A DNA stretch of 64,000 nucleotides, taken from positions 571,840 to 635,839 of the forward strand of contig NZ_FMZO01000002.1 of assembly GCF_900101395.1 (NCBI RefSeq), read 5' to 3'. The notes under the pieces were generated by a model that ran no database searches, was not told the origin of the DNA, and was given only the letters and a program-made list of their open reading frames with translations. The translations under genes and the position numbers were made by a program. This DNA is from Niabella drilacis (GTDB taxonomy: Bacteria; Bacteroidota; Bacteroidia; Chitinophagales; Chitinophagaceae). Positions 1 to 64,000 of the stretch are shown here, in pieces. Position 1 is the first letter of the stretch. Each line of letters starts with the position of its first letter.

Positions 1-881
1 TTGTTGGAACGATGCCAGCGGTCGGCCAGGAGCCCGCCCAGGAGTACGCCGGCGAAGCTGAGCGGGTATACATACCATGTTGCGTAGATGCCGGCCTGGG
101 TTTGGGTGAGGTTAAAGTGTTCCTTGTAGTAGGTAGGAAGCCACCCCAGGATCATCCAGCCCACCACACCCATAAGCCCCCAGAAAATAACCAGCAGGAC
201 AAAGGAGGAATGGCGGAACAGGTTTTTGATCCCGTCTGTAAAGCGCAGGGGAGATACTGCCGCCGGGGTTGATGGAGGTGGCATACGCCCCGGCGCGTCT
301 TTGAGCCAGAAAAGCATAAATACGGCATAAACGATACCGAAAATACCAAATACGGTAAATGCAGAGCTCCAGTGATGATTTTCGGCAATCCATCCGCCTA
401 AAAATCCCATAGACTGGCCAATCATGATGCCGCCATTGTGGATGCCGGTTGCCAGTGAGCGGGTATTGCCCTGGTGGTAATCTGCTATGAGGGCAAGTGC
501 CGCGGGAATATAACAGGCCTCGCTGATGCCCATCAGGGCACGTGTTGCCAGCAATTGTTCAAAATTTTGCGCATGGGCAGTAAGCCAGGTTACGGCCGAC
601 CATACAAAGAGGCTGACGATAATGACCCGGCTGCGGCTGAACCGGTCTGCAAGAAAACCGGCATAAGGGCTCAGGAGGCCATATACCCACAGGAAAACGG
701 AGGTCAGCAGGCCAAACTGGGCATCGGTCATCGGTATCGCTTCTACGATGGAGCCGCGCATGGTGGTAAGCATGATGCGGTCCAGGTAATTAAGAAAGCC
801 TATGACAAATAAAAGAAAAACGGTGAGCCAGGCACCGCGTGTGGCTTTTGCAGCAGGCAGGAGATCGTTATGCATATTCAT
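1..881 (-). CDS. MFS transporter, N-terminal part (gene runs off the window start)
   Basis: The reverse strand is open without a stop from an ATG at 881 to the window edge, giving about 293 residues. The protein begins MNMHNDLLPAAKATRG, then has a first membrane segment with FLNYLDRIMLTTMRGSI, the loop ADRFSRSRVI typical of the major facilitator superfamily between helices 2 and 3, and further hydrophobic segments up to the edge (roughly the first eight helices). It is an inner-membrane secondary transporter. It is divergent from the sodium:solute symporter at 1084 and lies beside sialidase- and lyase-family genes, so a sialic acid or related sugar-acid substrate is a reasonable inference; the sequence itself does not fix the substrate. 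The remaining C-terminal third is outside the window. Confidence 0.85.
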   Translation of the reverse strand, partial: MNMHNDLLPAAKATRGAWLTVFLLFVIGFLNYLDRIMLTTMRGSIVEAIPMTDAQFGLLTSVFLWVYGLLSPYAGFLADRFSRSRVIIVSLFVWSAVTWLTAHAQNFEQLLATRALMGISEACYIPAALALIADYHQGNTRSLATGIHNGGIMIGQSMGFLGGWIAENHHWSSAFTVFGIFGIVYAVFMLFWLKDAPGRMPPPSTPAAVSPLRFTDGIKNLFRHSSFVLLVIFWGLMGVVGWMILGWLPTYYKEHFNLTQTQAGIYATWYVYPLSFAGVLLGGLLADRWHRSN

Positions 882-1083
882 CAGGCCGAAGGTAGGGGTT
901 GTCGCCGATTCCTTTTGTTACTTTTATTTTTGATTATGATACTATATTGCGGCAAAGGGCATCAGCAGGCTCCCGGGGCAGGATCGTATAAAAAACGGGC
1001 AAATATTTAAATTGCGGGCTGCGCGTACAGTGATATTTTTACATCCCGGTCCGGGAGCTTCCAATGAACGATAAATTTTGCAT

Positions 1084-2649
1084 ATGAAGAAATTGCCTTT
1101 TATTGACTTAAGTGTGATCCTGCTTTACCTGGTTGCCATGGTACTGGTAGGATACCTGTTCTCAAAGAAGAACAAAAATGCCGATCAGTTCACAACAGCC
1201 TCCGGCCGTATACCGGGCTGGGCGGTGGGACTTTCTATTTATGCCACTTTTTTGAGCAGCAACACGTTTCTTGGCGTTCCGGGAAAAGCTTTTGGAAGCA
1301 ACTGGAATGCATTTGCGTTCAGCCTTTCCATGCCGCTGGCAGCCTGGGTAGCAGCAAAATACTTTGTTCCGTTCTACCGCGGTGTAGGCGAAGTATCGGC
1401 CTATACCAACCTGGAGAAGCGGTTTGGCCCCTGGGCCCGCACCTATGCCGTGATCTGTTTTTTGCTCACGCAGATCGCCCGTATGGGATCCATCTTCTTT
1501 GGCTTGTCGCTTACACTTCAGGCGCTTACCGGGTTTAATATGCAGGTTATTATGCTGGTTACGGGGGCCTGTATCATCCTTTATACAGTGATGGGGGGCA
1601 TCGAAGCGGTGATCTGGACGGAAGTGGTACAGGGTATTTTAAAAACACTGGGCGCTATCCTTATCGTATACCTGGTTATCTCCAATGTAAACGGAGGCAT
1701 TTCTACGATCATGGATATCGGGAAGGCGGATCATAAATTCAGTTTGGGCGGCCTGAACCTCGACTTTACCAGTTCCGGTTTTTGGGTGGTGCTGTTATAC
1801 GGCTTCTTTATCAATCTTAATAATTTTGGTATGGATCAGAACTATGTGCAGCGCTATCATACCGCCACCTCTCAAAAGGAAGCAGCCCGCTCAGTCTGGC
1901 TCTGTGTCTGGATCTATATCCCGGCATCCCTGCTGTTCTTTATCATTGGTACCTGCCTGTACGCCTATTACCAGCTCAACCCGGCATTGCTGGATGCGGT
2001 GAAGCTGCAGGTAGCAACCGAGCGGCTGGGCCAGGGTGCAGCATCCGGGCAGGTGGCGGCGTTGGCGGCCAGCCTGGCCCCGGGAGATTATGGCGATAAG
2101 GTAATGCCGCATTTCATGGTGACGATGATCCCTGCCGGCCTGGTGGGACTGATCATTTCAGCAATATTATCGGCTGGTATGAGTACGATCAGTTCCGGGA
2201 TGAATGCCTCCGCTACGGTGTTTGCAGAGGATATCTATAAAAGATATATTAAGCGTGACATGAACGGAGCACAGGGACTGCGTTTATTACACGTAGCCAC
2301 CGTGGTATTTGGTTTTTTGGGAATGATCGCGGGGGTATTGATGATTGGGGTTAAGAGTGTGCTGGATATCTGGTGGCAGCTTTCCGGCATCTTTGCCGGT
2401 GGAATGCTGGGCCTGTTCCTGTTGGGGATCATCAGTAGGAAGACCGGCAATACGGCGGCGCTCCTGGCCACTGTTACCGGTATCATAGTGATCCTGTGGA
2501 TGACCTTCTCCGCCTGGATACCGGAAACTTATCACTATGTAAAAAGTGCGCTGCATGCCAATATGATCATTGTAGTAGGTACCCTGGTGATCTTCCTGTC
2601 TGGCCTTTTGTTTACCAGGTTTCAAAAAAAAGGAATGCCCCGGAGCTGA
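1084..2649 (+). CDS. sodium:solute symporter (SSS/SLC5 family)
   Basis: A 521-residue inner-membrane Na+-coupled transporter. About 13 hydrophobic segments are visible, with the SSS N-terminal pattern (LSVILLYLVAMVLVGYLFSKK, then ADQFTTASGRIPGWAVGLS and the FLSSNTFLGVPG stretch). I start it at the ATG at 1084; the open frame extends two codons upstream to a TTG that has no support. Neighbours (MFS transporter, a truncated DapA/NanA-family gene and a sialidase-like gene) suggest uptake of sialic acid or a related sugar acid, as in SiaT-type SSS transporters; this is inference. The last few residues may have been altered, because the stop codon lies at the junction where the downstream lyase-family gene has lost its 5' half. 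Confidence 0.9.
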   Translation: MKKLPFIDLSVILLYLVAMVLVGYLFSKKNKNADQFTTASGRIPGWAVGLSIYATFLSSNTFLGVPGKAFGSNWNAFAFSLSMPLAAWVAAKYFVPFYRGVGEVSAYTNLEKRFGPWARTYAVICFLLTQIARMGSIFFGLSLTLQALTGFNMQVIMLVTGACIILYTVMGGIEAVIWTEVVQGILKTLGAILIVYLVISNVNGGISTIMDIGKADHKFSLGGLNLDFTSSGFWVVLLYGFFINLNNFGMDQNYVQRYHTATSQKEAARSVWLCVWIYIPASLLFFIIGTCLYAYYQLNPALLDAVKLQVATERLGQGAASGQVAALAASLAPGDYGDKVMPHFMVTMIPAGLVGLIISAILSAGMSTISSGMNASATVFAEDIYKRYIKRDMNGAQGLRLLHVATVVFGFLGMIAGVLMIGVKSVLDIWWQLSGIFAGGMLGLFLLGIISRKTGNTAALLATVTGIIVILWMTFSAWIPETYHYVKSALHANMIIVVGTLVIFLSGLLFTRFQKKGMPRS

Positions 2650-3164
2650 AATACAGCCCGGTTCCTTACAAAGTCCTGCTTTCCCCGGAGCTGCTGGCCC
2701 GGCTGGTAGCAACGGGAAGGGTGATCTACGATAAAGACACCAGTTTGGATATAGATCAGGTGCGGGCTAAGAACCGCTTGTGCCCGGAAAACAGGGGATT
2801 TGGCGTTTATGACGCATATATGGGGCATGCGGTGGCCTCGCTTCGGTCAGGTACTGCGGGTCTCTCCTGTATCCAGGGAAATTATTTTCCCGAACTGGTT
2901 AGCTGGTTGTGCAGCAATTACGATAATAGTGCACTCCGGAAAGAGGTAGACAAAGTGCAGCAATTCTTCAGCGAGGAAATGGAAGTGATGCATAAAGACT
3001 ATCCTAAATCGGCAAAATACTATCTATGGAAAAAAGGAATGAATCTCTCTGTGTTTACCCGGGACTCCGGAAACAGCCAGGTTTCTTACGGGATGAAGGA
3101 GGATATGGAAAAACTGGAACGGAGTTATGGGAGGCTGCTGGCACAGATCCCGGGTCAGCTATGA
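2646..3164 (+). pseudogene. 5'-truncated dihydrodipicolinate synthase / N-acetylneuraminate lyase family gene
   Basis: From about 2646 the frame reads like the second half of a DapA/NanA-family TIM-barrel lyase: YSPVPYKVLLSPELLARL corresponds to the YN-P...SPELLARL region, IYDKDTS holds the lysine expected to form the Schiff base, and GLSCIQGNYFPELVSWL matches the segment near the end of the barrel. About 172 codons remain from a family usually near 300. The first half, with the GTTGE-type phosphate/carboxylate loop, is absent: immediately upstream is the 3' end of the symporter gene, read in another frame. The nearest ATG (2496) lies inside the symporter gene. Best explained by a deletion that fused the two genes. 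If translated it would be half a barrel and very unlikely to be active. Confidence 0.75.
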
Positions 3165-3289
3165 CCCCGGGAGCCGTACCGGGCAGTGGGTATTCATGGG
3201 TTAAGTTGTGATCATAAAGATCCATATCTTAGACTAATTTTAAATTGAAGGGGGAAGGTGTTACAATTCCTCTGCGTAAACGGGAATTT

Positions 3290-4492
3290 ATGATAAAAAC
3301 AGTGATGGCAGTATTGCTTCTTGGCGCAGCGGCGCTGGCCGGCAGCGGGAACGCCCGGGCACAGGGATCAGGAGATGCTCCGGGTACCATAGTGACCTAT
3401 AGCCCGGCTGCCAGCATGCAGTATATAGGCTCACCCAGCCTGGCCACCCTTCCCAATGGCGATTATGTGGCTTCACATGATTTCTTTGGCCCGGGCAGTT
3501 CAGAGTTTGTGCAGGCGGTTACCCGGGTATTCCGGTCAGCTGACCGGGGGAGAACCTGGAAGCAGGTAAGTGAAATATCAGGTGCTTTCTGGTCCAGTCT
3601 GTTTGTGCATAAAGGTATGCTGTACCTGCTGGGCCCGGATCGTCATCATGGCACCGTATTGATCCGGCGTTCAGAAGATGGAGGAAGAACCTGGACGAAG
3701 CCAACGGGAGCGGGTAACGGGTTACTGCTCCAGGGAATGTATCATTGTGCCCCCATGCCGGTTGTGGCTTATAACGGACGGCTGTGGCGCCCTATGGAAA
3801 CCGCCCATGGCCCGGTTCTGCAATGGGGAAAACGTTATGGTGCCATGGTGATGTCCGCGCCGGTAGATGCAGATATTTTAAATGCGGGATCATGGAGCAC
3901 CAGCAGCGTTCTGTACTATGATAGTACTTATCTGAATGGCCGGTTTGGCGGCTGGCTGGAAGGTAATTTTGTAGTGGATAAAAATGGACAGCTATGGGAT
4001 ATGCTCAGGGTAGACGATAAGGCCAGCTTTGATGAAAAAGCGGCCATGGTGGCTGTATCGGCTGATGGTAAGACCTTACGTTTTGACCGGGAAAAGGGGT
4101 TTATTCCTTTTGATGGAGGAAGCAAGAAATTTGTCATAAAGTATGATAGCGTTTCTCATTACTACTACGCATTAACAAATTCGGTTCCACAAAAATACCG
4201 GGACAAATATCCGGGACGTAATCCCGCAACTTTCCGAAATGTATTGATGTTGCGAAAATCCGGTGATCTGGTCCATTGGGAGGATGTACAGGTGATCCTG
4301 GAGCATCCGGATGTACTGAAACATGGGTTCCAATATGTAGACTGGTCATTTGAGGGAAAGGATATCATCTTTCTTTGCCGGACCGCCTGTTTTGATGGTA
4401 AGGAAGAAGCACATAATAATCACGACGCCAACTTTCTGACCTTTCACCGCATTAAGAATTTCAGGAGTATGGGAGCTGACCGCATTCCGTAA
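3290..4492 (+). CDS. secreted sialidase-family (exo-alpha-sialidase-like) protein
   Basis: A 400-residue protein with an N-terminal signal peptide (MIKTVMAVLLLGAAALAG...ARAQ), so it is exported. Two Asp-box motifs of the sialidase beta-propeller are clear: SADRGRTW and SEDGGRTW, about 40 residues apart, followed by propeller-like strands. Such BNR-repeat proteins hydrolyse terminal sialic acids or related sugars, though the family also has non-sialidase members. I chose the ATG at 3290 because it gives a proper signal peptide; the frame continues to a TTG at 3245. It is last in the cluster of MFS, SSS and lyase-family genes, consistent with release of a sugar outside the cell followed by uptake. 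The catalytic arginine triad cannot be assigned with certainty by eye. Confidence 0.75.
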   Translation: MIKTVMAVLLLGAAALAGSGNARAQGSGDAPGTIVTYSPAASMQYIGSPSLATLPNGDYVASHDFFGPGSSEFVQAVTRVFRSADRGRTWKQVSEISGAFWSSLFVHKGMLYLLGPDRHHGTVLIRRSEDGGRTWTKPTGAGNGLLLQGMYHCAPMPVVAYNGRLWRPMETAHGPVLQWGKRYGAMVMSAPVDADILNAGSWSTSSVLYYDSTYLNGRFGGWLEGNFVVDKNGQLWDMLRVDDKASFDEKAAMVAVSADGKTLRFDREKGFIPFDGGSKKFVIKYDSVSHYYYALTNSVPQKYRDKYPGRNPATFRNVLMLRKSGDLVHWEDVQVILEHPDVLKHGFQYVDWSFEGKDIIFLCRTACFDGKEEAHNNHDANFLTFHRIKNFRSMGADRIP

Positions 4493-4532
4493 CGGACTGT
4501 TGCTGCCGACGTAAATCAACAGCTATAAATGT

Positions 4533-5444
4533 TTATTTGTTTTTCAGCGTGTTGCGTACTTCGAGTACAAAATCTACGGGCACGCCGGCGAAAGCCGCAA
4601 TTTCATCTTCAGTGAATTGATTAGCTGTCAGTAAATTACCGACGATTTCGATCTTTCCCTGCAATTTCCCCTCGGTCCTTCCTTTTTGAAGAATTTCCTG
4701 GGTTTCCCTTTCTCTTATCATTTCAACGATACCCATATGCCTGCTTTTTTGCGTAATGGAATCAATTTCTTCATCAAATTTATTGTTATTTTCCCGGTTG
4801 GCAAAAACTACATAGTTCCGGATAAAGTAAAAGATCCCTTTTATGACCGCCCTGGAAAATTTTTGTTCCAATAACCGGCGTACAAGAGCTGTTTTAAGAT
4901 CAAAAAGCGCCTTGTCTGTAAGCCGGCTGCGCTGCAGGGCCAGCAATGTTGTAAGGATCACGAATGCAAAAGGATTGCTACTTTTTAACAGCGTTTCTGC
5001 GTCCTGTGCAATGATCTTATAGCTGTTAAAGCAGAAATGAACAGCCGTTCCCAGGAATTCGCAACGGTATTCTTTGGGATAGAATTTTTTATTCCTGTCG
5101 GTTAACAACACTATAGCGGTTATCCGCTGCCGGTAGCGGTCAAAGATGCGGTAATAGTACCGGTACATCCGTTCTTCGAACTGGTTGTCCACATAGCCCT
5201 GAACCTCCACATGAACAAGTATCCATTGCTCGTTTCCTTCCCGGGTAAATACCTTCACCAGTTTATCCACGTATTTTGGCGATTCAGTGGCTGCCTCCAC
5301 GGCGATCTGCGCCATCTCCTTGTCGAGGTACACAAATTCCCTTTTCATGTCGAAGATCTGATCAGCATTGGTGAAAAAGAATCGCAGAAAATCGGCAAAC
5401 AGGTCCTCCAGGATACCTTTCCACAGGGAATCGTCGAAGCGCAT
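4533..5444 (-). CDS. Rpn/PD-(D/E)XK nuclease family protein (transposase-like)
   Basis: 303 residues. The N-terminal part has the PD-(D/E)XK-like core seen in Rpn and related putative transposases: LDKEMAQIAVE, DKLVKVFTREGNEQW and the strand ILVHVEVQG, where E-x-Q stands in for the E-x-K metal-binding motif as is common in this family, then FEERMYRYYYRIFDRY. The C-terminal third is charged and helical (RERETQEILQKGRTEGKLQGK), also typical. Rpn proteins are linked to RecA-independent recombination in E. coli, and many are solitary genes of unknown role. No terminal inverted repeats or partner genes are seen, so there is no evidence that it moves. It converges with the sialidase-like gene and is divergent from the gene at 5597. 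Confidence 0.75.
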   Translation of the reverse strand: MRFDDSLWKGILEDLFADFLRFFFTNADQIFDMKREFVYLDKEMAQIAVEAATESPKYVDKLVKVFTREGNEQWILVHVEVQGYVDNQFEERMYRYYYRIFDRYRQRITAIVLLTDRNKKFYPKEYRCEFLGTAVHFCFNSYKIIAQDAETLLKSSNPFAFVILTTLLALQRSRLTDKALFDLKTALVRRLLEQKFSRAVIKGIFYFIRNYVVFANRENNNKFDEEIDSITQKSRHMGIVEMIRERETQEILQKGRTEGKLQGKIEIVGNLLTANQFTEDEIAAFAGVPVDFVLEVRNTLKNK

Positions 5445-5555
5445 AGGTTATGTGTTTTAACAGGTGCACTTTAAAATTACGATAATAAAATGAATAGCGG
5501 TAAGATCGTATAGCAGGATGCAAAGAAAGCGAAAGAAAAATACGAATGGAGTAAG

Positions 5556-5563
5556 TACTTTTG
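5556..5563 (+). promoter_or_regulatory. TAnnTTTG (-7) promoter element for the YidR-like gene
   Basis: TACTTTTG fits the Bacteroidota -7 consensus and lies 33 nt before the ATG at 5597. It overlaps the upstream in-frame TTG at 5561, which rules that codon out as a start. Confidence 0.5.
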
Positions 5564-5596
5564 AATACGGCATTTTGTGATACGGATGTTTTACGA

Positions 5597-6961
5597 ATGA
5601 ATAATTACCCGGCAATGTTTAATAACAGGTGGTTTTCTATATGTTCAATAGCAGGAATATTTATGGGAATGCATAGTTGTGTACCAGGAAAAGAGGAAAA
5701 GGCAGTCATGCAATTGACCAGTACCGCAATGGGACATACGCTGCATCACAACGGCGTGTTTTCAAAAGATGGTCATTGGATTGTTTTTGACGGGAGAAAT
5801 CAAGATACCAGGATCGGGGAAACGGGTATGATCGGTATGGTGCACCTCCATACGCATGAAGAAAAGACCATTTATCAAACGCAAAATGCGACTCCGTATG
5901 GACCGGGGGTAGGCGCCGCTTCGTTTAGCCCGGTGATCAACCGGGTACTGTTTATTCACGGGCTGGTTGATGCCGGTAAAGAACAACCTTACGATATATC
6001 CCGCCGGACAGGCGTGGCCGTTGACCTGGAACAACCGTTCCGGCCGGTTTTTATGGATGCAAGGGATATGACAGCTCCTTATATTCCGGGTTCTTTAAGA
6101 GGTGGTACCCATTCCCATTGCTGGAGCGGGGACGGCCGTTTGATCAGCTTTACCTACAATGACGCACTGATAGCTCCGGAGCTTCGGACCGTGGGAGTGA
6201 TGTTGGACGGGGGGCGTCCTGTTCTGGTGGACACAGCATCCGGAAATAACAGTGGGTTGTATTTTGCGGCTGTTATTGCGGAGGTTGTTCCGCTTCCGAA
6301 GCCGGGGTCGGACAACATCAGCAAAGCGTTTGATGAATGCTGGGTGGGGACGTCTGGCTATACCAATGCTTCCGGGCAGCGGATTGCTTATGCCATCGCC
6401 TTCCAGGGAAACACCCGGAACCGGAGAGGGGAAACTGTTACCGAAATATTTATTGCAGATCTTGACCCTGCGGAAATAGTAAAAGATACTGCAGCAACCG
6501 GCACCTGCGGAGAAAGGCCGCATGTTCCAAACGGCGTAAGGGTGCGGAGGGCAACCAGAACCGAAAAAGGCTTATCGCAGGTAAGACATTGGCTGCGCTC
6601 TTCGCCGGATGGCCGGTTTATTTATGCCCTGGCTCCGGATGATACGGGTATTGCACAGGTTGTGCGTTGTACGGTCAATAACGGCCAGGTTAGCTATATG
6701 ACACACAATACGACCCCGGTTGACTATTCGTTTAACCTGAACCCGGGCGGAACCCATATCGCTTATGTAACGGACAACAATGTTTATTTGTTAGACCTGC
6801 TGGCAAATAAAAGCAGGCAGGTAACGTTTAACAAGCCGGACGATCCTAAGGTAGCAGGCGCTCCTTCATTTTCTCCTGATGGCCGGATGCTGGTCTTTAA
6901 CCAGTACAGGCCGCAGGAGGGGCAACTATGGCTGCAGGTTATGGCGGTTGCGCTGCACTGA
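5597..6961 (+). CDS. YidR-like (DUF3748-type) beta-propeller lipoprotein
   Basis: 454 residues. The N terminus has a hydrophobic segment ending in a lipobox (GMHSC), so the mature protein is probably a lipid-anchored envelope protein. The body has TolB/WD40-like propeller strands (SKDGHWIVFDGRNQDTR, SFSPVINRVLFIHG, SSPDGRFIYALAPDD, SFSPDGRMLVFNQYRP), resembling E. coli YidR (DUF3748). The biochemical role of that family is not established. The start at 5597 is preferred because a TAnnTTTG element sits at 5556-5563. It stands between a nuclease-like gene and an AraC-type regulator in the same direction; the 299 nt gap to the latter argues against a tight operon. The family call is by eye. Confidence 0.65.
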   Translation: MNNYPAMFNNRWFSICSIAGIFMGMHSCVPGKEEKAVMQLTSTAMGHTLHHNGVFSKDGHWIVFDGRNQDTRIGETGMIGMVHLHTHEEKTIYQTQNATPYGPGVGAASFSPVINRVLFIHGLVDAGKEQPYDISRRTGVAVDLEQPFRPVFMDARDMTAPYIPGSLRGGTHSHCWSGDGRLISFTYNDALIAPELRTVGVMLDGGRPVLVDTASGNNSGLYFAAVIAEVVPLPKPGSDNISKAFDECWVGTSGYTNASGQRIAYAIAFQGNTRNRRGETVTEIFIADLDPAEIVKDTAATGTCGERPHVPNGVRVRRATRTEKGLSQVRHWLRSSPDGRFIYALAPDDTGIAQVVRCTVNNGQVSYMTHNTTPVDYSFNLNPGGTHIAYVTDNNVYLLDLLANKSRQVTFNKPDDPKVAGAPSFSPDGRMLVFNQYRPQEGQLWLQVMAVALH

Positions 6962-7260
6962 CTGGTGCCGGTTGGTTGAATGGTTATGCGCTCCCGTCAC
7001 ACGGGGCTGCATAAACTTTTCCTGCGGGAAGCCGACGAGCTCCTGTTTTGAACAGTATGACCCGGAAATGAGCCGTTGACGATACAGGTATAGCCTTTAA
7101 AAGGGAAAGCACCTTGCGCAGTACCTGGACCTTTTGCAATGGTGAAGTCGCTTTTTTAGAGGAAATAGCTATAAATTCGTAGAGATACACATAATGACAA
7201 CAGCGGCAGGGCCCGATGGTTGTATAGAAAGACCTGTTATAACTTAACGTTTTGCGTTTT

Positions 7261-8142
7261 ATGAAGCTTCATTTTCACAAAGTGCCGGTGCCATTACAGG
7301 ATTCTTTTTCGATAAGGCATGATCGTGCTCCCAATTTTGGTAAACCCCTGCATTATCATCCTGAACTGGAATTGCATTTTACAATAAAAGGAACGGGGAT
7401 CCGGCTGATTGGTGACAATGTGGCGCACTTTAAAGAAGGCGAAGTGATCTTGCTGGGTGAGAACCTTCCCCATGCCTGGAGAGGGAAAGAACAGGAGACC
7501 GGAACCATTATGGAGGGCTCCTGGGTGGAGGCCATCGTAATCCAGTTTTCAACGGAATGCCTGGGCAGCGGGTTTTTTCAATTGCCGGAAGCATATTTGC
7601 TGCCCCGGATCTTTGATTTGGCAAAAAAGGGATTGCTGTTCCATGGTACATCGTCTGGCCTCATAAAGGAACTGATGTACCGGTCTGTAACAGCAACCCG
7701 CTTTGAACGGGTGCTTATCCTGTTACAGATATTGCAGGTGATCAGCGAACGGGAGGAGTTTACAACCATTGCGTCTGCGCATGCTTTTTATAAACCCGGC
7801 GCGCATGAATCGGTGCGGTTCAATAATGTGCTTGCATTTACGCTGGCAAATTTTAAAAGGGAAATATCGCTCGAAGAAGCTGCGGCTGTCGGCAACCTGA
7901 GCCTTACTTCTTTTTGCCGCTATTTTAAAACGGTAACCAATAAGACCTACCTGGATTTTCTTACCGAGGTAAGGATCAGCCATACCTGCCGGATGATTAT
8001 CGAAGACCGGTATCCGATTGCTATGATCTGTTATGAATGCGGGTTTAACAATGTTTCCAATTTTTACCGGCATTTTAAGAAGTATACCGGTATGACGCCC
8101 TTTGAATACAGGAAACTTTACAAGAAGGAAGCTTCCGCATAG
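7261..8142 (+). CDS. AraC-family transcriptional regulator
   Basis: 293 residues. The N-terminal half looks like a cupin-type ligand-binding domain (LHYHPELELHFTIKGTGIRLIGD, then FKEGEVILLGENLPHAW, the usual His-rich beta-barrel signature). The C-terminal hundred residues hold the two helix-turn-helix units: ISLEEAAAVGNLSLTSFCRYFK and the AraC signature IAMICYECGFNNVSNFYRHFKKYTGMTPFEYR. It is a cytoplasmic one-component regulator, probably sensing a sugar or small metabolite. The ATG at 7261 is preferred over the TTG nine bases upstream. It converges on the GH32 gene, and no target can be read from the sequence. Confidence 0.92.
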   Translation: MKLHFHKVPVPLQDSFSIRHDRAPNFGKPLHYHPELELHFTIKGTGIRLIGDNVAHFKEGEVILLGENLPHAWRGKEQETGTIMEGSWVEAIVIQFSTECLGSGFFQLPEAYLLPRIFDLAKKGLLFHGTSSGLIKELMYRSVTATRFERVLILLQILQVISEREEFTTIASAHAFYKPGAHESVRFNNVLAFTLANFKREISLEEAAAVGNLSLTSFCRYFKTVTNKTYLDFLTEVRISHTCRMIIEDRYPIAMICYECGFNNVSNFYRHFKKYTGMTPFEYRKLYKKEASA

Positions 8143-8263
8143 CCGGAGCTGCAGATCGCAGGTTCCGCTACATGCAGCGCCCGTATCAACAGGAGACAGG
8201 GTAGGCATGCAAAACAAAAGCGCTTTGCGGGTTTTATTACGGTTGTTGGGGTTTCCTGCAGGA

Positions 8264-9952
8264 TTATTCCCAGATACTTTTTAATTCGTACACTTTAAGT
8301 TCCGGTACTTGAACCTGCCCGCCTTTCACAGACAGGGACAGGGACTGGTTGTTGCGGTCGATATTGATGTTGATGGGCATAAATACGAGACCTTTGCTGG
8401 CAAAGATCTCAAGCCCTGTTCTGTCCGCATATACCAGCAGTGATAGTTTGCCATTTTGCAAAGGTACCGGTGCCGTTACCCCATCCACAACCAGTTGCTG
8501 CCGGGCTACGTCGTAAATGACAGGCACACCCCGTACATCCAGGCGGATCTCCCTTGCGTTACCCGGCATAAGCTCCATCCGGATCTCTGCCAGCTCAATT
8601 CGGATATCCTTTAAGGGGTTTGCACTGCTTTCCCTGATGATTTTATTTCCCGGGTTGTAGACCCTGGCGCGCAGTTGATCCACTTCTTTCACCGGCATAC
8701 GTGTTAACCGGATGCCCCCGGGTGTCTTGACCAGTTTATGCTCCAGGGGAAGGCTCATGGATTGATTAAAGGGCATATGATCCTTAGCCGTATTGGTACG
8801 CCACCATCCCATCTCTATCCGGCGGCCGGTGGGTTCATCGCTAAAGGTCTGCGGTGCATAAAAGTCGCGTCCATACTGGTTTTGTAGTTTTCGCTCTTCC
8901 TCGGTAAAGCGGATGCCGTCAAAACTCCCGATGGCATACTGTGTATTGGCTCCGGTAAGTACCCATTTTTTAACCCCGTTAAGGCCTTGTACCGGCAGTT
9001 CATAAAACTCCGGGCATTCAAAAAGATACCGGTCATTACCGGTGCCGCCATAGGTAATGCTGGCAGGGGTCCAGTTCTTCAGGTCGGGGGAGGTTAGAAA
9101 CTGCATGCTGTGTTGCTCATTGTTACCCCGTTCAACCCATAGTACCATGATCCATTTTCGGGTAGGCGCATGCCAGATCACTTTAGGGTCGCGGTTGTCC
9201 TTGTTGATACGGGGCACCACCGCCTTGCCATAGTTGTGAAAGCTACGGCCATCGGTGCTCCAGCTCATATACTGGCCCCAGCCCCTGGCCCCCGTATGGA
9301 ACAGTACCATGGCCGGTTTGCCATTTTCTCCCAGTCCGCTGGTGTTTTCTTTATCCACTACAGCCCCGCCACTAAATACCGGCCCGCCCTGGTCGGGGTG
9401 CAGTGCATCGTCCAGCTCCGTCCAGTGGATCAGGTCTTTGCTCACGGCATGGCCCCAGGTCATATTCCCCCAGTTGCGGCCATAGGGATTGTGCTGGAAG
9501 AACAGGTGGTACTCCCCGTTAAAGTAGACCATTCCGTTGGGGTCGTTTGTCCAGCCGCGTTTGGGTGAAAAGTGGAACTGCGGCCGTAGTGCTTCCTGGT
9601 ATTGGTTCGTATTCGTGTCCTGGTCGCTTTGCAACACCGGTTCAAATACTTTTGAAGAGGCGGCTACCTTATCTACGCGAAGCTCAATAGCTTTGCCTTT
9701 CCATGCATCAATACGCAGGTACGCATACCAGTCCGGCTGGTCTTCCGCCAGCTCCATATCCCAGAACCGGGTATTGATACCGTCTACCCAAAGCTCCAGG
9801 TTCCGTTTCGGAGCCCCGTTCTTTACCGGCAGGACCAGGTATTTTTTTTCTGAGATGAAGTAGGTACTGATGTTTTTTGTGGGAGGCTGTTCCTGCGCCC
9901 GTACCGGCAGGCACACAAAAAGAAACATACTGGCTATTAACAAACGGTTCAT
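8264..9952 (-). CDS. secreted glycoside hydrolase family 32 (levanase/invertase type)
   Basis: 562 residues with a signal peptide (MNRLLIASMFLFVCLPVRAQ). All three GH32 catalytic motifs are present: WTNDPNG near residue 134 (nucleophile Asp), RDPK near 252 (transition-state stabiliser) and FECPEFYELP near 311 (acid/base Glu). A beta-propeller N-terminal domain is followed by a C-terminal beta-sandwich, as in levanases and beta-fructosidases. It should hydrolyse beta-fructosides (levan, inulin or sucrose) outside the cell or in the periplasm; which one cannot be told. An extra segment of about 110 residues precedes the catalytic domain, as in several Bacteroidota fructanases. There is no SusC/SusD pair or fructokinase nearby, so it is not in a standard utilisation locus. 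Confidence 0.93.
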   Translation of the reverse strand: MNRLLIASMFLFVCLPVRAQEQPPTKNISTYFISEKKYLVLPVKNGAPKRNLELWVDGINTRFWDMELAEDQPDWYAYLRIDAWKGKAIELRVDKVAASSKVFEPVLQSDQDTNTNQYQEALRPQFHFSPKRGWTNDPNGMVYFNGEYHLFFQHNPYGRNWGNMTWGHAVSKDLIHWTELDDALHPDQGGPVFSGGAVVDKENTSGLGENGKPAMVLFHTGARGWGQYMSWSTDGRSFHNYGKAVVPRINKDNRDPKVIWHAPTRKWIMVLWVERGNNEQHSMQFLTSPDLKNWTPASITYGGTGNDRYLFECPEFYELPVQGLNGVKKWVLTGANTQYAIGSFDGIRFTEEERKLQNQYGRDFYAPQTFSDEPTGRRIEMGWWRTNTAKDHMPFNQSMSLPLEHKLVKTPGGIRLTRMPVKEVDQLRARVYNPGNKIIRESSANPLKDIRIELAEIRMELMPGNAREIRLDVRGVPVIYDVARQQLVVDGVTAPVPLQNGKLSLLVYADRTGLEIFASKGLVFMPININIDRNNQSLSLSVKGGQVQVPELKVYELKSIWE

Positions 9953-10194
9953 GTTGTTACTGGTTTTGATGCTTTAGCGGATCTTTTGCTTAATAAGCGC
10001 ATAAGCGCACGAACACTGCAATCTAATACGATTATAATGATAAAAGCAAAGAAGTGCCTGTTTTTTTCGGAATGCAGGTCAACGCACCTGTTTTCCCGGA
10101 TGAGGGCGTTGGGGAGCTTCCAGTTCCGGTAAGAATTTTTTTTTCAACTATTTTAATGATTTGTTTGAAAAATTAAATTATCTTAGTAGCAAAG

Positions 10195-10806
10195 ATGCGC
10201 CAAATGAACAAACGGGACCTGGTTAAAAAACAGATCGGAAAAGGAGCGATGCAGTGTTTTGAAAAATTTGGTCTTGATAAAACTACGCTGGAGGATATTG
10301 CACAAACGGTTGGATTGAACAAAGCATCCCTGTATTATTATTACAAGAATAAGGAAGATATTTTTGTCGAAACTGCTTTGCGGGAGGGAGAGGATTATAT
10401 CCTTGCGCTGCAGGAAAAGGCACAGCAGCGGAAAGGTATTGAGAACCAGGTGTCGTATTATATGCAGGCGCGGTTCAATTATTATAAGAAGGTATTGAAC
10501 ATGAACCGGGTATCTACGGATACGCTTAATAAGATCCTTCCGCGCTTTTTTGAGCTGTATGATGCGCTTATGAGCCGGGAGAAATTGTTCCTGTCGGAAC
10601 TGATCCGGCAGGCTGTTGCTAAGGGAGAGCTGGCACAGGCTAACCCGGCACAGATCGCGTCAGTGCTGATCAATATCAGCGACGCGCTGAAACACAGCGC
10701 AGAGCAGAAAGCCATATTGAAAAGAGACCCGGGTATTGACTATGCACGCAGTCTGCAGGATATGAAGTTGCTGGTATCCCTCATTTTCCGGGGATTAAAA
10801 AAATAG
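10195..10806 (+). CDS. TetR/AcrR-family transcriptional regulator
   Basis: 203 residues. The N terminus is a typical TetR DNA-binding domain (KQIGKGAMQCFEKFGLDKTTLEDIAQTVGLNKASLYYYYKNKEDIFVE), with the rest an all-helical ligand-binding and dimerisation domain. ATG codons at 10195 and 10204 are both possible starts. It lies 68 nt upstream of a TonB receptor gene in the same direction, so it may control that gene and the beta-helix/cytochrome pair behind it; this is inferred from position only. Upstream DNA is AT-rich with TATCTTAG near 10179, a weak match to the usual -7 element. Confidence 0.9.
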   Translation: MRQMNKRDLVKKQIGKGAMQCFEKFGLDKTTLEDIAQTVGLNKASLYYYYKNKEDIFVETALREGEDYILALQEKAQQRKGIENQVSYYMQARFNYYKKVLNMNRVSTDTLNKILPRFFELYDALMSREKLFLSELIRQAVAKGELAQANPAQIASVLINISDALKHSAEQKAILKRDPGIDYARSLQDMKLLVSLIFRGLKK

Positions 10807-10874
10807 GAAACGGTTGGCCCGGTATAGGAGCGGGCCTGTTGCTGATGCTGTATTTTAATTGATCACTAATCATA

Positions 10875-13637
10875 ATGGCTATGAGGAAAGTCTTATTGAT
10901 GAGCATTGTATTCCAGCTATGGCTGGCGGGTGCGTCCCGGGCACAGCAAACCATCAGGGGTGTTGTCAGGAGTGCAGTTACCGGGGAAACCGTTGCGGCT
11001 GTTTCGGTAAGTATCCGGAATACTTCCGAGGGAACCTATACCAGTCAACGGGGGCGGTTCGAATTGCGTACGCACAAGATCCTGCCCGTGACGCTGTTGG
11101 TATCTTGTGTTGGATATGAATCCCGGGAAGTGGCGGTCACAGATGCCCGGCAGCCGCTGGAAGTGTTGCTGAACCCGGCATCCGTTTTGGGAACGGAAGT
11201 GGTGGTTTCCTCCAGCCGCACCCGGCAGCGGAAACTGGCATCACCGGTAACCATCGAACAGCTGAGCAATAAGGATGTTGCCAATGCGCCGCAGTTAAAT
11301 TATATGGACATGATGCAGGGCTTGAAGGGGGTGGATGTAACGGTGTCCAGCCTCGGGTTTACCAGCGTTACCACCCGCGGTTTTAATACCAGCGGTAATA
11401 CGAATTTTACCCAGATCGTGGACGGTATGGACAACCAGGCGCCGGGATTGAACTTTCCTCTGGGATCGGCCATCGGGCTTACCCAGCTGGACGTGGATAA
11501 TATCGAGTTGCTTTCGGGGGCTTCTTCTGCTTTATATGGCTCCCGCGGTTTGAACGGTACCATGGTGATGACGGGCAAGGATCCGTTCAAATACCAGGGG
11601 CTCAGCCTGCTGGTAACCCAGGGCGTCAACCATATCAAGAACAGGAAAAGCAACGATCCGGTAGGAGCGGCTCCTTATTATGACTGGACGCTGCGCTGGG
11701 CTAAAAAGATCAATGAAAAGCTGGCATTTAAGGTAAACGTGCAGTACACGCAGGCGAAGGACTGGGTGGCTACCGACACTTCTAATAAAAATGGTCCCGG
11801 CAGCCGGTTTACCGACCCCAATTATAATAGCCCCAATTATTATGGGGGTGCTACATCGGTAGACATTAACCCGTTCCTGGAAGCCGCCCGGGCAATGGAT
11901 GAATCTTTAGCCCCGCTGATCGACCCGCTGCTGCAGCAACCCAATTACGTTGCCCGTACGGGTTATGCGGAATACGGCTATCTTGATAACAATGCCCGAC
12001 TTTTAAAGACCAACGCGGAGCTCCGGTATTTTATTGCTCCCAAAACACAGTTGATTGCTTCAGGTACCTTTGGCACCGGAAGCGTGGTGTATACCAATGA
12101 TACCCGCTACCAGATAAAGGATTTTAAAGTGGGGCAATATCGCCTCGAGGCCCGTGGCGACAAATGGTTTATCCGGAGCTATACGACCCAGGAAAATTCC
12201 GGTAAAACGCTGATTGCCGGACCTACGGCACAGTATATCAACGAGGGCTGGAAACCGAGCTATGATGAAGCCATCCAGGATGGCTGGTATCCGCAGTATA
12301 CCATGGGACTGGTGACGGCGCTGGCCGGCGGGACGGGGCTTACCGATGCACATCTTGCGGCCCGGGCGGCAGCCGACCAGGGCAGGCTATTGCCGGGCAC
12401 TCCTGAATTTGAAGCACTGAAAAGCAAGATCTCCGGTACGCCAATATCCGAAGGGGGAACCCTGTTCCTGGACCGCAGCAAATTGTACAATACCGAGGCG
12501 CAGTACAATTTTGCCGGCCTGATCCCCTTTGTAAACGTGATTGCCGGTGCCAACTGGCGGCTGTATAATTTGAACAGCAGGAACACCCTTTTCCCGGATG
12601 ATGATAAACCCATTCATGTAAACGAATACAGCGGCTATCTGCAGCTGTCAAAAAAGATGATACAGGAACGGCTGAGCGCGGCAGCTTCTTTCCGTTATGA
12701 TAAGAATACCCTGTTTAAAGAACCGAAGGTTACCTCAAGGGCCTCGCTGGTATTTGAAGCCGCTCCGGAGCATTATATCCGCTTCTCTTATCAGAATGCA
12801 TACAGCTTCCCTTCAAATATACAGGCGCTCCAGAATACGCTGAACGGTTATAACAGCTATTCTTCCGGGGGGTCCTCGTTTTTGCTGAATGGAAAGTACC
12901 AGTTTGACCAGTATCCTCCCTATACACTCAGCAGCGTAGAGGCTTACCAGCAATCCGGAGATCCTTCGGTATTAAAGCGGTTTGTATACAATGATATCAA
13001 GCCACAATCCGTAGATGCGTTTGAACTGGGCTATGCAGCCCTGATCGGCAAAAGGGTGCTGATCGATGTGCTGGGGTATTATTCCCAGTGGAAGAATTTT
13101 ATCGGGTATGCAAACGTGGCCAACACACCCGGCACCCAGGATCCGGCGGCCTTTAAAGATCACAGCAAGTACGTTCAGTATAACATCGCCTTTAACGGAG
13201 GGGAACGGGTAAATACTTATGGCTATGCAGCCAGTGTAAGCGTGGATCTGAACCATAACTTCCTGGCAAAAGTGAATTATTATTCCGACTACCTCAAGAA
13301 CAGGAACAACAGCCAGGTCAATAATTTCAATACTCCGCATTATCATATCAATATGGAATTTGGGAACAGCGGCCTTGGTAAAAAACAGCAGTGGTCCTTT
13401 AATACGGCGCTGCGTTATAAACCCGGCTATTTCTATGTGGTATCCGGGGGGCTCGCGCAGGGTACTGTGCCGGCTTCTGCGGTGATCGATGCCCAGGTCA
13501 GTTATAAATTGATTAAGGCGCATTCTGGTATCCGGATCGGCGGTACCAATATAACCAACCGGTACTACTCAACCGGTATCGCCAATCCGTCTATCGGCGC
13601 TGTTTACTATGCTACTTTTGCTTATAATATTTTTTAA
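10875..13637 (+). CDS. TonB-dependent outer-membrane receptor with carboxypeptidase-regulatory-like N-domain
   Basis: 920 residues. A signal peptide ending near ASRAQ is followed by a CarboxypepD_reg-like beta-sandwich (TIRGVVRSAVTGETVAAVSVSIRN, ending in SCVGYESREV), a plug domain (about residues 115-235, with LDVDNIELLSGASSALYGSRGLNGTM) and a long beta-barrel ending in aromatic residues (YYATFAYNIF), the signal for outer-membrane insertion. It imports a ligand using TonB energy. No SusD partner follows. Directly downstream, likely in one transcript, are a beta-helix lipoprotein (18 nt gap) and a diheme cytochrome, with a TetR gene upstream. The substrate is unknown. Confidence 0.92.
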   Translation: MAMRKVLLMSIVFQLWLAGASRAQQTIRGVVRSAVTGETVAAVSVSIRNTSEGTYTSQRGRFELRTHKILPVTLLVSCVGYESREVAVTDARQPLEVLLNPASVLGTEVVVSSSRTRQRKLASPVTIEQLSNKDVANAPQLNYMDMMQGLKGVDVTVSSLGFTSVTTRGFNTSGNTNFTQIVDGMDNQAPGLNFPLGSAIGLTQLDVDNIELLSGASSALYGSRGLNGTMVMTGKDPFKYQGLSLLVTQGVNHIKNRKSNDPVGAAPYYDWTLRWAKKINEKLAFKVNVQYTQAKDWVATDTSNKNGPGSRFTDPNYNSPNYYGGATSVDINPFLEAARAMDESLAPLIDPLLQQPNYVARTGYAEYGYLDNNARLLKTNAELRYFIAPKTQLIASGTFGTGSVVYTNDTRYQIKDFKVGQYRLEARGDKWFIRSYTTQENSGKTLIAGPTAQYINEGWKPSYDEAIQDGWYPQYTMGLVTALAGGTGLTDAHLAARAAADQGRLLPGTPEFEALKSKISGTPISEGGTLFLDRSKLYNTEAQYNFAGLIPFVNVIAGANWRLYNLNSRNTLFPDDDKPIHVNEYSGYLQLSKKMIQERLSAAASFRYDKNTLFKEPKVTSRASLVFEAAPEHYIRFSYQNAYSFPSNIQALQNTLNGYNSYSSGGSSFLLNGKYQFDQYPPYTLSSVEAYQQSGDPSVLKRFVYNDIKPQSVDAFELGYAALIGKRVLIDVLGYYSQWKNFIGYANVANTPGTQDPAAFKDHSKYVQYNIAFNGGERVNTYGYAASVSVDLNHNFLAKVNYYSDYLKNRNNSQVNNFNTPHYHINMEFGNSGLGKKQQWSFNTALRYKPGYFYVVSGGLAQGTVPASAVIDAQVSYKLIKAHSGIRIGGTNITNRYYSTGIANPSIGAVYYATFAYNIF

Positions 13638-13655
13638 ATCATAAAACCCGGTACA

Positions 13656-14948
13656 ATGAACCGCATCATCAAAAATAATTGGTATTGTTTCCCTATCCTG
13701 GTGTTTGCAGCATTTGTTTCCTGCAATAGCGATGCGGACAAAGAGCAGCAGCAGGCTTACGTACATCAGCTGGTGTTTGCACCCGGCGATGAAGCTAAAG
13801 TGCTGGAGGCGTTGCTCACCATTAAAGACAGTACCAGCATCCTGCTTAAGGCGGGTTCCTATACATTCGATAATTTAAGTATTGTAAAGGCAAAGCAGGT
13901 ACTGTTGAAAGGAGAGGGAAAGGACAGGACCATTCTTGATTTTTCTGCGCAATCCCAGGGTGGGGAAGGGCTGCGTATCACCGATGTTGCCGGTTTTACC
14001 ATATCGGATATGACCATCCGGGATTCTAAAGGCGATCTGCTGAAGATCAATAAAAGCAGGGACATTGTGGTGCGGGAGCTGAATGCGATATGGAAAACTT
14101 CCGATTCCACCAGCGGGGGATATGCTATTTATCCGGTGTTGTGCAAAAATGTGCTGGTTGAAAATTGTTATGCGGAAGGCGCATCAGACGCGGGCATCTA
14201 CATAGGACAGTCGGACAGCGCTGTTGTACGGCAATGTAAGGCCGCTAAAAATGTTGCAGGCTGTGAAATTGAGAATACCACGCATGCGGCGGTATATAAT
14301 AACGAGTTTTATGATAATACTGCCGGGTTCCTGGTCTTTGATCTTCCCGGGCTCTCCCAGCGCGGCGGGCATGTAAAGGCATACGATAATTACCTGCATG
14401 ATAATAACCGGATCAACTTTGCTAAAGCCGGCAGCTTTGGTACTTCCTGGGGGGTAGGCAATGCAGCGCCCGGCAGCGGCGTCATTATCCTGGCTACCTC
14501 TAACGTGGAACTATACAGGAACCGGATCATCAATAATAATTCTTCAGCTATTACAATAGCGTCTGGTTTTGCAGTGGGTGAAACGCCTGATAAGATCAAT
14601 GATCAGTATTTTCCGGTTGCACAGAATATTAAGATCTATGAGAACACGCTTGAAATGGGCCCCGCGTTTCCCGGACCTGCGGCATTGCATCATATCGGTA
14701 AGCTGTTGATCGGGATTGAGCAGCAATTGAATCAACAGGATCCAAACAGGAAAAATAAACGTATTCCGCTGATCATGTACGATGGTATTTCAACAAATGT
14801 CCTTACAAAAAAAACGGAAGCCAACCCGGATAGCATCTGCATCCGTCAAACCGGGGATAATGTATTTGTGAATGCTGATTTTTTAAATATAGAAAAGCCC
14901 GCAGCCTGGAAGCCTTCAACGGATATGCGGGCTTTTGTCTGCCAATAA
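13656..14948 (+). CDS. parallel beta-helix lipoprotein (TIGR03805-type)
   Basis: 430 residues. The N terminus carries a lipoprotein signal with lipobox FVSC (Cys near residue 23). The middle shows right-handed beta-helix rungs: VLLKGEGKDRTILDFSAQ, GLRITDVAGFTISDMTIRDS, VLVENCYAEGASDAGIYIGQS, GCEIENTTHAAVYNNEFYDN, VELYRNRIINNNSSAITIAS. This matches my memory of the parallel beta-helix family found next to SO2930/HNE_0200-type cytochromes, and exactly such a gene follows 25 nt downstream. The pairing is known but its function is, to my knowledge, not settled. The surface-exposed helix could bind or modify a carbohydrate or other polymer; no catalytic residues are evident by eye. Confidence 0.75.
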   Translation: MNRIIKNNWYCFPILVFAAFVSCNSDADKEQQQAYVHQLVFAPGDEAKVLEALLTIKDSTSILLKAGSYTFDNLSIVKAKQVLLKGEGKDRTILDFSAQSQGGEGLRITDVAGFTISDMTIRDSKGDLLKINKSRDIVVRELNAIWKTSDSTSGGYAIYPVLCKNVLVENCYAEGASDAGIYIGQSDSAVVRQCKAAKNVAGCEIENTTHAAVYNNEFYDNTAGFLVFDLPGLSQRGGHVKAYDNYLHDNNRINFAKAGSFGTSWGVGNAAPGSGVIILATSNVELYRNRIINNNSSAITIASGFAVGETPDKINDQYFPVAQNIKIYENTLEMGPAFPGPAALHHIGKLLIGIEQQLNQQDPNRKNKRIPLIMYDGISTNVLTKKTEANPDSICIRQTGDNVFVNADFLNIEKPAAWKPSTDMRAFVCQ

Positions 14949-14973
14949 TGATGTTCTAAAAAACGGATGAGCG

Positions 14974-16050
14974 ATGCGTAAATACTTTGTGATAACAGCA
15001 GGAATACTGGCTGCTTGTGGAATGGTCCTGTTTCAGCAGTGCAAGGGGAAACCGGCAAAAAAAAATGGCCCGGCCCAGCAGGCAGGTTTTGAGTTTAAGG
15101 CCAGGCTCTCTGATTATGGATTTTTTAAGGGGGAGCTGAGGGCACTGGACCCTCTTCCCGGTGTAGCGCGTTATGAGCTGCATACTCCTTTATTTACGGA
15201 TTATTCGCTGAAGGACCGTTTCATCGTATTGCCGCGCGATAGTACGGTGCATTATCAAGCACATGGCCCGCTGGATTTTCCGGATTCAACGATCATCATC
15301 AAAAACTTTGCCTATACCAGCGAGCAACACCAGAAGGTCCTTATTGAAACGCGCCTGCTGGTAAAGGATCCCGCCGATCATGAATGGAAAGTGATGAACT
15401 ATTTGTGGAACAAAGAGCAGACGGACGCTGTTAAACATATAACCGGTGCCCGGGTTCCGATCCGCTTCCTGGATGAGGAACAGAAGCCGGTTTCCACCGT
15501 TTACCAGGTGCCTAATACCAACGACTGCAAGCGTTGTCATACGCAGGACGGAGCGTTGATGCCGATAGGACCCAAAGCGAGGAACCTGAATTTTTCCCCG
15601 GCTTTCCTGGGACATAACCAGCTTACGGATTGGGTGAACAGGGGGATATTGGCCGGTTTGCCCGACCTGAAAACGGTTGATCAGCTTCCCGGCTGGGATG
15701 ATGCGCAGCATTATACCCTGGAGCAAAGGGCGCGTGCCTACCTGGATATGAATTGCGCCCATTGCCACACGCGCACCGGCGACGCATACAATACCGGGCT
15801 GTTCCTGGAATATGAACAGACAGATCCGCATGCGCTGGGTATACTGAAGTCCCCGGTATCGGCGGGTGGAGGCGCCGGCGGACTTAACTATGATATTGTA
15901 CCCGGTGACGCAGGGCATTCCATACTGGCTTACCGGATGAACAGTACGGAACCCGGAACGGCTATGCCGGAGCTGGCACGCACCGTGATCCATAAGGAAG
16001 GGGTGAAGCTGATCATGGAGTGGATCAATGCTATGCCGGCAAAGAAATGA
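14974..16050 (+). CDS. SO2930/HNE_0200-family diheme c-type cytochrome
   Basis: 358 residues. A hydrophobic N terminus (MRKYFVITAGILAACGMVLFQQC) directs export; the Cys may be a lipid anchor. Two heme c sites are present: CKRCH near residue 185 and CAHCH near residue 260. The region before the first heme (YELHTPLFTDYSLKDRFIVLP, then FLDEEQKPVSTVYQVPNTNDCKRCH) and the closing GTAMPELARTVIHKEGVKLIMEWI match my recollection of the SO2930 family (TIGR03806), which occurs beside TIGR03805 beta-helix proteins. It presumably carries or donates electrons in the periplasm. It belongs to the unit with the TonB receptor and beta-helix gene; the electron partner is not encoded here. Confidence 0.8.
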   Translation: MRKYFVITAGILAACGMVLFQQCKGKPAKKNGPAQQAGFEFKARLSDYGFFKGELRALDPLPGVARYELHTPLFTDYSLKDRFIVLPRDSTVHYQAHGPLDFPDSTIIIKNFAYTSEQHQKVLIETRLLVKDPADHEWKVMNYLWNKEQTDAVKHITGARVPIRFLDEEQKPVSTVYQVPNTNDCKRCHTQDGALMPIGPKARNLNFSPAFLGHNQLTDWVNRGILAGLPDLKTVDQLPGWDDAQHYTLEQRARAYLDMNCAHCHTRTGDAYNTGLFLEYEQTDPHALGILKSPVSAGGGAGGLNYDIVPGDAGHSILAYRMNSTEPGTAMPELARTVIHKEGVKLIMEWINAMPAKK

Positions 16051-16079
16051 GCCACCATCACGCGCAGGAACGCAACTTT

Positions 16080-17291
16080 TTATTTTTTGCTGACAAGATA
16101 GCTCCCTACTTCTTTTCCGGAATCATCCAGCATACTTACCCTGATCTCTTTTTTGGTAGCAGTTACCCGGGTAATGGTACGGGTACCCTCCTGTGGGCCC
16201 CCGCCGATGATAATGGGGTAATGGTTGGCCTGCTTGTCCGGCGCATGTACTTTGTACCGGTGTGTATGCCCGCTCAGTACAAGATCTACCTTTCCCTTGT
16301 TCAGTAATGGCTCAAATACTTCGGTACAATGTACCGCACCGTGTGCATTACCCGAATACCTGGGCGGGATGTGCATCATCACGATACGGAAAGGGGCACT
16401 TTTAAATGCTTTGCTGCGGATCTCCTGTTCCAGCCACCGGGCCTGTTCCTGCCGGTAAACATCGAAATCCACAATGCCGGCATAAACAGGATGAGTGTCC
16501 TCCTTGTCCTCACCGGTGTCGAGGATCACAAAACGGACCGGACCCAGGGTAAAAGCGGCATGGCCCACATGTTGAAAATAGGCGGAAAAGTCGCGGGCAA
16601 ATTTCCCCCGGGTTTCATGATTACCACGTACATATATAAACGGCAGGTTCTTTGCAAACAGGTCGGTACAGGGTTGCAGCATGTGATCGATGATCTGTTG
16701 TTCATCAGTCTGGTAATCGAATACATCCCCGTTAAAGAACACGAAATCTTTTTGATTGCCCTTGTCCAGGTTCAGCAGGTGCGGAATAGACCGGGGCCGG
16801 TCGTGGATGTCGTTCAGCATTACAAAGGAAACACTGTCTTTGGCGGTATCCGTATTAATGAACGATGCGGGAGCACCTGTTACGGTTTCACCATAGGTAA
16901 GTTTATAGGGTTGAAAGTCTTTTATTTCCTTTGAAACGATCTTGTAATAATAGGTTGCACCTGGTTTTAGATGGTCGAGTGTAACACAGTTGATCCTGCC
17001 GGCCGGTTTCAGTCCCAGCTCGCTTTTGCCAAATGCTTTTTGATCCTGGTTTTCTGCAGAAGTACCATACTCCACCCAGCTGGCGGCATTTTTATTGGTG
17101 ATCCATAAAATAGAAATGCTGTTGCCAAAATTGGTTTGTAAATAAGGTCCCGCAAGAATTTTAAGGCCTTCATCCTGTCGGTCATTCCCGGTAGCAAGGG
17201 CTTTTTGAGGATTCAGCAGGGCCATTCCTCCTATGGCCAGCCCGCCTTTTAAAAACGAACGCCTGTTCGCTTTGAGTGCATGCTCTTTCAT
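16080..17291 (-). CDS. Tat-exported metallophosphoesterase with N-terminal fibronectin-like domain
   Basis: 403 residues from the ATG at 17291. The start NRRSFLKGGLAIGG is a twin-arginine signal, so the folded protein is exported; ten more in-frame codons upstream would only push the signal inward. Residues about 40-150 look like a purple-acid-phosphatase-type fibronectin domain (VTLDHLKPGATYYYKIVS). Calcineurin-type metal motifs follow in order: NDIHDRP, FNGDVFDY, VRGNHETR, MMHIPP and SGHTHRY. It should hydrolyse a phosphomonoester or phosphodiester in the periplasm. It converges with the diheme cytochrome gene (29 nt apart), so a functional link is only suggested by closeness. Confidence 0.88.
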   Translation of the reverse strand: MKEHALKANRRSFLKGGLAIGGMALLNPQKALATGNDRQDEGLKILAGPYLQTNFGNSISILWITNKNAASWVEYGTSAENQDQKAFGKSELGLKPAGRINCVTLDHLKPGATYYYKIVSKEIKDFQPYKLTYGETVTGAPASFINTDTAKDSVSFVMLNDIHDRPRSIPHLLNLDKGNQKDFVFFNGDVFDYQTDEQQIIDHMLQPCTDLFAKNLPFIYVRGNHETRGKFARDFSAYFQHVGHAAFTLGPVRFVILDTGEDKEDTHPVYAGIVDFDVYRQEQARWLEQEIRSKAFKSAPFRIVMMHIPPRYSGNAHGAVHCTEVFEPLLNKGKVDLVLSGHTHRYKVHAPDKQANHYPIIIGGGPQEGTRTITRVTATKKEIRVSMLDDSGKEVGSYLVSKK

Positions 17292-17447
17292 GATAATCGT
17301 TACGTTGTTGATTGTTGGCAAAAATGAGGGATTTATTGCTCATTTCGTAAAGAATCTGTGTAGAATCGTAAAGTGCATGAAACCGCAGGGGGCGCAGGGA
17401 ACCAGGGACTGTTGTAAAAATGGGGCCGTCCCTTCCTTCGGCTGTAA

Positions 17448-17981
17448 TTATCCTGCGGGTGTATACCTGCCGCGCACTGCAGAACTGGCGCTTAGCCGAA
17501 GGATGGGGTCCAGTACTTCGGCCTCATAGGCTCCCAGCAGGCGCATACTTTTCTTCCCCGGGCCAAAGTCTTCGCTGAGGGTATAGCTCTTTATAAATTG
17601 CCTTTTTCTTGCACCCATTGCGTAATGCCAGCATCCCTGTTCAGCACTGGTAAAGATCACCAGCTCATCCAGGGTCATTAATTGTTTTTTAGGGAACGGG
17701 GTATTGATCCTATAGACCGCATTGCTGGCTTTGTCAAATACATAACGCACATTAACCCGGAAAATAAAATCATACAGGCCATGCAGGAACAGGTAAATGA
17801 TAATGGAATAGCCAAGTACCTGGCCACCTTCCCCCAGTTGCTGATAAAAGAAGTACATGCCTCCCGCAATGCCCAGGATGGCTATAAAAAACCAGAACAG
17901 GCTTTTGAGCAAATGATAATGCGGTTGCAAGGAAAAGGACTGCGGGGTTTCTTCTGCTTTATATTTATCTCGGGCTGTCAT
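17448..17981 (-). CDS. hypothetical membrane protein (two transmembrane helices)
   Basis: 177 residues. Two hydrophobic helices at about 25-45 and 57-77 are followed by a soluble part with beta-rich character (VRYVFDKASNAVYRINTPFPKKQLMTLDELVIF...). This resembles small membrane proteins with a PH-like domain, but I do not recognise a family. Its start overlaps the end of the upstream gene by 17 nt, so the two are co-transcribed and probably translationally coupled. Both have the same plan (two helices then a beta-rich domain), suggesting related proteins. Confidence 0.65.
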   Translation of the reverse strand: MTARDKYKAEETPQSFSLQPHYHLLKSLFWFFIAILGIAGGMYFFYQQLGEGGQVLGYSIIIYLFLHGLYDFIFRVNVRYVFDKASNAVYRINTPFPKKQLMTLDELVIFTSAEQGCWHYAMGARKRQFIKSYTLSEDFGPGKKSMRLLGAYEAEVLDPILRLSASSAVRGRYTPAG

Positions 17982-18429
17982 AGTTACTAATGATTTCGTC
18001 GATTTCGTTCAGAATATGTTGCATGGCCCTGGTGGTGATCCCCTGGGCTATAAGGGCCCGTTTCGTTTTCCCGTCTTTGAGGTAGCAAATATTCAAAGAT
18101 GTATTGGTGGTGAAAAAGCCCTGTTTCAACTGATGCAGTTCAAAGCTTTGGAAATGGTCCAGGGGGATGCACACAGCCGGCCGGAGCAGGGCCGTTTTGG
18201 CGCGTATTTCCAGGGCGTTCAGATCAATGACCAATGAACGGGAGATCAATCCTGAAAACCCCAGGATGGCCAATGCCAGCAGGAGCCAGCCAATGAGGGG
18301 ATATTTACCCTCTCTGAATATAAAATAACTGAAGAAGGGTAAGATAAGAATGAGGGCAATGGGCAGGAAATAGGAATGCTTCATTTTGTAAACGTTCCCA
18401 TCTGCCGTAAAGTGTTTGAAGGATTGCAT
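17965..18429 (-). CDS. hypothetical membrane protein, partner of the gene at 17448
   Basis: 154 residues when started at the ATG at 18429; the open frame extends 22 codons further but that part is unlike a natural N terminus. Two hydrophobic helices (about residues 22-38 and 46-65) precede a beta-rich domain: SLVIDLNALEIRAKTALLRPAVCIPLDHFQSFEL resembles bacterial PH-like domains. The end overlaps the next gene. Function unknown. It is transcribed in the same direction as the SPFH/zinc-ribbon genes upstream but separated by 234 nt, so membership of that operon is uncertain. Confidence 0.65.
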   Translation of the reverse strand: MQSFKHFTADGNVYKMKHSYFLPIALILILPFFSYFIFREGKYPLIGWLLLALAILGFSGLISRSLVIDLNALEIRAKTALLRPAVCIPLDHFQSFELHQLKQGFFTTNTSLNICYLKDGKTKRALIAQGITTRAMQHILNEIDEIISNYDSPR

Positions 18430-18663
18430 GTGTTTTTTTATAGTGTGTGTATGAATGAAATAAAGGATGGCTGCGCACCGGATTATCCGGTGCATAACCG
18501 CAGCGATTGCTGCATCTGTGTATGAAATGTTTTAGCGGCCGTCAGTAAGCGCCTGCCGGGGGTACGTCGTTTTTTATGCACTCTTTTAACCCCGGGGAGA
18601 GGATCACAAAGAATACAAACGATCTGTATATACCTGTTTCCCTGAATGCGGTATTATCGGATC

Positions 18664-19665
18664 TCAGAACTCCACATCATCTGCAATATTGCCGCCCTGT
18701 TCTTTCGCAAACCTTTCCGCGTATTCTTTTTGTTTCTGCAACTGGTAATCCATGTAGTGATGAATCTCGTTGCTGTTGAACTGCTGGTTTTGTGCGGTCA
18801 TCCAGTCCATAGCCACCGCCTGGAAATCGGAGAGGTTGATGCCGAAATGCTCCAGTATCCATTGGGCTCCATCCAGCCCGTATTCGTATGCTGCCGTCCT
18901 TGCGCCACAAAGCTCTTCGTAAAAATACCGGTCGGTTTTTAACTTTTCGAGATTGGCGTTTCCTCCCGTGGCGGTTGCCGCGGCGGGTTTCAGGTTTGCC
19001 AGTTTGGGATGTTCGCCGGCAATGGCAAAATATTCGCCATACTTGGTCATAATGCCAAAGCTGGCATCTTCTTTCATCCGTTCCGGCCAAAGCAGGTTTA
19101 CTTCTTCCCATACTGCTTTTTCAATGCCCATGGCTTTTAGTATTGTTGCTTCAGGAATTCCCTGCGTCATTGCGTGCGCAATGCCTGCATAGTCGTAAAG
19201 CGAAATACCATGGATTGGCTCGTACAACGGATTCCCTTCTTCTTTGACCTGGTTGAAGCCCTGGGTGGCATAGCCGGTAAGTTCAAGGGAGTTGGCCATT
19301 TCAAATTGTACCAGCTGGTCATAATTATGCCCGTTCCATTGCAGGTACAGCTGCGTAATGGCTTCCCTTTTTAAATTCCGTTTTTCATTTTCGCTCGGAG
19401 CTTCGTCCTGGTCAGCCAGCAGTCCCTCGTAGTGCTGGTTAGCGGCTGCATCAAATGCGGCTTTAGAGTAGTGGGTGCCATGCTGCGTTTGAGGATCAAA
19501 CTGGTACTGGTGATGATCTTGTATCGGCGAAGTGTCGTCGTCGTCATCGTCATCTTGATCTGTATGAGGGGCAGCAGGCTGGCTGAATGCGCTTTGTGTT
19601 TGCTCCTGTTGTTTTTGCGGTTCGTCTTCATTGCCCAGGAGGTTATTCAGGAATTTTTTAAACAT
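18664..19665 (-). CDS. conserved hypothetical protein with acidic tract (possibly DUF6620-like)
   Basis: 333 residues, no signal peptide or membrane helix. The first 60 residues are low-complexity: Gln-rich, then seven consecutive Asp residues, then His/Gln-rich. The rest is helical and well ordered (AITQLYLQWNGHNYDQLVQFEMANSLELTGYATQG, ISLYDYAGIAHAMTQGIPEATILKAMGI, AVAMDWMTAQNQQFNSNEIHHYMDYQ). I think it matches the DUF6620 family but cannot confirm this. It is the last gene of a leftward set with two zinc-ribbon proteins and an SPFH protein, 36 nt after the preceding gene. The role is unknown. Confidence 0.65.
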   Translation of the reverse strand: MFKKFLNNLLGNEDEPQKQQEQTQSAFSQPAAPHTDQDDDDDDDTSPIQDHHQYQFDPQTQHGTHYSKAAFDAAANQHYEGLLADQDEAPSENEKRNLKREAITQLYLQWNGHNYDQLVQFEMANSLELTGYATQGFNQVKEEGNPLYEPIHGISLYDYAGIAHAMTQGIPEATILKAMGIEKAVWEEVNLLWPERMKEDASFGIMTKYGEYFAIAGEHPKLANLKPAAATATGGNANLEKLKTDRYFYEELCGARTAAYEYGLDGAQWILEHFGINLSDFQAVAMDWMTAQNQQFNSNEIHHYMDYQLQKQKEYAERFAKEQGGNIADDVEF

Positions 19666-19701
19666 GGTGATTGCTTTTGAGTGTTATGAATAGATAGATG
19701 G

Positions 19702-20511
19702 TCATACAGATTTGTTGAAATCATCGAGCAGCCGCTGGTAAAATTTTTCATTGGAGGCGGCCATATCCGGCACGATCCGGTTCCATTCGTCGAACATGCT
19801 TCGGAGATAGCTGCGGTAAAGATCCGGGTTCCGCGCTGCATCCTTGTTGTAAGCATCCAGCAAGTGCGCCGTGCGCTCTTCGGCAAGATCCCGTGCTATC
19901 CAGCTCAGGCTTTTGGCAAGGGTACTGGGTTCATAGGTGTTTTGCGTGCGGCATGCAGGACATTGCAGATAACTGGTGGAAAAATAAATTTTTTCCAGGT
20001 AAATGGGTGCTCCGCATTGCAGGCATTTAAACTGGTGCTTCAGTTGCTCGTGCTCGTTCAGGATCTTCTGATACAAGGCTTCATGGTCCTGTTTGGTAGC
20101 GGCTTCCAGTTGTTCCTGCCAGTTATGACAAAAAACTTCAAACCGGCGATAGCGTTCCGCGCAGGCTTCGCTGAACTGCAATGCCGTAGTATAAGCAATA
20201 CCTGTGCTGTCCAGCCGGCGGTAAAACGGGCGGATCTTTTGCTCTTCTGTTTGCCGGGCTTTTTCCCGTACCTGGTTGATCTGTCCGCGGATGCCGCTCC
20301 ATACCTGGCCGATATTGGCTTCATATACGGCATCGGTGCTGCTGCGCATGGCTTTCAGTTCGGGTATCGCTGCCTGGCAAAGCTCCTCCACCCGCTCTTC
20401 CAGTTTTTGAAGAAAGGCGAACCAGCGTTCCCGGGTTTCGCGGATCTGTTCTGTCCATTCCGGTGGTACCGGATCACCGGCCTCTTTATTATTTCCAGAT
20501 AAACCAAACAT
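19702..20511 (-). CDS. zinc-ribbon protein of unknown function
   Basis: 269 residues from the ATG at 20511 (MFGLSGNN); the frame runs 20 codons further upstream but that stretch is Arg/His-rich and unlikely. Mostly alpha-helical and coiled-coil-like (KLEERVEELCQAAIPELKAM, REKARQTEEQKIRPFYRRLD), with a zinc ribbon at about residues 170-195: CLQCGAP and CPACRT, 20 residues apart. No export signal. It sits between a small zinc-ribbon gene and the acidic-tract gene in a leftward set headed by an SPFH protein, so a role at the membrane with that protein is likely but inferred. Confidence 0.65.
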   Translation of the reverse strand: MFGLSGNNKEAGDPVPPEWTEQIRETRERWFAFLQKLEERVEELCQAAIPELKAMRSSTDAVYEANIGQVWSGIRGQINQVREKARQTEEQKIRPFYRRLDSTGIAYTTALQFSEACAERYRRFEVFCHNWQEQLEAATKQDHEALYQKILNEHEQLKHQFKCLQCGAPIYLEKIYFSTSYLQCPACRTQNTYEPSTLAKSLSWIARDLAEERTAHLLDAYNKDAARNPDLYRSYLRSMFDEWNRIVPDMAASNEKFYQRLLDDFNKSV

Positions 20512-20624
20512 AGGTTGTTTTTTAAAAGTGTGAAGATGCGCGTATCGTTTGCGTCTCCTGGTTACATTCATAAAATTCCGGAACCGGTCCGGAAATAATT
20601 TTATAAACAGATTCTTAAGACCGG

Positions 20625-20876
20625 CTATTGATTTTCCCTGGAATTGTCTTCTTTTTTGATATGCAGCCCATCTGTAAGCGTTACCTGCAAAAATTCAAAA
20701 CCGCAATAGGCACAATGGGTAAGACCATCGTCTTTGGCCCTCCCGGCCCCGCAGTTAGGACAGGTGCGGGCGCCCATGCTGGCCTCTTTTTCCGCTACAG
20801 GGCCGCCGTATTTTTCCTGTGCCTGCGCTTTGGCCTTGAGTTTTTCTAAAAAGGATTGTGCTTTTTTTTCTTCCAT
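20625..20876 (-). CDS. small zinc-ribbon protein
   Basis: 83 residues. Helical N terminus (KAQSFLEKLKAKAQAQEKYGGP) and a C-terminal zinc ribbon with CPNCG and CAYCG about 18 residues apart. Its ATG overlaps the stop of the SPFH gene in a TAATG arrangement (one shared base at 20876), so translation is coupled and the two products probably work together. In some stomatin/prohibitin-like proteins (COG4260 type) a zinc ribbon is fused to the SPFH domain; here it appears as a separate gene. Function unknown. Confidence 0.75.
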   Translation of the reverse strand: MEEKKAQSFLEKLKAKAQAQEKYGGPVAEKEASMGARTCPNCGAGRAKDDGLTHCAYCGFEFLQVTLTDGLHIKKEDNSRENQ

Positions 20877-21841
20877 TATAACAGGGTTAAGAGTTCTGCT
20901 TTTTTTGTCTTGTATTCTTCTTCGTCAATCAGCCCGTTTTCAAAAAGTGTTTTGAGCTTTTGCAACTTTGCGGTAATATCTTCCTGGGGAGTTGCTGACG
21001 CCGGCGCTGCAATGGTTGAGTTGTTTTGCTGAAGCTGGTTCATCATCAGGCCCATGGCCATCCCCGTTTGGGTAGCATCATTCAGGGCTGTACCTTTATC
21101 ACCGATTGCATTGGCTGTATTGAACTTTGTAAATTTGTCCATATCGGTGACCATATTCATATTGGTAACCTTATCATAGAACGCGGTCACTTCTTCTGGC
21201 AGGGTTACACTGGTAATGACAAACTGCGTCAGCTCAAGGCCCAGCGTGGCAAAATAGGGCTTCAGGTGTGGCTCGATCTTTTTGCTCAGCTCGGTGATGT
21301 TTCCGGCAACAGCAGTAACCGGGATCTGTTCGTTTGCCAGTACTTCTCCAAACTTGGGTGCTACAAAATCGCGCAGCTGGGACTGAAGCTCAAAAATGGT
21401 CAGCCGGGGAAACGTACCGGCATAGGTTCTGAAAAAAGTGCCGGGATCGGCGATCTTTATATCAAAACTGCCAAAGGCCCGTATCCGCACCTGTCCGAAT
21501 TGGGGATCGCTCATTAGAATGGGAGCGGGTGTTCCCCATTTGTTATTAATGAAATGATAGGTATTGAAAAAGTAAACATCCGCTTTAAAGGGGCTCTCAA
21601 AACCATATTTCCATCCTTTGAGCCGGCTGATGATGGGGATGTTTTCTGTTGAAAGTGTGTGCATCCCGGGTAAAAAAATATCCGCCAGTTGCCCCTCATT
21701 CAGTAAAAGCGCCTGCTGACTTTCCCTTACGGTCAGTTTAGCTCCATTCTTAATTTCCTTGTCCGTATCGGCAAATTTCCACATCAGGAGGTTGGGGTCG
21801 GGTGTGGGGGACTCTATGATTTCAATAAACGGTAAGCTCAT
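20876..21841 (-). CDS. SPFH-domain protein with C-terminal SHOCT motif (YdjI/virion-core-like)
   Basis: 321 residues. The SPFH (stomatin/prohibitin/flotillin) domain spans roughly 25-250 (LTVRESQQALLLNEGQLADIF, PGMHTLSTENIPIISRL, QVRIRAFGSFDIKIADPGTFFRTYAG, LTQFVITSVTLPEEVTAFYDKV). A low-complexity linker is followed by a SHOCT motif at the extreme C terminus (LKTLFENGLIDEEEYKTKKAELL). There is no obvious membrane segment. SPFH proteins form large membrane-associated assemblies, and B. subtilis YdjI is a similar protein in a stress operon. It is the first gene of the leftward set with two zinc-ribbon genes and the acidic-tract gene. Domain calls are firm, the role is not. Confidence 0.85.
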   Translation of the reverse strand: MSLPFIEIIESPTPDPNLLMWKFADTDKEIKNGAKLTVRESQQALLLNEGQLADIFLPGMHTLSTENIPIISRLKGWKYGFESPFKADVYFFNTYHFINNKWGTPAPILMSDPQFGQVRIRAFGSFDIKIADPGTFFRTYAGTFPRLTIFELQSQLRDFVAPKFGEVLANEQIPVTAVAGNITELSKKIEPHLKPYFATLGLELTQFVITSVTLPEEVTAFYDKVTNMNMVTDMDKFTKFNTANAIGDKGTALNDATQTGMAMGLMMNQLQQNNSTIAAPASATPQEDITAKLQKLKTLFENGLIDEEEYKTKKAELLTLL

Positions 21842-22272
21842 GTTTTAAATTTTAAATAACGGTAGATCGGGGAGGCCGGTTCATTCATTCATAAGTTCCT
21901 GCGGGGTTCCTGCAGCCCCTGCTGGTGAAAGTACAAACTTTTTCGGTTTCCCGTTCAGGTCAGAATGGGTGATGAACATAAAATAAAGGAAGATCCGGGC
22001 ATAAATGATTTTCCCCGGGGAAAAATGCTGAAAGCCGGTCATGGGGTACTGCTTTGTATGACAGATGCCGTAGGGGGAAAAAAGATGCTTGAATGAGTTC
22101 ATAACCGCGTTTTTGCCGGGATGGTTTGTCCCCGGTATTTTTTGCAGGCAAGCGCCGGGGATCTTCCCCGAGGAACTGCTGCAACCTGTATGGCAATGTG
22201 ATGTCTCAGTGTGTTTTTACCGGTTTATGAATAATAAAACCGGGGAAGGCTGGCAACGGCCGGGTGCTGATA
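21842..22272. other. 431-nt intergenic region without a convincing gene
   Basis: Short open frames on both strands (about 73-78 codons) have no recognisable features and no promoter element in front. The region probably carries the promoter of the SPFH operon and the 3' end of the DUF4870-like gene. Confidence 0.5.
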
Positions 22273-22599
22273 CTACCCGATAAAAGCGAATTTGCCCTCA
22301 AAGAGTTTTCCTACCAGGGGGATACTTTTTTCAACCCCGTTGACGGCATTCAGCAATCCGAAGACCCATAAAACAAGGAACACGATACCGCTCAGGTAAG
22401 AAAGAGGGCCAACCCCGGGAACCATACGGATCAGGACTGTAATTACAATGTTGACAACAAGCGCCAGCAGGAAAAGCCCGAAGAACTGTCGTAAATGATA
22501 TTTCAGCAGGCTATCGGCCTGTTCTTTTCCTTTGATGTAGGCATATAGCCAGCCGAAAATAGTAAGGTAAGAGACTACGGAAAGTTCTTTGTTGCTCAT
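22273..22599 (-). CDS. DUF4870-type small membrane protein
   Basis: 108 residues with three to four hydrophobic helices: LSVVSYLTIFGWLYAYIKG, FFGLFLLALVVNIVITVLI, YLSGIVFLVLWVFGLLNAV. The pattern of a short loop after helix 1 with a K-YHLRQ motif followed by two long helices matches DUF4870/Tic20-like small inner-membrane proteins. The function of these is unknown. It reads leftward and is divergent from the TPR regulator at 22832. Confidence 0.8.
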   Translation of the reverse strand: MSNKELSVVSYLTIFGWLYAYIKGKEQADSLLKYHLRQFFGLFLLALVVNIVITVLIRMVPGVGPLSYLSGIVFLVLWVFGLLNAVNGVEKSIPLVGKLFEGKFAFIG

Positions 22600-22831
22600 G
22601 ATTTTTTAATTTTTAAAGGTTGCTGTTAACCGCCTCAAAACTGAGAACAGACAGTTTCTTTGCCAAATTTTACACTATTACATAATGGCTACAATAAGAA
22701 CCGGTACTGTCTACAAACTGTCTACAAGTATTGTAACTTATTGTTATTCATATTATTAAAGGTGTGTTGGGCTGGAAGGTTTTTTTAGGGTATATAAAAC
22801 CCGGCTGTAATAAATTCTATAAATTCACTCC

Positions 22832-24670
22832 ATGAAAAGCGTTGTAACAGTCCTGGGGATCCTGCCTCTGTTTTTTATGGGTGTCAGTGCCCAAAATCCC
22901 TATATTGATAGTTTAAAAAAAGCGCTTGCCGGTGCTCCCACAACAGGCCTGTATTTTAAATTGACGGAGGCATACCGGTATAACGACGATTATGAGCGTG
23001 CCGTTGAAACGGCGAAAAGTTATGTGGCAATGGCGGGCATGCAAAAGAACAGCCTGGAAAAGGTTCGGGCCTACGGGCTGCTGACGCATATTCAGCTCAA
23101 CAAGGGAGATTATAAGCGGGCGCAGCAATACCTTGATTCTGCAGCAATGACAGCCGGGATGTCGGGCGATCGCCTCGTGAAGGATTATGCGTTGCTGGCC
23201 CGGGCTGTCTTCTATTATAATATCGATAAAGATGATGTATTGGTAACCCTGTGTCAGCAAATCCTGAAGGATGTGGAACCTTCCGGTAAAGATCCGTTTC
23301 TGCTGGCCAAGTGCTATTATTATTTATATGCTGTTTATACGATGTATAATGATTTTTCCAAAAGCCTTTACTATGCCAGTAAAGCTGCGGAAGCTGCAGC
23401 CGCAGCGGGCGACCTGAACCTGTTGAGTTCTGCCTATTCGGCGCTTGCTGTGGTATATCCTTACCGGTACGACAAGGAAAAAAGGCAGGCCGACCTGGAT
23501 TCTACGATGTATTATTCCAGGGCTGCCGGTGACCTGTTTTTTAAATATCCCGGGAGAGTGGCCTATCATACTTATGCCCTGGCCCGGATGAACCTGTGCA
23601 GTTACTATCTTAAATATTATGCTACCGGCGACCCGCAGATCCGGCAGGCTCTTACAGATACACTCCGGTCTGTGCTTCAGTTTGCCGCAAAAGGCCTGGC
23701 TGATAACCAGGATATCATCGCCAGTTGTTATGGTATGCTGGGTACGCTGGCCCGGAGCGCCAATGATTCCCGCCAGGCAGAACGTTATTACCTGCAGGCG
23801 AAGCAGACACTGGACACAGCCGCCAAACCCTTTTATCATACCCGCAATACGCTGTTATCGGATATGGCCGCCCTGCATGCTGCGGAGGGCAATTATATAA
23901 AAGCCTATGAACTGGAAAAGGAGTTGCTGGACAACAATACAAAATTATTTGATGAAGACCAGGTCTTAATGGTGAATAAGCTGGAGGCACAGTACCAAGC
24001 CGAAAAGAAAGAACAGGAAGTGCAGGTGTTAAAGGATAAGGCCCGCAGCCGCCAAAAAGCGCAGAACCTCTATTTGGGCCTGGCCGGCATCGGGTTGCTG
24101 GGCGCTTTTTTTATGTTCCGGTCGTATCATTTTAACCTGAAATACTCTGTAGAACGAGAGAGAAAATTAAAAGCAGAGCAACATGATGCGCAAACCCGCA
24201 TGCGTTTGCAGGAGGAAGAACGGGCACGTTTAAAGGCGGAGCAGGAACTGCTGGAGCTGCAACAGCAAAAACTGAGGAATGAGATCATGATGAGCCAGCT
24301 GCAGGTGCAGCATAAAAATGAATTGCTGCTGCACCTGAAAGAAAAGTTAAAAGAGGAACAGCCGGTGAATATCCAGCAGATCATCCGGGAAGAGGATCTG
24401 CTGGATGGCGACTTTGAAAAAGCCAAATTTAATATCCAGGAAGTGCATCCCGATTTTTTTAAAAATGTTCATGAGCGGGCTGCTCAAAAGCTCACTTCGC
24501 TGGATCTGAAGTATTGTGCCTATTTATACCTGGGAATGAATACCAAGCAGATTGCAGGGTTGCTGCACGTAGAACCCAAAAGCGTACGCATGACGAAATA
24601 CCGGCTAAAGCAGAAATTTGATCTTGACAAGGAAACGGACCTGGTGGTGTTCCTGAAGGGGATTGCCTGA
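22832..24670 (+). CDS. TPR / transmembrane / coiled-coil regulator with C-terminal HTH
   Basis: 612 residues. Order: signal peptide (to about 20, FFMGVSAQ), TPR-like helical repeats (about 35-375), one transmembrane helix near 412-430 (LGLAGIGLLGAFFMF), a long charged coiled coil (about 440-525) and a C-terminal helix-turn-helix domain (LTSLDLKYCAYLYLGMNTKQIAGLLHVEPKSVRMTKYRLKQKF), LuxR-like. This is a frequent Bacteroidota architecture: a periplasmic sensor domain linked through the inner membrane to a cytoplasmic DNA-binding domain. There is no kinase or receiver domain. Targets are unknown; the neighbours on both sides are transcribed away from or toward it. Confidence 0.88.
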   Translation: MKSVVTVLGILPLFFMGVSAQNPYIDSLKKALAGAPTTGLYFKLTEAYRYNDDYERAVETAKSYVAMAGMQKNSLEKVRAYGLLTHIQLNKGDYKRAQQYLDSAAMTAGMSGDRLVKDYALLARAVFYYNIDKDDVLVTLCQQILKDVEPSGKDPFLLAKCYYYLYAVYTMYNDFSKSLYYASKAAEAAAAAGDLNLLSSAYSALAVVYPYRYDKEKRQADLDSTMYYSRAAGDLFFKYPGRVAYHTYALARMNLCSYYLKYYATGDPQIRQALTDTLRSVLQFAAKGLADNQDIIASCYGMLGTLARSANDSRQAERYYLQAKQTLDTAAKPFYHTRNTLLSDMAALHAAEGNYIKAYELEKELLDNNTKLFDEDQVLMVNKLEAQYQAEKKEQEVQVLKDKARSRQKAQNLYLGLAGIGLLGAFFMFRSYHFNLKYSVERERKLKAEQHDAQTRMRLQEEERARLKAEQELLELQQQKLRNEIMMSQLQVQHKNELLLHLKEKLKEEQPVNIQQIIREEDLLDGDFEKAKFNIQEVHPDFFKNVHERAAQKLTSLDLKYCAYLYLGMNTKQIAGLLHVEPKSVRMTKYRLKQKFDLDKETDLVVFLKGIA

Positions 24671-24682
24671 AAAACAGGGGGC

Positions 24683-24901
24683 TCAGGCGATCTCCAGTAC
24701 TGTTTGTTTTAGCTCGTTGAATGTTTCAACGGAGATGGCGATCAGGTAGGCAAAAGATCCATTGGTAAATTTCCGGTTTACCAGCTCGGATAAATAATCA
24801 TTTGCCGAGGGAGACAGCTCCTTTTCGGATGCGTGCAGAAATATATAAGAAAGATTGTTGTTAACGTGCCGGGGTTGAACTACAAGCTTGTAGTAGTACA
24901 T
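24683..24901 (-). CDS. small hypothetical protein
   Basis: 72 residues starting at the ATG at 24901 (MYYYKLVVQPRHVNNNLSYIF). Mixed alpha/beta, no signal or membrane segment, no family recognised. A TAnnTTTG element (TATCTTTG on the reverse strand, 24917-24924) ends 15 nt before this ATG, which supports both the gene and this start over an upstream extension of 20 codons. It converges with the TPR regulator gene, only 12 nt apart. Confidence 0.6.
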   Translation of the reverse strand: MYYYKLVVQPRHVNNNLSYIFLHASEKELSPSANDYLSELVNRKFTNGSFAYLIAISVETFNELKQTVLEIA

Positions 24902-24916
24902 AAACAGAAGTTTTCG

Positions 24917-24924
24917 CAAAGATA
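24917..24924 (-). promoter_or_regulatory. TAnnTTTG promoter element for the 72-residue gene
   Basis: Reverse-strand TATCTTTG, ending 15 nt before the ATG at 24901. No clear -33 element. Confidence 0.5.
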
Positions 24925-25130
24925 ATGAAAAGTGAAGTATTGGCCTGGGACGCAGGGTCATTAGCCGCCGGACAAAAGCATCTCCATTGGGAGTATAAAG
25001 AGGGATCTGGAAGACTATCAGGCATTGTAAATGTCCCGTGTTGGTAGCCCGGCTTGGGCATTTCCTTTGGCTTGGGGGCTTGTTCGGGGGCTGTCAGCAA
25101 CAGACCGGAGGCGGATGAATGGGGAAAGAC

Positions 25131-25178
25131 AAAAAAAATGACAATCAATATTATAAATTGTTGATTGTCATTTTTTTT
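25131..25178 (-). terminator. intrinsic terminator of tRNA-Arg (symmetrical, bidirectional)
   Basis: Perfect 10-bp stem TGACAATCAA / TTGATTGTCA with a 12-nt loop, flanked by eight A on one side and eight T on the other, directly downstream of the reverse-strand tRNA. Confidence 0.85.
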
Positions 25179-25179
25179 G

Positions 25180-25251
25180 TAGCCTCGACAGGAATCGAAC
25201 CTGTATCTGGAGCTTCGGAAACTCTTATACTATCCATTGTACTACGAGGCC
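25180..25251 (-). tRNA. tRNA-Arg (anticodon CCG)
   Basis: The reverse strand folds as a tRNA: acceptor GGCCTCG/CGAGGCT, U8-A9, D-stem GTAC/GTAT, anticodon stem AGAGT/GCTCC with loop TTCCGAA (anticodon CCG at positions 34-36, reading Arg CGG), T-arm ACAGG-TTCGATT-CCTGT, discriminator A, no encoded CCA. The first pair is G-U and the 27-43 pair is A-C, otherwise regular. A TATATTTG element lies about 18 nt upstream. Confidence 0.9.
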
Positions 25252-25269
25252 ATACCGCTTAAGGGTCGG

Positions 25270-25277
25270 CAAATATA
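25270..25277 (-). promoter_or_regulatory. TAnnTTTG promoter element for tRNA-Arg
   Basis: Reverse-strand TATATTTG, 18 nt before the mature tRNA 5' end. Confidence 0.55.
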
Positions 25278-25303
25278 AAGAACTTTATTACAATTACATC
25301 AAT

Positions 25304-25894
25304 TTATTGGATATGTTGAAATAAACCCGCTGCATTGGAGGCAAAAATTTTGATAGCAATGGCCAGCAGGATCACACCAAAGAACTTCCGGATCGCAATA
25401 AGGCCGCTGGGCCCCAGTAGTTTTGCCAGGCTTGTAAGGGATTTCAATACCATATAAATGATCAGCAGGTTCAGCAGGATAGCGATCAGGATGGTTACTT
25501 CTTTATAGTTGGCCTTTAATGACATGATAGTGGTGAGCGTTCCTGATCCGGCAATAAGGGGAAATGCCAGGGGTACCAGGGTAGACGCTTTGACATCGCC
25601 ATCTGATTTAAAAAATTCCACACCCAGTACCATTTCCATTCCCAGGATGAAAATAACGATGGAGCCGGCTACGGCAAAGGATTTTACATCGAGTCCCAAT
25701 ACATTCAGAATAGGTTCTCCAAGGAAAAGGAATAAGATCATCAGAGATCCGGCAATAACAGTTACTTTAAATTCGCGGATACCGCCGATCTTATTCTTCA
25801 TAGAAATAAGAATGGGGATTGAGCCAATAATATCAATAATGGCAAAAAGCGTAAAAGTAACGGTAAGTATTGCTTTATAGTTCAGAGAATCCAT
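25304..25894 (-). CDS. MarC-family integral membrane protein
   Basis: 196 residues with six hydrophobic helices. The MarC/UPF0056 pattern is clear: FTLFAIIDIIGSIPILISM near the N terminus, then VAGSIVIFILGMEMVLG, and the PLAFPLIAGSGTLTTIMSL motif. The start is the ATG at 25894; the frame extends 90 codons upstream over the neighbouring pseudogene in a different frame and that part is not protein-like. Despite the name, MarC is not proven to confer drug resistance, and its function is unknown. It follows the broken diphthine-ammonia-ligase-like gene by 34 nt in the same direction. Confidence 0.92.
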   Translation of the reverse strand: MDSLNYKAILTVTFTLFAIIDIIGSIPILISMKNKIGGIREFKVTVIAGSLMILFLFLGEPILNVLGLDVKSFAVAGSIVIFILGMEMVLGVEFFKSDGDVKASTLVPLAFPLIAGSGTLTTIMSLKANYKEVTILIAILLNLLIIYMVLKSLTSLAKLLGPSGLIAIRKFFGVILLAIAIKIFASNAAGLFQHIQ

Positions 25895-25928
25895 ACCCTG
25901 GTTTTCCTGCAAAGGTAATTTGTTAAGG

Positions 25929-26458
25929 CTACAAAACCGTAACCCCGGGTTGCCCGCTGCCCAATTTAAGATGCCGGCCACAATACCCGGTATCGAGCAT
26001 CGATCCGTTGACAGAGCAGATGACTGCTTCAAAACCGGATCGGAAGAAGTGCTGCCAGTAGAGGTCGGGGTTGATTTGCCATAAGGGAAACACTGCTTCC
26101 ATGCCCGCCTGCCGCAGCTGCCGCTCCCGGTAGTGCCGCAGGTCTTCGAGGAACAGATCGCCAAACGCTACGGTACCGATCCCTTCCTTTTTTACGCGCT
26201 CTGATACCTGCAGCATTTCAGCCTCATAATTGCCGCCTTCATCACTGGTTAGGTATATTTTTAACAGGGGAATGCCGGTATGAAAGGCCTGTATGTCGAT
26301 AAGGGATTCTGGGATCTCATGCAGGGGCACCCTCCGGTCCTTATTAAAAACAGTGAGGAGGTAGCTACCTCATACCAACCATCCTTTTGCAGTTTGTGCA
26401 ATGTATAAGCCGCATCCTTGCCGCCACTCCAGCTGAGGAGGATCGGGGTCTTCTTCAT
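25929..26458 (-). pseudogene. frameshifted and 3'-truncated diphthine-ammonia ligase-like (Dph6/COG2102) gene
   Basis: The first frame starts at 26458 with the PP-loop motif LLSWSGGKDAAYTLHKLQKDGWYEVAT, then leaves the family pattern. Reading resumes one frame over at about 26354 with TVFNKDRRVPLHEIPESLIDIQ and continues as the family does: IPLLKIYL, VAFGDLFLEDLRHYRERQL, AVFPLW, SGFEAVICSVNGSMLDTGYCGR. The junction reads ACC-TCCTC-ACT, one base short of two codons, so a single-base deletion explains it. The product also stops shortly after CGR: the conserved DPCGENGEFHTF segment and about 45 C-terminal residues are missing. It begins 11 nt after btuB, so it was the second gene of the B12-regulated operon. 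A sequencing error could explain the frameshift but not the missing C terminus. Confidence 0.8.
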
Positions 26459-26469
26459 CGCATTTATTG

Positions 26470-28338
26470 TTATAACCGGAACCGGAGACCTGCATTAAAC
26501 GCGCGTCCCCAGACAGCGTAGCCGTAGGTTTCATAATAGTCGGCATCCAGGAGGTTGGTGACCTGTGCAAAAACGCGGAGTTTTTGTTTCAGGAAACTGT
26601 ATTCTGTATATAAGTCCCAAAGAGTGTAAGCCTTTAAGGGTACCGTTAAGGAAGGATAAGTGCTGAAGTCGAGATCCCGGCGGTCCCCGTAATAATTGAT
26701 GTTGGTACTTATATACAATGCCGGTATTACCTGGTACCCGATATGGGCGCCGAAACTGTTTTTGGGGCGACGGAACAGGTTGTTGTATGTGGTATCGCCG
26801 TTGTTACTGCTGTTTGCTGTCGTTACTTTCCCCTCGGTAAAAGTATAGAACAGTTTTATTGTTAACGGATCAACCGGCCGCAATGTGGTCTCCAGCTCAA
26901 GACCATGGTCTTTCTGACGGTTATAATTTGTATACCGGTTACTTACGTAGGCAATGATGTTTTTTGTATTCCGGATAAAGCCGGTGATACGGGCATCTGC
27001 TTTTTTATCGGTTGTTGTAAACTGGGCTCCGCCTTCAAGGGTTTGCGACTCCTCCGGTTTGAGGTTGGGATTGGCACCATACAGACCGAACAGCTCCGAC
27101 AGCGCCGGCGCGCGGAAAGCGGTTCCGAAATTGACAAATAGTTTTACCCGGTCGTTTATGAGGTAGGAGGGATTCAGGGTGTATGTAAAATTGTTGCCGT
27201 ATTTCGAATGATTGGTCAATCTTCCCCCTGCTTCAAAATTAAAGCCTCCCAGGTTCCGCAGGAATAACGAAAGGTAAGGGCTGATGATCTTACTGGAGGT
27301 GTCTGGTGTGGTTGCATTGGGCTGTTTCATGGACACCTCATCGTAGCGCAATCCCAGCAGGGTCTGGAAATACGGGTGAAGGTCATACCGGGTAAATACT
27401 TCAGCCGTTTTTTTGCTGCCGTTGAATTCTTTTATAAATCCATCGGGGTAGCTCCGGCTCACTTCATCATAGGAGAACAATCCTGTGAGGCTTCCTTTGC
27501 TGAAGTTGTAGCTGGCCTGGCTTCCTGCCGTCATCAGGCTGGCGCGGAACCGGTCCCCGCCGGGTTTAAAAGCTTCGGGAGAATAGCTGCCGGTAAAATA
27601 GGCGTACCGGACGAACGGCTTTATATGAAGTGAATGGGTGAGGGCTCCGTCGAGGTCGGCGCTGATGGCGTTCTGAAGCATCCCGTTACTAGGAAAATGC
27701 TGTGTACCCAGGGTGTCTTTTGCTTCAGAAATACCACGGGTTTCATTGTGTACGAAAGAAATATTATAAGAGGAAGCCCCGAAGCTCCCGTTCAGTCCCG
27801 TATGGGCTCTCAGGGTGTGCCGTGTTCCATATGAAAAACCTCCGTATAAACGGGCAGGGGTGTCGCCGCCTTTCCGGGTAATGATATTGATAACCCCCGC
27901 AACGGCATCTGATCCGTAAAGGGCGCTCTGGGCGCCTTTCAGGATCTCGATGCGCTCGATCTGATCAACCGGCAACATTCTCAGGTCAAATGCGCCTCCT
28001 ACTCCTGTAGGATCTACCACCGGAACGCCATTGATGAGGATAACCGTATAATTGTAATTAGCCCCGCGGATATACACACTTTTATCCTTGCCCGGGTTGC
28101 TGCCGGCTCCGTTGATGATGATGCCGGCCTGTTCGTTCAGTAATTGAGGGAGATCCTTGCCGCCGGCTTTTTCAAGGTCTTCTTTCGTAATGATGGTAAC
28201 TACTTTCCCTGTTTCACTGAGTTTTTTAGGAAACCGGGTTGCCGTAACGGTTACATTGTCCAGGGAGGTAGTGTCTTCCTGTGCCATCAGCACGTGACTG
28301 CAAAGCACAGCAGTCATCATTAAAATCGTTTGCTTCAT
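26470..28338 (-). CDS. btuB: TonB-dependent receptor, BtuB type (vitamin B12 uptake)
   Basis: 622 residues: signal peptide (MKQTILMMTAVLCSHVLMAQ), plug domain (about 25-150; DNVTVTATRFPKKLSETGKVVTIITKEDLEKAGG, then LPVDQIERIEILKGAQSALYGSDAVAGVINI) and a beta-barrel ending in GRAFNAGLRFRL. The length matches BtuB rather than the longer SusC-like receptors, and a cobalamin riboswitch lies directly upstream, so the ligand is very probably a corrinoid. It would work with TonB and an inner-membrane BtuCDF system, which is not in this window. The gene behind it is broken. Confidence 0.9.
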   Translation of the reverse strand: MKQTILMMTAVLCSHVLMAQEDTTSLDNVTVTATRFPKKLSETGKVVTIITKEDLEKAGGKDLPQLLNEQAGIIINGAGSNPGKDKSVYIRGANYNYTVILINGVPVVDPTGVGGAFDLRMLPVDQIERIEILKGAQSALYGSDAVAGVINIITRKGGDTPARLYGGFSYGTRHTLRAHTGLNGSFGASSYNISFVHNETRGISEAKDTLGTQHFPSNGMLQNAISADLDGALTHSLHIKPFVRYAYFTGSYSPEAFKPGGDRFRASLMTAGSQASYNFSKGSLTGLFSYDEVSRSYPDGFIKEFNGSKKTAEVFTRYDLHPYFQTLLGLRYDEVSMKQPNATTPDTSSKIISPYLSLFLRNLGGFNFEAGGRLTNHSKYGNNFTYTLNPSYLINDRVKLFVNFGTAFRAPALSELFGLYGANPNLKPEESQTLEGGAQFTTTDKKADARITGFIRNTKNIIAYVSNRYTNYNRQKDHGLELETTLRPVDPLTIKLFYTFTEGKVTTANSSNNGDTTYNNLFRRPKNSFGAHIGYQVIPALYISTNINYYGDRRDLDFSTYPSLTVPLKAYTLWDLYTEYSFLKQKLRVFAQVTNLLDADYYETYGYAVWGRAFNAGLRFRL

Positions 28339-28494
28339 TTTTAATGGATCTTCAATGACTGCTCCCGGTGGAAATAAAAAATAGCAGGAAATTGTTTAGG
28401 CAGGGGCCTGGAATGTTGCCTGCAAAACGCCGCTAATATTATACTTTTCTCCCGAAAGCTGAATATTGTTATTCTCCGCTCTGTGGCGGAACAC

Positions 28495-28685
28495 GGTCCT
28501 GGCAGGTCTTCTGGCTCGGGGTCACTTTAAAACCTTCCCGCAGCGCAAAGCACTGCAGTGGCAATAATTAAAGTGTTCTTTATTTTCTTTTGAAAATTAA
28601 AGAGACCCTTACAGCTACGGGGATAGCGCCGGACTTGCACCGGACTTCCCTTTTCATTCCCGCATGCGGGAAACCAGATCCGGTG
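28495..28685 (-). promoter_or_regulatory. cobalamin (B12) riboswitch
   Basis: On the reverse strand the conserved pieces appear in order: GGGAAGTCCGGTGCAAGTCC near 28635-28655, GCTGTAAGGG, the core GCCACTG near 28555-28561, and the B12 box AGCCAGAAGACCTGCC at about 28499-28515. It lies in the 5' leader of btuB, about 160 nt before the ATG. Cobalamin binding normally represses the downstream gene. A GC-rich hairpin (CCCGCATGCGGG) sits at its 5' side. Boundaries are approximate. Confidence 0.92.
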
Positions 28686-28693
28686 CAAATGTA
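28686..28693 (-). promoter_or_regulatory. TAnnTTTG promoter element of the B12-riboswitch/btuB transcript
   Basis: Reverse-strand TACATTTG immediately before the riboswitch, so the transcript would begin at the aptamer itself. Confidence 0.55.
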
Positions 28694-28807
28694 AGGCACC
28701 CGAACTGATGTACATTATTTTTTTTAGTAAATTGCCTTATCGGCCGGGAGCTCGTTACGGTTTGAACCGGCCGGTGCGGATGGCAGTATCTTATAAAAAG
28801 CACAGAT

Positions 28808-29326
28808 ATGGAGGATGATCTTTTTGAAGAGGGTGAGCAGTGGAAGCCCTTTTTCCGTTTGCAGAAGCAACTATCAGCAAAAGCCAGGAAACTGTTGCAG
28901 CTGGTCCTGAGCCTTGAGGCCAGCTTTGAGATTGATGAACAGGAGCAGACCCATCCGGTACACCTGATGATGCAGCATATTTCCGTTGCCAGTGCCAAGC
29001 TCAGTGGCGCCAAAATGTTGTACGATGTGTATCACGCACTGATGGAAAACGCCGTACTGGTAAAGGTGAACCTGACCGAGCTAAAAGTGCAGCTGTTTGC
29101 AGCAAAGGAATTTTACAAAGGCAACAGGGAATACCTGGAGGTGATCAAAGAGGAGGTAGAAGCCTTCCGGTTGCTGTTTATCCAATGGGTGAAGACCTTT
29201 GATAAAACAAAGGATTACCCGGATGAGTGGCATCTGTTTAATGACCCGGCGGATTTTCCCCCGGATGATTCGGAGGAGGATTTTGATCCCCGCGATTTTT
29301 TGCCGGGCCCGGATGAGGTCCGGTGA
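28808..29326 (+). CDS. hypothetical acidic protein
   Basis: 172 residues. The first 130 are helical and amphipathic (KQLSAKARKLLQLVLSLEASFEID, HLMMQHISVASAKLSGAKMLYDVYHALMENAVLVKVNL), followed by a strongly acidic tail (FPPDDSEEDFDPRDFLPGPDE). No signal peptide, membrane helix or known motif. Long stretches without stops and a sensible amino acid mix support a real gene. It is divergent from the btuB leader and lies upstream of the TolC-type gene. Function unknown. Confidence 0.65.
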   Translation: MEDDLFEEGEQWKPFFRLQKQLSAKARKLLQLVLSLEASFEIDEQEQTHPVHLMMQHISVASAKLSGAKMLYDVYHALMENAVLVKVNLTELKVQLFAAKEFYKGNREYLEVIKEEVEAFRLLFIQWVKTFDKTKDYPDEWHLFNDPADFPPDDSEEDFDPRDFLPGPDEVR

Positions 29327-29544
29327 TCCGTTTTCTGCGTTTTCAGGTCCGGCAATTCAAGAGTCCTCCCGGTGAATGAAACGGCTTTATACTTGATGAA
29401 CATTTTCACATTTTCAACCGGAACTTTAGCGCAGCCGGTGGCCCGTGAGCAGGGAAATGCACCGTAGCCCGGCCTGAAACAGGTATGGAGGCGCTCAGCG
29501 TTCTGCCTTCAATATCGGATGTCCTGCATTCAGCCTTTTTCGTC

Positions 29545-29552
29545 TATTTTTG
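29545..29552 (+). promoter_or_regulatory. TAnnTTTG promoter element 4 nt before the TolC-type ATG
   Basis: TATTTTTG; only TCAA separates it from the ATG at 29557, implying a leaderless or nearly leaderless mRNA. Confidence 0.5.
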
Positions 29553-29556
29553 TCAA

Positions 29557-30990
29557 ATGAAGCATACATTACTGGTATTAACCGCATTGGGAGCCGCCCT
29601 TGCTGTCCATAGCCAGGTAAAATGGAGCCTGGAGCAGTGCGTGGAATATGCCGTGGAGCATAATATCTCGGTAAAGCAGGCCGATGTACAGGCACGTATG
29701 GACCGTCTTACGTTGGATCAAAGCAAGGCGGCATTATATCCTACGGCCAACTCGCAGCATAGTGCAGGGTACCAGTTCGGGCGTTCCATTGATCCGACGT
29801 CGAATCAGTTCACCACGAATGAAATTCTGTTCGCCAATCATTCGCTGAATGTAAATGCCGATCTGTTCAACTGGTTCCGCAAGCGGAATACGGTGGCCGC
29901 AAACGGGTTTTCTTACGAGGCCAGTGTGGCAAAATTTGATAAGGCGCGGAATGATGTGGCTTTGAATGTGGCCAATGCATACCTGGCCGCTTTGTTGTCG
30001 AATGAACAGATCAACGCGGCTGTGGTACAGCTGCAGCAAAGCCGGGAGCAAAGGGATAATGTAAAGAAACAGGTACTGGCCGGGGCGCTTCCCGAGCTGA
30101 ATCTTGCTGAAATGGAAACGCAACTGGCCAACGACAGCGCCACTCTGATCGGAACGCGGGCCGATTACCGGCTGCGGTTGCTGCAGCTGCAGGCGCTGCT
30201 GAACCTGGATGCGGCCACGGTTTTTGATGTTCAGGCGCCCCCTGTGGATAGTATACCGGTAGAGCCCCTTTCGGAGCTGGAGCCGGCCGTCGTTTTTAAC
30301 TCCGCGCTGGTGAACCTGCCGCAGCAGAAGATCAATGAACTGAACGTAAAAGCCGCGGCTAAAAATGTATTGGTGGCCAGGGCTGCGATGTATCCTTCGA
30401 TCGGACTCTTTGGAGGGCTGGATACCCGGTACTCTAATACGCAGAAACTTTTACCGGCCAATTTTCAGAGTGGTGTGGTACCCATCGGGTTTGTGGATAT
30501 TAACGGAACAAACTATGTGGTGAACAGCCTGCAGAATATACCTGCCGGCTTTAATAAGAATACCTATTTCCGGCAGCTGAGCAATAATTTCAGCCAAAAC
30601 CTGGGCATTGGGCTAAACATCCCGATCTTTAACGGTAACCAGGCCCGTACCAACTGGAAAAAAGCAAAGCTGAATGTAGCATCACAGGAATTATTACAGG
30701 AGCAGGATGCCCAAACGCTGAAGCAGGATATTTACCAGGCACATACCAATGCGGTGGCCGCTATTGAAAAATTCCATGCGTCGGAGATCGCCGCAGCCTC
30801 CGCGCAGAAGGCCTATGATTTTGCGCGGAAACGGTTTGAGGTGGGCTTGTTAAAACCAATAGACCTGATCACCAACCAGAACAACCTGTTCAAGGCAAAG
30901 ATCAATATGCTCTCAGCCCAGTATGATTACGTGTTTAAGCTGAAGCTGCTGGAATTTTATAAAGGAAGCGGTATCAAATTGCATCATTAA
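29557..30990 (+). CDS. TolC-family outer-membrane channel protein
   Basis: 477 residues with signal peptide (MKHTLLVLTALGAALAVHSQ). The two-fold repeat of long helices and short strands of OEP/TolC proteins is visible: WSLEQCVEYAVEHNISVKQADVQARMDRLTLDQSKAALYPTANS at the N side and QDAQTLKQDIYQAHTNAVAAIEKFHASEIAAASAQKAYDFARKRFEVGLLKPIDLITNQNNLFKAK near the end. It forms the outer-membrane duct of an export system. The frame extends 24 codons upstream of the ATG at 29557, but a TAnnTTTG element at 29545-29552 excludes that part. The membrane-fusion partner follows 25 nt downstream; no inner-membrane pump gene is present. Confidence 0.93.
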   Translation: MKHTLLVLTALGAALAVHSQVKWSLEQCVEYAVEHNISVKQADVQARMDRLTLDQSKAALYPTANSQHSAGYQFGRSIDPTSNQFTTNEILFANHSLNVNADLFNWFRKRNTVAANGFSYEASVAKFDKARNDVALNVANAYLAALLSNEQINAAVVQLQQSREQRDNVKKQVLAGALPELNLAEMETQLANDSATLIGTRADYRLRLLQLQALLNLDAATVFDVQAPPVDSIPVEPLSELEPAVVFNSALVNLPQQKINELNVKAAAKNVLVARAAMYPSIGLFGGLDTRYSNTQKLLPANFQSGVVPIGFVDINGTNYVVNSLQNIPAGFNKNTYFRQLSNNFSQNLGIGLNIPIFNGNQARTNWKKAKLNVASQELLQEQDAQTLKQDIYQAHTNAVAAIEKFHASEIAAASAQKAYDFARKRFEVGLLKPIDLITNQNNLFKAKINMLSAQYDYVFKLKLLEFYKGSGIKLHH

Positions 30991-31015
30991 CAGGCATCCT
31001 GTTTAAATTTTGATC

Positions 31016-32389
31016 ATGAAAAAGAAATGGAAGCGGATTTTGCTGATTATAGCCGGTGTGATCGTACTACTGGTTTTGTATGCAGTGTTTTCCAATAAAG
31101 ATAAGAACCTGGTAAAAGTTGCTGCGGAGAAAGCAGCCATCCGCTCGATCACCGAAACGGTTACTGCCAGCGGGCAGATCTACCCGGAGTATGAAGTGAA
31201 GATCAGCCCGGATGTAAGCGGGGAGATCACGGAATTAAATGTTGAGGAGGGCGACAGCGTAAAAAGAGGGCAGGTGCTGGCGCGGGTTTACGCGGATAAC
31301 TATGCGCTGGACCGCGATGAAGCTTCGGCCCGCCTTGGACAATCGCAGGCAAATGTAGCGAACAGCCAGGAGGCCCTGGGTGTTCAGAAAGCTACAATGG
31401 TGCGGGCCCAGCAGGCCTATGACCGGAACAAACGGCTTTATGACGACCGGGTTATTTCAAAGGCAGAGTTTGAACAGTACGAAACGGACCTGGCATCTGC
31501 AAAGGCCAGTTATAATGCAAGCCTGCAGAATATACGCAGCCTGCAGGCCGGTGTGCGTTCTTCTCAAACAGGGTTGGTAGCAGCCAATAAAGTGCTGGGC
31601 CGGGCTACGATCTTTTCGCCGATAAACGGGATCATTTCTTCATTAAAGGTTGAAAAAGGGGAGCGCGTGGTAGGTACTGCACAGATGGCCGGTACAGAAA
31701 TGATGACGGTTGCCGATATGAATACCATGGAAGTGCGGGTGAATGTAGGAGAAAATGATATTGTAAAAGTCAGCATCGGTGATAATGCCGATATTGAAGT
31801 GGATGCGTATAGCGGGCGCAAGTTTGCAGGTATCGTCACAAAGATCGCGAGCAGTGTGAAAAGTGCTTTAACCACAGGTACCGCAACCAGCAATGATGTT
31901 ACCAATTATGAAGTCCGTATCCGGATCGATAAGAACTCCTACCAGGATCTGGTCGATCCACAGCACCCGCGGAAGTTCCCTTTCCGGCCGGGTATGAACG
32001 CCAGTGCGGAGATCAAAACCAAGCGGAAGGAGAATATCATAACCGTGCCGATTGCATCTGTAAATGCAAGGGTAAAAGGAAGTGATAAGAGCCTCAATGA
32101 TACCCGCAAGGAACAGCAGGAGCAAAAGGACAACGGGGCCGGCAATGCTGATGACAACAGCAACGCCGGGGATATGGAAGAGGTCGTTTACCTGGTTATG
32201 AAAGACGGGATTGTCAAAAAGCGGATTGTAAAAACCGGTATACAGGACATTAATTATATTGAGATCACCAGCGGGCTTAAGGCCGGGGATGAAGTGGTGA
32301 CGGGACCCTATAGCGCCGTTAGTCAAACGCTGAAAGACGATACAAAAGTAAAAGTGGTATCAAAGGAGGAATTGTTTAAGGCGAAATAA
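31016..32389 (+). CDS. efflux membrane-fusion protein (HlyD/MacA type periplasmic adaptor)
   Basis: 457 residues. One N-terminal membrane anchor (ILLIIAGVIVLLVLYAVF), then a biotinyl-lipoyl-like half-motif (YEVKISPDVSGEITELNVEEGDSVKRGQVLARV), a coiled-coil hairpin (about 90-185), the returning lipoyl half (ATIFSPINGIISSLKVEKGERVVG) and a beta-barrel domain, the standard order for MacA/HlyD adaptors. A charged low-complexity insert (KEQQEQKDNGAGNADDNSNAGD) lies near residue 365. The ATG at 31016 is used; the frame opens two codons earlier at TTG. It bridges an inner-membrane pump to TolC. The gene behind it is a convergent TonB receptor, so the pump must be encoded elsewhere. Confidence 0.93.
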   Translation: MKKKWKRILLIIAGVIVLLVLYAVFSNKDKNLVKVAAEKAAIRSITETVTASGQIYPEYEVKISPDVSGEITELNVEEGDSVKRGQVLARVYADNYALDRDEASARLGQSQANVANSQEALGVQKATMVRAQQAYDRNKRLYDDRVISKAEFEQYETDLASAKASYNASLQNIRSLQAGVRSSQTGLVAANKVLGRATIFSPINGIISSLKVEKGERVVGTAQMAGTEMMTVADMNTMEVRVNVGENDIVKVSIGDNADIEVDAYSGRKFAGIVTKIASSVKSALTTGTATSNDVTNYEVRIRIDKNSYQDLVDPQHPRKFPFRPGMNASAEIKTKRKENIITVPIASVNARVKGSDKSLNDTRKEQQEQKDNGAGNADDNSNAGDMEEVVYLVMKDGIVKKRIVKTGIQDINYIEITSGLKAGDEVVTGPYSAVSQTLKDDTKVKVVSKEELFKAK

Positions 32390-32413
32390 GCAGCCGGCGA
32401 TCAGCTTCTTTCA

Positions 32414-32487
32414 GAACTGAGCGCTGAGAACGGAGACCCGGTTGGTAAGCCATCGGTGCCAGGTCTCCATTCTCTCCTCTCAGCGCT
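32414..32487. repeat. imperfect palindrome built of heptamer arrays between convergent genes
   Basis: GAACTGA-GCGCTGA-GAACGGA-GACC on the left and TCTCCAT-TCTCTCC-TCTCAGC-GCT on the right are heptamer runs that are also largely complementary (AGCGCTGAGA...GGAGACC against GGTCTCC...TCTCAGCGCT). The position between the convergent adaptor and TonB-receptor genes suggests a bidirectional terminator, though no long T-run follows. It touches the last bases of the TonB-receptor stop codon. Confidence 0.6.
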
Positions 32488-34735
32488 AAAATCCGAAGCT
32501 CAGGCCTATATTCCAGTTGATCCCGGCCTGGGGGAAATAATAGTTTTCTGTGGTGACGGTCCCCCCGGAACGGTAGCTGAAGGTATAACCATTATTCTCA
32601 TATTTCTTATCAAAAACATTATTGATCATCAACAGGATTCCGATGCTTTTAAATATTTTGGAGCTGGCCTGGTAGCGCAGCCGCAGATCGGTCAGGGCAT
32701 AAGGATGGATGCTTTTTCTTTTGTCGGATGCATTATCCAGGTATTGCCGGCTTACATATTTTTCCAGGAAGTCGATAAAAAAATGATGGTCGCCCGTAAT
32801 GCGGTATAATGGCTCCAGGGTGAGGCCTGCTCCGGCAATGGTGTTGGGCGAAAAAGAAATATCCGTATTCCGGTATGCTGTGGCCAGCTGTCCGCCGTTA
32901 TCATAATCATCGGCGTATTGTGTAAGGGATCGGATCTTATTTTTGCTGAAGGTTGCATTGGCATTCAGCTGCAGCCAGTGCAGCGGCTGCAGTCCGGCAG
33001 AAAATTCCAGTCCTGCGCGGTAGCTGTCCGGAACGTTGGTGCGGGCATAAGCGCCTACATCATTAATCTTCCCGGTCAGGATCAGCTGATCTTTATAATC
33101 CATGTAATACCCGTTTATCCCTGCCTGGAATGTTGGGGTATGGTATTGATAACCGGCTTCTATATCCTGTAATTGTTCGGTGCGGGGTTTTTCGTTTTCG
33201 GAGGCTTCAAAGTCGTCGCGGTTAGGCTCTTTATGGGCAATGGCGTAGGAGGCATATATTTTACTGGATACGTTGTTGCCATGATAAATAAAATAGCTTA
33301 ACCCTGCTTTGGGGTTAAAGAACCGGTAGGTATTCTCCATAGAAGGAAGGGCGGGAGATTTCCGGAATCCATTGATCGTGTAGACAACGTTCCGGTACTG
33401 CAGGTCTGCAAAACCGTAAAAGTTGGTAAAAAGCTGCTGCTGCAGTTTTGTATAGAGATTGAAATCCGTTTTGAAAGCGGTAAGGTTGTACCACCGGTAG
33501 TCCAGCGGAACGCCGTACGCAGCCCATTTTACAAAACCATAGTGCCGGGCATCGTACTGTGTATAAGCGCCGCCAAAAACAAAGTTAGTGGCAGCCGTAT
33601 TATAGGTCGTTGAAAAGACGGATCCATAGTAGTAGTTGTCCAGCCATAACTGCCGGGTAAGGTTTATCTTACGCAGGGTATCCCCGGGGGCTTTTACATA
33701 ATCGGGCAAACCATAGTCTGCAAATTTTTCCTCTTTCTTATATTCATTGTAGTATCCTTTACCCCTCGTTAAAAATGTTCCGATATTCAGGTCCCAGTGG
33801 TTGCTGATCTTTTGATTGAGGAATAGCTGATAGTAGTCCTGCCAGTAGTTATCTGTTTGGTCTTTGTAATAAACGCCTTCGCTGATCTCCCCAAGGGTAT
33901 TGGTATTCCTTCCCTGTTGCTCCAGCTCTTTCTGGTAATCTGCCGGTTGGCCCTGGTCGGTAAAAGCAATACCCAGGCCGTTCCATGCCTGGCCGGTCCG
34001 TTCTTTACCCGTAAGGTAGTTGAACCTGATATTGGTGGCTTCGTTCTTTGAGGTCCAGGAGCCGATCACGTGGGCGGCGAGCAGGTCAGAGGAGGCACGG
34101 TCAACAAAACCGCTGGAGCTGAGCCTGGACAGGCGTGCGTCAAACTGGAATCCTCCTTTTAGCAGTCCGGTACCGGCTTGCAGGGTGTGTTTCCAGGTAT
34201 TGAATGAGCCATAAGAATTATTCAGGGAAACACCCGCTGTTTTGCTTTGTTCGAGGTTGGAAATATTAATGGAGCCGCCAAATGCCCCGGAACCATTGGT
34301 AGATGAACCCACGCCGCGTTGTATCTGCACCGTTGTGGTGGATGAAGCCAGGTCTGGCAGGTCTACAAAAATAGCTGCCTGCGATTCAGCATCATTGATG
34401 GGGATGCCGTTCATGGTTACATTTATGCGCGTCATGTCGGTACCCCTGATTCTTAGGGAGGAGTAGCCTACGCCTACGCCATCGTCCGAGTTTACCACCA
34501 GCGAGGGCGTTTGGTTCAGCAGGTAAGGCATGTTTTGCCCCAGGTTCTGTTTCTGCAGGTCTGCAGAATGGATGTTAGTGGTGGTGAACGGCGCCTTGCT
34601 GCTTAACCGCAGGGAGCGTACTTCCACGGGCGACAGCAGATAAAAGCTGTCTGTTTTCGCTGTTACGGAATCTTTTTGTGCAAAAGAGAGTTGCGCTGCC
34701 AATACCAGGCAGCCGGAAAAGAAGATCCTCTTCAT
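32486..34735 (-). CDS. TonB-dependent receptor under TPP riboswitch control (probable thiamin uptake)
   Basis: 749 residues: signal peptide (MKRIFFSGCLVLAAQLSFAQ), plug domain (about 30-160; VEVRSLRLSSKAPFTTTNI, then LASSTTTVQIQRGVGSSTNGSGAFGGSINI) and a barrel ending in PQAGINWNIGLSFGF. By family alone it would be called a siderophore-type receptor. A TPP riboswitch in its leader instead points to thiamin or a thiamin precursor; TPP-regulated TonB receptors are described in Bacteroidota as candidate thiamin receptors. No pnuT or thiamin biosynthesis gene is adjacent. Assignment of ligand rests on the riboswitch. Confidence 0.88.
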   Translation of the reverse strand: MKRIFFSGCLVLAAQLSFAQKDSVTAKTDSFYLLSPVEVRSLRLSSKAPFTTTNIHSADLQKQNLGQNMPYLLNQTPSLVVNSDDGVGVGYSSLRIRGTDMTRINVTMNGIPINDAESQAAIFVDLPDLASSTTTVQIQRGVGSSTNGSGAFGGSINISNLEQSKTAGVSLNNSYGSFNTWKHTLQAGTGLLKGGFQFDARLSRLSSSGFVDRASSDLLAAHVIGSWTSKNEATNIRFNYLTGKERTGQAWNGLGIAFTDQGQPADYQKELEQQGRNTNTLGEISEGVYYKDQTDNYWQDYYQLFLNQKISNHWDLNIGTFLTRGKGYYNEYKKEEKFADYGLPDYVKAPGDTLRKINLTRQLWLDNYYYGSVFSTTYNTAATNFVFGGAYTQYDARHYGFVKWAAYGVPLDYRWYNLTAFKTDFNLYTKLQQQLFTNFYGFADLQYRNVVYTINGFRKSPALPSMENTYRFFNPKAGLSYFIYHGNNVSSKIYASYAIAHKEPNRDDFEASENEKPRTEQLQDIEAGYQYHTPTFQAGINGYYMDYKDQLILTGKINDVGAYARTNVPDSYRAGLEFSAGLQPLHWLQLNANATFSKNKIRSLTQYADDYDNGGQLATAYRNTDISFSPNTIAGAGLTLEPLYRITGDHHFFIDFLEKYVSRQYLDNASDKRKSIHPYALTDLRLRYQASSKIFKSIGILLMINNVFDKKYENNGYTFSYRSGGTVTTENYYFPQAGINWNIGLSFGF

Positions 34736-34824
34736 TTGTTTTTTTCAGTTTTTAGACCCTTGTAATCATTACAGGGCCGGGTTAAAAAAAATAATGAGAG
34801 GGAAATGCTGAAAAGAAAGGAGCG

Positions 34825-34918
34825 ATCCTTCCCTGCGCAGGCATTACCCTGATCAGGTTTACGGGTATTATCTCAGCCTTTTCTTCCGCTGTTGGCGAAA
34901 GTTGAAGCACCCCGGGAA
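34825..34918 (-). promoter_or_regulatory. TPP (THI-box) riboswitch
   Basis: Reverse strand, in order: GGGGTGCTT (34905-34913), GGCTGAGATAATACCC (about 34863-34878), AACCTGATCAGGGTAATGCC (about 34841-34860) and GCGCAGGGAA at the closing stem. These are the conserved THI-box pieces. It lies about 90 nt before the ATG of the TonB receptor. Downstream of it, GGGAA and TTTCCC can pair ahead of an eight-T run, a possible expression-platform terminator. Confidence 0.93.
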
Positions 34919-34920
34919 CC

Positions 34921-34978
34921 TGCCCCGCCGGTGGCGGGGCACTAAAAATCTCATTGCGTTTGACAATCAGCGTCAAAC
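34921..34978 (-). other. two extra hairpins 5' of the TPP riboswitch
   Basis: A perfect GC-rich inverted repeat (TGCCCCGCC-GGT-GGCGGGGCA, 34921-34941) and a second one (GTTTGAC-AATCAGC-GTCAAAC, 34958-34978) lie between the promoter element at 35005 and the riboswitch. Neither is followed by a T-run on the transcribed strand. Role unknown. Confidence 0.5.
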
Positions 34979-35004
34979 ATTGTGGTCTTTTTGAAAGAAC
35001 GCCG

Positions 35005-35012
35005 CAAAATTA
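35005..35012 (-). promoter_or_regulatory. TAnnTTTG promoter element of the TPP-riboswitch transcript
   Basis: Reverse-strand TAATTTTG, about 90 nt before the conserved GGGGTGC of the riboswitch. Confidence 0.5.
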
Positions 35013-35156
35013 TTGAAATTTTATTATAAAACAAATGTGTGATGAAAAGAGCATTCCTCCGCTAATCGGGGTACTGCGTTGGGGGTGCTGCCCGGGAGGC
35101 GGTACACCTGTATACAAAAATGTGGTGCCTGGTGCTGTTTTATAGCGCTAACCAGC

Positions 35157-35164
35157 TAACTTTG
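35157..35164 (+). promoter_or_regulatory. TAnnTTTG promoter element for the RRM protein
   Basis: TAACTTTG, followed by an unusually long, T-rich leader of about 135 nt before the ATG at 35303. Such leaders are common for cold-responsive RNA-binding proteins. Confidence 0.5.
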
Positions 35165-35302
35165 CGCGGTTAGTTTGAATTGAATACATTTTGTAATGTT
35201 TTGCTCCTTGATCTGTTAAGCAAGTACTGCATCTGATTTTTTAGGCCGTTCCTTACACTGTTTTTTTTTCAAAGATTTTTTATTTTAAATTTTTTCATTT
35301 TC

Positions 35303-35584
35303 ATGAACATTTATGTTTCAAACTTAAGCTTTATCGTTCGCGATGAAGATCTTCGGGAATTTTTTGTTGAGTATGGCGAGGTAAGTTCCGCAAGGGTTAT
35401 TACTGACAAAGCTACAGGGCGCAGCCGTGGTTTTGGCTTTGTTGAAATGCCAGACGATGAAGCTGCCCGTAAGGCGATTAAAGAACTGGATGGCGGCACC
35501 GTAGACGGACGTGCAATTAAAGTAACAGAAGCCCGGCCGAGAGAAGAAAAGAGCAATAACCGCTCTTATGCCAGCAAATGGTAA
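35303..35584 (+). CDS. RRM-type RNA-binding protein
   Basis: 93 residues forming a single RNA-recognition motif with both signature strands: RNP2 IYVSNLSF at the start and RNP1 RGFGFVEM near residue 42. A short basic tail (RPREEKSNNRSYASK) follows. Bacterial single-RRM proteins of this kind bind RNA and are often cold- or stress-responsive in cyanobacteria and Bacteroidota. The long T-rich 5' leader and a strong terminator at 35658-35703 make it a monocistronic unit. Confidence 0.93.
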   Translation: MNIYVSNLSFIVRDEDLREFFVEYGEVSSARVITDKATGRSRGFGFVEMPDDEAARKAIKELDGGTVDGRAIKVTEARPREEKSNNRSYASKW

Positions 35585-35657
35585 GCACGCTTTTTTGATA
35601 AAGCATTGATAACTGTAGTTGCGATCCGTTTGGACGTGGTTGCAGACAAATAGGGAA

Positions 35658-35703
35658 GAATGTCAGAGCCGTTAGTACGCGGATATGACATTCTTTTTTT
35701 ATG
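35658..35703 (+). terminator. intrinsic terminator of the RRM gene
   Basis: Stem GAATGTCA / TGACATTC (35658-35665, 35686-35693) followed by seven T. Confidence 0.75.
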
Positions 35704-35761
35704 GATACTAGGTAAGCCGCATTGCAAAATGAAAAAAAATCAACTATTCTTTGGTAATAGT

Positions 35762-35792
35762 TTTGTGTATTCATATTTTTCTCCTATCTTTG
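35762..35792 (+). promoter_or_regulatory. consensus promoter of tRNA-fMet
   Basis: TTTG (35762-35765), a 19-nt spacer, then TATCTTTG (35785-35792): the full Bacteroidota promoter. The mature tRNA begins at 35796, so transcription must start within about 4 nt of the element. Confidence 0.8.
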
Positions 35793-35795
35793 CAC

Positions 35796-35867
<72 letters not shown>

Positions 35868-35873
35868 CTAAAT

Positions 35874-35901
35874 AAAACCCCACTTTTGGTGGGGTTTTTT
35901 G
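35874..35901 (+). terminator. intrinsic terminator of tRNA-fMet
   Basis: Perfect stem AAAACCCCAC / GTGGGGTTTT with a five-base loop and continuing T-run, 7 nt after the tRNA. Confidence 0.88.
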
Positions 35902-36053
35902 TTTGAACCTATGTGTATTATTTGATGTGCGGTGTTTAATAAATAATACATTTAAAAGATCGATAATCGAAAACGAACTATTATGAAAGAAGCGGGTGTA
36001 ATGCTTGTTAAAGCGCGGTGCATGCAGCACATATACAGTGTAGCTCATAAGCA

Positions 36054-36080
36054 TAAAAAAAGCTCCATAAAGGAGCTTTT
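36054..36080 (-). terminator. intrinsic terminator of tRNA-Met
   Basis: On the reverse strand AAAAGCTCC / GGAGCTTTT hairpin with seven T, immediately after the tRNA. Confidence 0.85.
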
Positions 36081-36081
36081 G

Positions 36082-36155
36082 TAGCGGGATCGGGAGTTGA
36101 ACCCGAGACCTTTGGGTTATGAATCCAACGCTCTAACCACCTGAGCTACCCCGCC
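36082..36155 (-). tRNA. tRNA with anticodon CAT (elongator Met; tRNA-Ile2 not excluded)
   Basis: Reverse strand: acceptor GGCGGGG/TCCCGCT, D-stem GCTC/GAGC with loop AGGTGGTTA, anticodon stem TTGGA/CCCAA with loop TTCATAA (CAT), T-arm TCGGG-TTCAACT-CCCGA, discriminator A. It lacks initiator features (first pair is G-U, not C-A). Elongator Met is most likely; a lysidine-modified tRNA-Ile also has CAT at gene level. Confidence 0.85.
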
Positions 36156-36187
36156 GTTCTGTAAACAAAGCGATTCGTATTGGATCA

Positions 36188-36195
36188 CAAATTTA
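36188..36195 (-). promoter_or_regulatory. TAnnTTTG element upstream of tRNA-Met
   Basis: Reverse-strand TAAATTTG, 32 nt before the mature 5' end. Confidence 0.4.
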
Positions 36196-36267
36196 TTTAC
36201 CGGGCCGCAAAAATAGTTATTCTTACTGTAATTCGGAAAACAATTTCAGGATTTTATGAAAAATGTT

Positions 36268-36597
36268 TTAACCAGCTGCATCCAGGATATCTTCCATGTA
36301 AACGGAGCTGTGACTTTCATGATAAACGCATTTCCGGTCTTTGATCAGCAATACCTGCGGCGATTCGTGCCGTATGCCATAACGTTCTGCGATCGCATTG
36401 GACAGATCGCGGTAGGCGATCAGGTCCAGGTAATAAAAGTCAACCATATCCGGCAACCTGCCTTTGTTCAGCCTGCTTTTTACAACGCTGCTGATGGAGC
36501 AACGGGTGCTGTGTTTAAAAATCAATTGCGGCCGGCTTCCGGATGACAGGTCAATAGCGTCCAGCTGCGTTTCTTGTTCCAGGGGGATCCAGTTCAT
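36268..36597 (-). CDS. ytxJ: bacillithiol-system redox-active protein, YtxJ type
   Basis: 109 residues with a thioredoxin-like fold: IFKHSTRCSISSVVKSRL carries the single active-site Cys of YtxJ (C-S-I-S rather than CxxC), followed by FYYLDLIAYRDLSNAIAERYGIRHESPQVLLIKDRKCVYHESH with the cis-Pro region. YtxJ proteins are proposed monothiol bacilliredoxins that remove bacillithiol from proteins. The organism should make bacillithiol, and bshC is in this window at 60067. It starts 18 nt after yebC with an AAGGAG sequence before its ATG, so the two form an operon. Confidence 0.9.
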   Translation of the reverse strand: MNWIPLEQETQLDAIDLSSGSRPQLIFKHSTRCSISSVVKSRLNKGRLPDMVDFYYLDLIAYRDLSNAIAERYGIRHESPQVLLIKDRKCVYHESHSSVYMEDILDAAG

Positions 36598-36615
36598 TTT
36601 GAATACTCCTTCTGA

Positions 36616-37338
36616 CTATTGCATGTTATGAAAAACCTTCTGTACGTCTTCGTCCTGCTCGAGGCGCTCGATCAGCTTGCTCACTTCTTCTGCCTGTTCA
36701 TCCGTTACCGGAACGGTGGTGCCGGGGATCCATTCTACTTCCGCGCTGATCGGAGTAATATTTCTTTCTTCCAGGGCTTTTTGCATATTGCCAAAATCGG
36801 TAAAGCCCACACGTACCACCAGGATTTCTTTCTCGTTGTCGTCCGTACTTTCTCCCAGTTCTTCAAGACCGGCATCGATCAGCTCCAGTTCGAGATCTTC
36901 TGCGTTCAATCCGTCGGGGTTTAATTTAAAAACGCCCATTTTATTAAACTGGAAAGCCACGCTGCCACTGTTTCCCAGGGTGCCTCCACCTTTATTAAAG
37001 TGGGATTTTACATTGGCCACTGTACGTACATGATTATCGGTTGCCGTTTCTACCAGGATGGCTACTCCATGAGGCCCGTATCCTTCGTAAAGAATTTCAT
37101 CGTAATTCTCCATCTCTTTGCCCTGTGCTCTTTTGATGGCTGCTTCTACGCGGTCTTTGGGCATGTTTACACTCTTGGCGTTTTGCATACAACGGCGCAA
37201 TGCAGCGTTGGTAGCAGGATCCGGCCCCCCGGCTTTAACGGCAATGGCAATTTCCTTACCAATACGTGTAAATTGTTTTGCCATACGGTCGTAGCGGGCA
37301 AACATGCTGGCTTTACGAACTTCAAATATCCTTCCCAT
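36616..37338 (-). CDS. yebC: YebC/PmpR-family regulator or translation factor
   Basis: 240 residues, full length for the family. Signatures: [105 protein letters not shown]. YebC proteins were described as transcriptional regulators and more recently linked to relief of ribosome stalling at proline runs. A TACGTTTG promoter element precedes it by 35 nt. First gene of a two-gene operon with ytxJ. Confidence 0.96.
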
Positions 37339-37373
37339 ATAAAATACTTGGTCTAAAAAAGTTAATTGAGGTG

Positions 37374-37381
37374 CAAACGTA
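37374..37381 (-). promoter_or_regulatory. TAnnTTTG promoter element for yebC-ytxJ
   Basis: Reverse-strand TACGTTTG, ending 35 nt before the yebC ATG. Confidence 0.5.
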
Positions 37382-37519
37382 CATTAAATTTTTGATCCAT
37401 AGAACTGCGGGTAGTGATGTATTTGGTGCCCAGAGATTTACATGTTGTATTACCGTTTGCTGTAACTTAGCAATCAACGATTTCGATCCCATTTAGTTCA
37501 AAATAAGCAAGAGTAAAAC

Positions 37520-39190
37520 ATGAATCAAAGCTCAAAAATGAAATGTTGCCACCTCCTGATACTTCTTTTTCTGGCGGGTGCACTTACTGCTCAGGCACAA
37601 ACCGGCATTCGTTCGGGAGGCACAATTATTACCTATAAGCCAGGGAAAACCAGGATAGGGGAGAACGAAAAGGGCGGTCTGCTCATTAATGTATCGCCCC
37701 GTGATCTACAAAAATTTAAAGCTTCCGGTTTCGTGCAATACAGCGATTTGGGCGCAGCGGGGGACGGGAAATCGGATGATATTGACCCGATCGTTGCAAC
37801 CCACGCAGTGGCCAATGAACAAGGCCTCGCCGTTAAGGCAAACGAAGGCGCCACCTACTATATTGGCGGAAAGGCGCATACCGCTATCATTAAAACAACA
37901 ACTGATTTTGGAACTGCCCGTTTCATAATCGATGACACCGAAGTGCAGAACCGGAATGCAGCAATTTTTGAAGTGGCCTCAGGCCTGGCAGCCTCCCCGC
38001 TCAAAGGAATTACCTCTTTGAAGAAAAATCAAAAAAAAATCAACGCCTCCTTTCCTGCAACCAGTCTTATTACGGTAACTGATACCCAGATCAAACAGTA
38101 TATTCGTATGGGATTAAACCAGGATAAAGGAGCTGCGCAAACGGACATTTTCATCGTTGATAAAAACGGGAATATAGATATGAATGCGCCCATTATCTGG
38201 GACTTCAATACAATTACTGCAATTACCGCATTGCCCATAGACGAAGAGCCGCTCAGGATTTCAGGCGGCGATTTCACTACGATCGCCAATGCCGCTGAAT
38301 CGAAATATACCTATTACGATCGAAATATTGCGATAAAACGTTCAAATGTTGTGGTAGATGGGATCGTACATCGTATTACCGGTGAAGGAGATCATGGGGC
38401 ACCTTATGGAGGTTTTTTAAATATCAGCAACTGCGCCTTTGTGACTATTAAAAATTGTGTTCTTACGGGGCACAAAACATACCGGACCATTGGCTCGGCA
38501 GGAGCCCCGGTATCGATGGGCACTTATGATATTTCTGCGAACCGGGCGCTAAATATTTCCTTTATTAATTGCAGACAGACCAATGATATTAATGACAACA
38601 GGTATTGGGGAATCATGGGATCCAATTATTGTAAAAATATTTTGTATGACGGTTGTGTATTCTCCCGTTTTGACGCCCATAAAGGAGTGGCTAATGCTAC
38701 CATACGTAACTCTACGCTGGGGTACATGGGTATTAATGCCATTGGCAGTGGAACATTTCTTGTTGAAAACAGTACGATTAATGGCGGCAGCCTGATCAAC
38801 CTGCGAAGTGATTATGGCAGTACCTGGCAGGGCCGTTTCATTATCCGCAATTGTATATTCAGACCTCAGGCCGGAAAACCCGTTCATAGCGTGTTGATTA
38901 ATGGCTCCAATTCGGGTCAGCATGATTTTGGCTATACCTGTTATATGCCTGAACAAATCATTATCGAAAACCTGAAAATTGAAGACAAAAATCACCCCGC
39001 AGACTATAACGGCGTGGCTGTTTTTGCCGATTTCAACCCAAAAATGAAAGATGACACGTACAAGGAACAATTCCCGTATGTAGTCACTAAAGAAGTTGTT
39101 CTGCAAAATGTAACTACCACCAGCGGTCATGCCTTACGTGTCAGCAATAACCCGTTTGAATTCCGGAATGTGAAAATAAGCAACAGATGA
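37520..39190 (+). CDS. secreted right-handed parallel beta-helix protein
   Basis: 556 residues, with an alternative ATG at 37538. A signal peptide (MKCCHLLILLFLAGALTAQAQ) is followed by a pectate-lyase-superfamily entry motif (FVQYSDLGAAGDGKSDDIDPIVATHAVANEQGLAV), a typical start of GH28/phage-tailspike-like beta-helices, then many rungs (ISNCAFVTIKNCVLTGHKTYRTI, CKNILYDGCVFSRFDAHKGVANATIRNSTLGYMG, FLVENSTINGGSLI, RFIIRNCIFRP). It probably acts on a polysaccharide outside the cell, but the catalytic class cannot be read. It stands alone between yebC-ytxJ and a convergent amino acid permease gene. The base composition looks slightly more AT-rich than its neighbours. Confidence 0.75.
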   Translation: MNQSSKMKCCHLLILLFLAGALTAQAQTGIRSGGTIITYKPGKTRIGENEKGGLLINVSPRDLQKFKASGFVQYSDLGAAGDGKSDDIDPIVATHAVANEQGLAVKANEGATYYIGGKAHTAIIKTTTDFGTARFIIDDTEVQNRNAAIFEVASGLAASPLKGITSLKKNQKKINASFPATSLITVTDTQIKQYIRMGLNQDKGAAQTDIFIVDKNGNIDMNAPIIWDFNTITAITALPIDEEPLRISGGDFTTIANAAESKYTYYDRNIAIKRSNVVVDGIVHRITGEGDHGAPYGGFLNISNCAFVTIKNCVLTGHKTYRTIGSAGAPVSMGTYDISANRALNISFINCRQTNDINDNRYWGIMGSNYCKNILYDGCVFSRFDAHKGVANATIRNSTLGYMGINAIGSGTFLVENSTINGGSLINLRSDYGSTWQGRFIIRNCIFRPQAGKPVHSVLINGSNSGQHDFGYTCYMPEQIIIENLKIEDKNHPADYNGVAVFADFNPKMKDDTYKEQFPYVVTKEVVLQNVTTTSGHALRVSNNPFEFRNVKISNR

Positions 39191-39290
39191 ATGATCTGTT
39201 TTGCCTAAAACGTCGCTATCCCTCCGATTTCTTTAATTGTTTTAGATGCCAAAACGGGGGTTCACAATAAGTGCCTTTGTCAGGCCCGGA

Positions 39291-40964
39291 TCAAACTGTT
39301 TGGGCCTTCTTCGAACGATTCGTTAAGAATAGCACCAAATGAAGCAGGCCAAAGCCCAGTGAGAAGTAGAACAGACCTGTATCCGGAACATTGGAGGTGA
39401 AATGATGAGCACATGCAACGATTGCCAGAATCACAGCCATCACGATCCCGGTATTGGAAACGGTCCGGTAGCTCCGGCTGTCGTGTTTGCCCTTATTCAG
39501 GATACTGTGTTTAAGGCCAAAGAACAGGTATACATCCATACCGATGAGCATCCATACGATCAGGCGGATCCAGGTATCGAACGGAAGAAAGGCCATCATC
39601 CCGAAACAAACGATCACTCCCAGGACAGGAACGAGGGGAACCAGGGGCGTTTTAAATGCTCTTGGAGCATCCGGGTTCGATTTTCTGAGGATGATCACCC
39701 CAATGCAAACAAGAATAAACGCAAAAAGGGTGCCGATACTGGTCATTTCACCAACAACCCGCCCCGGAACAAAAGCGGCAAAAAGGCTCACAAAAACCAT
39801 GAAAAACAGGTTGGAGCGGGCGGGAGTGCGGTATTTGGAGTGAACGACTGAAAAGAATTTTGGGAGTAACCCATCGCTGCTCATGGAATAGAACACACGG
39901 CTCTGGCCCAGGAGCATCACCAGTATCACTGATGCGTAGCCCAGCAGGATGGCAATAATAATGGTATTGTTGAGCCAGGGATAGGCCGGCTGAATTTTAC
40001 CGCTTGCATCGGCAATACCCATATGATCAATGGCGGTGGCTACGGGAGCAAGATGGTCGCTGGAGGACCCCTGTCCGAATTCGGTATAATGGGCCACCCC
40101 AACCATTACGTAGGCAAATACAATATACAATGCCGTACAGATCAGCAATGATCCCATAATACCGATAGGCATGGCCTTTTTGGGATTTTTTGTTTCCTGG
40201 GCAGCCGTGGATACCGCATCAAACCCGATATAGGCAAAAAAGACCACGGCGGCTGCCCGGATGATGCCAGACCAGCCGAATTTGCCAAACTCACCCTGGT
40301 TTTCGGGGATCAGGGGTTGCAGGTTCTCCGGCCGCACATATTTAAAGCCCACAAAAATAAAAGTGAGCACAATACCCACCTTTAATACTACAATAATCGT
40401 ATTTACCAGCGCAGACTCGCTGGTCCCCTTAATCAGCACTAGCGACATCAGCACCACGATAAACACAGCCGGGAGGTTCAGCAAGCCATGTGTGCCATCA
40501 GCAGCAGTGTCAAAAGGGGTCATCATCAGGTATTGCGGAAGCGAAACGCCAAACGTTGCAAATAATTTTGACAGGTAGCCGGACCAGCTTGAGGCCACAG
40601 TGGCCGCGCCAACGGCATATTCCAGCACCAGGTCCCAGCCAATGATCCAGGCAATAAATTCGCCCATTGTTGCATAACTATATGTATAAGCACTGCCGGC
40701 AACAGGGATCATTGATGCAAATTCCGCATAGCATAACCCCGCAAAGGCGCAACCCAGTGCGGCTACCACAAAGGAGATCATAATGGCCGGACCTGCATAA
40801 TTGGCAGCAGCCATACCGGTAATGGAAAATAACCCGGCCCCGATAATAGCACCGATCCCCAAAGCCACAAGCGACCATGAGGTAAGTGTTTTTTTCAGCC
40901 CTTTTTCCGACTCCTCTGCTTCGGCTAATAAGGAATGCAATGGTTTTTTAACAAATAATCCCAT
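39291..40964 (-). CDS. APC-family amino acid permease (cationic amino acid transporter type)
   Basis: 557 residues with about 14 hydrophobic helices. The first helix region (LVALGIGAIIGAGLFSITGMAAANYAGPAIMISF) has the GIGAIIGAG glycine motif that binds the substrate alpha-carboxyl/amino group in APC carriers, followed by YAEFASMIPVAGSAYTYSYATMGEFIAWIIGWDLVLEYAVGAATVA typical of the CAT/YfnA subgroup. The C-terminal extension with two extra helices also fits CAT transporters. Substrate probably a cationic or neutral amino acid. No riboswitch or leader peptide is seen upstream. Confidence 0.93.
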   Translation of the reverse strand: MGLFVKKPLHSLLAEAEESEKGLKKTLTSWSLVALGIGAIIGAGLFSITGMAAANYAGPAIMISFVVAALGCAFAGLCYAEFASMIPVAGSAYTYSYATMGEFIAWIIGWDLVLEYAVGAATVASSWSGYLSKLFATFGVSLPQYLMMTPFDTAADGTHGLLNLPAVFIVVLMSLVLIKGTSESALVNTIIVVLKVGIVLTFIFVGFKYVRPENLQPLIPENQGEFGKFGWSGIIRAAAVVFFAYIGFDAVSTAAQETKNPKKAMPIGIMGSLLICTALYIVFAYVMVGVAHYTEFGQGSSSDHLAPVATAIDHMGIADASGKIQPAYPWLNNTIIIAILLGYASVILVMLLGQSRVFYSMSSDGLLPKFFSVVHSKYRTPARSNLFFMVFVSLFAAFVPGRVVGEMTSIGTLFAFILVCIGVIILRKSNPDAPRAFKTPLVPLVPVLGVIVCFGMMAFLPFDTWIRLIVWMLIGMDVYLFFGLKHSILNKGKHDSRSYRTVSNTGIVMAVILAIVACAHHFTSNVPDTGLFYFSLGFGLLHLVLFLTNRSKKAQTV

Positions 40965-41112
40965 AAGATTGATTCTTTAATGAGTAGTTGATTTTTTAAA
41001 TAAAAATTATATGGCAGTGAAAAGTAAGCAATAATACGCTTCCCGGATAAAACTTATTCCATTTTTTTGAAAAATTATTAAAAGGGGAATCGCCTTTTTC
41101 AGGCTAAACCTT

Positions 41113-41120
41113 TAGTTTTG
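41113..41120 (+). promoter_or_regulatory. TAnnTTTG promoter element for the DAACS transporter
   Basis: TAGTTTTG ending 18 nt before the ATG at 41139; it overlaps the in-frame TTG at 41118, excluding that start. Confidence 0.5.
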
Positions 41121-41138
41121 GCAAATAACCACTCGACT

Positions 41139-42611
41139 ATGAATAAAAGAAAAGCCGGGTTTCTTTCCATTATACTTTTTACGATTGCTGCTGCTTTTCA
41201 CCTCATACATGAAGAATGGGCCCCAATGCCGGAGGCTTTGCTTTTTGGCCTGAGATGGGTGGTGATCGCCAGCCTGGTCCTTTTTGCGGGGTATAAAAGA
41301 TCACTGACCACCTGGATCTTTGTGGCCATGGCGATCGGGGTTGAGATCGGCGTGGATTTCCCCGCTTTTTCCCAAAACCTGAAATTTCTGAGTACGATCT
41401 TCCTGCGGCTGATCAAGACCATTGTGGCCCCGCTGCTGTTTTCGACCCTGGTAGTGGGCATCGCCAGCCATAGCAACCTGAAACAGGTAGGCAGGATGGG
41501 ATGGAAATCTATACTTTATTTTGAGATAGTAACCACTTTTGCACTGATAATAGGGTTGGTATTTATAAATATTACCAAGGCCGGAACAGGTATTGAAGTG
41601 CCTGAGGCATTGCTGAAAGACCTGCCGCGTTCCCAGGAAAAACTGCTGCAGCAAAAGGTGATCACTATTATGGACAGCGCCGGGGTTTCGGTGCCGCCGC
41701 ACCTGATCGACAAACTGCCGGATCCTTCCGAAAAAGGCTGGCAGGACCATATCGTGGATATTTTCCCGGAAAACATCATTAAATCGGTTTATGAAGGCAA
41801 TGTGTTGCCCATTGTGGTATTTAGCCTGATCTTTGGGATCTCGCTGGCCATGCTTTCTGAAAAGCGGAAAAAGCCGCTCATCGATTTTACGGAAAGTTTA
41901 TCCGAAACCATGTTCAAGTTCACCAACCTGATCATGCATTTTGCACCCTTTGGGGTGGGGGCTGCCATATCGGTTACGGTCGGGCACCTGGGAATTGATA
42001 TTTTAAAGAACCTGGGATTGCTCCTCGTTACGCTTTACCTGGCATTGATCGCATTTATCCTGGTGGTACTGGTGCCCATTGCCCTGTTTGTGGCAAGGAT
42101 CCCGTTACGGCGGTTCATACAGGCCATCAAAGAACCGGTATCCATTGCATTTGCAACAACCAGCTCCGATTCTGCATTGCCTAAAGCGCTGGAAAACATG
42201 GAAAAATTCGGAGTACCTCGAAAAATAGTTTCGTTCGTTATCCCAACGGGTTATACCTTTAACCTAGATGGAACGACACTGTACCTGTCGCTGGCCTCGG
42301 TTTTTGTGGCCCAGGCCGCGGGTATTCATCTGTCGTTTGGAGCACAGCTGATGATCGGTTTATCGCTGATGCTGAGCAGTAAAGGAGTAGCTGCCGTACC
42401 CCGGGCATCTTTGGTGATCCTGATTGCCACGGCACACACTTTTAATTTGCCATTGTGGCCGATCATGGCCATTTATGGGATCGATGAGCTGATGGATATG
42501 GCCCGTACTTCTGTTAATGTAATTGGAAATACCCTGGCAAGTTGTGTAATTGCCCGATGGGAAGGTGAATTTGATGAACAAAAAGCCCTGAATTTTGTAG
42601 AGGATAATTAA
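41139..42611 (+). CDS. dicarboxylate/amino acid:cation symporter (DAACS, GltP/DctA type)
   Basis: 490 residues. The family motifs are clear: FLRLIKTIVAPLLFSTLVVGIA early, then AFATTSSDSALPKALENM (serine-rich hairpin), PTGYTFNLDGTTLYL (helix 7 NxDG-type Na+/substrate site) and LMLSSKGVAAVPRASLVIL (second hairpin), followed by a late DELMDMARTSVNVIGN segment, the transport-site Asp/Asn. It imports glutamate, aspartate or C4-dicarboxylates with Na+ or H+. About 80 additional N-terminal residues with two hydrophobic segments are longer than in DctA. A dedA gene follows 9 nt downstream. Confidence 0.93.
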   Translation: MNKRKAGFLSIILFTIAAAFHLIHEEWAPMPEALLFGLRWVVIASLVLFAGYKRSLTTWIFVAMAIGVEIGVDFPAFSQNLKFLSTIFLRLIKTIVAPLLFSTLVVGIASHSNLKQVGRMGWKSILYFEIVTTFALIIGLVFINITKAGTGIEVPEALLKDLPRSQEKLLQQKVITIMDSAGVSVPPHLIDKLPDPSEKGWQDHIVDIFPENIIKSVYEGNVLPIVVFSLIFGISLAMLSEKRKKPLIDFTESLSETMFKFTNLIMHFAPFGVGAAISVTVGHLGIDILKNLGLLLVTLYLALIAFILVVLVPIALFVARIPLRRFIQAIKEPVSIAFATTSSDSALPKALENMEKFGVPRKIVSFVIPTGYTFNLDGTTLYLSLASVFVAQAAGIHLSFGAQLMIGLSLMLSSKGVAAVPRASLVILIATAHTFNLPLWPIMAIYGIDELMDMARTSVNVIGNTLASCVIARWEGEFDEQKALNFVEDN

Positions 42612-42620
42612 AACCAAATA

Positions 42621-43403
42621 ATGATCGAACTTTTAAGCAGCTTTAGCTGGACAGATTTGTTGCAACCGCAGTGGTATATTGAGAATGGTGGCCTGTGGCT
42701 TTTACTTTTTGTTGTGTTTGCTGAAACCGGTCTGTTTGCCGGGTTCTTTCTCCCGGGTGATACGCTTTTATTTATAGCAGGGATCTATGCCCATAAGATC
42801 GGGGAGGGCGTAACCGCCGAACCGGGGCTGACCTACCAGTTTTTAAAATTGTTCAATTTAGGGCATATCCAGAATGAATGGGTAGACCTGATCGTGCTGT
42901 GGGCGTTGATCTCCTTTTGCGGGATCCTGGGTAATATGGTGGGCTACTGGACGGGCCGTAAAGTAGGGCCGGCAATGTATCATTGGAAAGAGAATTTCTT
43001 TTTTAAACGTCGCTACCTGGAGCAGGCGCACGATTTTTATGAAAAACATGGCGGCGGGGCGATCATTGTTGCGCGCTTCCTGCCTTTTATCCGGACCTTT
43101 GCGCCGATCATTGCTGGTATTGTGGGTATGAACAGGGCCAAATTTACCTTTTATAATATCGTAGGTTGTATCTCCTGGGTGTTTTCCATGTTATTTGCAG
43201 GACATTTTCTGCAGAAATGGCTGATGAGCGCCTTCCAGTTCGACCTGAAGCAGCATCTGGAATACATTGTATTGGGAATTGTAGTGGTAACCACTGCGCC
43301 GGTGATCCTTAAACTGATGAGCGGAAAGAAAAAAGCAAAGGAGAAGGAAGCTGCAGCCGCCGCAAAAAAAGCACTGGATGCAACGCCCGAAAGCGCCGAA
43401 TAA
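42621..43403 (+). CDS. DedA-family membrane protein
   Basis: 260 residues. DedA/SNARE-associated features: FAETGLFAGFFLPGDTLLFIAG (the re-entrant F/Y-PGD motif with E and D), GNMVGYWTGRKVGP, and GGGAIIVARFLPFIRTFAPIIAGIVGM with the two conserved arginines. Members act as lipid (undecaprenyl phosphate or phosphatidylethanolamine) scramblase/flippases or in membrane homeostasis. The C terminus is a Lys/Ala-rich tail. It is only 9 nt after the transporter gene, so they are co-transcribed, ending at the terminator at 43427-43461. Confidence 0.94.
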   Translation: MIELLSSFSWTDLLQPQWYIENGGLWLLLFVVFAETGLFAGFFLPGDTLLFIAGIYAHKIGEGVTAEPGLTYQFLKLFNLGHIQNEWVDLIVLWALISFCGILGNMVGYWTGRKVGPAMYHWKENFFFKRRYLEQAHDFYEKHGGGAIIVARFLPFIRTFAPIIAGIVGMNRAKFTFYNIVGCISWVFSMLFAGHFLQKWLMSAFQFDLKQHLEYIVLGIVVVTTAPVILKLMSGKKKAKEKEAAAAAKKALDATPESAE

Positions 43404-43426
43404 CTTCATTTTACAACATATCAGAT

Positions 43427-43461
43427 AAAAGAACAGTCCGTACAAACGGGCTGTTCTTTTT
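43427..43461 (+). terminator. intrinsic terminator after dedA
   Basis: AAAAGAACAG / CTGTTCTTTT perfect outer stem with an inner CCGT/ACGG stem, followed by T. Confidence 0.85.
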
Positions 43462-43593
43462 GAGGGCAGTTGTTTGTATCACCGGGATTTTATGAGATCT
43501 CTCCAAGTATCTCAGTCCTCTTGCCCTCATAATGATGAGCGGTTTTGCTTCTTCCCCGGATTATTTATCTTGCAGCACTGCAAATATGAATGA

Positions 43594-46008
43594 ATGAAAT
43601 ATATTGTTACTGCCTTGGCGATGCTGGTAGCATCCGCCACGCTGTTTGCGCAAAAAAGCATTTACCATAAAGACTGGATCGATTTTAATAAAAACGGGAA
43701 GAAGGATATTTATGAAGATCCTGCTGCTTCGCCTGAGGAAAGGGTAAAAGACCTGCTGGGGCAGATGACCATCGACGAAAAGACCTGTCAGACAGCAACG
43801 TTATATGGTTTTGGCCGGGTCTTAAAAGATGAACAGCCCACCCCCGGCTGGAAGAACGAGATCTGGAAAGATGGAATTGCCAATATTGATGAAATGCTGA
43901 ACGGGCTGGCCCGTAACAAAAAGGCGCAGACAAAATATTCTTATCCCTTTAGCCGGCACGCAGAAGCCATCAATAAAGTGCAGCGCTGGTTTGTAGAAGA
44001 GACCCGTCTGGGGATACCGGTAGATTTTACCAACGAGGGCATCCATGGTTTGAACCACGACCATGCTACTGCCTTTCCGGCGCCCATCGGGATCGGGTCT
44101 TCCTGGAATAGGACCCTGGTACGGCAAATGGGACAGATCGTGGGCAAAGAAGCAAAGGCGCTGGGTTATACCAACGTATATGCACCCATCCTGGATGTGG
44201 CCCGCGATCAGCGCTGGGGAAGGGTGGTGGAAACCTATGGTGAGGAGCCCTTTTTAATTGCACAACTGGGCACCGAAATGGCTGCAGGTATACAGGAGAA
44301 CGGCGTTGCGGCTACCTTAAAACATTTTGCCGTTTACAGCATCCCGAAGGGGGGACGCGATGGCAATGCCCGTACGGATCCACATGTGGCACCCAGGGAA
44401 ATGCACCAGTTGTTCCTGTATCCCTTTAAAAAAGTGATCGCTAATGCGCACCCGATGGGTATTATGAGCAGTTACAACGATTGGGACGGCGTGCCGGTAA
44501 CGGCCAGCCACTATTTTTTAACGGAATTGCTGCGTCAGCAATTTGGATTTAACGGCTATGTGGTGTCCGACAGCAGGGCAGTGGAATTTGTATCGGAAAA
44601 ACATCATGTGGCCAGGGATTATAAAGGTGCCGTAAAGATGGTGATGGAAGCCGGGCTGAATGTACGCACCGAATTTGATCCGCCAGAAACTTTTATACGG
44701 CCATTGCGGGAACTGGTAAAAGAAGGAGCGCTGTCTGTAGAAACCCTGGACCAGCGGGTAGCCGAAGTGTTGAAGGTGAAATTCAGACTGGGATTGTTTG
44801 ATCACCCGTATGTGAATGATCCAAAGCAGGCAGACCGGACCGTTGCTACAAAGGAATCGGAAGCAGTGGCATTACAGCTAAACCGGGAATCGCTGGTATT
44901 GCTCAAGAACAGCCCTCCCCGGGGACAAACACAACCATTGCTGCCGCTCTCCATCAACCAGTATAAAAAGATCCTGGTGACCGGACCACTGGCCGGTGAA
45001 AAAAGTCATGCCATCAGCCGCTATGGGCCTTCTAATAAAGAAGTGATCTCCGTGTTGGAAGGCATCCGGTATTATGTAGGTGATAAGGCTGCCATACAAT
45101 ATATAAAAGGATGTGATGTGGCCGATGCTACCTGGCCGGAGAGTGAGATCATCGAAACACCGCTGACCGGCGAAGAAACTGCGGCGATCAGTGAGGCGGC
45201 AGAAGCTGCAAAACAAAGCGATGTGGTGATTGCCGTGGTGGGTGAAGATGATAAACGGGTGGGTGAGAGCCTGTCCCGTACAGGGCTGAACCTGCCCGGC
45301 CGGCAACTGAAATTGTTGCAGGAATTAAAGAAAACGGGCAAACCCATTGTAATGGTGCTCATCAACGGCCAGCCGCTGACCATCAACTGGGAGAACCGCT
45401 ACCTGGATGCGATCCTGGAGGCCTGGTTCCCGGGTCCGCAGGGCGGAACCGCCGTGGCCGAAGCCCTCTTTGGAGCGTATAACCCGGGTGGTAAACTAAC
45501 GATGACCTTTCCCAAAACCACCGGGCAAATAGAACTGAACTTTCCGTTTAAACCGGCATCCCATGCGGGTCAGCCGGGCGATGGTCCCAACGGCTACGGC
45601 AGAACAGCGGTTGTAGGTCCGTTATACCCCTTTGGTTATGGATTGAGCTATACCGGCTTCGAATATTCCAATCTCCGGGTATCGCCGGAGAAGGGCAAAA
45701 CGCAGTCGGACATAAGCGTTACTGTGAACGTAAAGAATACAGGGGCGGTAAAAGGCGATGAGGTGGTGCAGCTGTATGTGAAGGACCGGGTAAGCAGCGT
45801 AACCACCTATGAGTCGGTGCTGCGGGGATTTGAAAGGGTATCATTAAATCCCGGGGAAACAAAAACGGTACATTTTAAACTAATACCGGAGGATCTTTCC
45901 ATCCTGGATAAGGATATGCATTTTGTGGTAGAACCCGGTACATTCGATATCATGATCGGCAGTTCTTCAGAAGATATAAAACTTAAAAAGAGCATTGAAC
46001 TGGAATAG
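43594..46008 (+). CDS. glycoside hydrolase family 3 (beta-glucosidase/xylosidase type)
   Basis: 804 residues with signal peptide (MKYIVTALAMLVASATLFAQ). N-terminal GH3 barrel: LGIPVDFTNEGIHGLNHDHATAFPAPIGIGSSWN, VARDQRWGRVVETYGEEPFL, AATLKHFAVYSIPKGGRD (KHF..Y-like motif) and GYVVSDSRAVEFV, with the nucleophile Asp near residue 326. GH3 C-terminal domain follows (LLKNSPP, VVIAVVGEDDKRVGESLSRTGLNLPGRQ) and a fibronectin-III-like domain (VNVKNTGAVKGDEVVQLYVKDRVSS) closes it. It releases beta-linked glucose or xylose in the periplasm or outside. The nucleophile is followed by Ser instead of the more common Trp (SDS), as in some subgroups. Confidence 0.95.
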   Translation: MKYIVTALAMLVASATLFAQKSIYHKDWIDFNKNGKKDIYEDPAASPEERVKDLLGQMTIDEKTCQTATLYGFGRVLKDEQPTPGWKNEIWKDGIANIDEMLNGLARNKKAQTKYSYPFSRHAEAINKVQRWFVEETRLGIPVDFTNEGIHGLNHDHATAFPAPIGIGSSWNRTLVRQMGQIVGKEAKALGYTNVYAPILDVARDQRWGRVVETYGEEPFLIAQLGTEMAAGIQENGVAATLKHFAVYSIPKGGRDGNARTDPHVAPREMHQLFLYPFKKVIANAHPMGIMSSYNDWDGVPVTASHYFLTELLRQQFGFNGYVVSDSRAVEFVSEKHHVARDYKGAVKMVMEAGLNVRTEFDPPETFIRPLRELVKEGALSVETLDQRVAEVLKVKFRLGLFDHPYVNDPKQADRTVATKESEAVALQLNRESLVLLKNSPPRGQTQPLLPLSINQYKKILVTGPLAGEKSHAISRYGPSNKEVISVLEGIRYYVGDKAAIQYIKGCDVADATWPESEIIETPLTGEETAAISEAAEAAKQSDVVIAVVGEDDKRVGESLSRTGLNLPGRQLKLLQELKKTGKPIVMVLINGQPLTINWENRYLDAILEAWFPGPQGGTAVAEALFGAYNPGGKLTMTFPKTTGQIELNFPFKPASHAGQPGDGPNGYGRTAVVGPLYPFGYGLSYTGFEYSNLRVSPEKGKTQSDISVTVNVKNTGAVKGDEVVQLYVKDRVSSVTTYESVLRGFERVSLNPGETKTVHFKLIPEDLSILDKDMHFVVEPGTFDIMIGSSSEDIKLKKSIELE

Positions 46009-46019
46009 TGCAGAGACTG

Positions 46020-46149
46020 TTTCAGGTTTAACGTTAAAGGTTAGATCCGTGTCATACTCAATGCAAAATGTCAGATCATACATTCCGGACGAATCAACTG
46101 AAAACTGATGGCTGATAGCGGTTTAAGGTTTAAAGTTTCACATTGGATC
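46020..46149 (+). repeat. two blocks of degenerate heptamer arrays between GH3 and rluD-type genes
   Basis: Block 1 (46020-46047): TTTCAGG-TTTAACG-TTAAAGG-TTAGATC. Block 2 (46098-46149): CTGAAAA-CTGATGG-CTGATAG, then CGG, then TTTAAGG-TTTAAAG-TTTCACA-TTGGATC. Seven-base periodicity is exact. Nothing else is seen in this 238-nt gap between converging genes. Confidence 0.7.
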
Positions 46150-46246
46150 CGTTTTTATACAAAGTCCCGACAGTCTCCTTGTCGCCCAAATATAGTACGC
46201 GCCATTATCAGGCAGCATGCTCACCCACTTCCACATTTCCAAATTC

Positions 46247-47305
46247 CTAAGAACGATTGGTGTATTTCCGCCACTTCTCAATCACTGCCTCCATATCCTG
46301 TGGCAGGGCACTGTCAAATAGGATTTCCTCGTTGGTATCCGGGTGCACAAAGCCCAGTGTTTTAGCGTGCAGGGCCTGCCGCGGGCAAAGCTCAAAACAA
46401 TTGTCTACAAATTGCTTATACTTGGCATATACCGTTCCTTTTACGATCTTATCGCCACCATAGAAGTCGTCATTAAAAAGGGGATGCCCGATGTATTTCA
46501 TATGCACGCGGATCTGGTGCGTGCGACCGGTTTCCAAAATGCATTGTACCAGGGTTACATAACCGAAACGCTCCAGCACCTTATAATGGGTAATGGCTTC
46601 TTTTCCATGATCCCCTTCCGGGTAGGCCTCAAACAGTTTCCTGAAACGAAGGTTACGGCCTACATGGGCAATAATGGTGCCCTCGTCTTCCTCCATATCG
46701 CCCCAAACCAGGGCAATGTATTTGCGGCTTACGGTATGATCAAAAAACTGCTTTGCCAGCGAGCGCATGGCTTTTTCCGTTTTGGCCAGCACTAACAGGC
46801 CGCTGGTATTTTTATCGATCCGGTGCACCATGCCAAACCGCGGAAGGGTTTCTTCTGTAATGGCGGCATTTTGTTGCTGTAAATGATAGGCCACGGCGTT
46901 GATCAGCGTGCCATTAGGATTGCCCGAGCCGGGATGCACCACCATGCCGGGCCGTTTATTGATGATTAAGACCGCTGTATCTTCATAGGCTATATTGAGC
47001 GGGATGTTTTCAGGAACGATCTCGTTTTCATCCGGGGCCATATCGGTATAAACAACAATCTCCTGGGCGCCCCTTAATTTATAGTTGGGTTTTACTTCCT
47101 TGCCATCTACCAGCACCATATTATTGCGGATGGCCTGCTGGATCTTGTTCCGGGTAGCGCCTTCGATCCGGTTCATCAGGTATTTGTCAATCCGGAAAGG
47201 CTCCTGTCCTTTATCGGTTTTATATACAAACTTTTCGTATAGTTCGTCATTGCTATCCGTACCCGTCAAAAAATCGTCCGGCGCTTCAGTTTCATTCCTT
47301 GCCAT
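46247..47305 (-). CDS. RluA/RluD-family 23S rRNA pseudouridine synthase
   Basis: 352 residues from the ATG at 47305. S4-like RNA-binding domain first (FRIDKYLMNRIEGATRNKIQQAIRNNMVLVDGKEVKPNYKLRGAQEIVV), then the catalytic domain with HRIDKNTSGLLVLAKT (catalytic Asp of the RLDxxTSG motif), SRKYIALVWG and ETGRTHQIRVHMKYIGHPLFNDDFYGG. RluD makes pseudouridines in helix 69 of 23S rRNA; the exact member is inferred from overall length and domain order. The frame continues 70 codons upstream, but TAAATTTG at 47311-47318 ends five bases before this ATG and shows transcription starts here. Divergent from lipB. Confidence 0.93.
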   Translation of the reverse strand: MARNETEAPDDFLTGTDSNDELYEKFVYKTDKGQEPFRIDKYLMNRIEGATRNKIQQAIRNNMVLVDGKEVKPNYKLRGAQEIVVYTDMAPDENEIVPENIPLNIAYEDTAVLIINKRPGMVVHPGSGNPNGTLINAVAYHLQQQNAAITEETLPRFGMVHRIDKNTSGLLVLAKTEKAMRSLAKQFFDHTVSRKYIALVWGDMEEDEGTIIAHVGRNLRFRKLFEAYPEGDHGKEAITHYKVLERFGYVTLVQCILETGRTHQIRVHMKYIGHPLFNDDFYGGDKIVKGTVYAKYKQFVDNCFELCPRQALHAKTLGFVHPDTNEEILFDSALPQDMEAVIEKWRKYTNRS

Positions 47306-47310
47306 TGCTT

Positions 47311-47318
47311 CAAATTTA
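47311..47318 (-). promoter_or_regulatory. TAnnTTTG element 5 nt before the rluD-type ATG
   Basis: Reverse-strand TAAATTTG; the ATG begins at 47305, implying a leaderless mRNA. Confidence 0.55.
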
Positions 47319-47422
47319 GTAAGACCTGTGAAGGGGTGTTCCGGTGGCATGTAAAACCTCACAGGTCTTGGCTCCCGGAAAACTGTCTTGCCTGCAAATG
47401 TAAGACATCCGCTTTTCTTTGG

Positions 47423-47430
47423 TAATTTTG
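47423..47430 (+). promoter_or_regulatory. TAnnTTTG promoter element for lipB
   Basis: TAATTTTG ending 10 nt before the lipB ATG at 47441; a very short leader. Confidence 0.55.
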
Positions 47431-47440
47431 CATATCGATT

Positions 47441-48172
47441 ATGAAACATCAGGAAGTATTGTTTAAAGATATGGGAACCCTGCGGTATAAAGATGCATGG
47501 GATTACCAGGAACAATTATTGCAGGAAAATGTGGCTGTTAAAACCGCTTTGCGTGAGGCCCAGGACAGGGGAGAAAGCTTCGATGCCGGGCGTCAAACAT
47601 CCAACCATTTACTTTTTGTAGAGCATCCGCATGTGTACACGCTGGGCAAAAGCGGGCATATGGAGCATGTGCTGTTAAGCGAAGAACACCTGGCAAAAAG
47701 AGGGATCGATTTTTTCAGGATCAACCGGGGCGGGGATATTACCTATCACGGACCGGGACAAATGGTAGGCTATCCGATTTTTGATCTCGAACGGTTTTAT
47801 ACAGATATTGGCCGCTATCTGCGGAATATTGAAGAAGTAGTGATCCGCACCCTTGCTGACTATGGTTTAAAAGGAGAGCGTTCCCCGGGCGAAACGGGGG
47901 TATGGCTGGATCCGTTCTTAAAAGGGAGAGAACGGAAGATCTGTGCCATTGGAGTGCGCACCAGCCGGTGGATCACCATGCATGGTTTTGCGCTGAATGT
48001 AAATACCGACCTGGAATATTTTAATTTTATCATTCCCTGTGGTATCCAGAACAAACAGGTAACCTCCCTGCAAAAGGAACTGGGAACGCAGCTGGATATG
48101 GAAGCGGTTAAAATACGGTTGAGGAAAAACTTTGAGGAGGTATTTGAGATCCGTCTCCGATATAGGTCATAA
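47441..48172 (+). CDS. lipB: lipoyl(octanoyl) transferase
   Basis: 243 residues. LipB signatures: LLFVEHPHVYTLGKSGH, the highly conserved RGGDITYHGPGQMVGYPIFDL, GVWLDPF...RKICAIGVRTSRWITMHGFALNVNTDLEYFNFIIPCGIQNKQVTSL, with the catalytic Lys (RKICAIG) and Cys (PCGI). It moves octanoyl groups from acyl carrier protein to lipoyl domains of E2 and GcvH proteins, the first step of lipoate assembly in the cytoplasm. lipA is not adjacent. A TAnnTTTG element lies just upstream. Confidence 0.97.
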   Translation: MKHQEVLFKDMGTLRYKDAWDYQEQLLQENVAVKTALREAQDRGESFDAGRQTSNHLLFVEHPHVYTLGKSGHMEHVLLSEEHLAKRGIDFFRINRGGDITYHGPGQMVGYPIFDLERFYTDIGRYLRNIEEVVIRTLADYGLKGERSPGETGVWLDPFLKGRERKICAIGVRTSRWITMHGFALNVNTDLEYFNFIIPCGIQNKQVTSLQKELGTQLDMEAVKIRLRKNFEEVFEIRLRYRS

Positions 48173-48565
48173 CTATGCAGCAGGAGGTCTGCGGGCCTTC
48201 TTATCCTGCCGGACGGGTTCCGGCATTTATGCAGTGGTCTTCCCGAAAAACATTGAATCGGCATCTTTCTGGCTGAAATTAATATTTCAGGGGAAGCTTC
48301 CTGCTGCGCATCAAAGTATTCTTTTTTCTTTTTGGGCATGACTGCCGGTTGGCCCGGTATAGAAGCAGGTGTGTTGGAATACATTTGTACGCGCCTGCAT
48401 GTGCATACGCTGCTGTAAACAACGGAAGCTCTTTGAGCAGGTGAAAAAGGAGGCGCCTCCTTTTATATGGAATTGAACAGGAAAATTTGATGGAGGCAGA
48501 AGAAACGGTTATCGATCTTGCCCCCGGGGACACCCGGCACCGGGTATCGGGCGTCTGGCAACATC
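48173..48565. other. intergenic region without a recognised gene
   Basis: About 390 nt between lipB and the terminator of the OmpA-family gene. Only short open frames without protein-like features. Nothing regulatory stands out. Confidence 0.5.
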
Positions 48566-48595
48566 AAAAAAAATCCCCGCCCAAATGGGCAGGGA
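48566..48595 (-). terminator. intrinsic terminator of the OmpA-family gene
   Basis: On the reverse strand CCCTGCCC / GGGCGGGG-type hairpin (loop ATTT) followed by eight T, 25 nt after the stop codon. Confidence 0.85.
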
Positions 48596-48619
48596 CGTAT
48601 TTGTTATAGCAAAAAGTGA

Positions 48620-50302
48620 CTATTTTTTGCGAAGGTTCGGATGCGGAGGAGCCACAGTATTAGGCCCGTCCTCGCCCGGAGCTGCTGCACGGATATCTAC
48701 AGTGTTGCAGTCTCCACCTTCCTGGCCAGAGGAGAAGATAAAACGGTCTCCGCTGATGCCTTCTTTTTCCTGTAAGTGAGTGATCACTTTATTTACGTGA
48801 TCCCAGCTTAATTGCTGCTGGCGTTTGGTTGCTGCACAGTAACCCACTACGACAACTTTACAGTTAGGGTTGGCTCTTAATTTGGAAGCTATGGTAGCTA
48901 AGGCTGCAGTAGCATCGGAAGAAAGCGTATTGGAATTAGCTTTAAATGCTACGCTTGGTAATGCTCCCAGTAAGGTAGCGCACTCAGGTTCTGCAATTTT
49001 ACAGTCATCGGGGCAGGGGCATTTTCCAACGCCATCTGCATCAACCGGCTGGCAGTAAGTAGGAGTAACCAGTTCTTTATCTTTGCAATCCGGAACGCCG
49101 TCGCCATCTGTATCACGGCTTACACCATGCGTGTCAACAGGGCAGCCGGCAGGCGTTTGTTCCTGGTCAAACTGGTCTGTAACACCATCACCATCAGAAT
49201 CAGGCAGTACGATCTCCGGCACGCGGCGCAGTTCACCATAAGCATAGTTCAGCGGATTCAGCCAGTATAAGGGCTCTACTCTTCTCTTTTTGGAACCAAT
49301 GTTATAGTTAATGCCTAAAGTGAGATAGTTCATGAAATCTTTATCGGGGGTCAGGGTTCCCTGATCGGTCCAGCGCTGACCATCCAGCAGGTCAGAACCA
49401 TTGTAGATGATCCGGTCTTCCAATGCAATATTGAAACGTGGGCTTAAGCGGAGCGCCACACCCATACCACCGGTAACGGAAGCGGCAACAGAGCCGGCAA
49501 ACACGTGGGAGTAACGGATGCTGGGATCTGCTTCAATCGGAGTGTCAAACATATCATCCTGTAGGTCCTTCAGTTGTTTCAGAACGTCTTTCTTGCCGGT
49601 AGCTGTAATTTTGCTATAGTCATACGCAGCGCTTTCCAAATCACCGTTTACTTCGTGCATCGCATTTACGCGACCATCCCAGGTAGTAATACCCACACCA
49701 CCCAGGGCATAGAAGGTAACGCCTGTTTGATCCTTATAAAACCGGATGTTATGAAGATTGGCGATCAACTGCAGGCTCAGCTCCTGTACAGTGGTTTTGT
49801 AATTGTAATAAACACTGGGGAAGTTGATGGGGTTCCATACATTATTCCCGGCTAACACGCTGTTCCGCTGGTAACGGTAATACCAGGGGTTGTCCATCCC
49901 GGTAAACTTATAACCGGAAGAAGGGCGCCAATCCTGGCCTTTGGCAATACCATACATATATTCCAGCCGCAGCGACAGGGTGTGCCCCAGTGATTTGCGG
50001 ACATGGAGACCAAAACCGGGGCTCAGCATTTCTGAACGAACATCACCGTTAACGCTGAACAACCCGCCTTTAAGACCAATTTCCCACATGTCTTTGGGTT
50101 TGGGAGGATAGTCGGTCTGCCCTGTTACAAAATCACGGAACTGCTGTTGATTTTTCTTCGAATAATACTGCGAATCAGTAATGGAAACAGGCCCGTAAAT
50201 CGGGTGGGGGGCCGTGTAAGGATGGGTTCCGCTAACCTGGGCTTTTGAGCTGCCATAAGAGCAGATAGCTAAGGCTAGGAGGAGGGTTTTGGAATGGTTC
50301 AT
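48620..50302 (-). CDS. OmpA-family outer-membrane protein with calcium-binding (TSP3-like) linker
   Basis: 560 residues: signal peptide (MNHSKTLLLALAICSYGSSKAQ), an N-terminal beta-barrel-like region (about 60-340; GLKGGLFSVNGDVRSEMLSPGFGLHVRKSLG, aromatic-rich strands), a Cys-containing Asp-rich linker with thrombospondin-type-3-like repeats (DSDGDGVTDQFD, DTDGDGVPDCKD, CPCPDDC) and a C-terminal OmpA-like peptidoglycan-binding domain (VAFKANSNTLSSDATAALATIASKLRANPNCKVVVVGYC). The final part (SSGQEGGDCNTVDIRAAA) is close to the usual NRRV region but degenerate. It should tether the outer membrane to the cell wall. TATATTTG at 50390-50397 and a small hairpin (GTACCCC/GGGTATAC) lie in its leader. 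Confidence 0.9.
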   Translation of the reverse strand: MNHSKTLLLALAICSYGSSKAQVSGTHPYTAPHPIYGPVSITDSQYYSKKNQQQFRDFVTGQTDYPPKPKDMWEIGLKGGLFSVNGDVRSEMLSPGFGLHVRKSLGHTLSLRLEYMYGIAKGQDWRPSSGYKFTGMDNPWYYRYQRNSVLAGNNVWNPINFPSVYYNYKTTVQELSLQLIANLHNIRFYKDQTGVTFYALGGVGITTWDGRVNAMHEVNGDLESAAYDYSKITATGKKDVLKQLKDLQDDMFDTPIEADPSIRYSHVFAGSVAASVTGGMGVALRLSPRFNIALEDRIIYNGSDLLDGQRWTDQGTLTPDKDFMNYLTLGINYNIGSKKRRVEPLYWLNPLNYAYGELRRVPEIVLPDSDGDGVTDQFDQEQTPAGCPVDTHGVSRDTDGDGVPDCKDKELVTPTYCQPVDADGVGKCPCPDDCKIAEPECATLLGALPSVAFKANSNTLSSDATAALATIASKLRANPNCKVVVVGYCAATKRQQQLSWDHVNKVITHLQEKEGISGDRFIFSSGQEGGDCNTVDIRAAAPGEDGPNTVAPPHPNLRKK

Positions 50303-50389
50303 ATTTTTTGGGTTTTGATATATTCTTCAGAGCTGTTGGTGTACCCCTTTTAGGGTATACGAAAACAGCTATAAATATATAGTGACGTG

Positions 50390-50397
50390 CAAATATA
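50390..50397 (-). promoter_or_regulatory. TAnnTTTG promoter element of the OmpA-family gene
   Basis: Reverse-strand TATATTTG, about 87 nt before the ATG at 50302. Confidence 0.5.
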
Positions 50398-50616
50398 TGA
50401 TTTATCGTCAATTTGTTAAAAAAATAATAAGGGAAAATTCCGTTTTTTTGTCAGATCTTTTTCTGATTCGAAACGGGGATGGATGGCAGGAAGATATGGC
50501 CCCCGGCATACGGTCCTCTTTGCGGGAGGTCGGGGCCGGGGTAGCGTGCTTGTTTTGGCATAATAGAAATTAATTAAAAACTATCGTTAGTTGTGAAATA
50601 TTTTTTAAATATTTAT

Positions 50617-50646
50617 TTTGAAATTTGAATTTTCGTTTTATCTTTG
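50617..50646 (+). promoter_or_regulatory. promoter of the aromatic amino acid operon
   Basis: TTTG (50617-50620), 18-nt spacer and TATCTTTG (50639-50646), close to the consensus seen at tRNA-fMet. It ends 10 nt before the leader-peptide ATG. Confidence 0.7.
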
Positions 50647-50656
50647 AACCTCAATT

Positions 50657-50740
50657 ATGAGGTCAACAAAGTTTTATACCTGGTTTTATTTTAGCTTCTT
50701 CTTTTTTAGCGGAAAGCCGGGTATGCTTTTGTCGAAATAA
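50657..50740 (+). CDS. aromatic-rich leader peptide of the Phe/Tyr/shikimate operon (attenuator)
   Basis: A 27-codon open frame. Codons 6-17 read F-Y-T-W-F-Y-F-S-F-F-F-F: seven Phe, two Tyr and one Trp in twelve codons, with four Phe codons in a row at 50696-50707. It lies between the promoter at 50617-50646 and an intrinsic terminator at 50773-50801, upstream of prephenate dehydratase. This is the arrangement of classical ribosome-mediated attenuation (as in the pheA and trp leaders of enterobacteria). When charged tRNA-Phe is scarce the ribosome should stall in the Phe run, leaving GCCGGG (50716-50721) free to pair with the terminator's 5' arm. The peptide is too short for usual gene prediction. 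No function beyond regulation is expected. Confidence 0.85.
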   Translation: MRSTKFYTWFYFSFFFFSGKPGMLLSK

Positions 50741-50772
50741 TTTTTGTAAAAAATCATTCAGAATAAAAGAGG

Positions 50773-50801
50773 ATCCCGGCGAAAAAGGCCGGGATTTTTT
50801 T
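50773..50801 (+). terminator. attenuator terminator hairpin
   Basis: ATCCCGGC (50773-50780) pairs with GCCGGGAT (50788-50795), loop GAAAAAG, followed by a T-run to 50801. The 5' arm (CCCGGC, 50775-50780) can alternatively pair with GCCGGG at 50716-50721 inside the leader peptide frame, the probable antiterminator. It ends 22 nt before the prephenate dehydratase ATG. Confidence 0.88.
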
Positions 50802-50823
50802 GTAATTGTTTAGTCGGGAAAAA

Positions 50824-51678
50824 ATGACAAAAGAGGCAACATCAGGCAGGACAGTACATATGGCCATACAGGGCTACGAAGGAAGCTTTCACCAGGAGGC
50901 AGCGAACCTCTTCTTTAAGAAGAACGTTACGGTAGCCTGTTGCGATACCTTTAAAGAAGTGATTGCAGCCGCAAAGGACCCGGCCCGTACCGATGGATGC
51001 TTAATGGCGATCGAGAATTCCATTGCCGGCAGTATCCTGCCCAATTACAATTTACTGCAGGCGAGTGACCTGAGGATCATTGGTGAGGTATATATGCAGA
51101 TCAACCAGAACCTGCTGGTAAACCCGGATGTAGAGCTGGAGGATATAAAGGAAGTGCATTCGCATACCATGGCTTTGCAACAGTGTTATGAATACCTCGA
51201 TCAGTTCCGGTGGAAACTGGTGGATGCAGATGATACGGCCTTAAGTGCCCGGCATATTGCCCAGCATAAGGCCCGGCATATTGCGGCTATCGCCAGTAAA
51301 CTGGCGGCAGAGCTTTACGGGCTGAAGATCATAGCCCCCAAAATTCAGACCTTAAAGAATAACTATACACGCTTCCTGGTACTGCGTCGTAAGGAAGACC
51401 TGGGAGAAGCAATGGAAGGAGATAAAGCCTCCATCAATTTTCACACAGACCACTCCAAGGGGAGCCTGGCCAAAGTACTTTCCATTATTGCCCGGGAAGA
51501 GGTTAATATGACCAAACTGCAGAGCTTCCCGATTCCCGGAACCCAGTTCCGGTACCAGTTTCATGCGGACATGGAGTTTGAGCAAATAAGCGATTTTGAA
51601 AAAGTAATGGAGAAGATCAAGCCTGTTACAACCGGCTTAAAAGTTTATGGTATTTATAAAAGAGGTTCATGGAAATAG
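50824..51678 (+). CDS. pheA: prephenate dehydratase
   Basis: 284 residues from the ATG at 50824; an upstream TTG at 50806 lies just after the terminator T-run and is unlikely. Catalytic domain: IQGYEGSFHQEAANLFF, GCLMAIENSIAGSILPNY, and the NNYTRFLVL motif with the catalytic Thr. C-terminal ACT domain (ASINFHTDHSKGSLAKVLSIIAREEVNMTKLQSFPIPGTQFRYQFHADME). The enterobacterial ESRP signature for Phe binding reads LQSFPI here. There is no fused chorismate mutase; that is fused to DAHP synthase three genes on. Converts prephenate to phenylpyruvate. First structural gene of the attenuated operon. Confidence 0.95.
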   Translation: MTKEATSGRTVHMAIQGYEGSFHQEAANLFFKKNVTVACCDTFKEVIAAAKDPARTDGCLMAIENSIAGSILPNYNLLQASDLRIIGEVYMQINQNLLVNPDVELEDIKEVHSHTMALQQCYEYLDQFRWKLVDADDTALSARHIAQHKARHIAAIASKLAAELYGLKIIAPKIQTLKNNYTRFLVLRRKEDLGEAMEGDKASINFHTDHSKGSLAKVLSIIAREEVNMTKLQSFPIPGTQFRYQFHADMEFEQISDFEKVMEKIKPVTTGLKVYGIYKRGSWK

Positions 51679-52838
51679 CAAAAAGATTACAAGGTGTTGG
51701 GGAATATTATTTCTCCAAAAAGCTGAGGGAGATCGACAGCCTGAATCGGCAGGGGAAGCATATCATTAACCTTGGTATAGGCAGCCCGGATCTGCCGCCG
51801 CACCCGGAGGTGATTAAGACCCTGCAGGAAGAGGCCCAAAAGACCCATGTGCACGGTTATCAGAATTACAAAGGCAGCCCGGTTTTACGCGAGGCTTTCG
51901 CTTCCTGGTACCAGCGCTGGTATGGTGTGGCACTGGACCCCGATACGGAAGTGCTGCCCCTTATAGGCAGTAAGGAGGGCATCATGCATATTTGCATGAC
52001 CTACCTGAATGAGGGCGATGCCGCCCTGGTGCCCAACCCGGGTTATCCTACCTATCGCAGTAATGTTACCATTGCGGGAGGCGTATGTATCGACTATGAA
52101 CTTAAGGAAGAAAATAACTATCAGCCGGATCTTGCAGTGATAAGGGCAAAGGATCTTTCCCGTGTAAAGCTCATGTTTGTCAACTATCCGCAAATGCCTA
52201 CCGGCCAGCAGGCGGATATGGAAGTGATGAAGGAACTGATCGCTTTTGCAAAAGAGCACCGGATATTACTGGTGCACGACAATCCTTATAGCTTTATCCT
52301 GAATGACCGTCCTGTCAGCATCCTGGGCATCGAAGGTGCAAAAGAAGTAGCCGTGGAACTGAACTCACTGAGCAAGTCGCACAATATGGCCGGCTGGCGG
52401 GTGGGCGTGCTTTGCGGTGCTGCAGACCGGATCAATGAAGTGCTGCGTTTCAAAAGCAATATGGACAGCGGGATGTTTTTACCCCTGCAACTGGCGGCGG
52501 CTACTGCTTTAAGCCTGGGCCGGGATTGGTATGATGAGGTGAATGCGGTATACAGGGCGCGGAGAGAAAAAGTATATGCCCTGCTGGATCTGCTGGGGTG
52601 CACCTACTCAAAGGACCAGGTGGGTTTATTTATTTGGGCCGCTATACCCTCCGGATACAAAGATGGGTATGAGCTGGCGGATGCTGTGTTGTATAATGCA
52701 GATGTGTTCATAACTCCGGGAGGGATCTTTGGAGCGGCCGGCGACCGGTATATCCGGATTAGCCTGTGCGGATCAATTGAGCGGTTTGAAACAGCCATCG
52801 CCCGGGTAAGCGCGCAGTTAGAGAAGATCAGGAGTTGA
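51669..52838 (+). CDS. class I/II pyridoxal-phosphate aminotransferase (aromatic pathway)
   Basis: 389 residues. Fold-type-I aminotransferase: INLGIGSPDLPPHPEV, YPTYRSNVTIAGG (PLP-stacking Tyr), LVHDNPYSFI (Asp that contacts the PLP nitrogen), SLSKSHNMAGWRVGVLCG (Schiff-base Lys) and YIRISLCG (substrate carboxylate Arg). Its start overlaps the end of pheA by 10 nt, so translation is coupled. The place between prephenate dehydratase and dehydrogenase suggests transamination of phenylpyruvate and 4-hydroxyphenylpyruvate (or of prephenate), making Phe and Tyr. The family also contains aspartate and LL-diaminopimelate aminotransferases. Confidence 0.92.
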   Translation: MEIAKRLQGVGEYYFSKKLREIDSLNRQGKHIINLGIGSPDLPPHPEVIKTLQEEAQKTHVHGYQNYKGSPVLREAFASWYQRWYGVALDPDTEVLPLIGSKEGIMHICMTYLNEGDAALVPNPGYPTYRSNVTIAGGVCIDYELKEENNYQPDLAVIRAKDLSRVKLMFVNYPQMPTGQQADMEVMKELIAFAKEHRILLVHDNPYSFILNDRPVSILGIEGAKEVAVELNSLSKSHNMAGWRVGVLCGAADRINEVLRFKSNMDSGMFLPLQLAAATALSLGRDWYDEVNAVYRARREKVYALLDLLGCTYSKDQVGLFIWAAIPSGYKDGYELADAVLYNADVFITPGGIFGAAGDRYIRISLCGSIERFETAIARVSAQLEKIRS

Positions 52839-52935
52839 GGATGCCCGGATGGAGCATCCGGAATCAAGGACCGGGAACACGGTATCAGGGAATCTGGCCC
52901 GGTAGCTATCGGGGAGTAACAAGTATAAGGAATCA

Positions 52936-53787
52936 ATGGTCAATCGTAAAAAAATCGCAATTATAGGAGTGGGGCTCATCGGAGGGTCGATGGCCTTGCA
53001 GCTGCATGAAAAGAAGCTGTCTTCCCTGCTTATTGGCGTAGAAGCCAGTAAGGAGCATGCCTCCCAGGCGCTGGAGTATGAACTGGTGGATGAGTTCCTG
53101 CCACTCAACGAGGCCATTGCCGCGGCGGAGGTGATCGTGCTGGCCATCCCGGTAAATAAAATGGTGCATTTGCTGCCCCGGATCATGGACCAGGTCACTG
53201 ATCAGATCGTGATGGATATGGGGTCTACAAAGGCATCGGTGATCGAGGTATTGAAACAGCATCCCCGGCGTGGTCGTTTTGTAGCCACGCATCCCATGTG
53301 GGGTACCGAATACAGTGGCCCCAAATCGGCTGTGCGCGGTGCTTTTGAAGGAAAAGCGGTGATCATCTGCAACCCCAACGAATCGGATGCTGACGCATTG
53401 GAATGGGTAAAAAAAATGTATGGCAAGATCGGGATGCGGGTGGTGGAAATGGAAGCAAAAGCGCATGATCTTCACGTAGCCTATGTAAGCCATATCAGTC
53501 ATATTACCTCGTTTGCGCTGGCCAATACGGTACTGGAAAAAGAGAAAGTAGAGAGCGCCATTTTCGAGATCGCCTCGGCCGGTTTTGAAAGCACCGTGCG
53601 GCTGGCCAAAAGCAACCCGGATATGTGGGTGCCTATTTTCCTGCAGAACAAGGATAATATTATTGACGTACTGACTGAACATATCGATCAGCTTACTAAA
53701 TTTAAGGAATCAATACAGACAGATGACAGCGGCCGCTTACAGGCATTGATCGCAGATGCCAATAAGATCCGGCGCATTATCAGATAA
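52936..53787 (+). CDS. tyrA: prephenate dehydrogenase
   Basis: 283 residues. Nucleotide-binding motif IIGVGLIGGSMALQL at the N terminus, then MDMGSTKASVIEVL, ATHPMWGTEYSGP (catalytic/prephenate His region) and SHISHITSFALA in the helical C-terminal domain. There is no chorismate mutase or ACT domain. Oxidatively decarboxylates prephenate to 4-hydroxyphenylpyruvate for tyrosine. It follows the aminotransferase by 97 nt in the aromatic operon. NAD versus NADP preference cannot be read. Confidence 0.95.
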   Translation: MVNRKKIAIIGVGLIGGSMALQLHEKKLSSLLIGVEASKEHASQALEYELVDEFLPLNEAIAAAEVIVLAIPVNKMVHLLPRIMDQVTDQIVMDMGSTKASVIEVLKQHPRRGRFVATHPMWGTEYSGPKSAVRGAFEGKAVIICNPNESDADALEWVKKMYGKIGMRVVEMEAKAHDLHVAYVSHISHITSFALANTVLEKEKVESAIFEIASAGFESTVRLAKSNPDMWVPIFLQNKDNIIDVLTEHIDQLTKFKESIQTDDSGRLQALIADANKIRRIIR

Positions 53788-53823
53788 GCACAACATAAAC
53801 ATTCTAAAAATCACACGAAAAAA

Positions 53824-54915
53824 ATGAAAACTCTTGAAATGACGGATAAGGAAAAAACACAACAGGTATGGGCAAAACGCCCCATCGTTATCAGCGGGCC
53901 CTGCAGCGCTGAAACAGAAGAACAGGTATTGGCCACGGCACAGCGCCTGGCTGCAACCGGTAAAGTAAATGTACTGCGCGCCGGCATCTGGAAACCCAGG
54001 ACCAAACCCGGAATGTTTGAGGGCATTGGCGCAAAAGGACTGCCCTGGCTGCAGGCGGCTAAAAAAGCAACCGGATTGCCTACAGCCGTTGAAGTGGCTA
54101 CCGCCAAACAGGTAGAGGCTGCACTGACCTTTGATGTAGACATCCTCTGGATTGGGGCACGTACCACGGTAAACCCTTTTAGTGTGCAGGAAGTCGCAGA
54201 CGCATTGAGAGGCGTGGATGTACCAGTACTGGTGAAAAACCCGATCAACCCCGACCTGGAGCTCTGGGGCGGAGGTGTGGAGCGGATCGCCCGTGCCGGT
54301 ATCAAAGACATCGGTTTGATCCATCGTGGATTTTCTTCTTATGGTAATACTCAGTTCCGTAATGCGCCCATGTGGCACCTGGCTATTGAAATGAAACTGC
54401 GTTTCCCCGACCTTCCGATCATTAACGATCCTTCGCATATCTGCGGTAACCGCGATGGCCTGTTCGATGTTGCGCAAAAAGCTATTGACCTGGATTATGA
54501 TGGGGTGATGATCGAGTCACATATCGATCCGGACAATGCATGGAGCGATGCCAAGCAGCAGGTAACACCGGAGCGCCTGAAAGAAATGCTGGAAGCAATT
54601 GTATGGAGAAAAGAGAGCAAAGACAATTCTGAATTGCAGGGCGGACTGGAAAAACTCCGTCAGCAGATCAACCACCTGGATGATGAAATGCTGCAGATCC
54701 TTTCCCAGCGTATGAAGATCGCGGATAAGATCGGCCAGTATAAAAAAGAAAATAACCTCACCATCCTGCAAACCAACCGATGGCAGGAGATCCTCGATAA
54801 GATGATGGCTAAAGGTGAAAAACTGGGATTGAGCAAAGACTTTATCATGAAGTACCTGGATGCAGTGCACCTGGAAAGCATCAATCACCAGAAAAATGTA
54901 ATGGACGCACAATAG
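53824..54915 (+). CDS. bifunctional DAHP synthase / chorismate mutase
   Basis: 363 residues. Residues about 15-265 are a KDPS-like (type I beta) DAHP synthase: IVISGPCSAETEEQVL, VLRAGIWKPRTKPGMFEGIG, KNPINPDLELWGGGVERI, PIINDPSHICGNRD, DYDGVMIESHIDP. Residues about 275-360 are an AroQ-type chorismate mutase (LRQQINHLDDEMLQILSQRMKIADKIGQYKKENNLTILQTNRW). One protein therefore starts the shikimate pathway and directs chorismate to prephenate; in such fusions the mutase domain commonly acts as the feedback sensor for prephenate or chorismate. An alternative ATG (METD-like, nearby downstream) is possible. It sits between tyrA and aroB. Confidence 0.95.
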   Translation: MKTLEMTDKEKTQQVWAKRPIVISGPCSAETEEQVLATAQRLAATGKVNVLRAGIWKPRTKPGMFEGIGAKGLPWLQAAKKATGLPTAVEVATAKQVEAALTFDVDILWIGARTTVNPFSVQEVADALRGVDVPVLVKNPINPDLELWGGGVERIARAGIKDIGLIHRGFSSYGNTQFRNAPMWHLAIEMKLRFPDLPIINDPSHICGNRDGLFDVAQKAIDLDYDGVMIESHIDPDNAWSDAKQQVTPERLKEMLEAIVWRKESKDNSELQGGLEKLRQQINHLDDEMLQILSQRMKIADKIGQYKKENNLTILQTNRWQEILDKMMAKGEKLGLSKDFIMKYLDAVHLESINHQKNVMDAQ

Positions 54916-54927
54916 CGTATGGATCAT

Positions 54928-54974
54928 CGTTCATAGTTCATGGCCGGCAGCAGCTGCTTTGTGAACTATGAACG
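54928..54974. repeat. 13-bp perfect inverted repeat between DAHP synthase and aroB
   Basis: CGTTCATAGTTCA (54928-54940) and TGAACTATGAACG (54962-54974), loop 21 nt. The arms contain the heptamer TTCATAG/TTCATGG and so belong to the same type of repeat as the arrays nearby. No T-run follows, so it is not a standard terminator. Confidence 0.75.
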
Positions 54975-55076
54975 ATTCCTGTTACAGCATTGATATCTGG
55001 CTACAGGCATCCCACTATAAAGATACTGTTATAGATATCCTACTACCCACATTTCATCATCGACGCCACACAAGAA

Positions 55077-56093
55077 ATGGAAAAAATCATAAAATTTTCG
55101 AACGCTTCCACGCATTTTTATTTCGACAGCTCTTTTAAACAGGTAACAAAGATCGCCGGCAAAAAATCACTGGTGGTTATTACCGATGAAAATATTTTCA
55201 AAGCGCATCCTGCCGCTTTTAAAGGCCTGAATGTAATTGTGCTGAAGCCGGGCGAAGCGTATAAGGTACAGGCCACGGTAGATGAAGTGATCGACACGCT
55301 TATAAAAATGGAAGCCGACCGGCAGACTGTGCTGGTAGGCGTTGGCGGGGGGGTGATCACGGATCTCACGGGTTATATAGCTTCTGTTTATATGCGGGGC
55401 CTCCGTTTTGGTTTTGTACCTACTTCTATCCTGGCGCTGGTGGATGCATCCATCGGGGGAAAAAACGGGATTGATGTAGACCGGTATAAGAACCTGGTGG
55501 GCATCATCCGGCAGCCCTCCTTTATTTTGCATGATGTGGTGTTCCTGCAATCGCTTCCCCGGAACGAATGGGAGAATGGCTTTGCAGAGATCATTAAGCA
55601 CGCCTGTATCAAAGATGCGCCTATGTTTAAGCAGCTGCAGCAGGAATCGCTGTCGTCGTATCAAAAAGACCAACAGAAACTGAGCCGCTTAATTCAGCGG
55701 AATGCGCTGATAAAAACCAAAGTCGTACAAAAAGACGAATTTGAAAAAGGCGATCGCCGGTTGCTGAACCTGGGGCATACCATCGGGCATGCGCTGGAAA
55801 AAGAATACGAGCTGATGCACGGGCAGGCGGTAGCCATTGGTACTACCTATGCATGCCATATTTCGGAACAGATGACCGGCTTTTCCCAAACGGAGGAAGT
55901 AGTAGCCCTCCTGGAGCAGTACCAGTTGCCTACCTATGCCGATTTTGACCGCAAAAAGGTGTTCGATAGTTTAAAGATGGATAAAAAAAGGGAGCGGAAA
56001 GAAATGAACTTTGTACTGTTGGATAAAATAGGCAGGGGAATTGTAAAAGCCATCCCGATGAAACAACTGGAAAAAATAATCAACAAATTATAG
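55077..56093 (+). CDS. aroB: 3-dehydroquinate synthase
   Basis: 338 residues. AroB motifs: VGGGVITDLTGYIASVYMRGLRFGFVPTSILALVDASIGGKNGID, ENGFAEIIKHACI, and the metal/substrate segment RLLNLGHTIGHALEKEYELMHGQAVAIG (Zn-binding His residues). Uses NAD and a metal ion to cyclise DAHP to 3-dehydroquinate, the second shikimate step. Part of the aromatic operon; the 161-nt gap before it contains the inverted repeat at 54928-54974 but no terminator. Confidence 0.97.
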   Translation: MEKIIKFSNASTHFYFDSSFKQVTKIAGKKSLVVITDENIFKAHPAAFKGLNVIVLKPGEAYKVQATVDEVIDTLIKMEADRQTVLVGVGGGVITDLTGYIASVYMRGLRFGFVPTSILALVDASIGGKNGIDVDRYKNLVGIIRQPSFILHDVVFLQSLPRNEWENGFAEIIKHACIKDAPMFKQLQQESLSSYQKDQQKLSRLIQRNALIKTKVVQKDEFEKGDRRLLNLGHTIGHALEKEYELMHGQAVAIGTTYACHISEQMTGFSQTEEVVALLEQYQLPTYADFDRKKVFDSLKMDKKRERKEMNFVLLDKIGRGIVKAIPMKQLEKIINKL

Positions 56094-56095
56094 GA

Positions 56096-56137
56096 GCTGA
56101 AGGCTGACGGCCGAACTCTCAAATCTCGAATCTCAAA
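56096..56137 (+). repeat. heptamer array abutting the aroA start codon
   Basis: GCTGAAG-GCTGACG-GCCGAAC then TCTCAAA-TCTCGAA-TCTCAAA; the last A is the A of the aroA ATG. Fills the whole aroB-aroA gap. Confidence 0.7.
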
Positions 56138-57483
56138 TGAAGATAACGATACATCCCTCAAAATTGTCCGGTAATATATATGCTGCAGCTTCCAAAAGCT
56201 CCATGCAAAGGGCCTGTGCCGCTGCATTACTTTCGACGCAGAAAGTTGTGATCAAAAACCCGGGGCACAGCAATGATGATATTGCGGCCATGGGCATTAT
56301 ACGGTCGCTGGGGGCAACAATTACCGAGGTAGACCGGGAAACCATTACAATTGAAAGTTCGTTTTTGAGCGATCCGGCGGCCATTGTCTCAAAGGAAGCT
56401 GCGGTGAACTGTGGCGAAAGTGGTTTGAGCATCCGGATGTTTACGCCCATTGTGTCGCTGTGCAATAATGAGGTGTTAATTAACGGAGAAGGGAGCCTGG
56501 TAACCCGGCCTATGGATTTCTTTGATGAAATACTGCCGCAATTGGGCGTATCTATTGCTTCCAGTAATGGCAAACTGCCGTTGAAAGTAAACGGGCCTTT
56601 ACAACCAAAGAATATTACCATCGATGGTTCGTTGAGCTCACAGTTCCTTACCGGGTTGTTGATGGCATTTGCCGCAGCTCCGCTTACAGAAGCCGTAACT
56701 ATCCGGGTAAACGACCTCAAGAGCCGGCCTTATATTGATCTTACGCTGGATGTAATGAAGAAATTTGGTCTTCAGGTACCGGAAAACAACAATTATGAAA
56801 CGTTTACATTTACCGCGGCCCAACCTGAAACCTTAAACCTGAAACCTGAGACCTTAACCTATACCGTTGAAGGCGACTGGAGCGGGGGCGCCTTTTTGCT
56901 GGTCGCAGGAGCCATTGCCGGCGATATTCATGTAAGAGGATTGCAGCAAACGAGCACACAGGCCGATAAAAAGATCCTGGAGGCGTTAATGGCCGCCAAT
57001 GCAGGCATTGCCATGGATGCAAAGGGTATTACCCTGCATGCGGCACCCATGACGGCTTTTGAGTTTGACGCCACGGATTGTCCGGACCTGTTTCCTCCGC
57101 TGGTGGCCCTGGCTGCCAATTGTACCGGTGTTACTGTCATTAAAGGTGTGAGCCGGCTGGCCCATAAAGAAAGCGACAGAGGACTGACGCTTCAGGAAGA
57201 GTTTGGAAAAATGGGGATCCGCGTAGCGCTCGACGGGGATCTGATGCGGGTACACGGCGGTCCGGTTAAAGGCGCACAGGTACATTCCAGGCACGATCAC
57301 CGCATTGCAATGGCTTGTGCCACTGCTGCTTTAAAAGCGGATGGCCCGGTAACGATTGAAGAGGCGGAAGCCATCAACAAATCCTATCCCGATTTCTACG
57401 ATCATTTAAAAGAGCTGGGCGCAACGGTTACAGGCGGACTGGAATACCGGGATGCGTTAAACGAAATTTATTCGGAGAAATAG
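56137..57483 (+). CDS. aroA: 3-phosphoshikimate 1-carboxyvinyltransferase (EPSP synthase)
   Basis: 448 residues. EPSP synthase landmarks: SKSSMQRACAAALLS (N-terminal substrate site), GESGLSIRMF, DGSLSSQFLTGLLMA, the TVEGDWSGGAFLL segment, RLAHKESDRGL (catalytic Lys/Glu, Arg) and HSRHDHRIAMACA. It joins PEP to shikimate 3-phosphate. Just before TVEGDWSGG there are about ten extra residues (QPETLNLKPETLT) encoded by a perfect-period heptamer array at 56824-56858, an apparent in-frame repeat insertion in a surface loop. The shikimate 3-phosphate-binding GESGLSIRM motif is the non-enterobacterial variant with Gly-Glu-Ser. The operon continues with aroC. Confidence 0.95.
   Translation: MKITIHPSKLSGNIYAAASKSSMQRACAAALLSTQKVVIKNPGHSNDDIAAMGIIRSLGATITEVDRETITIESSFLSDPAAIVSKEAAVNCGESGLSIRMFTPIVSLCNNEVLINGEGSLVTRPMDFFDEILPQLGVSIASSNGKLPLKVNGPLQPKNITIDGSLSSQFLTGLLMAFAAAPLTEAVTIRVNDLKSRPYIDLTLDVMKKFGLQVPENNNYETFTFTAAQPETLNLKPETLTYTVEGDWSGGAFLLVAGAIAGDIHVRGLQQTSTQADKKILEALMAANAGIAMDAKGITLHAAPMTAFEFDATDCPDLFPPLVALAANCTGVTVIKGVSRLAHKESDRGLTLQEEFGKMGIRVALDGDLMRVHGGPVKGAQVHSRHDHRIAMACATAALKADGPVTIEEAEAINKSYPDFYDHLKELGATVTGGLEYRDALNEIYSEK
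56824..56858 (+). repeat. five tandem heptamers inside the aroA reading frame
   Basis: CCTGAAA-CCTTAAA-CCTGAAA-CCTGAGA-CCTTAAC. The reverse complement (TTTCAGG, TTTAAGG) equals the units found between genes at 46020 and 46122. Confidence 0.8.
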
Positions 57484-57489
57484 ATAATG

Positions 57490-57601
57490 AATAGTCAACA
57501 GTCAATGGTGAATGGAGGTGTTGATAGAAGATCAATACTTCATCTGTGTAAGGTCTTCGCTGATAGCTGAAAACTGACCGCTAGTAACTGATAGCTGAAA
57601 A
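57490..57601 (+). repeat. heptamer arrays between aroA and aroC
   Basis: AATAGTC-AACAGTC-AATGGTG-AATGGAG (57490-57517) and CTGATAG-CTGAAAA-CTGACCG-CTAGTAA-CTGATAG-CTGAAAA (57560-57601). They fill most of the 130-nt gap. Confidence 0.75.
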
Positions 57602-57613
57602 ATAATAATAACA

Positions 57614-58612
57614 ATGAATGCATTCGGACAATTATTCAGGATACAGATCTTTGGTGAATCGCATGGAGAATGTGTGGGGGTGGTACTGGATGGAATTCCT
57701 GCCGGCCTGGAAGTGCCTGTAGCGGATTTTCTTCCGGATATGGAACGCCGGAAAGGAGGGACCCAGAAAGGGGCCACTCCCAGGAAGGAGGACGATATCC
57801 CGCTGTTTAAAAGCGGCGTATTTAACGGTAAAACCACGGGGTTCCCGGTGATGCTTTATTTTGAAAACAAAAATACCCGCAGCGGGGACTATGAAAAATT
57901 AAGAAGCTTTCCAAGGCCCGGGCATGCAGATTTTGTAGCGCATAAGAAGTTTGGTGGTTTTGAAGACTATCGCGGCGGCGGGCATTTCAGTGCGCGTTTG
58001 ACCACGGGCCTGGTCGCAGCAGGCGTTATTGCAAAAAAGCTGCTGCGGGATGTTTCCATTGAAGCAAGGATTACAGAAATAGGCGGCGATCCGGATCCTG
58101 AAAGAGGATTACAGAAGGCTATTGAAGCCAAAGACTCCGTAGGTGGTTTGATCGAATGCCGGGTAAACGGGCTGCCGGTAGGGTTAGGTGAACCTTATTT
58201 TGATTCTGTTGAGTCGGTTTTGGCCCATCTCCTGTTTACGATCCCGGCGGTAAAAGGTGTGGAATTCGGCGCCGGCTTTGCCGCAGCAAAGATGTTCGGT
58301 TCGCAACACAACGATCCTATCGAAAATAATGAAGGAAAAACAACTACCAATAATGCGGGGGGGATTGTTGGCGGCATCTCCAACGGGAACGAGCTGGTAT
58401 TCCGTATCGCGATCAAGCCTACGGCATCCACACCCAAGCCCCAGCATAGCCTCAACTGGGAAACCGGCCAGATGGAAGATTTCTCTGTTAAGGGCCGCCA
58501 TGACCTGTGCGTAGCCCTGCGGGCGCCCGTAATCGTGGAAGCCGTTACCGCCATTGTACTGGCTGATTTTATGATGCTTGCAGGGAAAATAGACCGCGTA
58601 ATAGGGGAGTAA
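57614..58612 (+). CDS. aroC: chorismate synthase
   Basis: 332 residues, somewhat shorter than the usual 350-390. Conserved FMN-dependent active-site motifs are present: IFGESHGECVGVVLDGIPAG, RKGGTQKGATPRKEDDI, SFPRPGHADF, YRGGGHFSARLTTGLVAAG, the FGSQHND segment, TTNNAGGIVGGISNGNELVFRIAIKPT and GRHDLCVALRAPVIVEAVTAIVLAD. It converts EPSP to chorismate, the branch point that feeds the mutase encoded three genes upstream. Last gene of the aromatic operon as seen here; aroE, aroK and aroQ-type dehydroquinase genes are not in the window. Confidence 0.97.
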   Translation: MNAFGQLFRIQIFGESHGECVGVVLDGIPAGLEVPVADFLPDMERRKGGTQKGATPRKEDDIPLFKSGVFNGKTTGFPVMLYFENKNTRSGDYEKLRSFPRPGHADFVAHKKFGGFEDYRGGGHFSARLTTGLVAAGVIAKKLLRDVSIEARITEIGGDPDPERGLQKAIEAKDSVGGLIECRVNGLPVGLGEPYFDSVESVLAHLLFTIPAVKGVEFGAGFAAAKMFGSQHNDPIENNEGKTTTNNAGGIVGGISNGNELVFRIAIKPTASTPKPQHSLNWETGQMEDFSVKGRHDLCVALRAPVIVEAVTAIVLADFMMLAGKIDRVIGE

Positions 58613-58723
58613 CCTGTTGATAACTACCTTGTTTCTTAGCTGTGAATTGTTTTTTTGGCATGTTTTTTTATGGTAACTTTAAAAAACGAAAACTTTATTT
58701 CACCTTGTTAAAACAGAAAAACT

Positions 58724-58990
58724 ATGGGTAGTATTTTATCTTGGATCATTTTTGGATTGATAGCAGGCGCTATTGCTAAAGCCTTACATCCCGGTAAAGA
58801 TCCCGGTGGGTGGATCGTAACGATTATCATTGGTATTGCCGGAGCCTTTGTAGGCGGATGGATCGGGACACAGGTACTGGGCATGTCAGTTAATGGTAAC
58901 TGGTCGTTTAAAGGATTTGCCTTCGCTATTTTGGGCGCGGTTCTTTTATTATGGCTCTATGGGATGATTACCCGGAAAAAGGGAACCTGA
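58724..58990 (+). CDS. GlsB/YeaQ/YmgE-family membrane protein
   Basis: 88 residues, three hydrophobic helices: ILSWIIFGLIAGAIAKALHPGKDPGGW, IVTIIIGIAGAFVGGWIGTQVLG and GFAFAILGAVLLLWLYGMI. The Gly-rich helices and the HPGKDPGGW loop are diagnostic of this transglycosylase-associated (misnamed) stress family. Often induced by general or envelope stress; exact function unknown. A terminator at 59018-59047 follows. Confidence 0.93.
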   Translation: MGSILSWIIFGLIAGAIAKALHPGKDPGGWIVTIIIGIAGAFVGGWIGTQVLGMSVNGNWSFKGFAFAILGAVLLLWLYGMITRKKGT

Positions 58991-59017
58991 TAGCAGCACT
59001 GCTTATATAAGATACGG

Positions 59018-59047
59018 ATCCCGCCTTCACAGTGCGGGATTTTTTTT
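59018..59047 (+). terminator. intrinsic terminator after the GlsB-type gene
   Basis: ATCCCGC / GCGGGAT stem, 9-nt loop, seven T. Confidence 0.88.
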
Positions 59048-59162
59048 GGACTGTTGCCCCGTGGGTAATGAGGATCCGGCCCTCTCTTTTTATTTTAAAA
59101 CGGAACTCCAAACCTGCAACAGAACACCGGGGAAGATCGCAGTGATGATCCTGGGATCTGGC

Positions 59163-59996
59163 TTAATTCTCGAAGACCACCGTCTTATTCCCGTCTACGA
59201 TCACCCGGTCCTGCAATACCAGTTGCAACGCCTTTGCCAGGACCGATTCCTCAATTTCCTTTCCCAATGTGATCATGTCCTTTACAGAATGGGCATGATT
59301 TACAGGGATGATCTGCTGTGTAATAATGGGGCCCTCATCCAGTACATCGGTAACAAAATGCGCGGTTGCCCCGATCAGTTTTACTCCCCGTTCGTAGGCC
59401 TGCCGGTATGGACTGGCGCCAATAAAAGCCGGCAAAAATGAATGGTGAATATTGATGACCCGGTGCGGATAAGTAGCAACGAACTGGGGGGAGAGGATCC
59501 GCATGAACTTGGCGAGGATGATATAGTCGAACCGGTAGTGGCTCAATATGCCCGACAGTGCCGCTTCAAAAGATTCCTTTGAACGGTCCTGGTGATCCAC
59601 ATAATGAAACGGGATGTCAAACTTTTCGGTAAGTGACCGCAATGTTTCATGATTGCCGATCACGCAAGCCACCGAAGCGCCCAGGGTATTAAAATAGTTC
59701 CGCAGCAGGATGTCGCCCAAACAATGATATTCTTTGGTTACCAGCACCGCCACGTTCTTTTTAACAGCAGTATTGATATATACGGTACTGCCGGGGGGAA
59801 GCACCTTTTGCAGCGCGGCTTCAATATGTAATGTATCAAAACCATTGTCGGCAACCTCCACGCGGAGGTAAAAACGGTTGGCTTCCACGTTCACGTACTC
59901 CCGCATCGAAATGATATTGAACGCCGCATCCGCCATCACTTTAGAAATAGCAGCTACCAGTCCAACCCGGTCCGCACATTGTATTAAGATGATCAT
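59163..59996 (-). CDS. purU: formyltetrahydrofolate deformylase
   Basis: 277 residues. N-terminal ACT domain (ILIQCADRVGLVAAISKVMADAAFNIISMREYVN) and a C-terminal formyltransferase-type domain (VAVLVTKEYHCLGDILLRN, RVINIHHSFLPAFIGASPYRQAYERGVKLIGATAHFVTDVLDEGPIITQ), with the catalytic Asn-His-Asp set seen as IN-HHS and LDEGP. PurU hydrolyses 10-formyl-THF to formate and THF, balancing one-carbon units; the formate can feed PurT. It is divergent from bshC with a 70-nt gap. Confidence 0.96.
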   Translation of the reverse strand: MIILIQCADRVGLVAAISKVMADAAFNIISMREYVNVEANRFYLRVEVADNGFDTLHIEAALQKVLPPGSTVYINTAVKKNVAVLVTKEYHCLGDILLRNYFNTLGASVACVIGNHETLRSLTEKFDIPFHYVDHQDRSKESFEAALSGILSHYRFDYIILAKFMRILSPQFVATYPHRVINIHHSFLPAFIGASPYRQAYERGVKLIGATAHFVTDVLDEGPIITQQIIPVNHAHSVKDMITLGKEIEESVLAKALQLVLQDRVIVDGNKTVVFEN

Positions 59997-60066
59997 TGGC
60001 TAAAAATAAAACTATTTCACTTTAAAAATGTTATTGTATTTTCATTTTGGATTGCAATATCAATGT

Positions 60067-61668
60067 ATGGACTGTAAGACCCTAAATCTTTCTTACGCAG
60101 AAACCGGTTTTTTTAGTAAACTGGCGCTGGAGTATTTGAGTAAGGATGAAAAACTAAGACCTTTCTATAATGCGTTTCCTTCGGTTGCTGCGATCGGGGA
60201 TGCCATAGAGCGGAGAAAGAAAACAGCCACCAACCGGCAGCTGTTGGTGCGGGTATTACAGCAGCAGTACGAGGCGGTACCGGCTTCTGCCAAGGTAGCG
60301 GCCAACCTGGCCTTGCTGGAAAAGGAAACCACTTTTACGACCGTTACGGCGCATCAGCCCAACATTTTTACGGGCCCGTTTTATTTTATTTACAAGATCC
60401 TGCATGCTATCCGGCTCGCAGAACAAAGCAAGGAATGGTATCCGCAATATGATTTTGTACCGGTATACTATATGGGAAGCGAAGATGCGGACCTTGATGA
60501 ACTGGGGCATCTTTTTATTGACGGGCAAAAAATGGTTTGGAATACAAACCAGGCAGGTGCCATAGGGCGGATGACGGTGGATAAGGCCCTGCTGGAGCTG
60601 GTAGACCGGATCGGCGCACAAACCGGGGTAGGGCCCTATGGCGATGAGATCGGCGATGCGTTGCGGACCTGTTATAGACCCGGTATTTCCATACAGGAGG
60701 CCACATTTGGATTTGTTCATTTTCTGTTTGCCCGCTATGGCCTGGTTGTGGTGATACCCGATAATGCCGAACTGAAATCCGTTGCCGCCTCTTTGTTTAA
60801 AGATGAATTAAAGAATAGCCGCTCTGTGGCGATAGTAGCAACCACGGCTGCACAGTTAACGGCTGCAGGCTACAAGGTACAGGCCCATAGCCGCGATATT
60901 AACCTGTTCTATTTAGCCGACGGAGGGCGCCACCGGATCGAGCGTTCCGGGAACCGGTGGCAGGTAGTGGATACCTCTCATACATTTTCCGAGGAGGAAA
61001 TAATGCAGGAGGTGGATGCGCATCCCGAGCGCTTTAGTCCCAATGTGATCCTGCGCCCCGTATTCCAGGAAATGATCCTGCCCAATCTTTTGTTTGTAGG
61101 AGGAGGAGGTGAGCTGGCCTACTGGATCCAGTTAAAAGAGGTGTTTAATCATTACGGGATTCCATACCCCTTGCTGGTGTTGCGGAATTCGTTTTTGGTG
61201 CTCAACCGGAAGCAGGCTGTACTGGCGCAAAAGCTGGGATACAGACCGGCACAGCTGTTCCGGCAGCTGCATGAGCTGAAGAATGACTGGATAAAGGTAC
61301 ATTCAGAGAAAGACCTGGATATAGAAGGTGCCCTCGCTGGTATAAAACTGGTTTACGCAGGCCTTGAAGCGCAGGCGGGGCCGGTTGACGCCACCTTATT
61401 ACGCCACATAGAAGCACTGAAGACCACAACCTCAAAACGGATCGGCGAACTGGGTAAAAAAATGCTCCGCGCGGAAAAAAGGAATCACCGGGATGCCATG
61501 AACCAGGTAACAAAATTAAAGGAACAGCTATTCCCGTTAAACAGCCTCCAGGAACGTATTGAAAATTTTATCCCGTTCTATGCGCAGTATGGGAGCTCGT
61601 TGATCGACACCCTTTATAAGCACTCACTGGGGCTGGAGCAGGAGTTTGTAGTATTGGAGGAGTTGTAG
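60067..61668 (+). CDS. bshC: bacillithiol biosynthesis cysteine-adding enzyme
   Basis: 533 residues from the ATG at 60067 (MDCKTLNLSYAETGFFSKL); the open frame extends 13 codons upstream from 60028. BshC features: TVTAHQPNIFTGPFYFIYKILHAIRLAEQ (HQP..GP nucleotide-binding part), FVPVYYMGSEDADLDELGH and the late coiled-coil half (LEAQAGPVDATLLRHIEALKTTTSKRIGELGKKMLRAEKRNHRDAMNQVTKLKEQLFP). It adds cysteine to GlcN-malate to finish bacillithiol, the low-molecular-weight thiol used by the YtxJ-type protein at 36268. bshA and bshB are elsewhere. Confidence 0.94.
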   Translation: MDCKTLNLSYAETGFFSKLALEYLSKDEKLRPFYNAFPSVAAIGDAIERRKKTATNRQLLVRVLQQQYEAVPASAKVAANLALLEKETTFTTVTAHQPNIFTGPFYFIYKILHAIRLAEQSKEWYPQYDFVPVYYMGSEDADLDELGHLFIDGQKMVWNTNQAGAIGRMTVDKALLELVDRIGAQTGVGPYGDEIGDALRTCYRPGISIQEATFGFVHFLFARYGLVVVIPDNAELKSVAASLFKDELKNSRSVAIVATTAAQLTAAGYKVQAHSRDINLFYLADGGRHRIERSGNRWQVVDTSHTFSEEEIMQEVDAHPERFSPNVILRPVFQEMILPNLLFVGGGGELAYWIQLKEVFNHYGIPYPLLVLRNSFLVLNRKQAVLAQKLGYRPAQLFRQLHELKNDWIKVHSEKDLDIEGALAGIKLVYAGLEAQAGPVDATLLRHIEALKTTTSKRIGELGKKMLRAEKRNHRDAMNQVTKLKEQLFPLNSLQERIENFIPFYAQYGSSLIDTLYKHSLGLEQEFVVLEEL

Positions 61669-61996
61669 TTTTAAAATCCCGGGTTTAATGGTAGATCCGC
61701 GTTACACCACTCGCAGATCACGGGCAGGTTCAAAATTCCAGGATAATGTTTAGATCAATTTTTAACTTCTCGTTGATCCCTCTTGGTTTCCCCGTTCGGA
61801 ATCGGGGTTCGGAAGGGGTTTAAAGTTCAACGTTAGATTTCGTTTCATTCCGGGAGTCCTATTACCACTGGTTAGCTCCATTTTCATACCTCATGAGCTT
61901 TCCCCGGTTTAAAGGTTAACGTTGGATTTCATAAACGATAAGTCCAGTCCTTGTTTAGGTCGATACATTTCACTTTTCATCAACTACTACCAGTCC
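61669..61996. other. intergenic region with heptamer-type repeats, no gene
   Basis: Two repeat blocks: TTTAAAG-TTCAACG-TTAGATT (61819-61839) and TTTAAAGG-TTAACG-TTGGATT (61908-61928), the same family as at 46020. The rest of this gap between converging bshC and purE has no open frame of note or terminator that I can see. Confidence 0.6.
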
Positions 61997-62512
61997 TTAG
62001 GAATCAAAATCATTGGGTTGCCCCGCTCCCTTTAACCGCTCCACTTTCTGCAATACTTCGGATTCCATTTTCTGTTTATAAGCAGCGATCTTTTGATAAA
62101 CGGCTTCATCCGCAGCTCCAATAATCTGGGCGGCAAGGATGCCTGCATTTTTAGCAGCGTTGAGGGCCACAGTTGCTACCGGCACCCCATTAGGCATTTG
62201 TAAAATACTCAATACCGAATCCCAGCCATCGATAGAGTTGCTCGATTTTACCGGCACACCAATCACCGGCAACGAGGTAATGGAGGCCACCATGCCCGGC
62301 AGGTGCGCCGCGCCGCCGGCTCCGGCGATGATCACTTTTAAACCCCGGTCCTTTGCCTTTTGTGCATAGGTTACCATGCGCAGGGGCGTGCGGTGTGCAG
62401 ATACAACAGTTATTTCATAATCGATACCGAATGCCTTTAAAACAGCCGCTGCCGGTTCCATCACCGGTAAATCACTGTCGCTGCCCATAATGATGCCTAC
62501 CTGTATTGCCAT
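61997..62512 (-). CDS. purE: N5-carboxyaminoimidazole ribonucleotide mutase
   Basis: 171 residues. Class I PurE motifs: [14 protein letters not shown] (phosphate loop), [16 protein letters not shown] (catalytic His) and [31 protein letters not shown]. It converts N5-CAIR to CAIR in purine synthesis. The usual partner purK is not next to it in the window. The C terminus is slightly longer than E. coli PurE, with a Lys/Glu-rich helix. Confidence 0.97.
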
Positions 62513-62631
62513 GCTGCAAAGAACGGTAAAAAGAATGTACTACGCCGCAGGGGCGGGATATTTTTGAGAGGGATGCCGGATTTTCGATGCCTGATAAGCC
62601 CACATTGGCCGCTGAAAACCAAGTGCCCGAA

Positions 62632-62652
62632 TCTCAGGTCTCGATTCTCCCT
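62632..62652 (+). repeat. short heptamer array upstream of pncB
   Basis: TCTCAGG-TCTCGAT-TCTCCCT, the same unit type as in front of aroA. Confidence 0.6.
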
Positions 62653-62670
62653 CCTCTAAACAATTTTATG

Positions 62671-62678
62671 TAGGTTTG
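62671..62678 (+). promoter_or_regulatory. TAnnTTTG element 4 nt before the pncB ATG
   Basis: TAGGTTTG; only AATC separates it from the ATG at 62683, implying leaderless mRNA. Confidence 0.55.
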
Positions 62679-62682
62679 AATC

Positions 62683-63867
62683 ATGAATACTGAAACACAT
62701 TTTCCTTCACCATCGATCCTCGATAATGACTTTTACAAATTTACCATGCAGTGTGCCGTTATGCAGCTGTTCCCGGATGTAAAGGCAAAATATACCTTCA
62801 TTAACCGGGGCGCACATGAATTTCCTGCCGGTTTTGGCGATGCGTTAAGGGTACAGGTAGACCGGATGGCGACGCTGAAATTGACAACGGAAGAACACCG
62901 GTATCTGGAATTGAATTGCCCATACCTGAATGCGGCGTATCTCAACTTTTTGGCCGGTTATGCATATGCTCCCTCCGAGGTGAGCATCCGGCAGGAGGGC
63001 ACAGGGCTGGAGGTTACCGTGGAGGGATATTGGTTCCGCACCATTTTATGGGAAGTGCCTCTCTTATTCCTGGTCAGCGAATTGTATTACCGGCTCACAC
63101 AACAGGAAAGGGATACCGATGACCAGGTAGTGAAAAGCACTATTGAAAAAACAGGGATCTATAAAAAACTGGATGTGCCCGTAGCGGAGTTTGGTACCCG
63201 GCGCCGGCATTCCTATGAAGTGCAGCAACTGGTGGTGGACACGTTGACCCGGTATGGAGGGAGAAGCTTTGTGGGCACCAGTAATGTGCACCTGGCTATG
63301 CGCTCAAAGACGAAACCGATCGGTACCCATGCACACGAATGGTTTATGTTTCACGCGGCTAAATATGGGTTTACGATGGCCAATGCGCTAAGCCTGGAGC
63401 ACTGGACGGATGTGTACCGCGGGGACCTGGGAGTGGCTTTGTCCGACACCTATACCAACGATGTGTTCTTCGAACAGTTTGACAAGAAATTTGCAAAGCT
63501 TTTTGACGGGGTACGGCACGATAGCGGCGACCCCATCGCCTATGCGGAGAAAGTCATTGCGCATTATAAAAAACTGGGTATTAACCCGGCCTATAAGTTC
63601 ATCATTTTTTCTGACGGACTCAATACCGAAAAGGTAGCCGAGATTACACAAGCTACCAAGGGAAAGATCGGTATTTCCTTTGGCATTGGTACCAACCTTA
63701 CCAATGATGTAGGGCTGAAGCCAATGAACATTGTAATGAAACTAACAGCTGTTCAGTTCGATGGCAGACGATGGGTGTCTACCGTAAAGCTTTCGGACGA
63801 AAAAGGCAAACATACAGGCGAGCCAGGTATGATCCGTCTCGCAAAAGAAGTTTTAGATATTGAGTAG
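62683..63867 (+). CDS. pncB: nicotinate phosphoribosyltransferase
   Basis: 394 residues, normal for PncB. Motifs: SILDNDFYKFTMQCAVMQLFPDVKAKYTFINRG, EFGTRRRHSYEVQQLVVDTL, GTSNVHLAMRSKTKPIGTHAHEWFMFHAA (conserved His that is phosphorylated in the ATP-coupled mechanism), GVRHDSGDP and ISFGIGTNLTNDVG. It makes nicotinate mononucleotide from nicotinate, PRPP and ATP in NAD salvage. Its promoter element ends 4 nt before the ATG. Confidence 0.97.
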   Translation: MNTETHFPSPSILDNDFYKFTMQCAVMQLFPDVKAKYTFINRGAHEFPAGFGDALRVQVDRMATLKLTTEEHRYLELNCPYLNAAYLNFLAGYAYAPSEVSIRQEGTGLEVTVEGYWFRTILWEVPLLFLVSELYYRLTQQERDTDDQVVKSTIEKTGIYKKLDVPVAEFGTRRRHSYEVQQLVVDTLTRYGGRSFVGTSNVHLAMRSKTKPIGTHAHEWFMFHAAKYGFTMANALSLEHWTDVYRGDLGVALSDTYTNDVFFEQFDKKFAKLFDGVRHDSGDPIAYAEKVIAHYKKLGINPAYKFIIFSDGLNTEKVAEITQATKGKIGISFGIGTNLTNDVGLKPMNIVMKLTAVQFDGRRWVSTVKLSDEKGKHTGEPGMIRLAKEVLDIE

Positions 63868-63941
63868 CAGATATATATAAATTTAATTATATTAAATGTT
63901 TTATTTAGGCTTTTTGTAACAGAAAAATGCCGGGGTTGCTG

Positions 63942-63949
63942 TACCTTTG
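63942..63949 (+). promoter_or_regulatory. TAnnTTTG element near the window end
   Basis: TACCTTTG about 50 nt before the edge; the gene it would serve lies outside the window. Confidence 0.35.
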
Positions 63950-64000
63950 CGCTGATTTGTGAGAAAAATTCCGCCTGCCGGATATTGACTCTCCCAGAAC

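Follow-up and report, generated by a model that had tools for sequence, protein, structure and literature searches.

A predicted Phe/Tyr attenuator with a putative near-leaderless start in front of the aromatic operon of Niabella drilacis and its relatives

Organization of the locus

We analysed 64,000 nucleotides of Niabella drilacis DNA (contig NZ_FMZO01000002.1, positions 571,840 to 635,839, here called the window), in which a short leader is followed on the forward strand by genes for aromatic amino acid biosynthesis. An earlier note, made from the sequence alone, had read these genes as a seven-gene aromatic operon, and all seven match the expected Pfam families:

50824..51678, + strand, pheA, prephenate dehydratase (Pfam; ATG 50824 chosen as the start in this analysis)
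51669..52838, + strand, class I/II aminotransferase, presumably with an aromatic role (Pfam)
52936..53787, + strand, tyrA, prephenate dehydrogenase (Pfam)
53824..54915, + strand, DAHP synthase fused to chorismate mutase (Pfam)
55077..56093, + strand, aroB, 3-dehydroquinate synthase (Pfam)
56137..57483, + strand, aroA, EPSP synthase (Pfam)
57614..58612, + strand, aroC, chorismate synthase (Pfam)

All NCBIfam matches of the aminotransferase fall below their cut-offs. The closest named PheA proteins, from N. aurantiaca, N. pedocola and a Niabella MAG, are each 93% identical. Five intergenic gaps were searched for TAnnTTTG, the promoter box discussed below, and no further copy was found; two other plus-strand terminator-like sites, at 53615 and 55394, have 5 pairs each and lie within genes. 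Because the gaps hold neither another such box nor a plus-strand terminator-like site, the most economical view is a single transcript that starts at the leader promoter, and we infer that the seven genes share it.

Of 55 long loci compared, 48 have the seven genes arranged as they are here; among the remainder, four loci run out of sequence or miss the last one or two genes, and three (L060, L069, L080) carry the first two or three operon genes only. The operon is not identical everywhere, because in 29 of the 55 long loci (e.g. L046:4154-5833) tyrA and the DAHP synthase gene are separated by a gene for a DEAD-box RNA helicase that carries a DbpA RNA-binding domain. In 20 of 85 loci the best helicase match begins before pheA. 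An RNA helicase might travel with an RNA switch for a functional reason. Divergent from the leader lies a gene for an OmpA-domain protein (48620-50302, minus strand), with a weak match to PorG of type IX secretion far below the cut-off.

Rfam searches placed two RNAs of the window above the gathering score, a Cobalamin riboswitch (28484-28693, minus strand) and a TPP riboswitch (34812-34924, minus strand). For the leader itself, a T-box or riboswitch identity was rejected, as no Rfam family reached its gathering score there; membership of the Phe_leader family RF01859 was rejected, the score of 22.9 bits lying below the gathering threshold of 55, and MicC RNA (24.5 of 90 bits) and other sub-threshold matches were taken as chance.

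A leader frame rich in aromatic codons

The region upstream of pheA holds the following features:

50617..50620, + strand, TTTG, a weak candidate for the -33 element of a Bacteroidota promoter
50639-50646, + strand, putative -7 box TATCTTTG, which fits the Bacteroidota consensus TAnnTTTG, 10 nt before the leader frame
50657-50740, + strand, predicted leader peptide frame MRSTKFYTWFYFSFFFFSGKPGMLLSK, 27 codons
50672..50707, + strand, aromatic control codons (codons 6-17), 7 Phe, 2 Tyr and 1 Trp within 12 codons
50675-50687, + strand, segment 1, inside the aromatic codons (Y-T-W-F-Y), pairing with segment 2 in the fold of 50652-50750
50713-50732, + strand, segment 2 (AAAGCCGGGTATGCTTTTGT), common to helices 1:2 and 2:3
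50765-50780, + strand, segment 3 (AAAAGAGGATCCCGGC), common to the antiterminator and the terminator
50767-50801, + strand, predicted intrinsic terminator (segments 3:4), 14 pairs, -21.4 kcal/mol, z -5.6, ending in a T run

The earlier note had described a 27-codon frame with ten aromatics in twelve codons, seven of them Phe and four of these consecutive, and exactly this frame was recovered at 50657-50740. By predicted translation, it is a short frame rich in codons for the products of the biosynthetic operon downstream. It stands alone among the window's 1,520 short frames (8-70 codons, counted on both strands) in having at least 8 aromatics in 12 codons, the runner-up having 7. The leader peptide has no second copy in its own genome when used as a query at E values up to 10.

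As a check, the earlier note had proposed looking for constant aromatic codons upstream of pheA in relatives, and the codons proved to be widely retained. Of 117 genomes of the family, 80 yielded a PheA, and in 76 of these 80 a frame with 7 or more aromatics per 12 codons lies upstream (70 of 70 with 450 nt upstream searched, and 6 of the remaining 10 with 600 nt searched); the other four reach 6 in one case and 4 or 5 in three. No prephenate dehydratase match was obtained, by protein or Pfam search, in 37 of the 117 family genomes (30 of the 107 near-complete ones), and these are possibly Phe auxotrophs.

The family leaders and those of 15 named loci, minus two identical copies and with the window's own included, gave a set of 83 distinct leaders. 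Phe and Tyr codons both occur in all 83, Trp codons in 19, and the median is 10 aromatics. Phe residues number 507 and Tyr residues 275. Both Phe codons and both Tyr codons are in use (TTT 368, TTC 139, TAT 138, TAC 137). At least 9 aromatics in 12 codons were reached by 63 of the 83 real upstream regions and by none of 830 dinucleotide-shuffled ones, so that the frame is not a product of chance; at least 7 occurred in 22 of the 830 shuffles, and 5 or 6 in 230.

A class-wide draw of 149 genomes contained 40 with a PheA match, three of them in the family. Thirty-six of the 37 non-family loci were examined, a 39-residue fragment being left out, and 19 of the 36 reached at least 7 aromatics in 12 codons (18 of 27 and 1 of 9). 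Six more showed 5 or 6, a level that 230 of 830 shuffles reach as well. Two loci, L091 and L094, carry two tandem aromatic leader frames upstream of pheA; in L094 each is followed, by eye, by a terminator-like hairpin, an arrangement that would amount to two switches in series.

Predicted terminator and mutually exclusive helices

The terminator hairpin named in the earlier note is present at 50767-50801 with its 14 pairs, between the leader frame and the first gene. Computed folds indicate that the window RNA can form three mutually exclusive helices, 1:2, 2:3 and 3:4. The antiterminator proposed earlier, GCCGGG (50716-50721) with CCCGGC (50775-50780), is correct in both coordinates base for base, and helix 2:3 in the window, which uses the 5' arm of the terminator, is longer than those six pairs. 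Segment 1 overlaps the control codons and can sequester segment 2, and helix 1:2 is extended by a further helix from 50666-50671. Because segment 1 also pairs with segment 2, the layout corresponds to the full trp-type or pheA-type design. Folded in full, 50652-50781 is no more stable than shuffles (z -0.54).

Conservation of the terminator, likewise proposed as a check, was borne out: a script found a terminator-like hairpin in 80 of the 83 distinct loci, with two of the 80 wrongly picked (L004, L022), and found none in L007, L016 and L020. We compared the energy of each helix formed with a locus's own partner, with partners swapped between species and with shuffled partners. Helix 2:3 averaged -20.8 kcal/mol with its own partners, -17.2 with swapped and -9.8 with shuffled ones (80 of 83 loci, including the wrongly picked hairpins of L004 and L022); the own pairing was better than the mean of its swaps in 72 of 80 loci and no better in 8. 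For helix 1:2 the corresponding means were -19.1, -15.3 and -10.3 kcal/mol (83 loci), and the own pairing surpassed the mean of its swaps in 78 of 83 loci and that of its shuffles in 82 of 83, with 5 of 83 no better than swaps. Because the species are related, the p-values of these own-versus-swap tests overstate independence. Facing partners that differ between loci include CCGGAGG/CCTCCGG in L076, GATCGGG/CCCGATC in L077 and GCGGGG/CCCCGC in L043.

Covariation was then counted on alignments. The initial alignment, A1, contained two groups of leaders out of register by one base and was split by eye and pattern into A2 (46 rows, 45 distinct) and A3 (20 rows). Seventeen of the 83 loci entered neither count: five had no usable terminator pick (L007, L016, L020, L004, L022), and 12 fitted neither register (L012, L027, L043, L055, L060, L061, L062, L065, L072, L080, L082, L083). 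The counted pairs in A2 and A3 were chosen by hand from duplexes of member sequences, and this choice favours them. In the 46-row alignment, 9 of 18 pairs of helix 2:3 changed on both sides, 83.9% of cells were paired, and the covariation score of 0.136 was reached by 0 of 500 shuffles. When the partner was slid by 1-3 columns, pairing dropped to 33-53% and the score to 0.032-0.102, with 2 to 8 doubly changed pairs still present. The 20-row alignment gave 84.7% pairing and a covariation score reached by 10 of 500 shuffles; its three doubly changed pairs were reached by 304 of 500 shuffles and its further pair types by 495 of 500, neither being above chance.

RNAalifold predicted no pairs on A1 or A2. 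The failure on A1 can be blamed on the one-base register shift, and no such excuse holds for A2. On four MAFFT realignments it predicted the terminator only and no antiterminator. Compensating changes in relatives support the antiterminator of the earlier note, with mixed results in the 20-row alignment and no prediction by RNAalifold.

Position of the aromatic codons relative to segment 2

An exact CCGGG of segment 2 is found in 65 of the 83 leaders, with variants in the other 18. Counting exact copies only, with variants whose first bases are out of line excluded, the motif lies in codon phase 0 in 45 leaders, phase 2 in 12 and phase 1 in 6, and it follows the stop codon in 2 (L009, L082). 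Its occurrence in all three phases and past the stop indicates conservation at the level of the RNA rather than of the peptide.

In 41 of these 65 leaders the distance from the first base of the last aromatic codon to CCGGG is exactly 12 nt, and in 62 it is 11-15 nt. Twelve nucleotides is close to the distance between the A-site codon and the front edge of the ribosome. By such footprint lengths, a ribosome with the last aromatic codon in its A site would just reach segment 2, and a ribosome stalled earlier would leave it free. The aromatic block therefore seems to end where stalling would no longer be useful. In all 65 measurable leaders, Tyr codons (median 3) lie in the stretch in which a stalled ribosome would keep clear of segment 2.

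Promoter and predicted transcription start

The earlier note had named a consensus promoter. A sigma-70 scan of the plus strand from 50300 to 51000, which does not cover the Bacteroidota promoter type, gave no match, but the box at 50639-50646 fits the Bacteroidota -7 consensus. The consensus TAnnTTTG is taken from excerpts of PMC9723704 and PMC7366714, and the former places the box at -12 to -5. According to portions of PMC7366714, a -33 motif was deduced in B. fragilis and was unidentifiable in F. johnsoniae. Transcription is predicted to start near 50651, giving a 5' UTR of about 6 nt. As the box sits at -12 to -5 (PMC9723704, in part), 5' UTRs of about 0-6 nt would be expected across the leaders.

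In 69 of the 83 leaders, each given a single fixed start, the gap between an exact TAnnTTTG and the ATG is 3-10 nt; the number is 70 when alternative in-frame ATGs are allowed. The same spacing was found for 12 of 272 ordinary genes, whether or not alternative ATGs were allowed, and any TAnnTTTG within 100 nt upstream for 49 of 272; these control genes have free upstream sequence and come from the same loci, which are related, so that orthologues are included. From this spacing of the -7 box, the mRNA is predicted to be nearly leaderless. Outside the family, the 5' region of several leaders is longer. Leaderless mRNAs make up 5.5% in F. psychrophilum in the available text of PMC9723704, and 5' UTRs shorter than 10 nt about 3.7% in B. 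thetaiotaomicron in that of PMC7366714; by these excerpts, such near-AUG starts are rare in both mapped Bacteroidota.

His and Trp leaders of similar layout

In the same genome, a hisG leader MKILVHTHHHVTDLPV (HTHHH; L115) starts 7 nt after a TAnnTTTG-type box and a trpE leader MNYSNNNNWWWHGNSFGVL (WWW; L116) starts 6 nt after one, and a terminator-like hairpin follows both by eye. As read from their sequences, the His, Trp and Phe/Tyr leaders of this genome are of similar layout. Together with 59 further loci, these two formed a survey in which a His leader was found by reading before 29 of 31 hisG loci examined (46 family genomes have hisG; the script counted 30 loci, of which L134 was dropped as a false frame) and a Trp leader before 28 of 30 trpE loci (45 family genomes have trpE). 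An exact box lies 4-10 nt before the start in 23 of the 29 His leaders, the script having preferred box-bearing frames, and in just 8 of the 28 Trp leaders, there at 5-7 nt, with none within 40 nt in 19; the leaderless claim is therefore weak for trpE. No leader of the TAnnTTTG-ATG type was found at the ilvB and aspartokinase regions inspected (L182, L178-L180).

A broader proposal, which we put forward tentatively and hold to be slightly less likely than not, is that the amino acid attenuators of this branch of Bacteroidota are leaderless mRNAs that start at or just before the leader AUG, need no ribosome-binding site (Shine-Dalgarno sequences being reported absent) and let a ribosome occupy the transcript from the very beginning. 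A single design with swappable control codons (Phe plus Tyr, His, Trp) might then govern whole pathways, here DAHP synthase, three genes of the shikimate route and the Phe and Tyr branches as a unit, with the state without a ribosome being off.

Proposed mechanism and alternative explanations

The leader very probably controls transcription by ribosome-mediated attenuation, with charged tRNA-Phe and tRNA-Tyr as the signals read, and the pheA/trp-type reading of the earlier note gains support from the comparative test of codons, terminator and compensating changes. Every step in the cell, including the start of transcription, is proposed from the sequence. A transcription start some 6 nt ahead of the leader ATG would allow a ribosome to load at once. 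When Phe or Tyr is short, the ribosome would stall in the aromatic codons and cover segment 1; segment 2 would then pair with segment 3, blocking the terminator, and the operon would be transcribed. When both are plentiful, the ribosome would proceed over segment 2, helix 3:4 would form, and transcription would stop near 50801. If no ribosome loads, segments 1 and 2 would pair and the terminator would form as well, which would make the default state off.

The earlier note had proposed sensing of Phe. The Phe codons are indeed conserved, and the claim is extended here, since Tyr codons in 83 of 83 leaders imply that Tyr-tRNA should count as well. The same switch answering to Phe alone, with Tyr and Trp codons as fillers that keep the RNA pairing, would agree with the excess of Phe over Tyr (507 vs 275 residues) and with pheA as the first gene of the operon; we regard it as unlikely, because Tyr is present in every leader and in the stall-effective part of all 65 measurable ones (median 3), and tyrA lies within the operon. 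The strong terminator would also fit constitutive or growth-rate control of the operon, with the terminator partly read through and the leader frame merely tuning ribosome loading. We consider this very improbable, since it accounts neither for the aromatic block and the competing helices nor for the spacing, nearly constant at 12 nt, and the similar His and Trp leaders.

Hardly credible, in our judgement, is a different kind of RNA switch (T-box, aptamer) or a protein-binding leader in which the short frame is accidental. The long structured 5' region from promoter to first gene would suit it, but no Rfam family reaches the gathering score in the leader, and the frame is non-accidental by the count of 0 of 830 shuffles against 63 of 83 real regions at 9 of 12.

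If the attenuator reading charged tRNA-Phe and tRNA-Tyr operates as proposed, classical attenuation would govern much of the Phe/Tyr route in a phylum for which the literature searched hardly describes such regulation, and attenuation that dispenses with Shine-Dalgarno initiation could be put to the test at this locus. The order TAnnTTTG, 4-10 nt, ATG, control codons and terminator could also serve as a signature for finding leaders in related genomes.

Comparison with known systems

The Bacteroid-trp motif is linked to trp genes, also by its name. The present leader differs from it in concerning Phe and Tyr, whereas Trp is concerned there, and no match to the motif (RF01692) at gathering score was found in the window or in three trpE loci (L116, L148, L155). 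Lopatovskaya et al. 2010, cited as a comparative attenuation study, could contain earlier predictions. RF01692 is described, in the part of Weinberg et al. 2010 available (PMC2864571), as a predicted cis-regulatory RNA of Bacteroidetes. No description of a Phe/Tyr attenuator in Bacteroidota was found in the literature searched; the nearest is a general remark, in excerpts of PMC9723704, that operons for amino acid biosynthesis in Flavobacterium psychrophilum show strong signs of leader-peptide attenuation in their upstream regions. That case resembles ours in belonging to the same phylum, and since the excerpts leave the operons unspecified, it may overlap with the Phe/Tyr leader. In Sinorhizobium meliloti, the attenuator RNA rnTrpL begins at the leader-peptide AUG and is leaderless, according to the text available of PMC7298713. 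The leader studied here would resemble rnTrpL in its start, predicted to be nearly leaderless, and differs from it in that rnTrpL is a Trp attenuator of an alphaproteobacterium (PMC7298713, in part).

Like the E. coli trp attenuator, the leader can form competing helices 1:2, 2:3 and 3:4, and its segment 1 likewise lies within or close to the control codons. In trpL, the stop codon precedes segment 2. The present leader is unlike it in reading other amino acids and in a frame that usually covers segment 2. The enterobacterial pheA leader consists of a Phe-rich leader peptide, a terminator and a competing antiterminator upstream of pheA, and the Niabella leader is like it in all of these. Unlike the enterobacterial leader, it mixes in Tyr codons; seven genes, including tyrA, aroB, aroA and aroC, lie downstream; the mRNA is predicted to be nearly leaderless; and the frame runs through segment 2 in most leaders. 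Taken together, the Phe/Tyr leader is, to judge from its sequence, a classical ribosome-mediated attenuator in design, and what sets it apart from the enterobacterial pheA leader is the reading of two amino acids, the reach over seven genes, the predicted leaderless start and the frame through segment 2.
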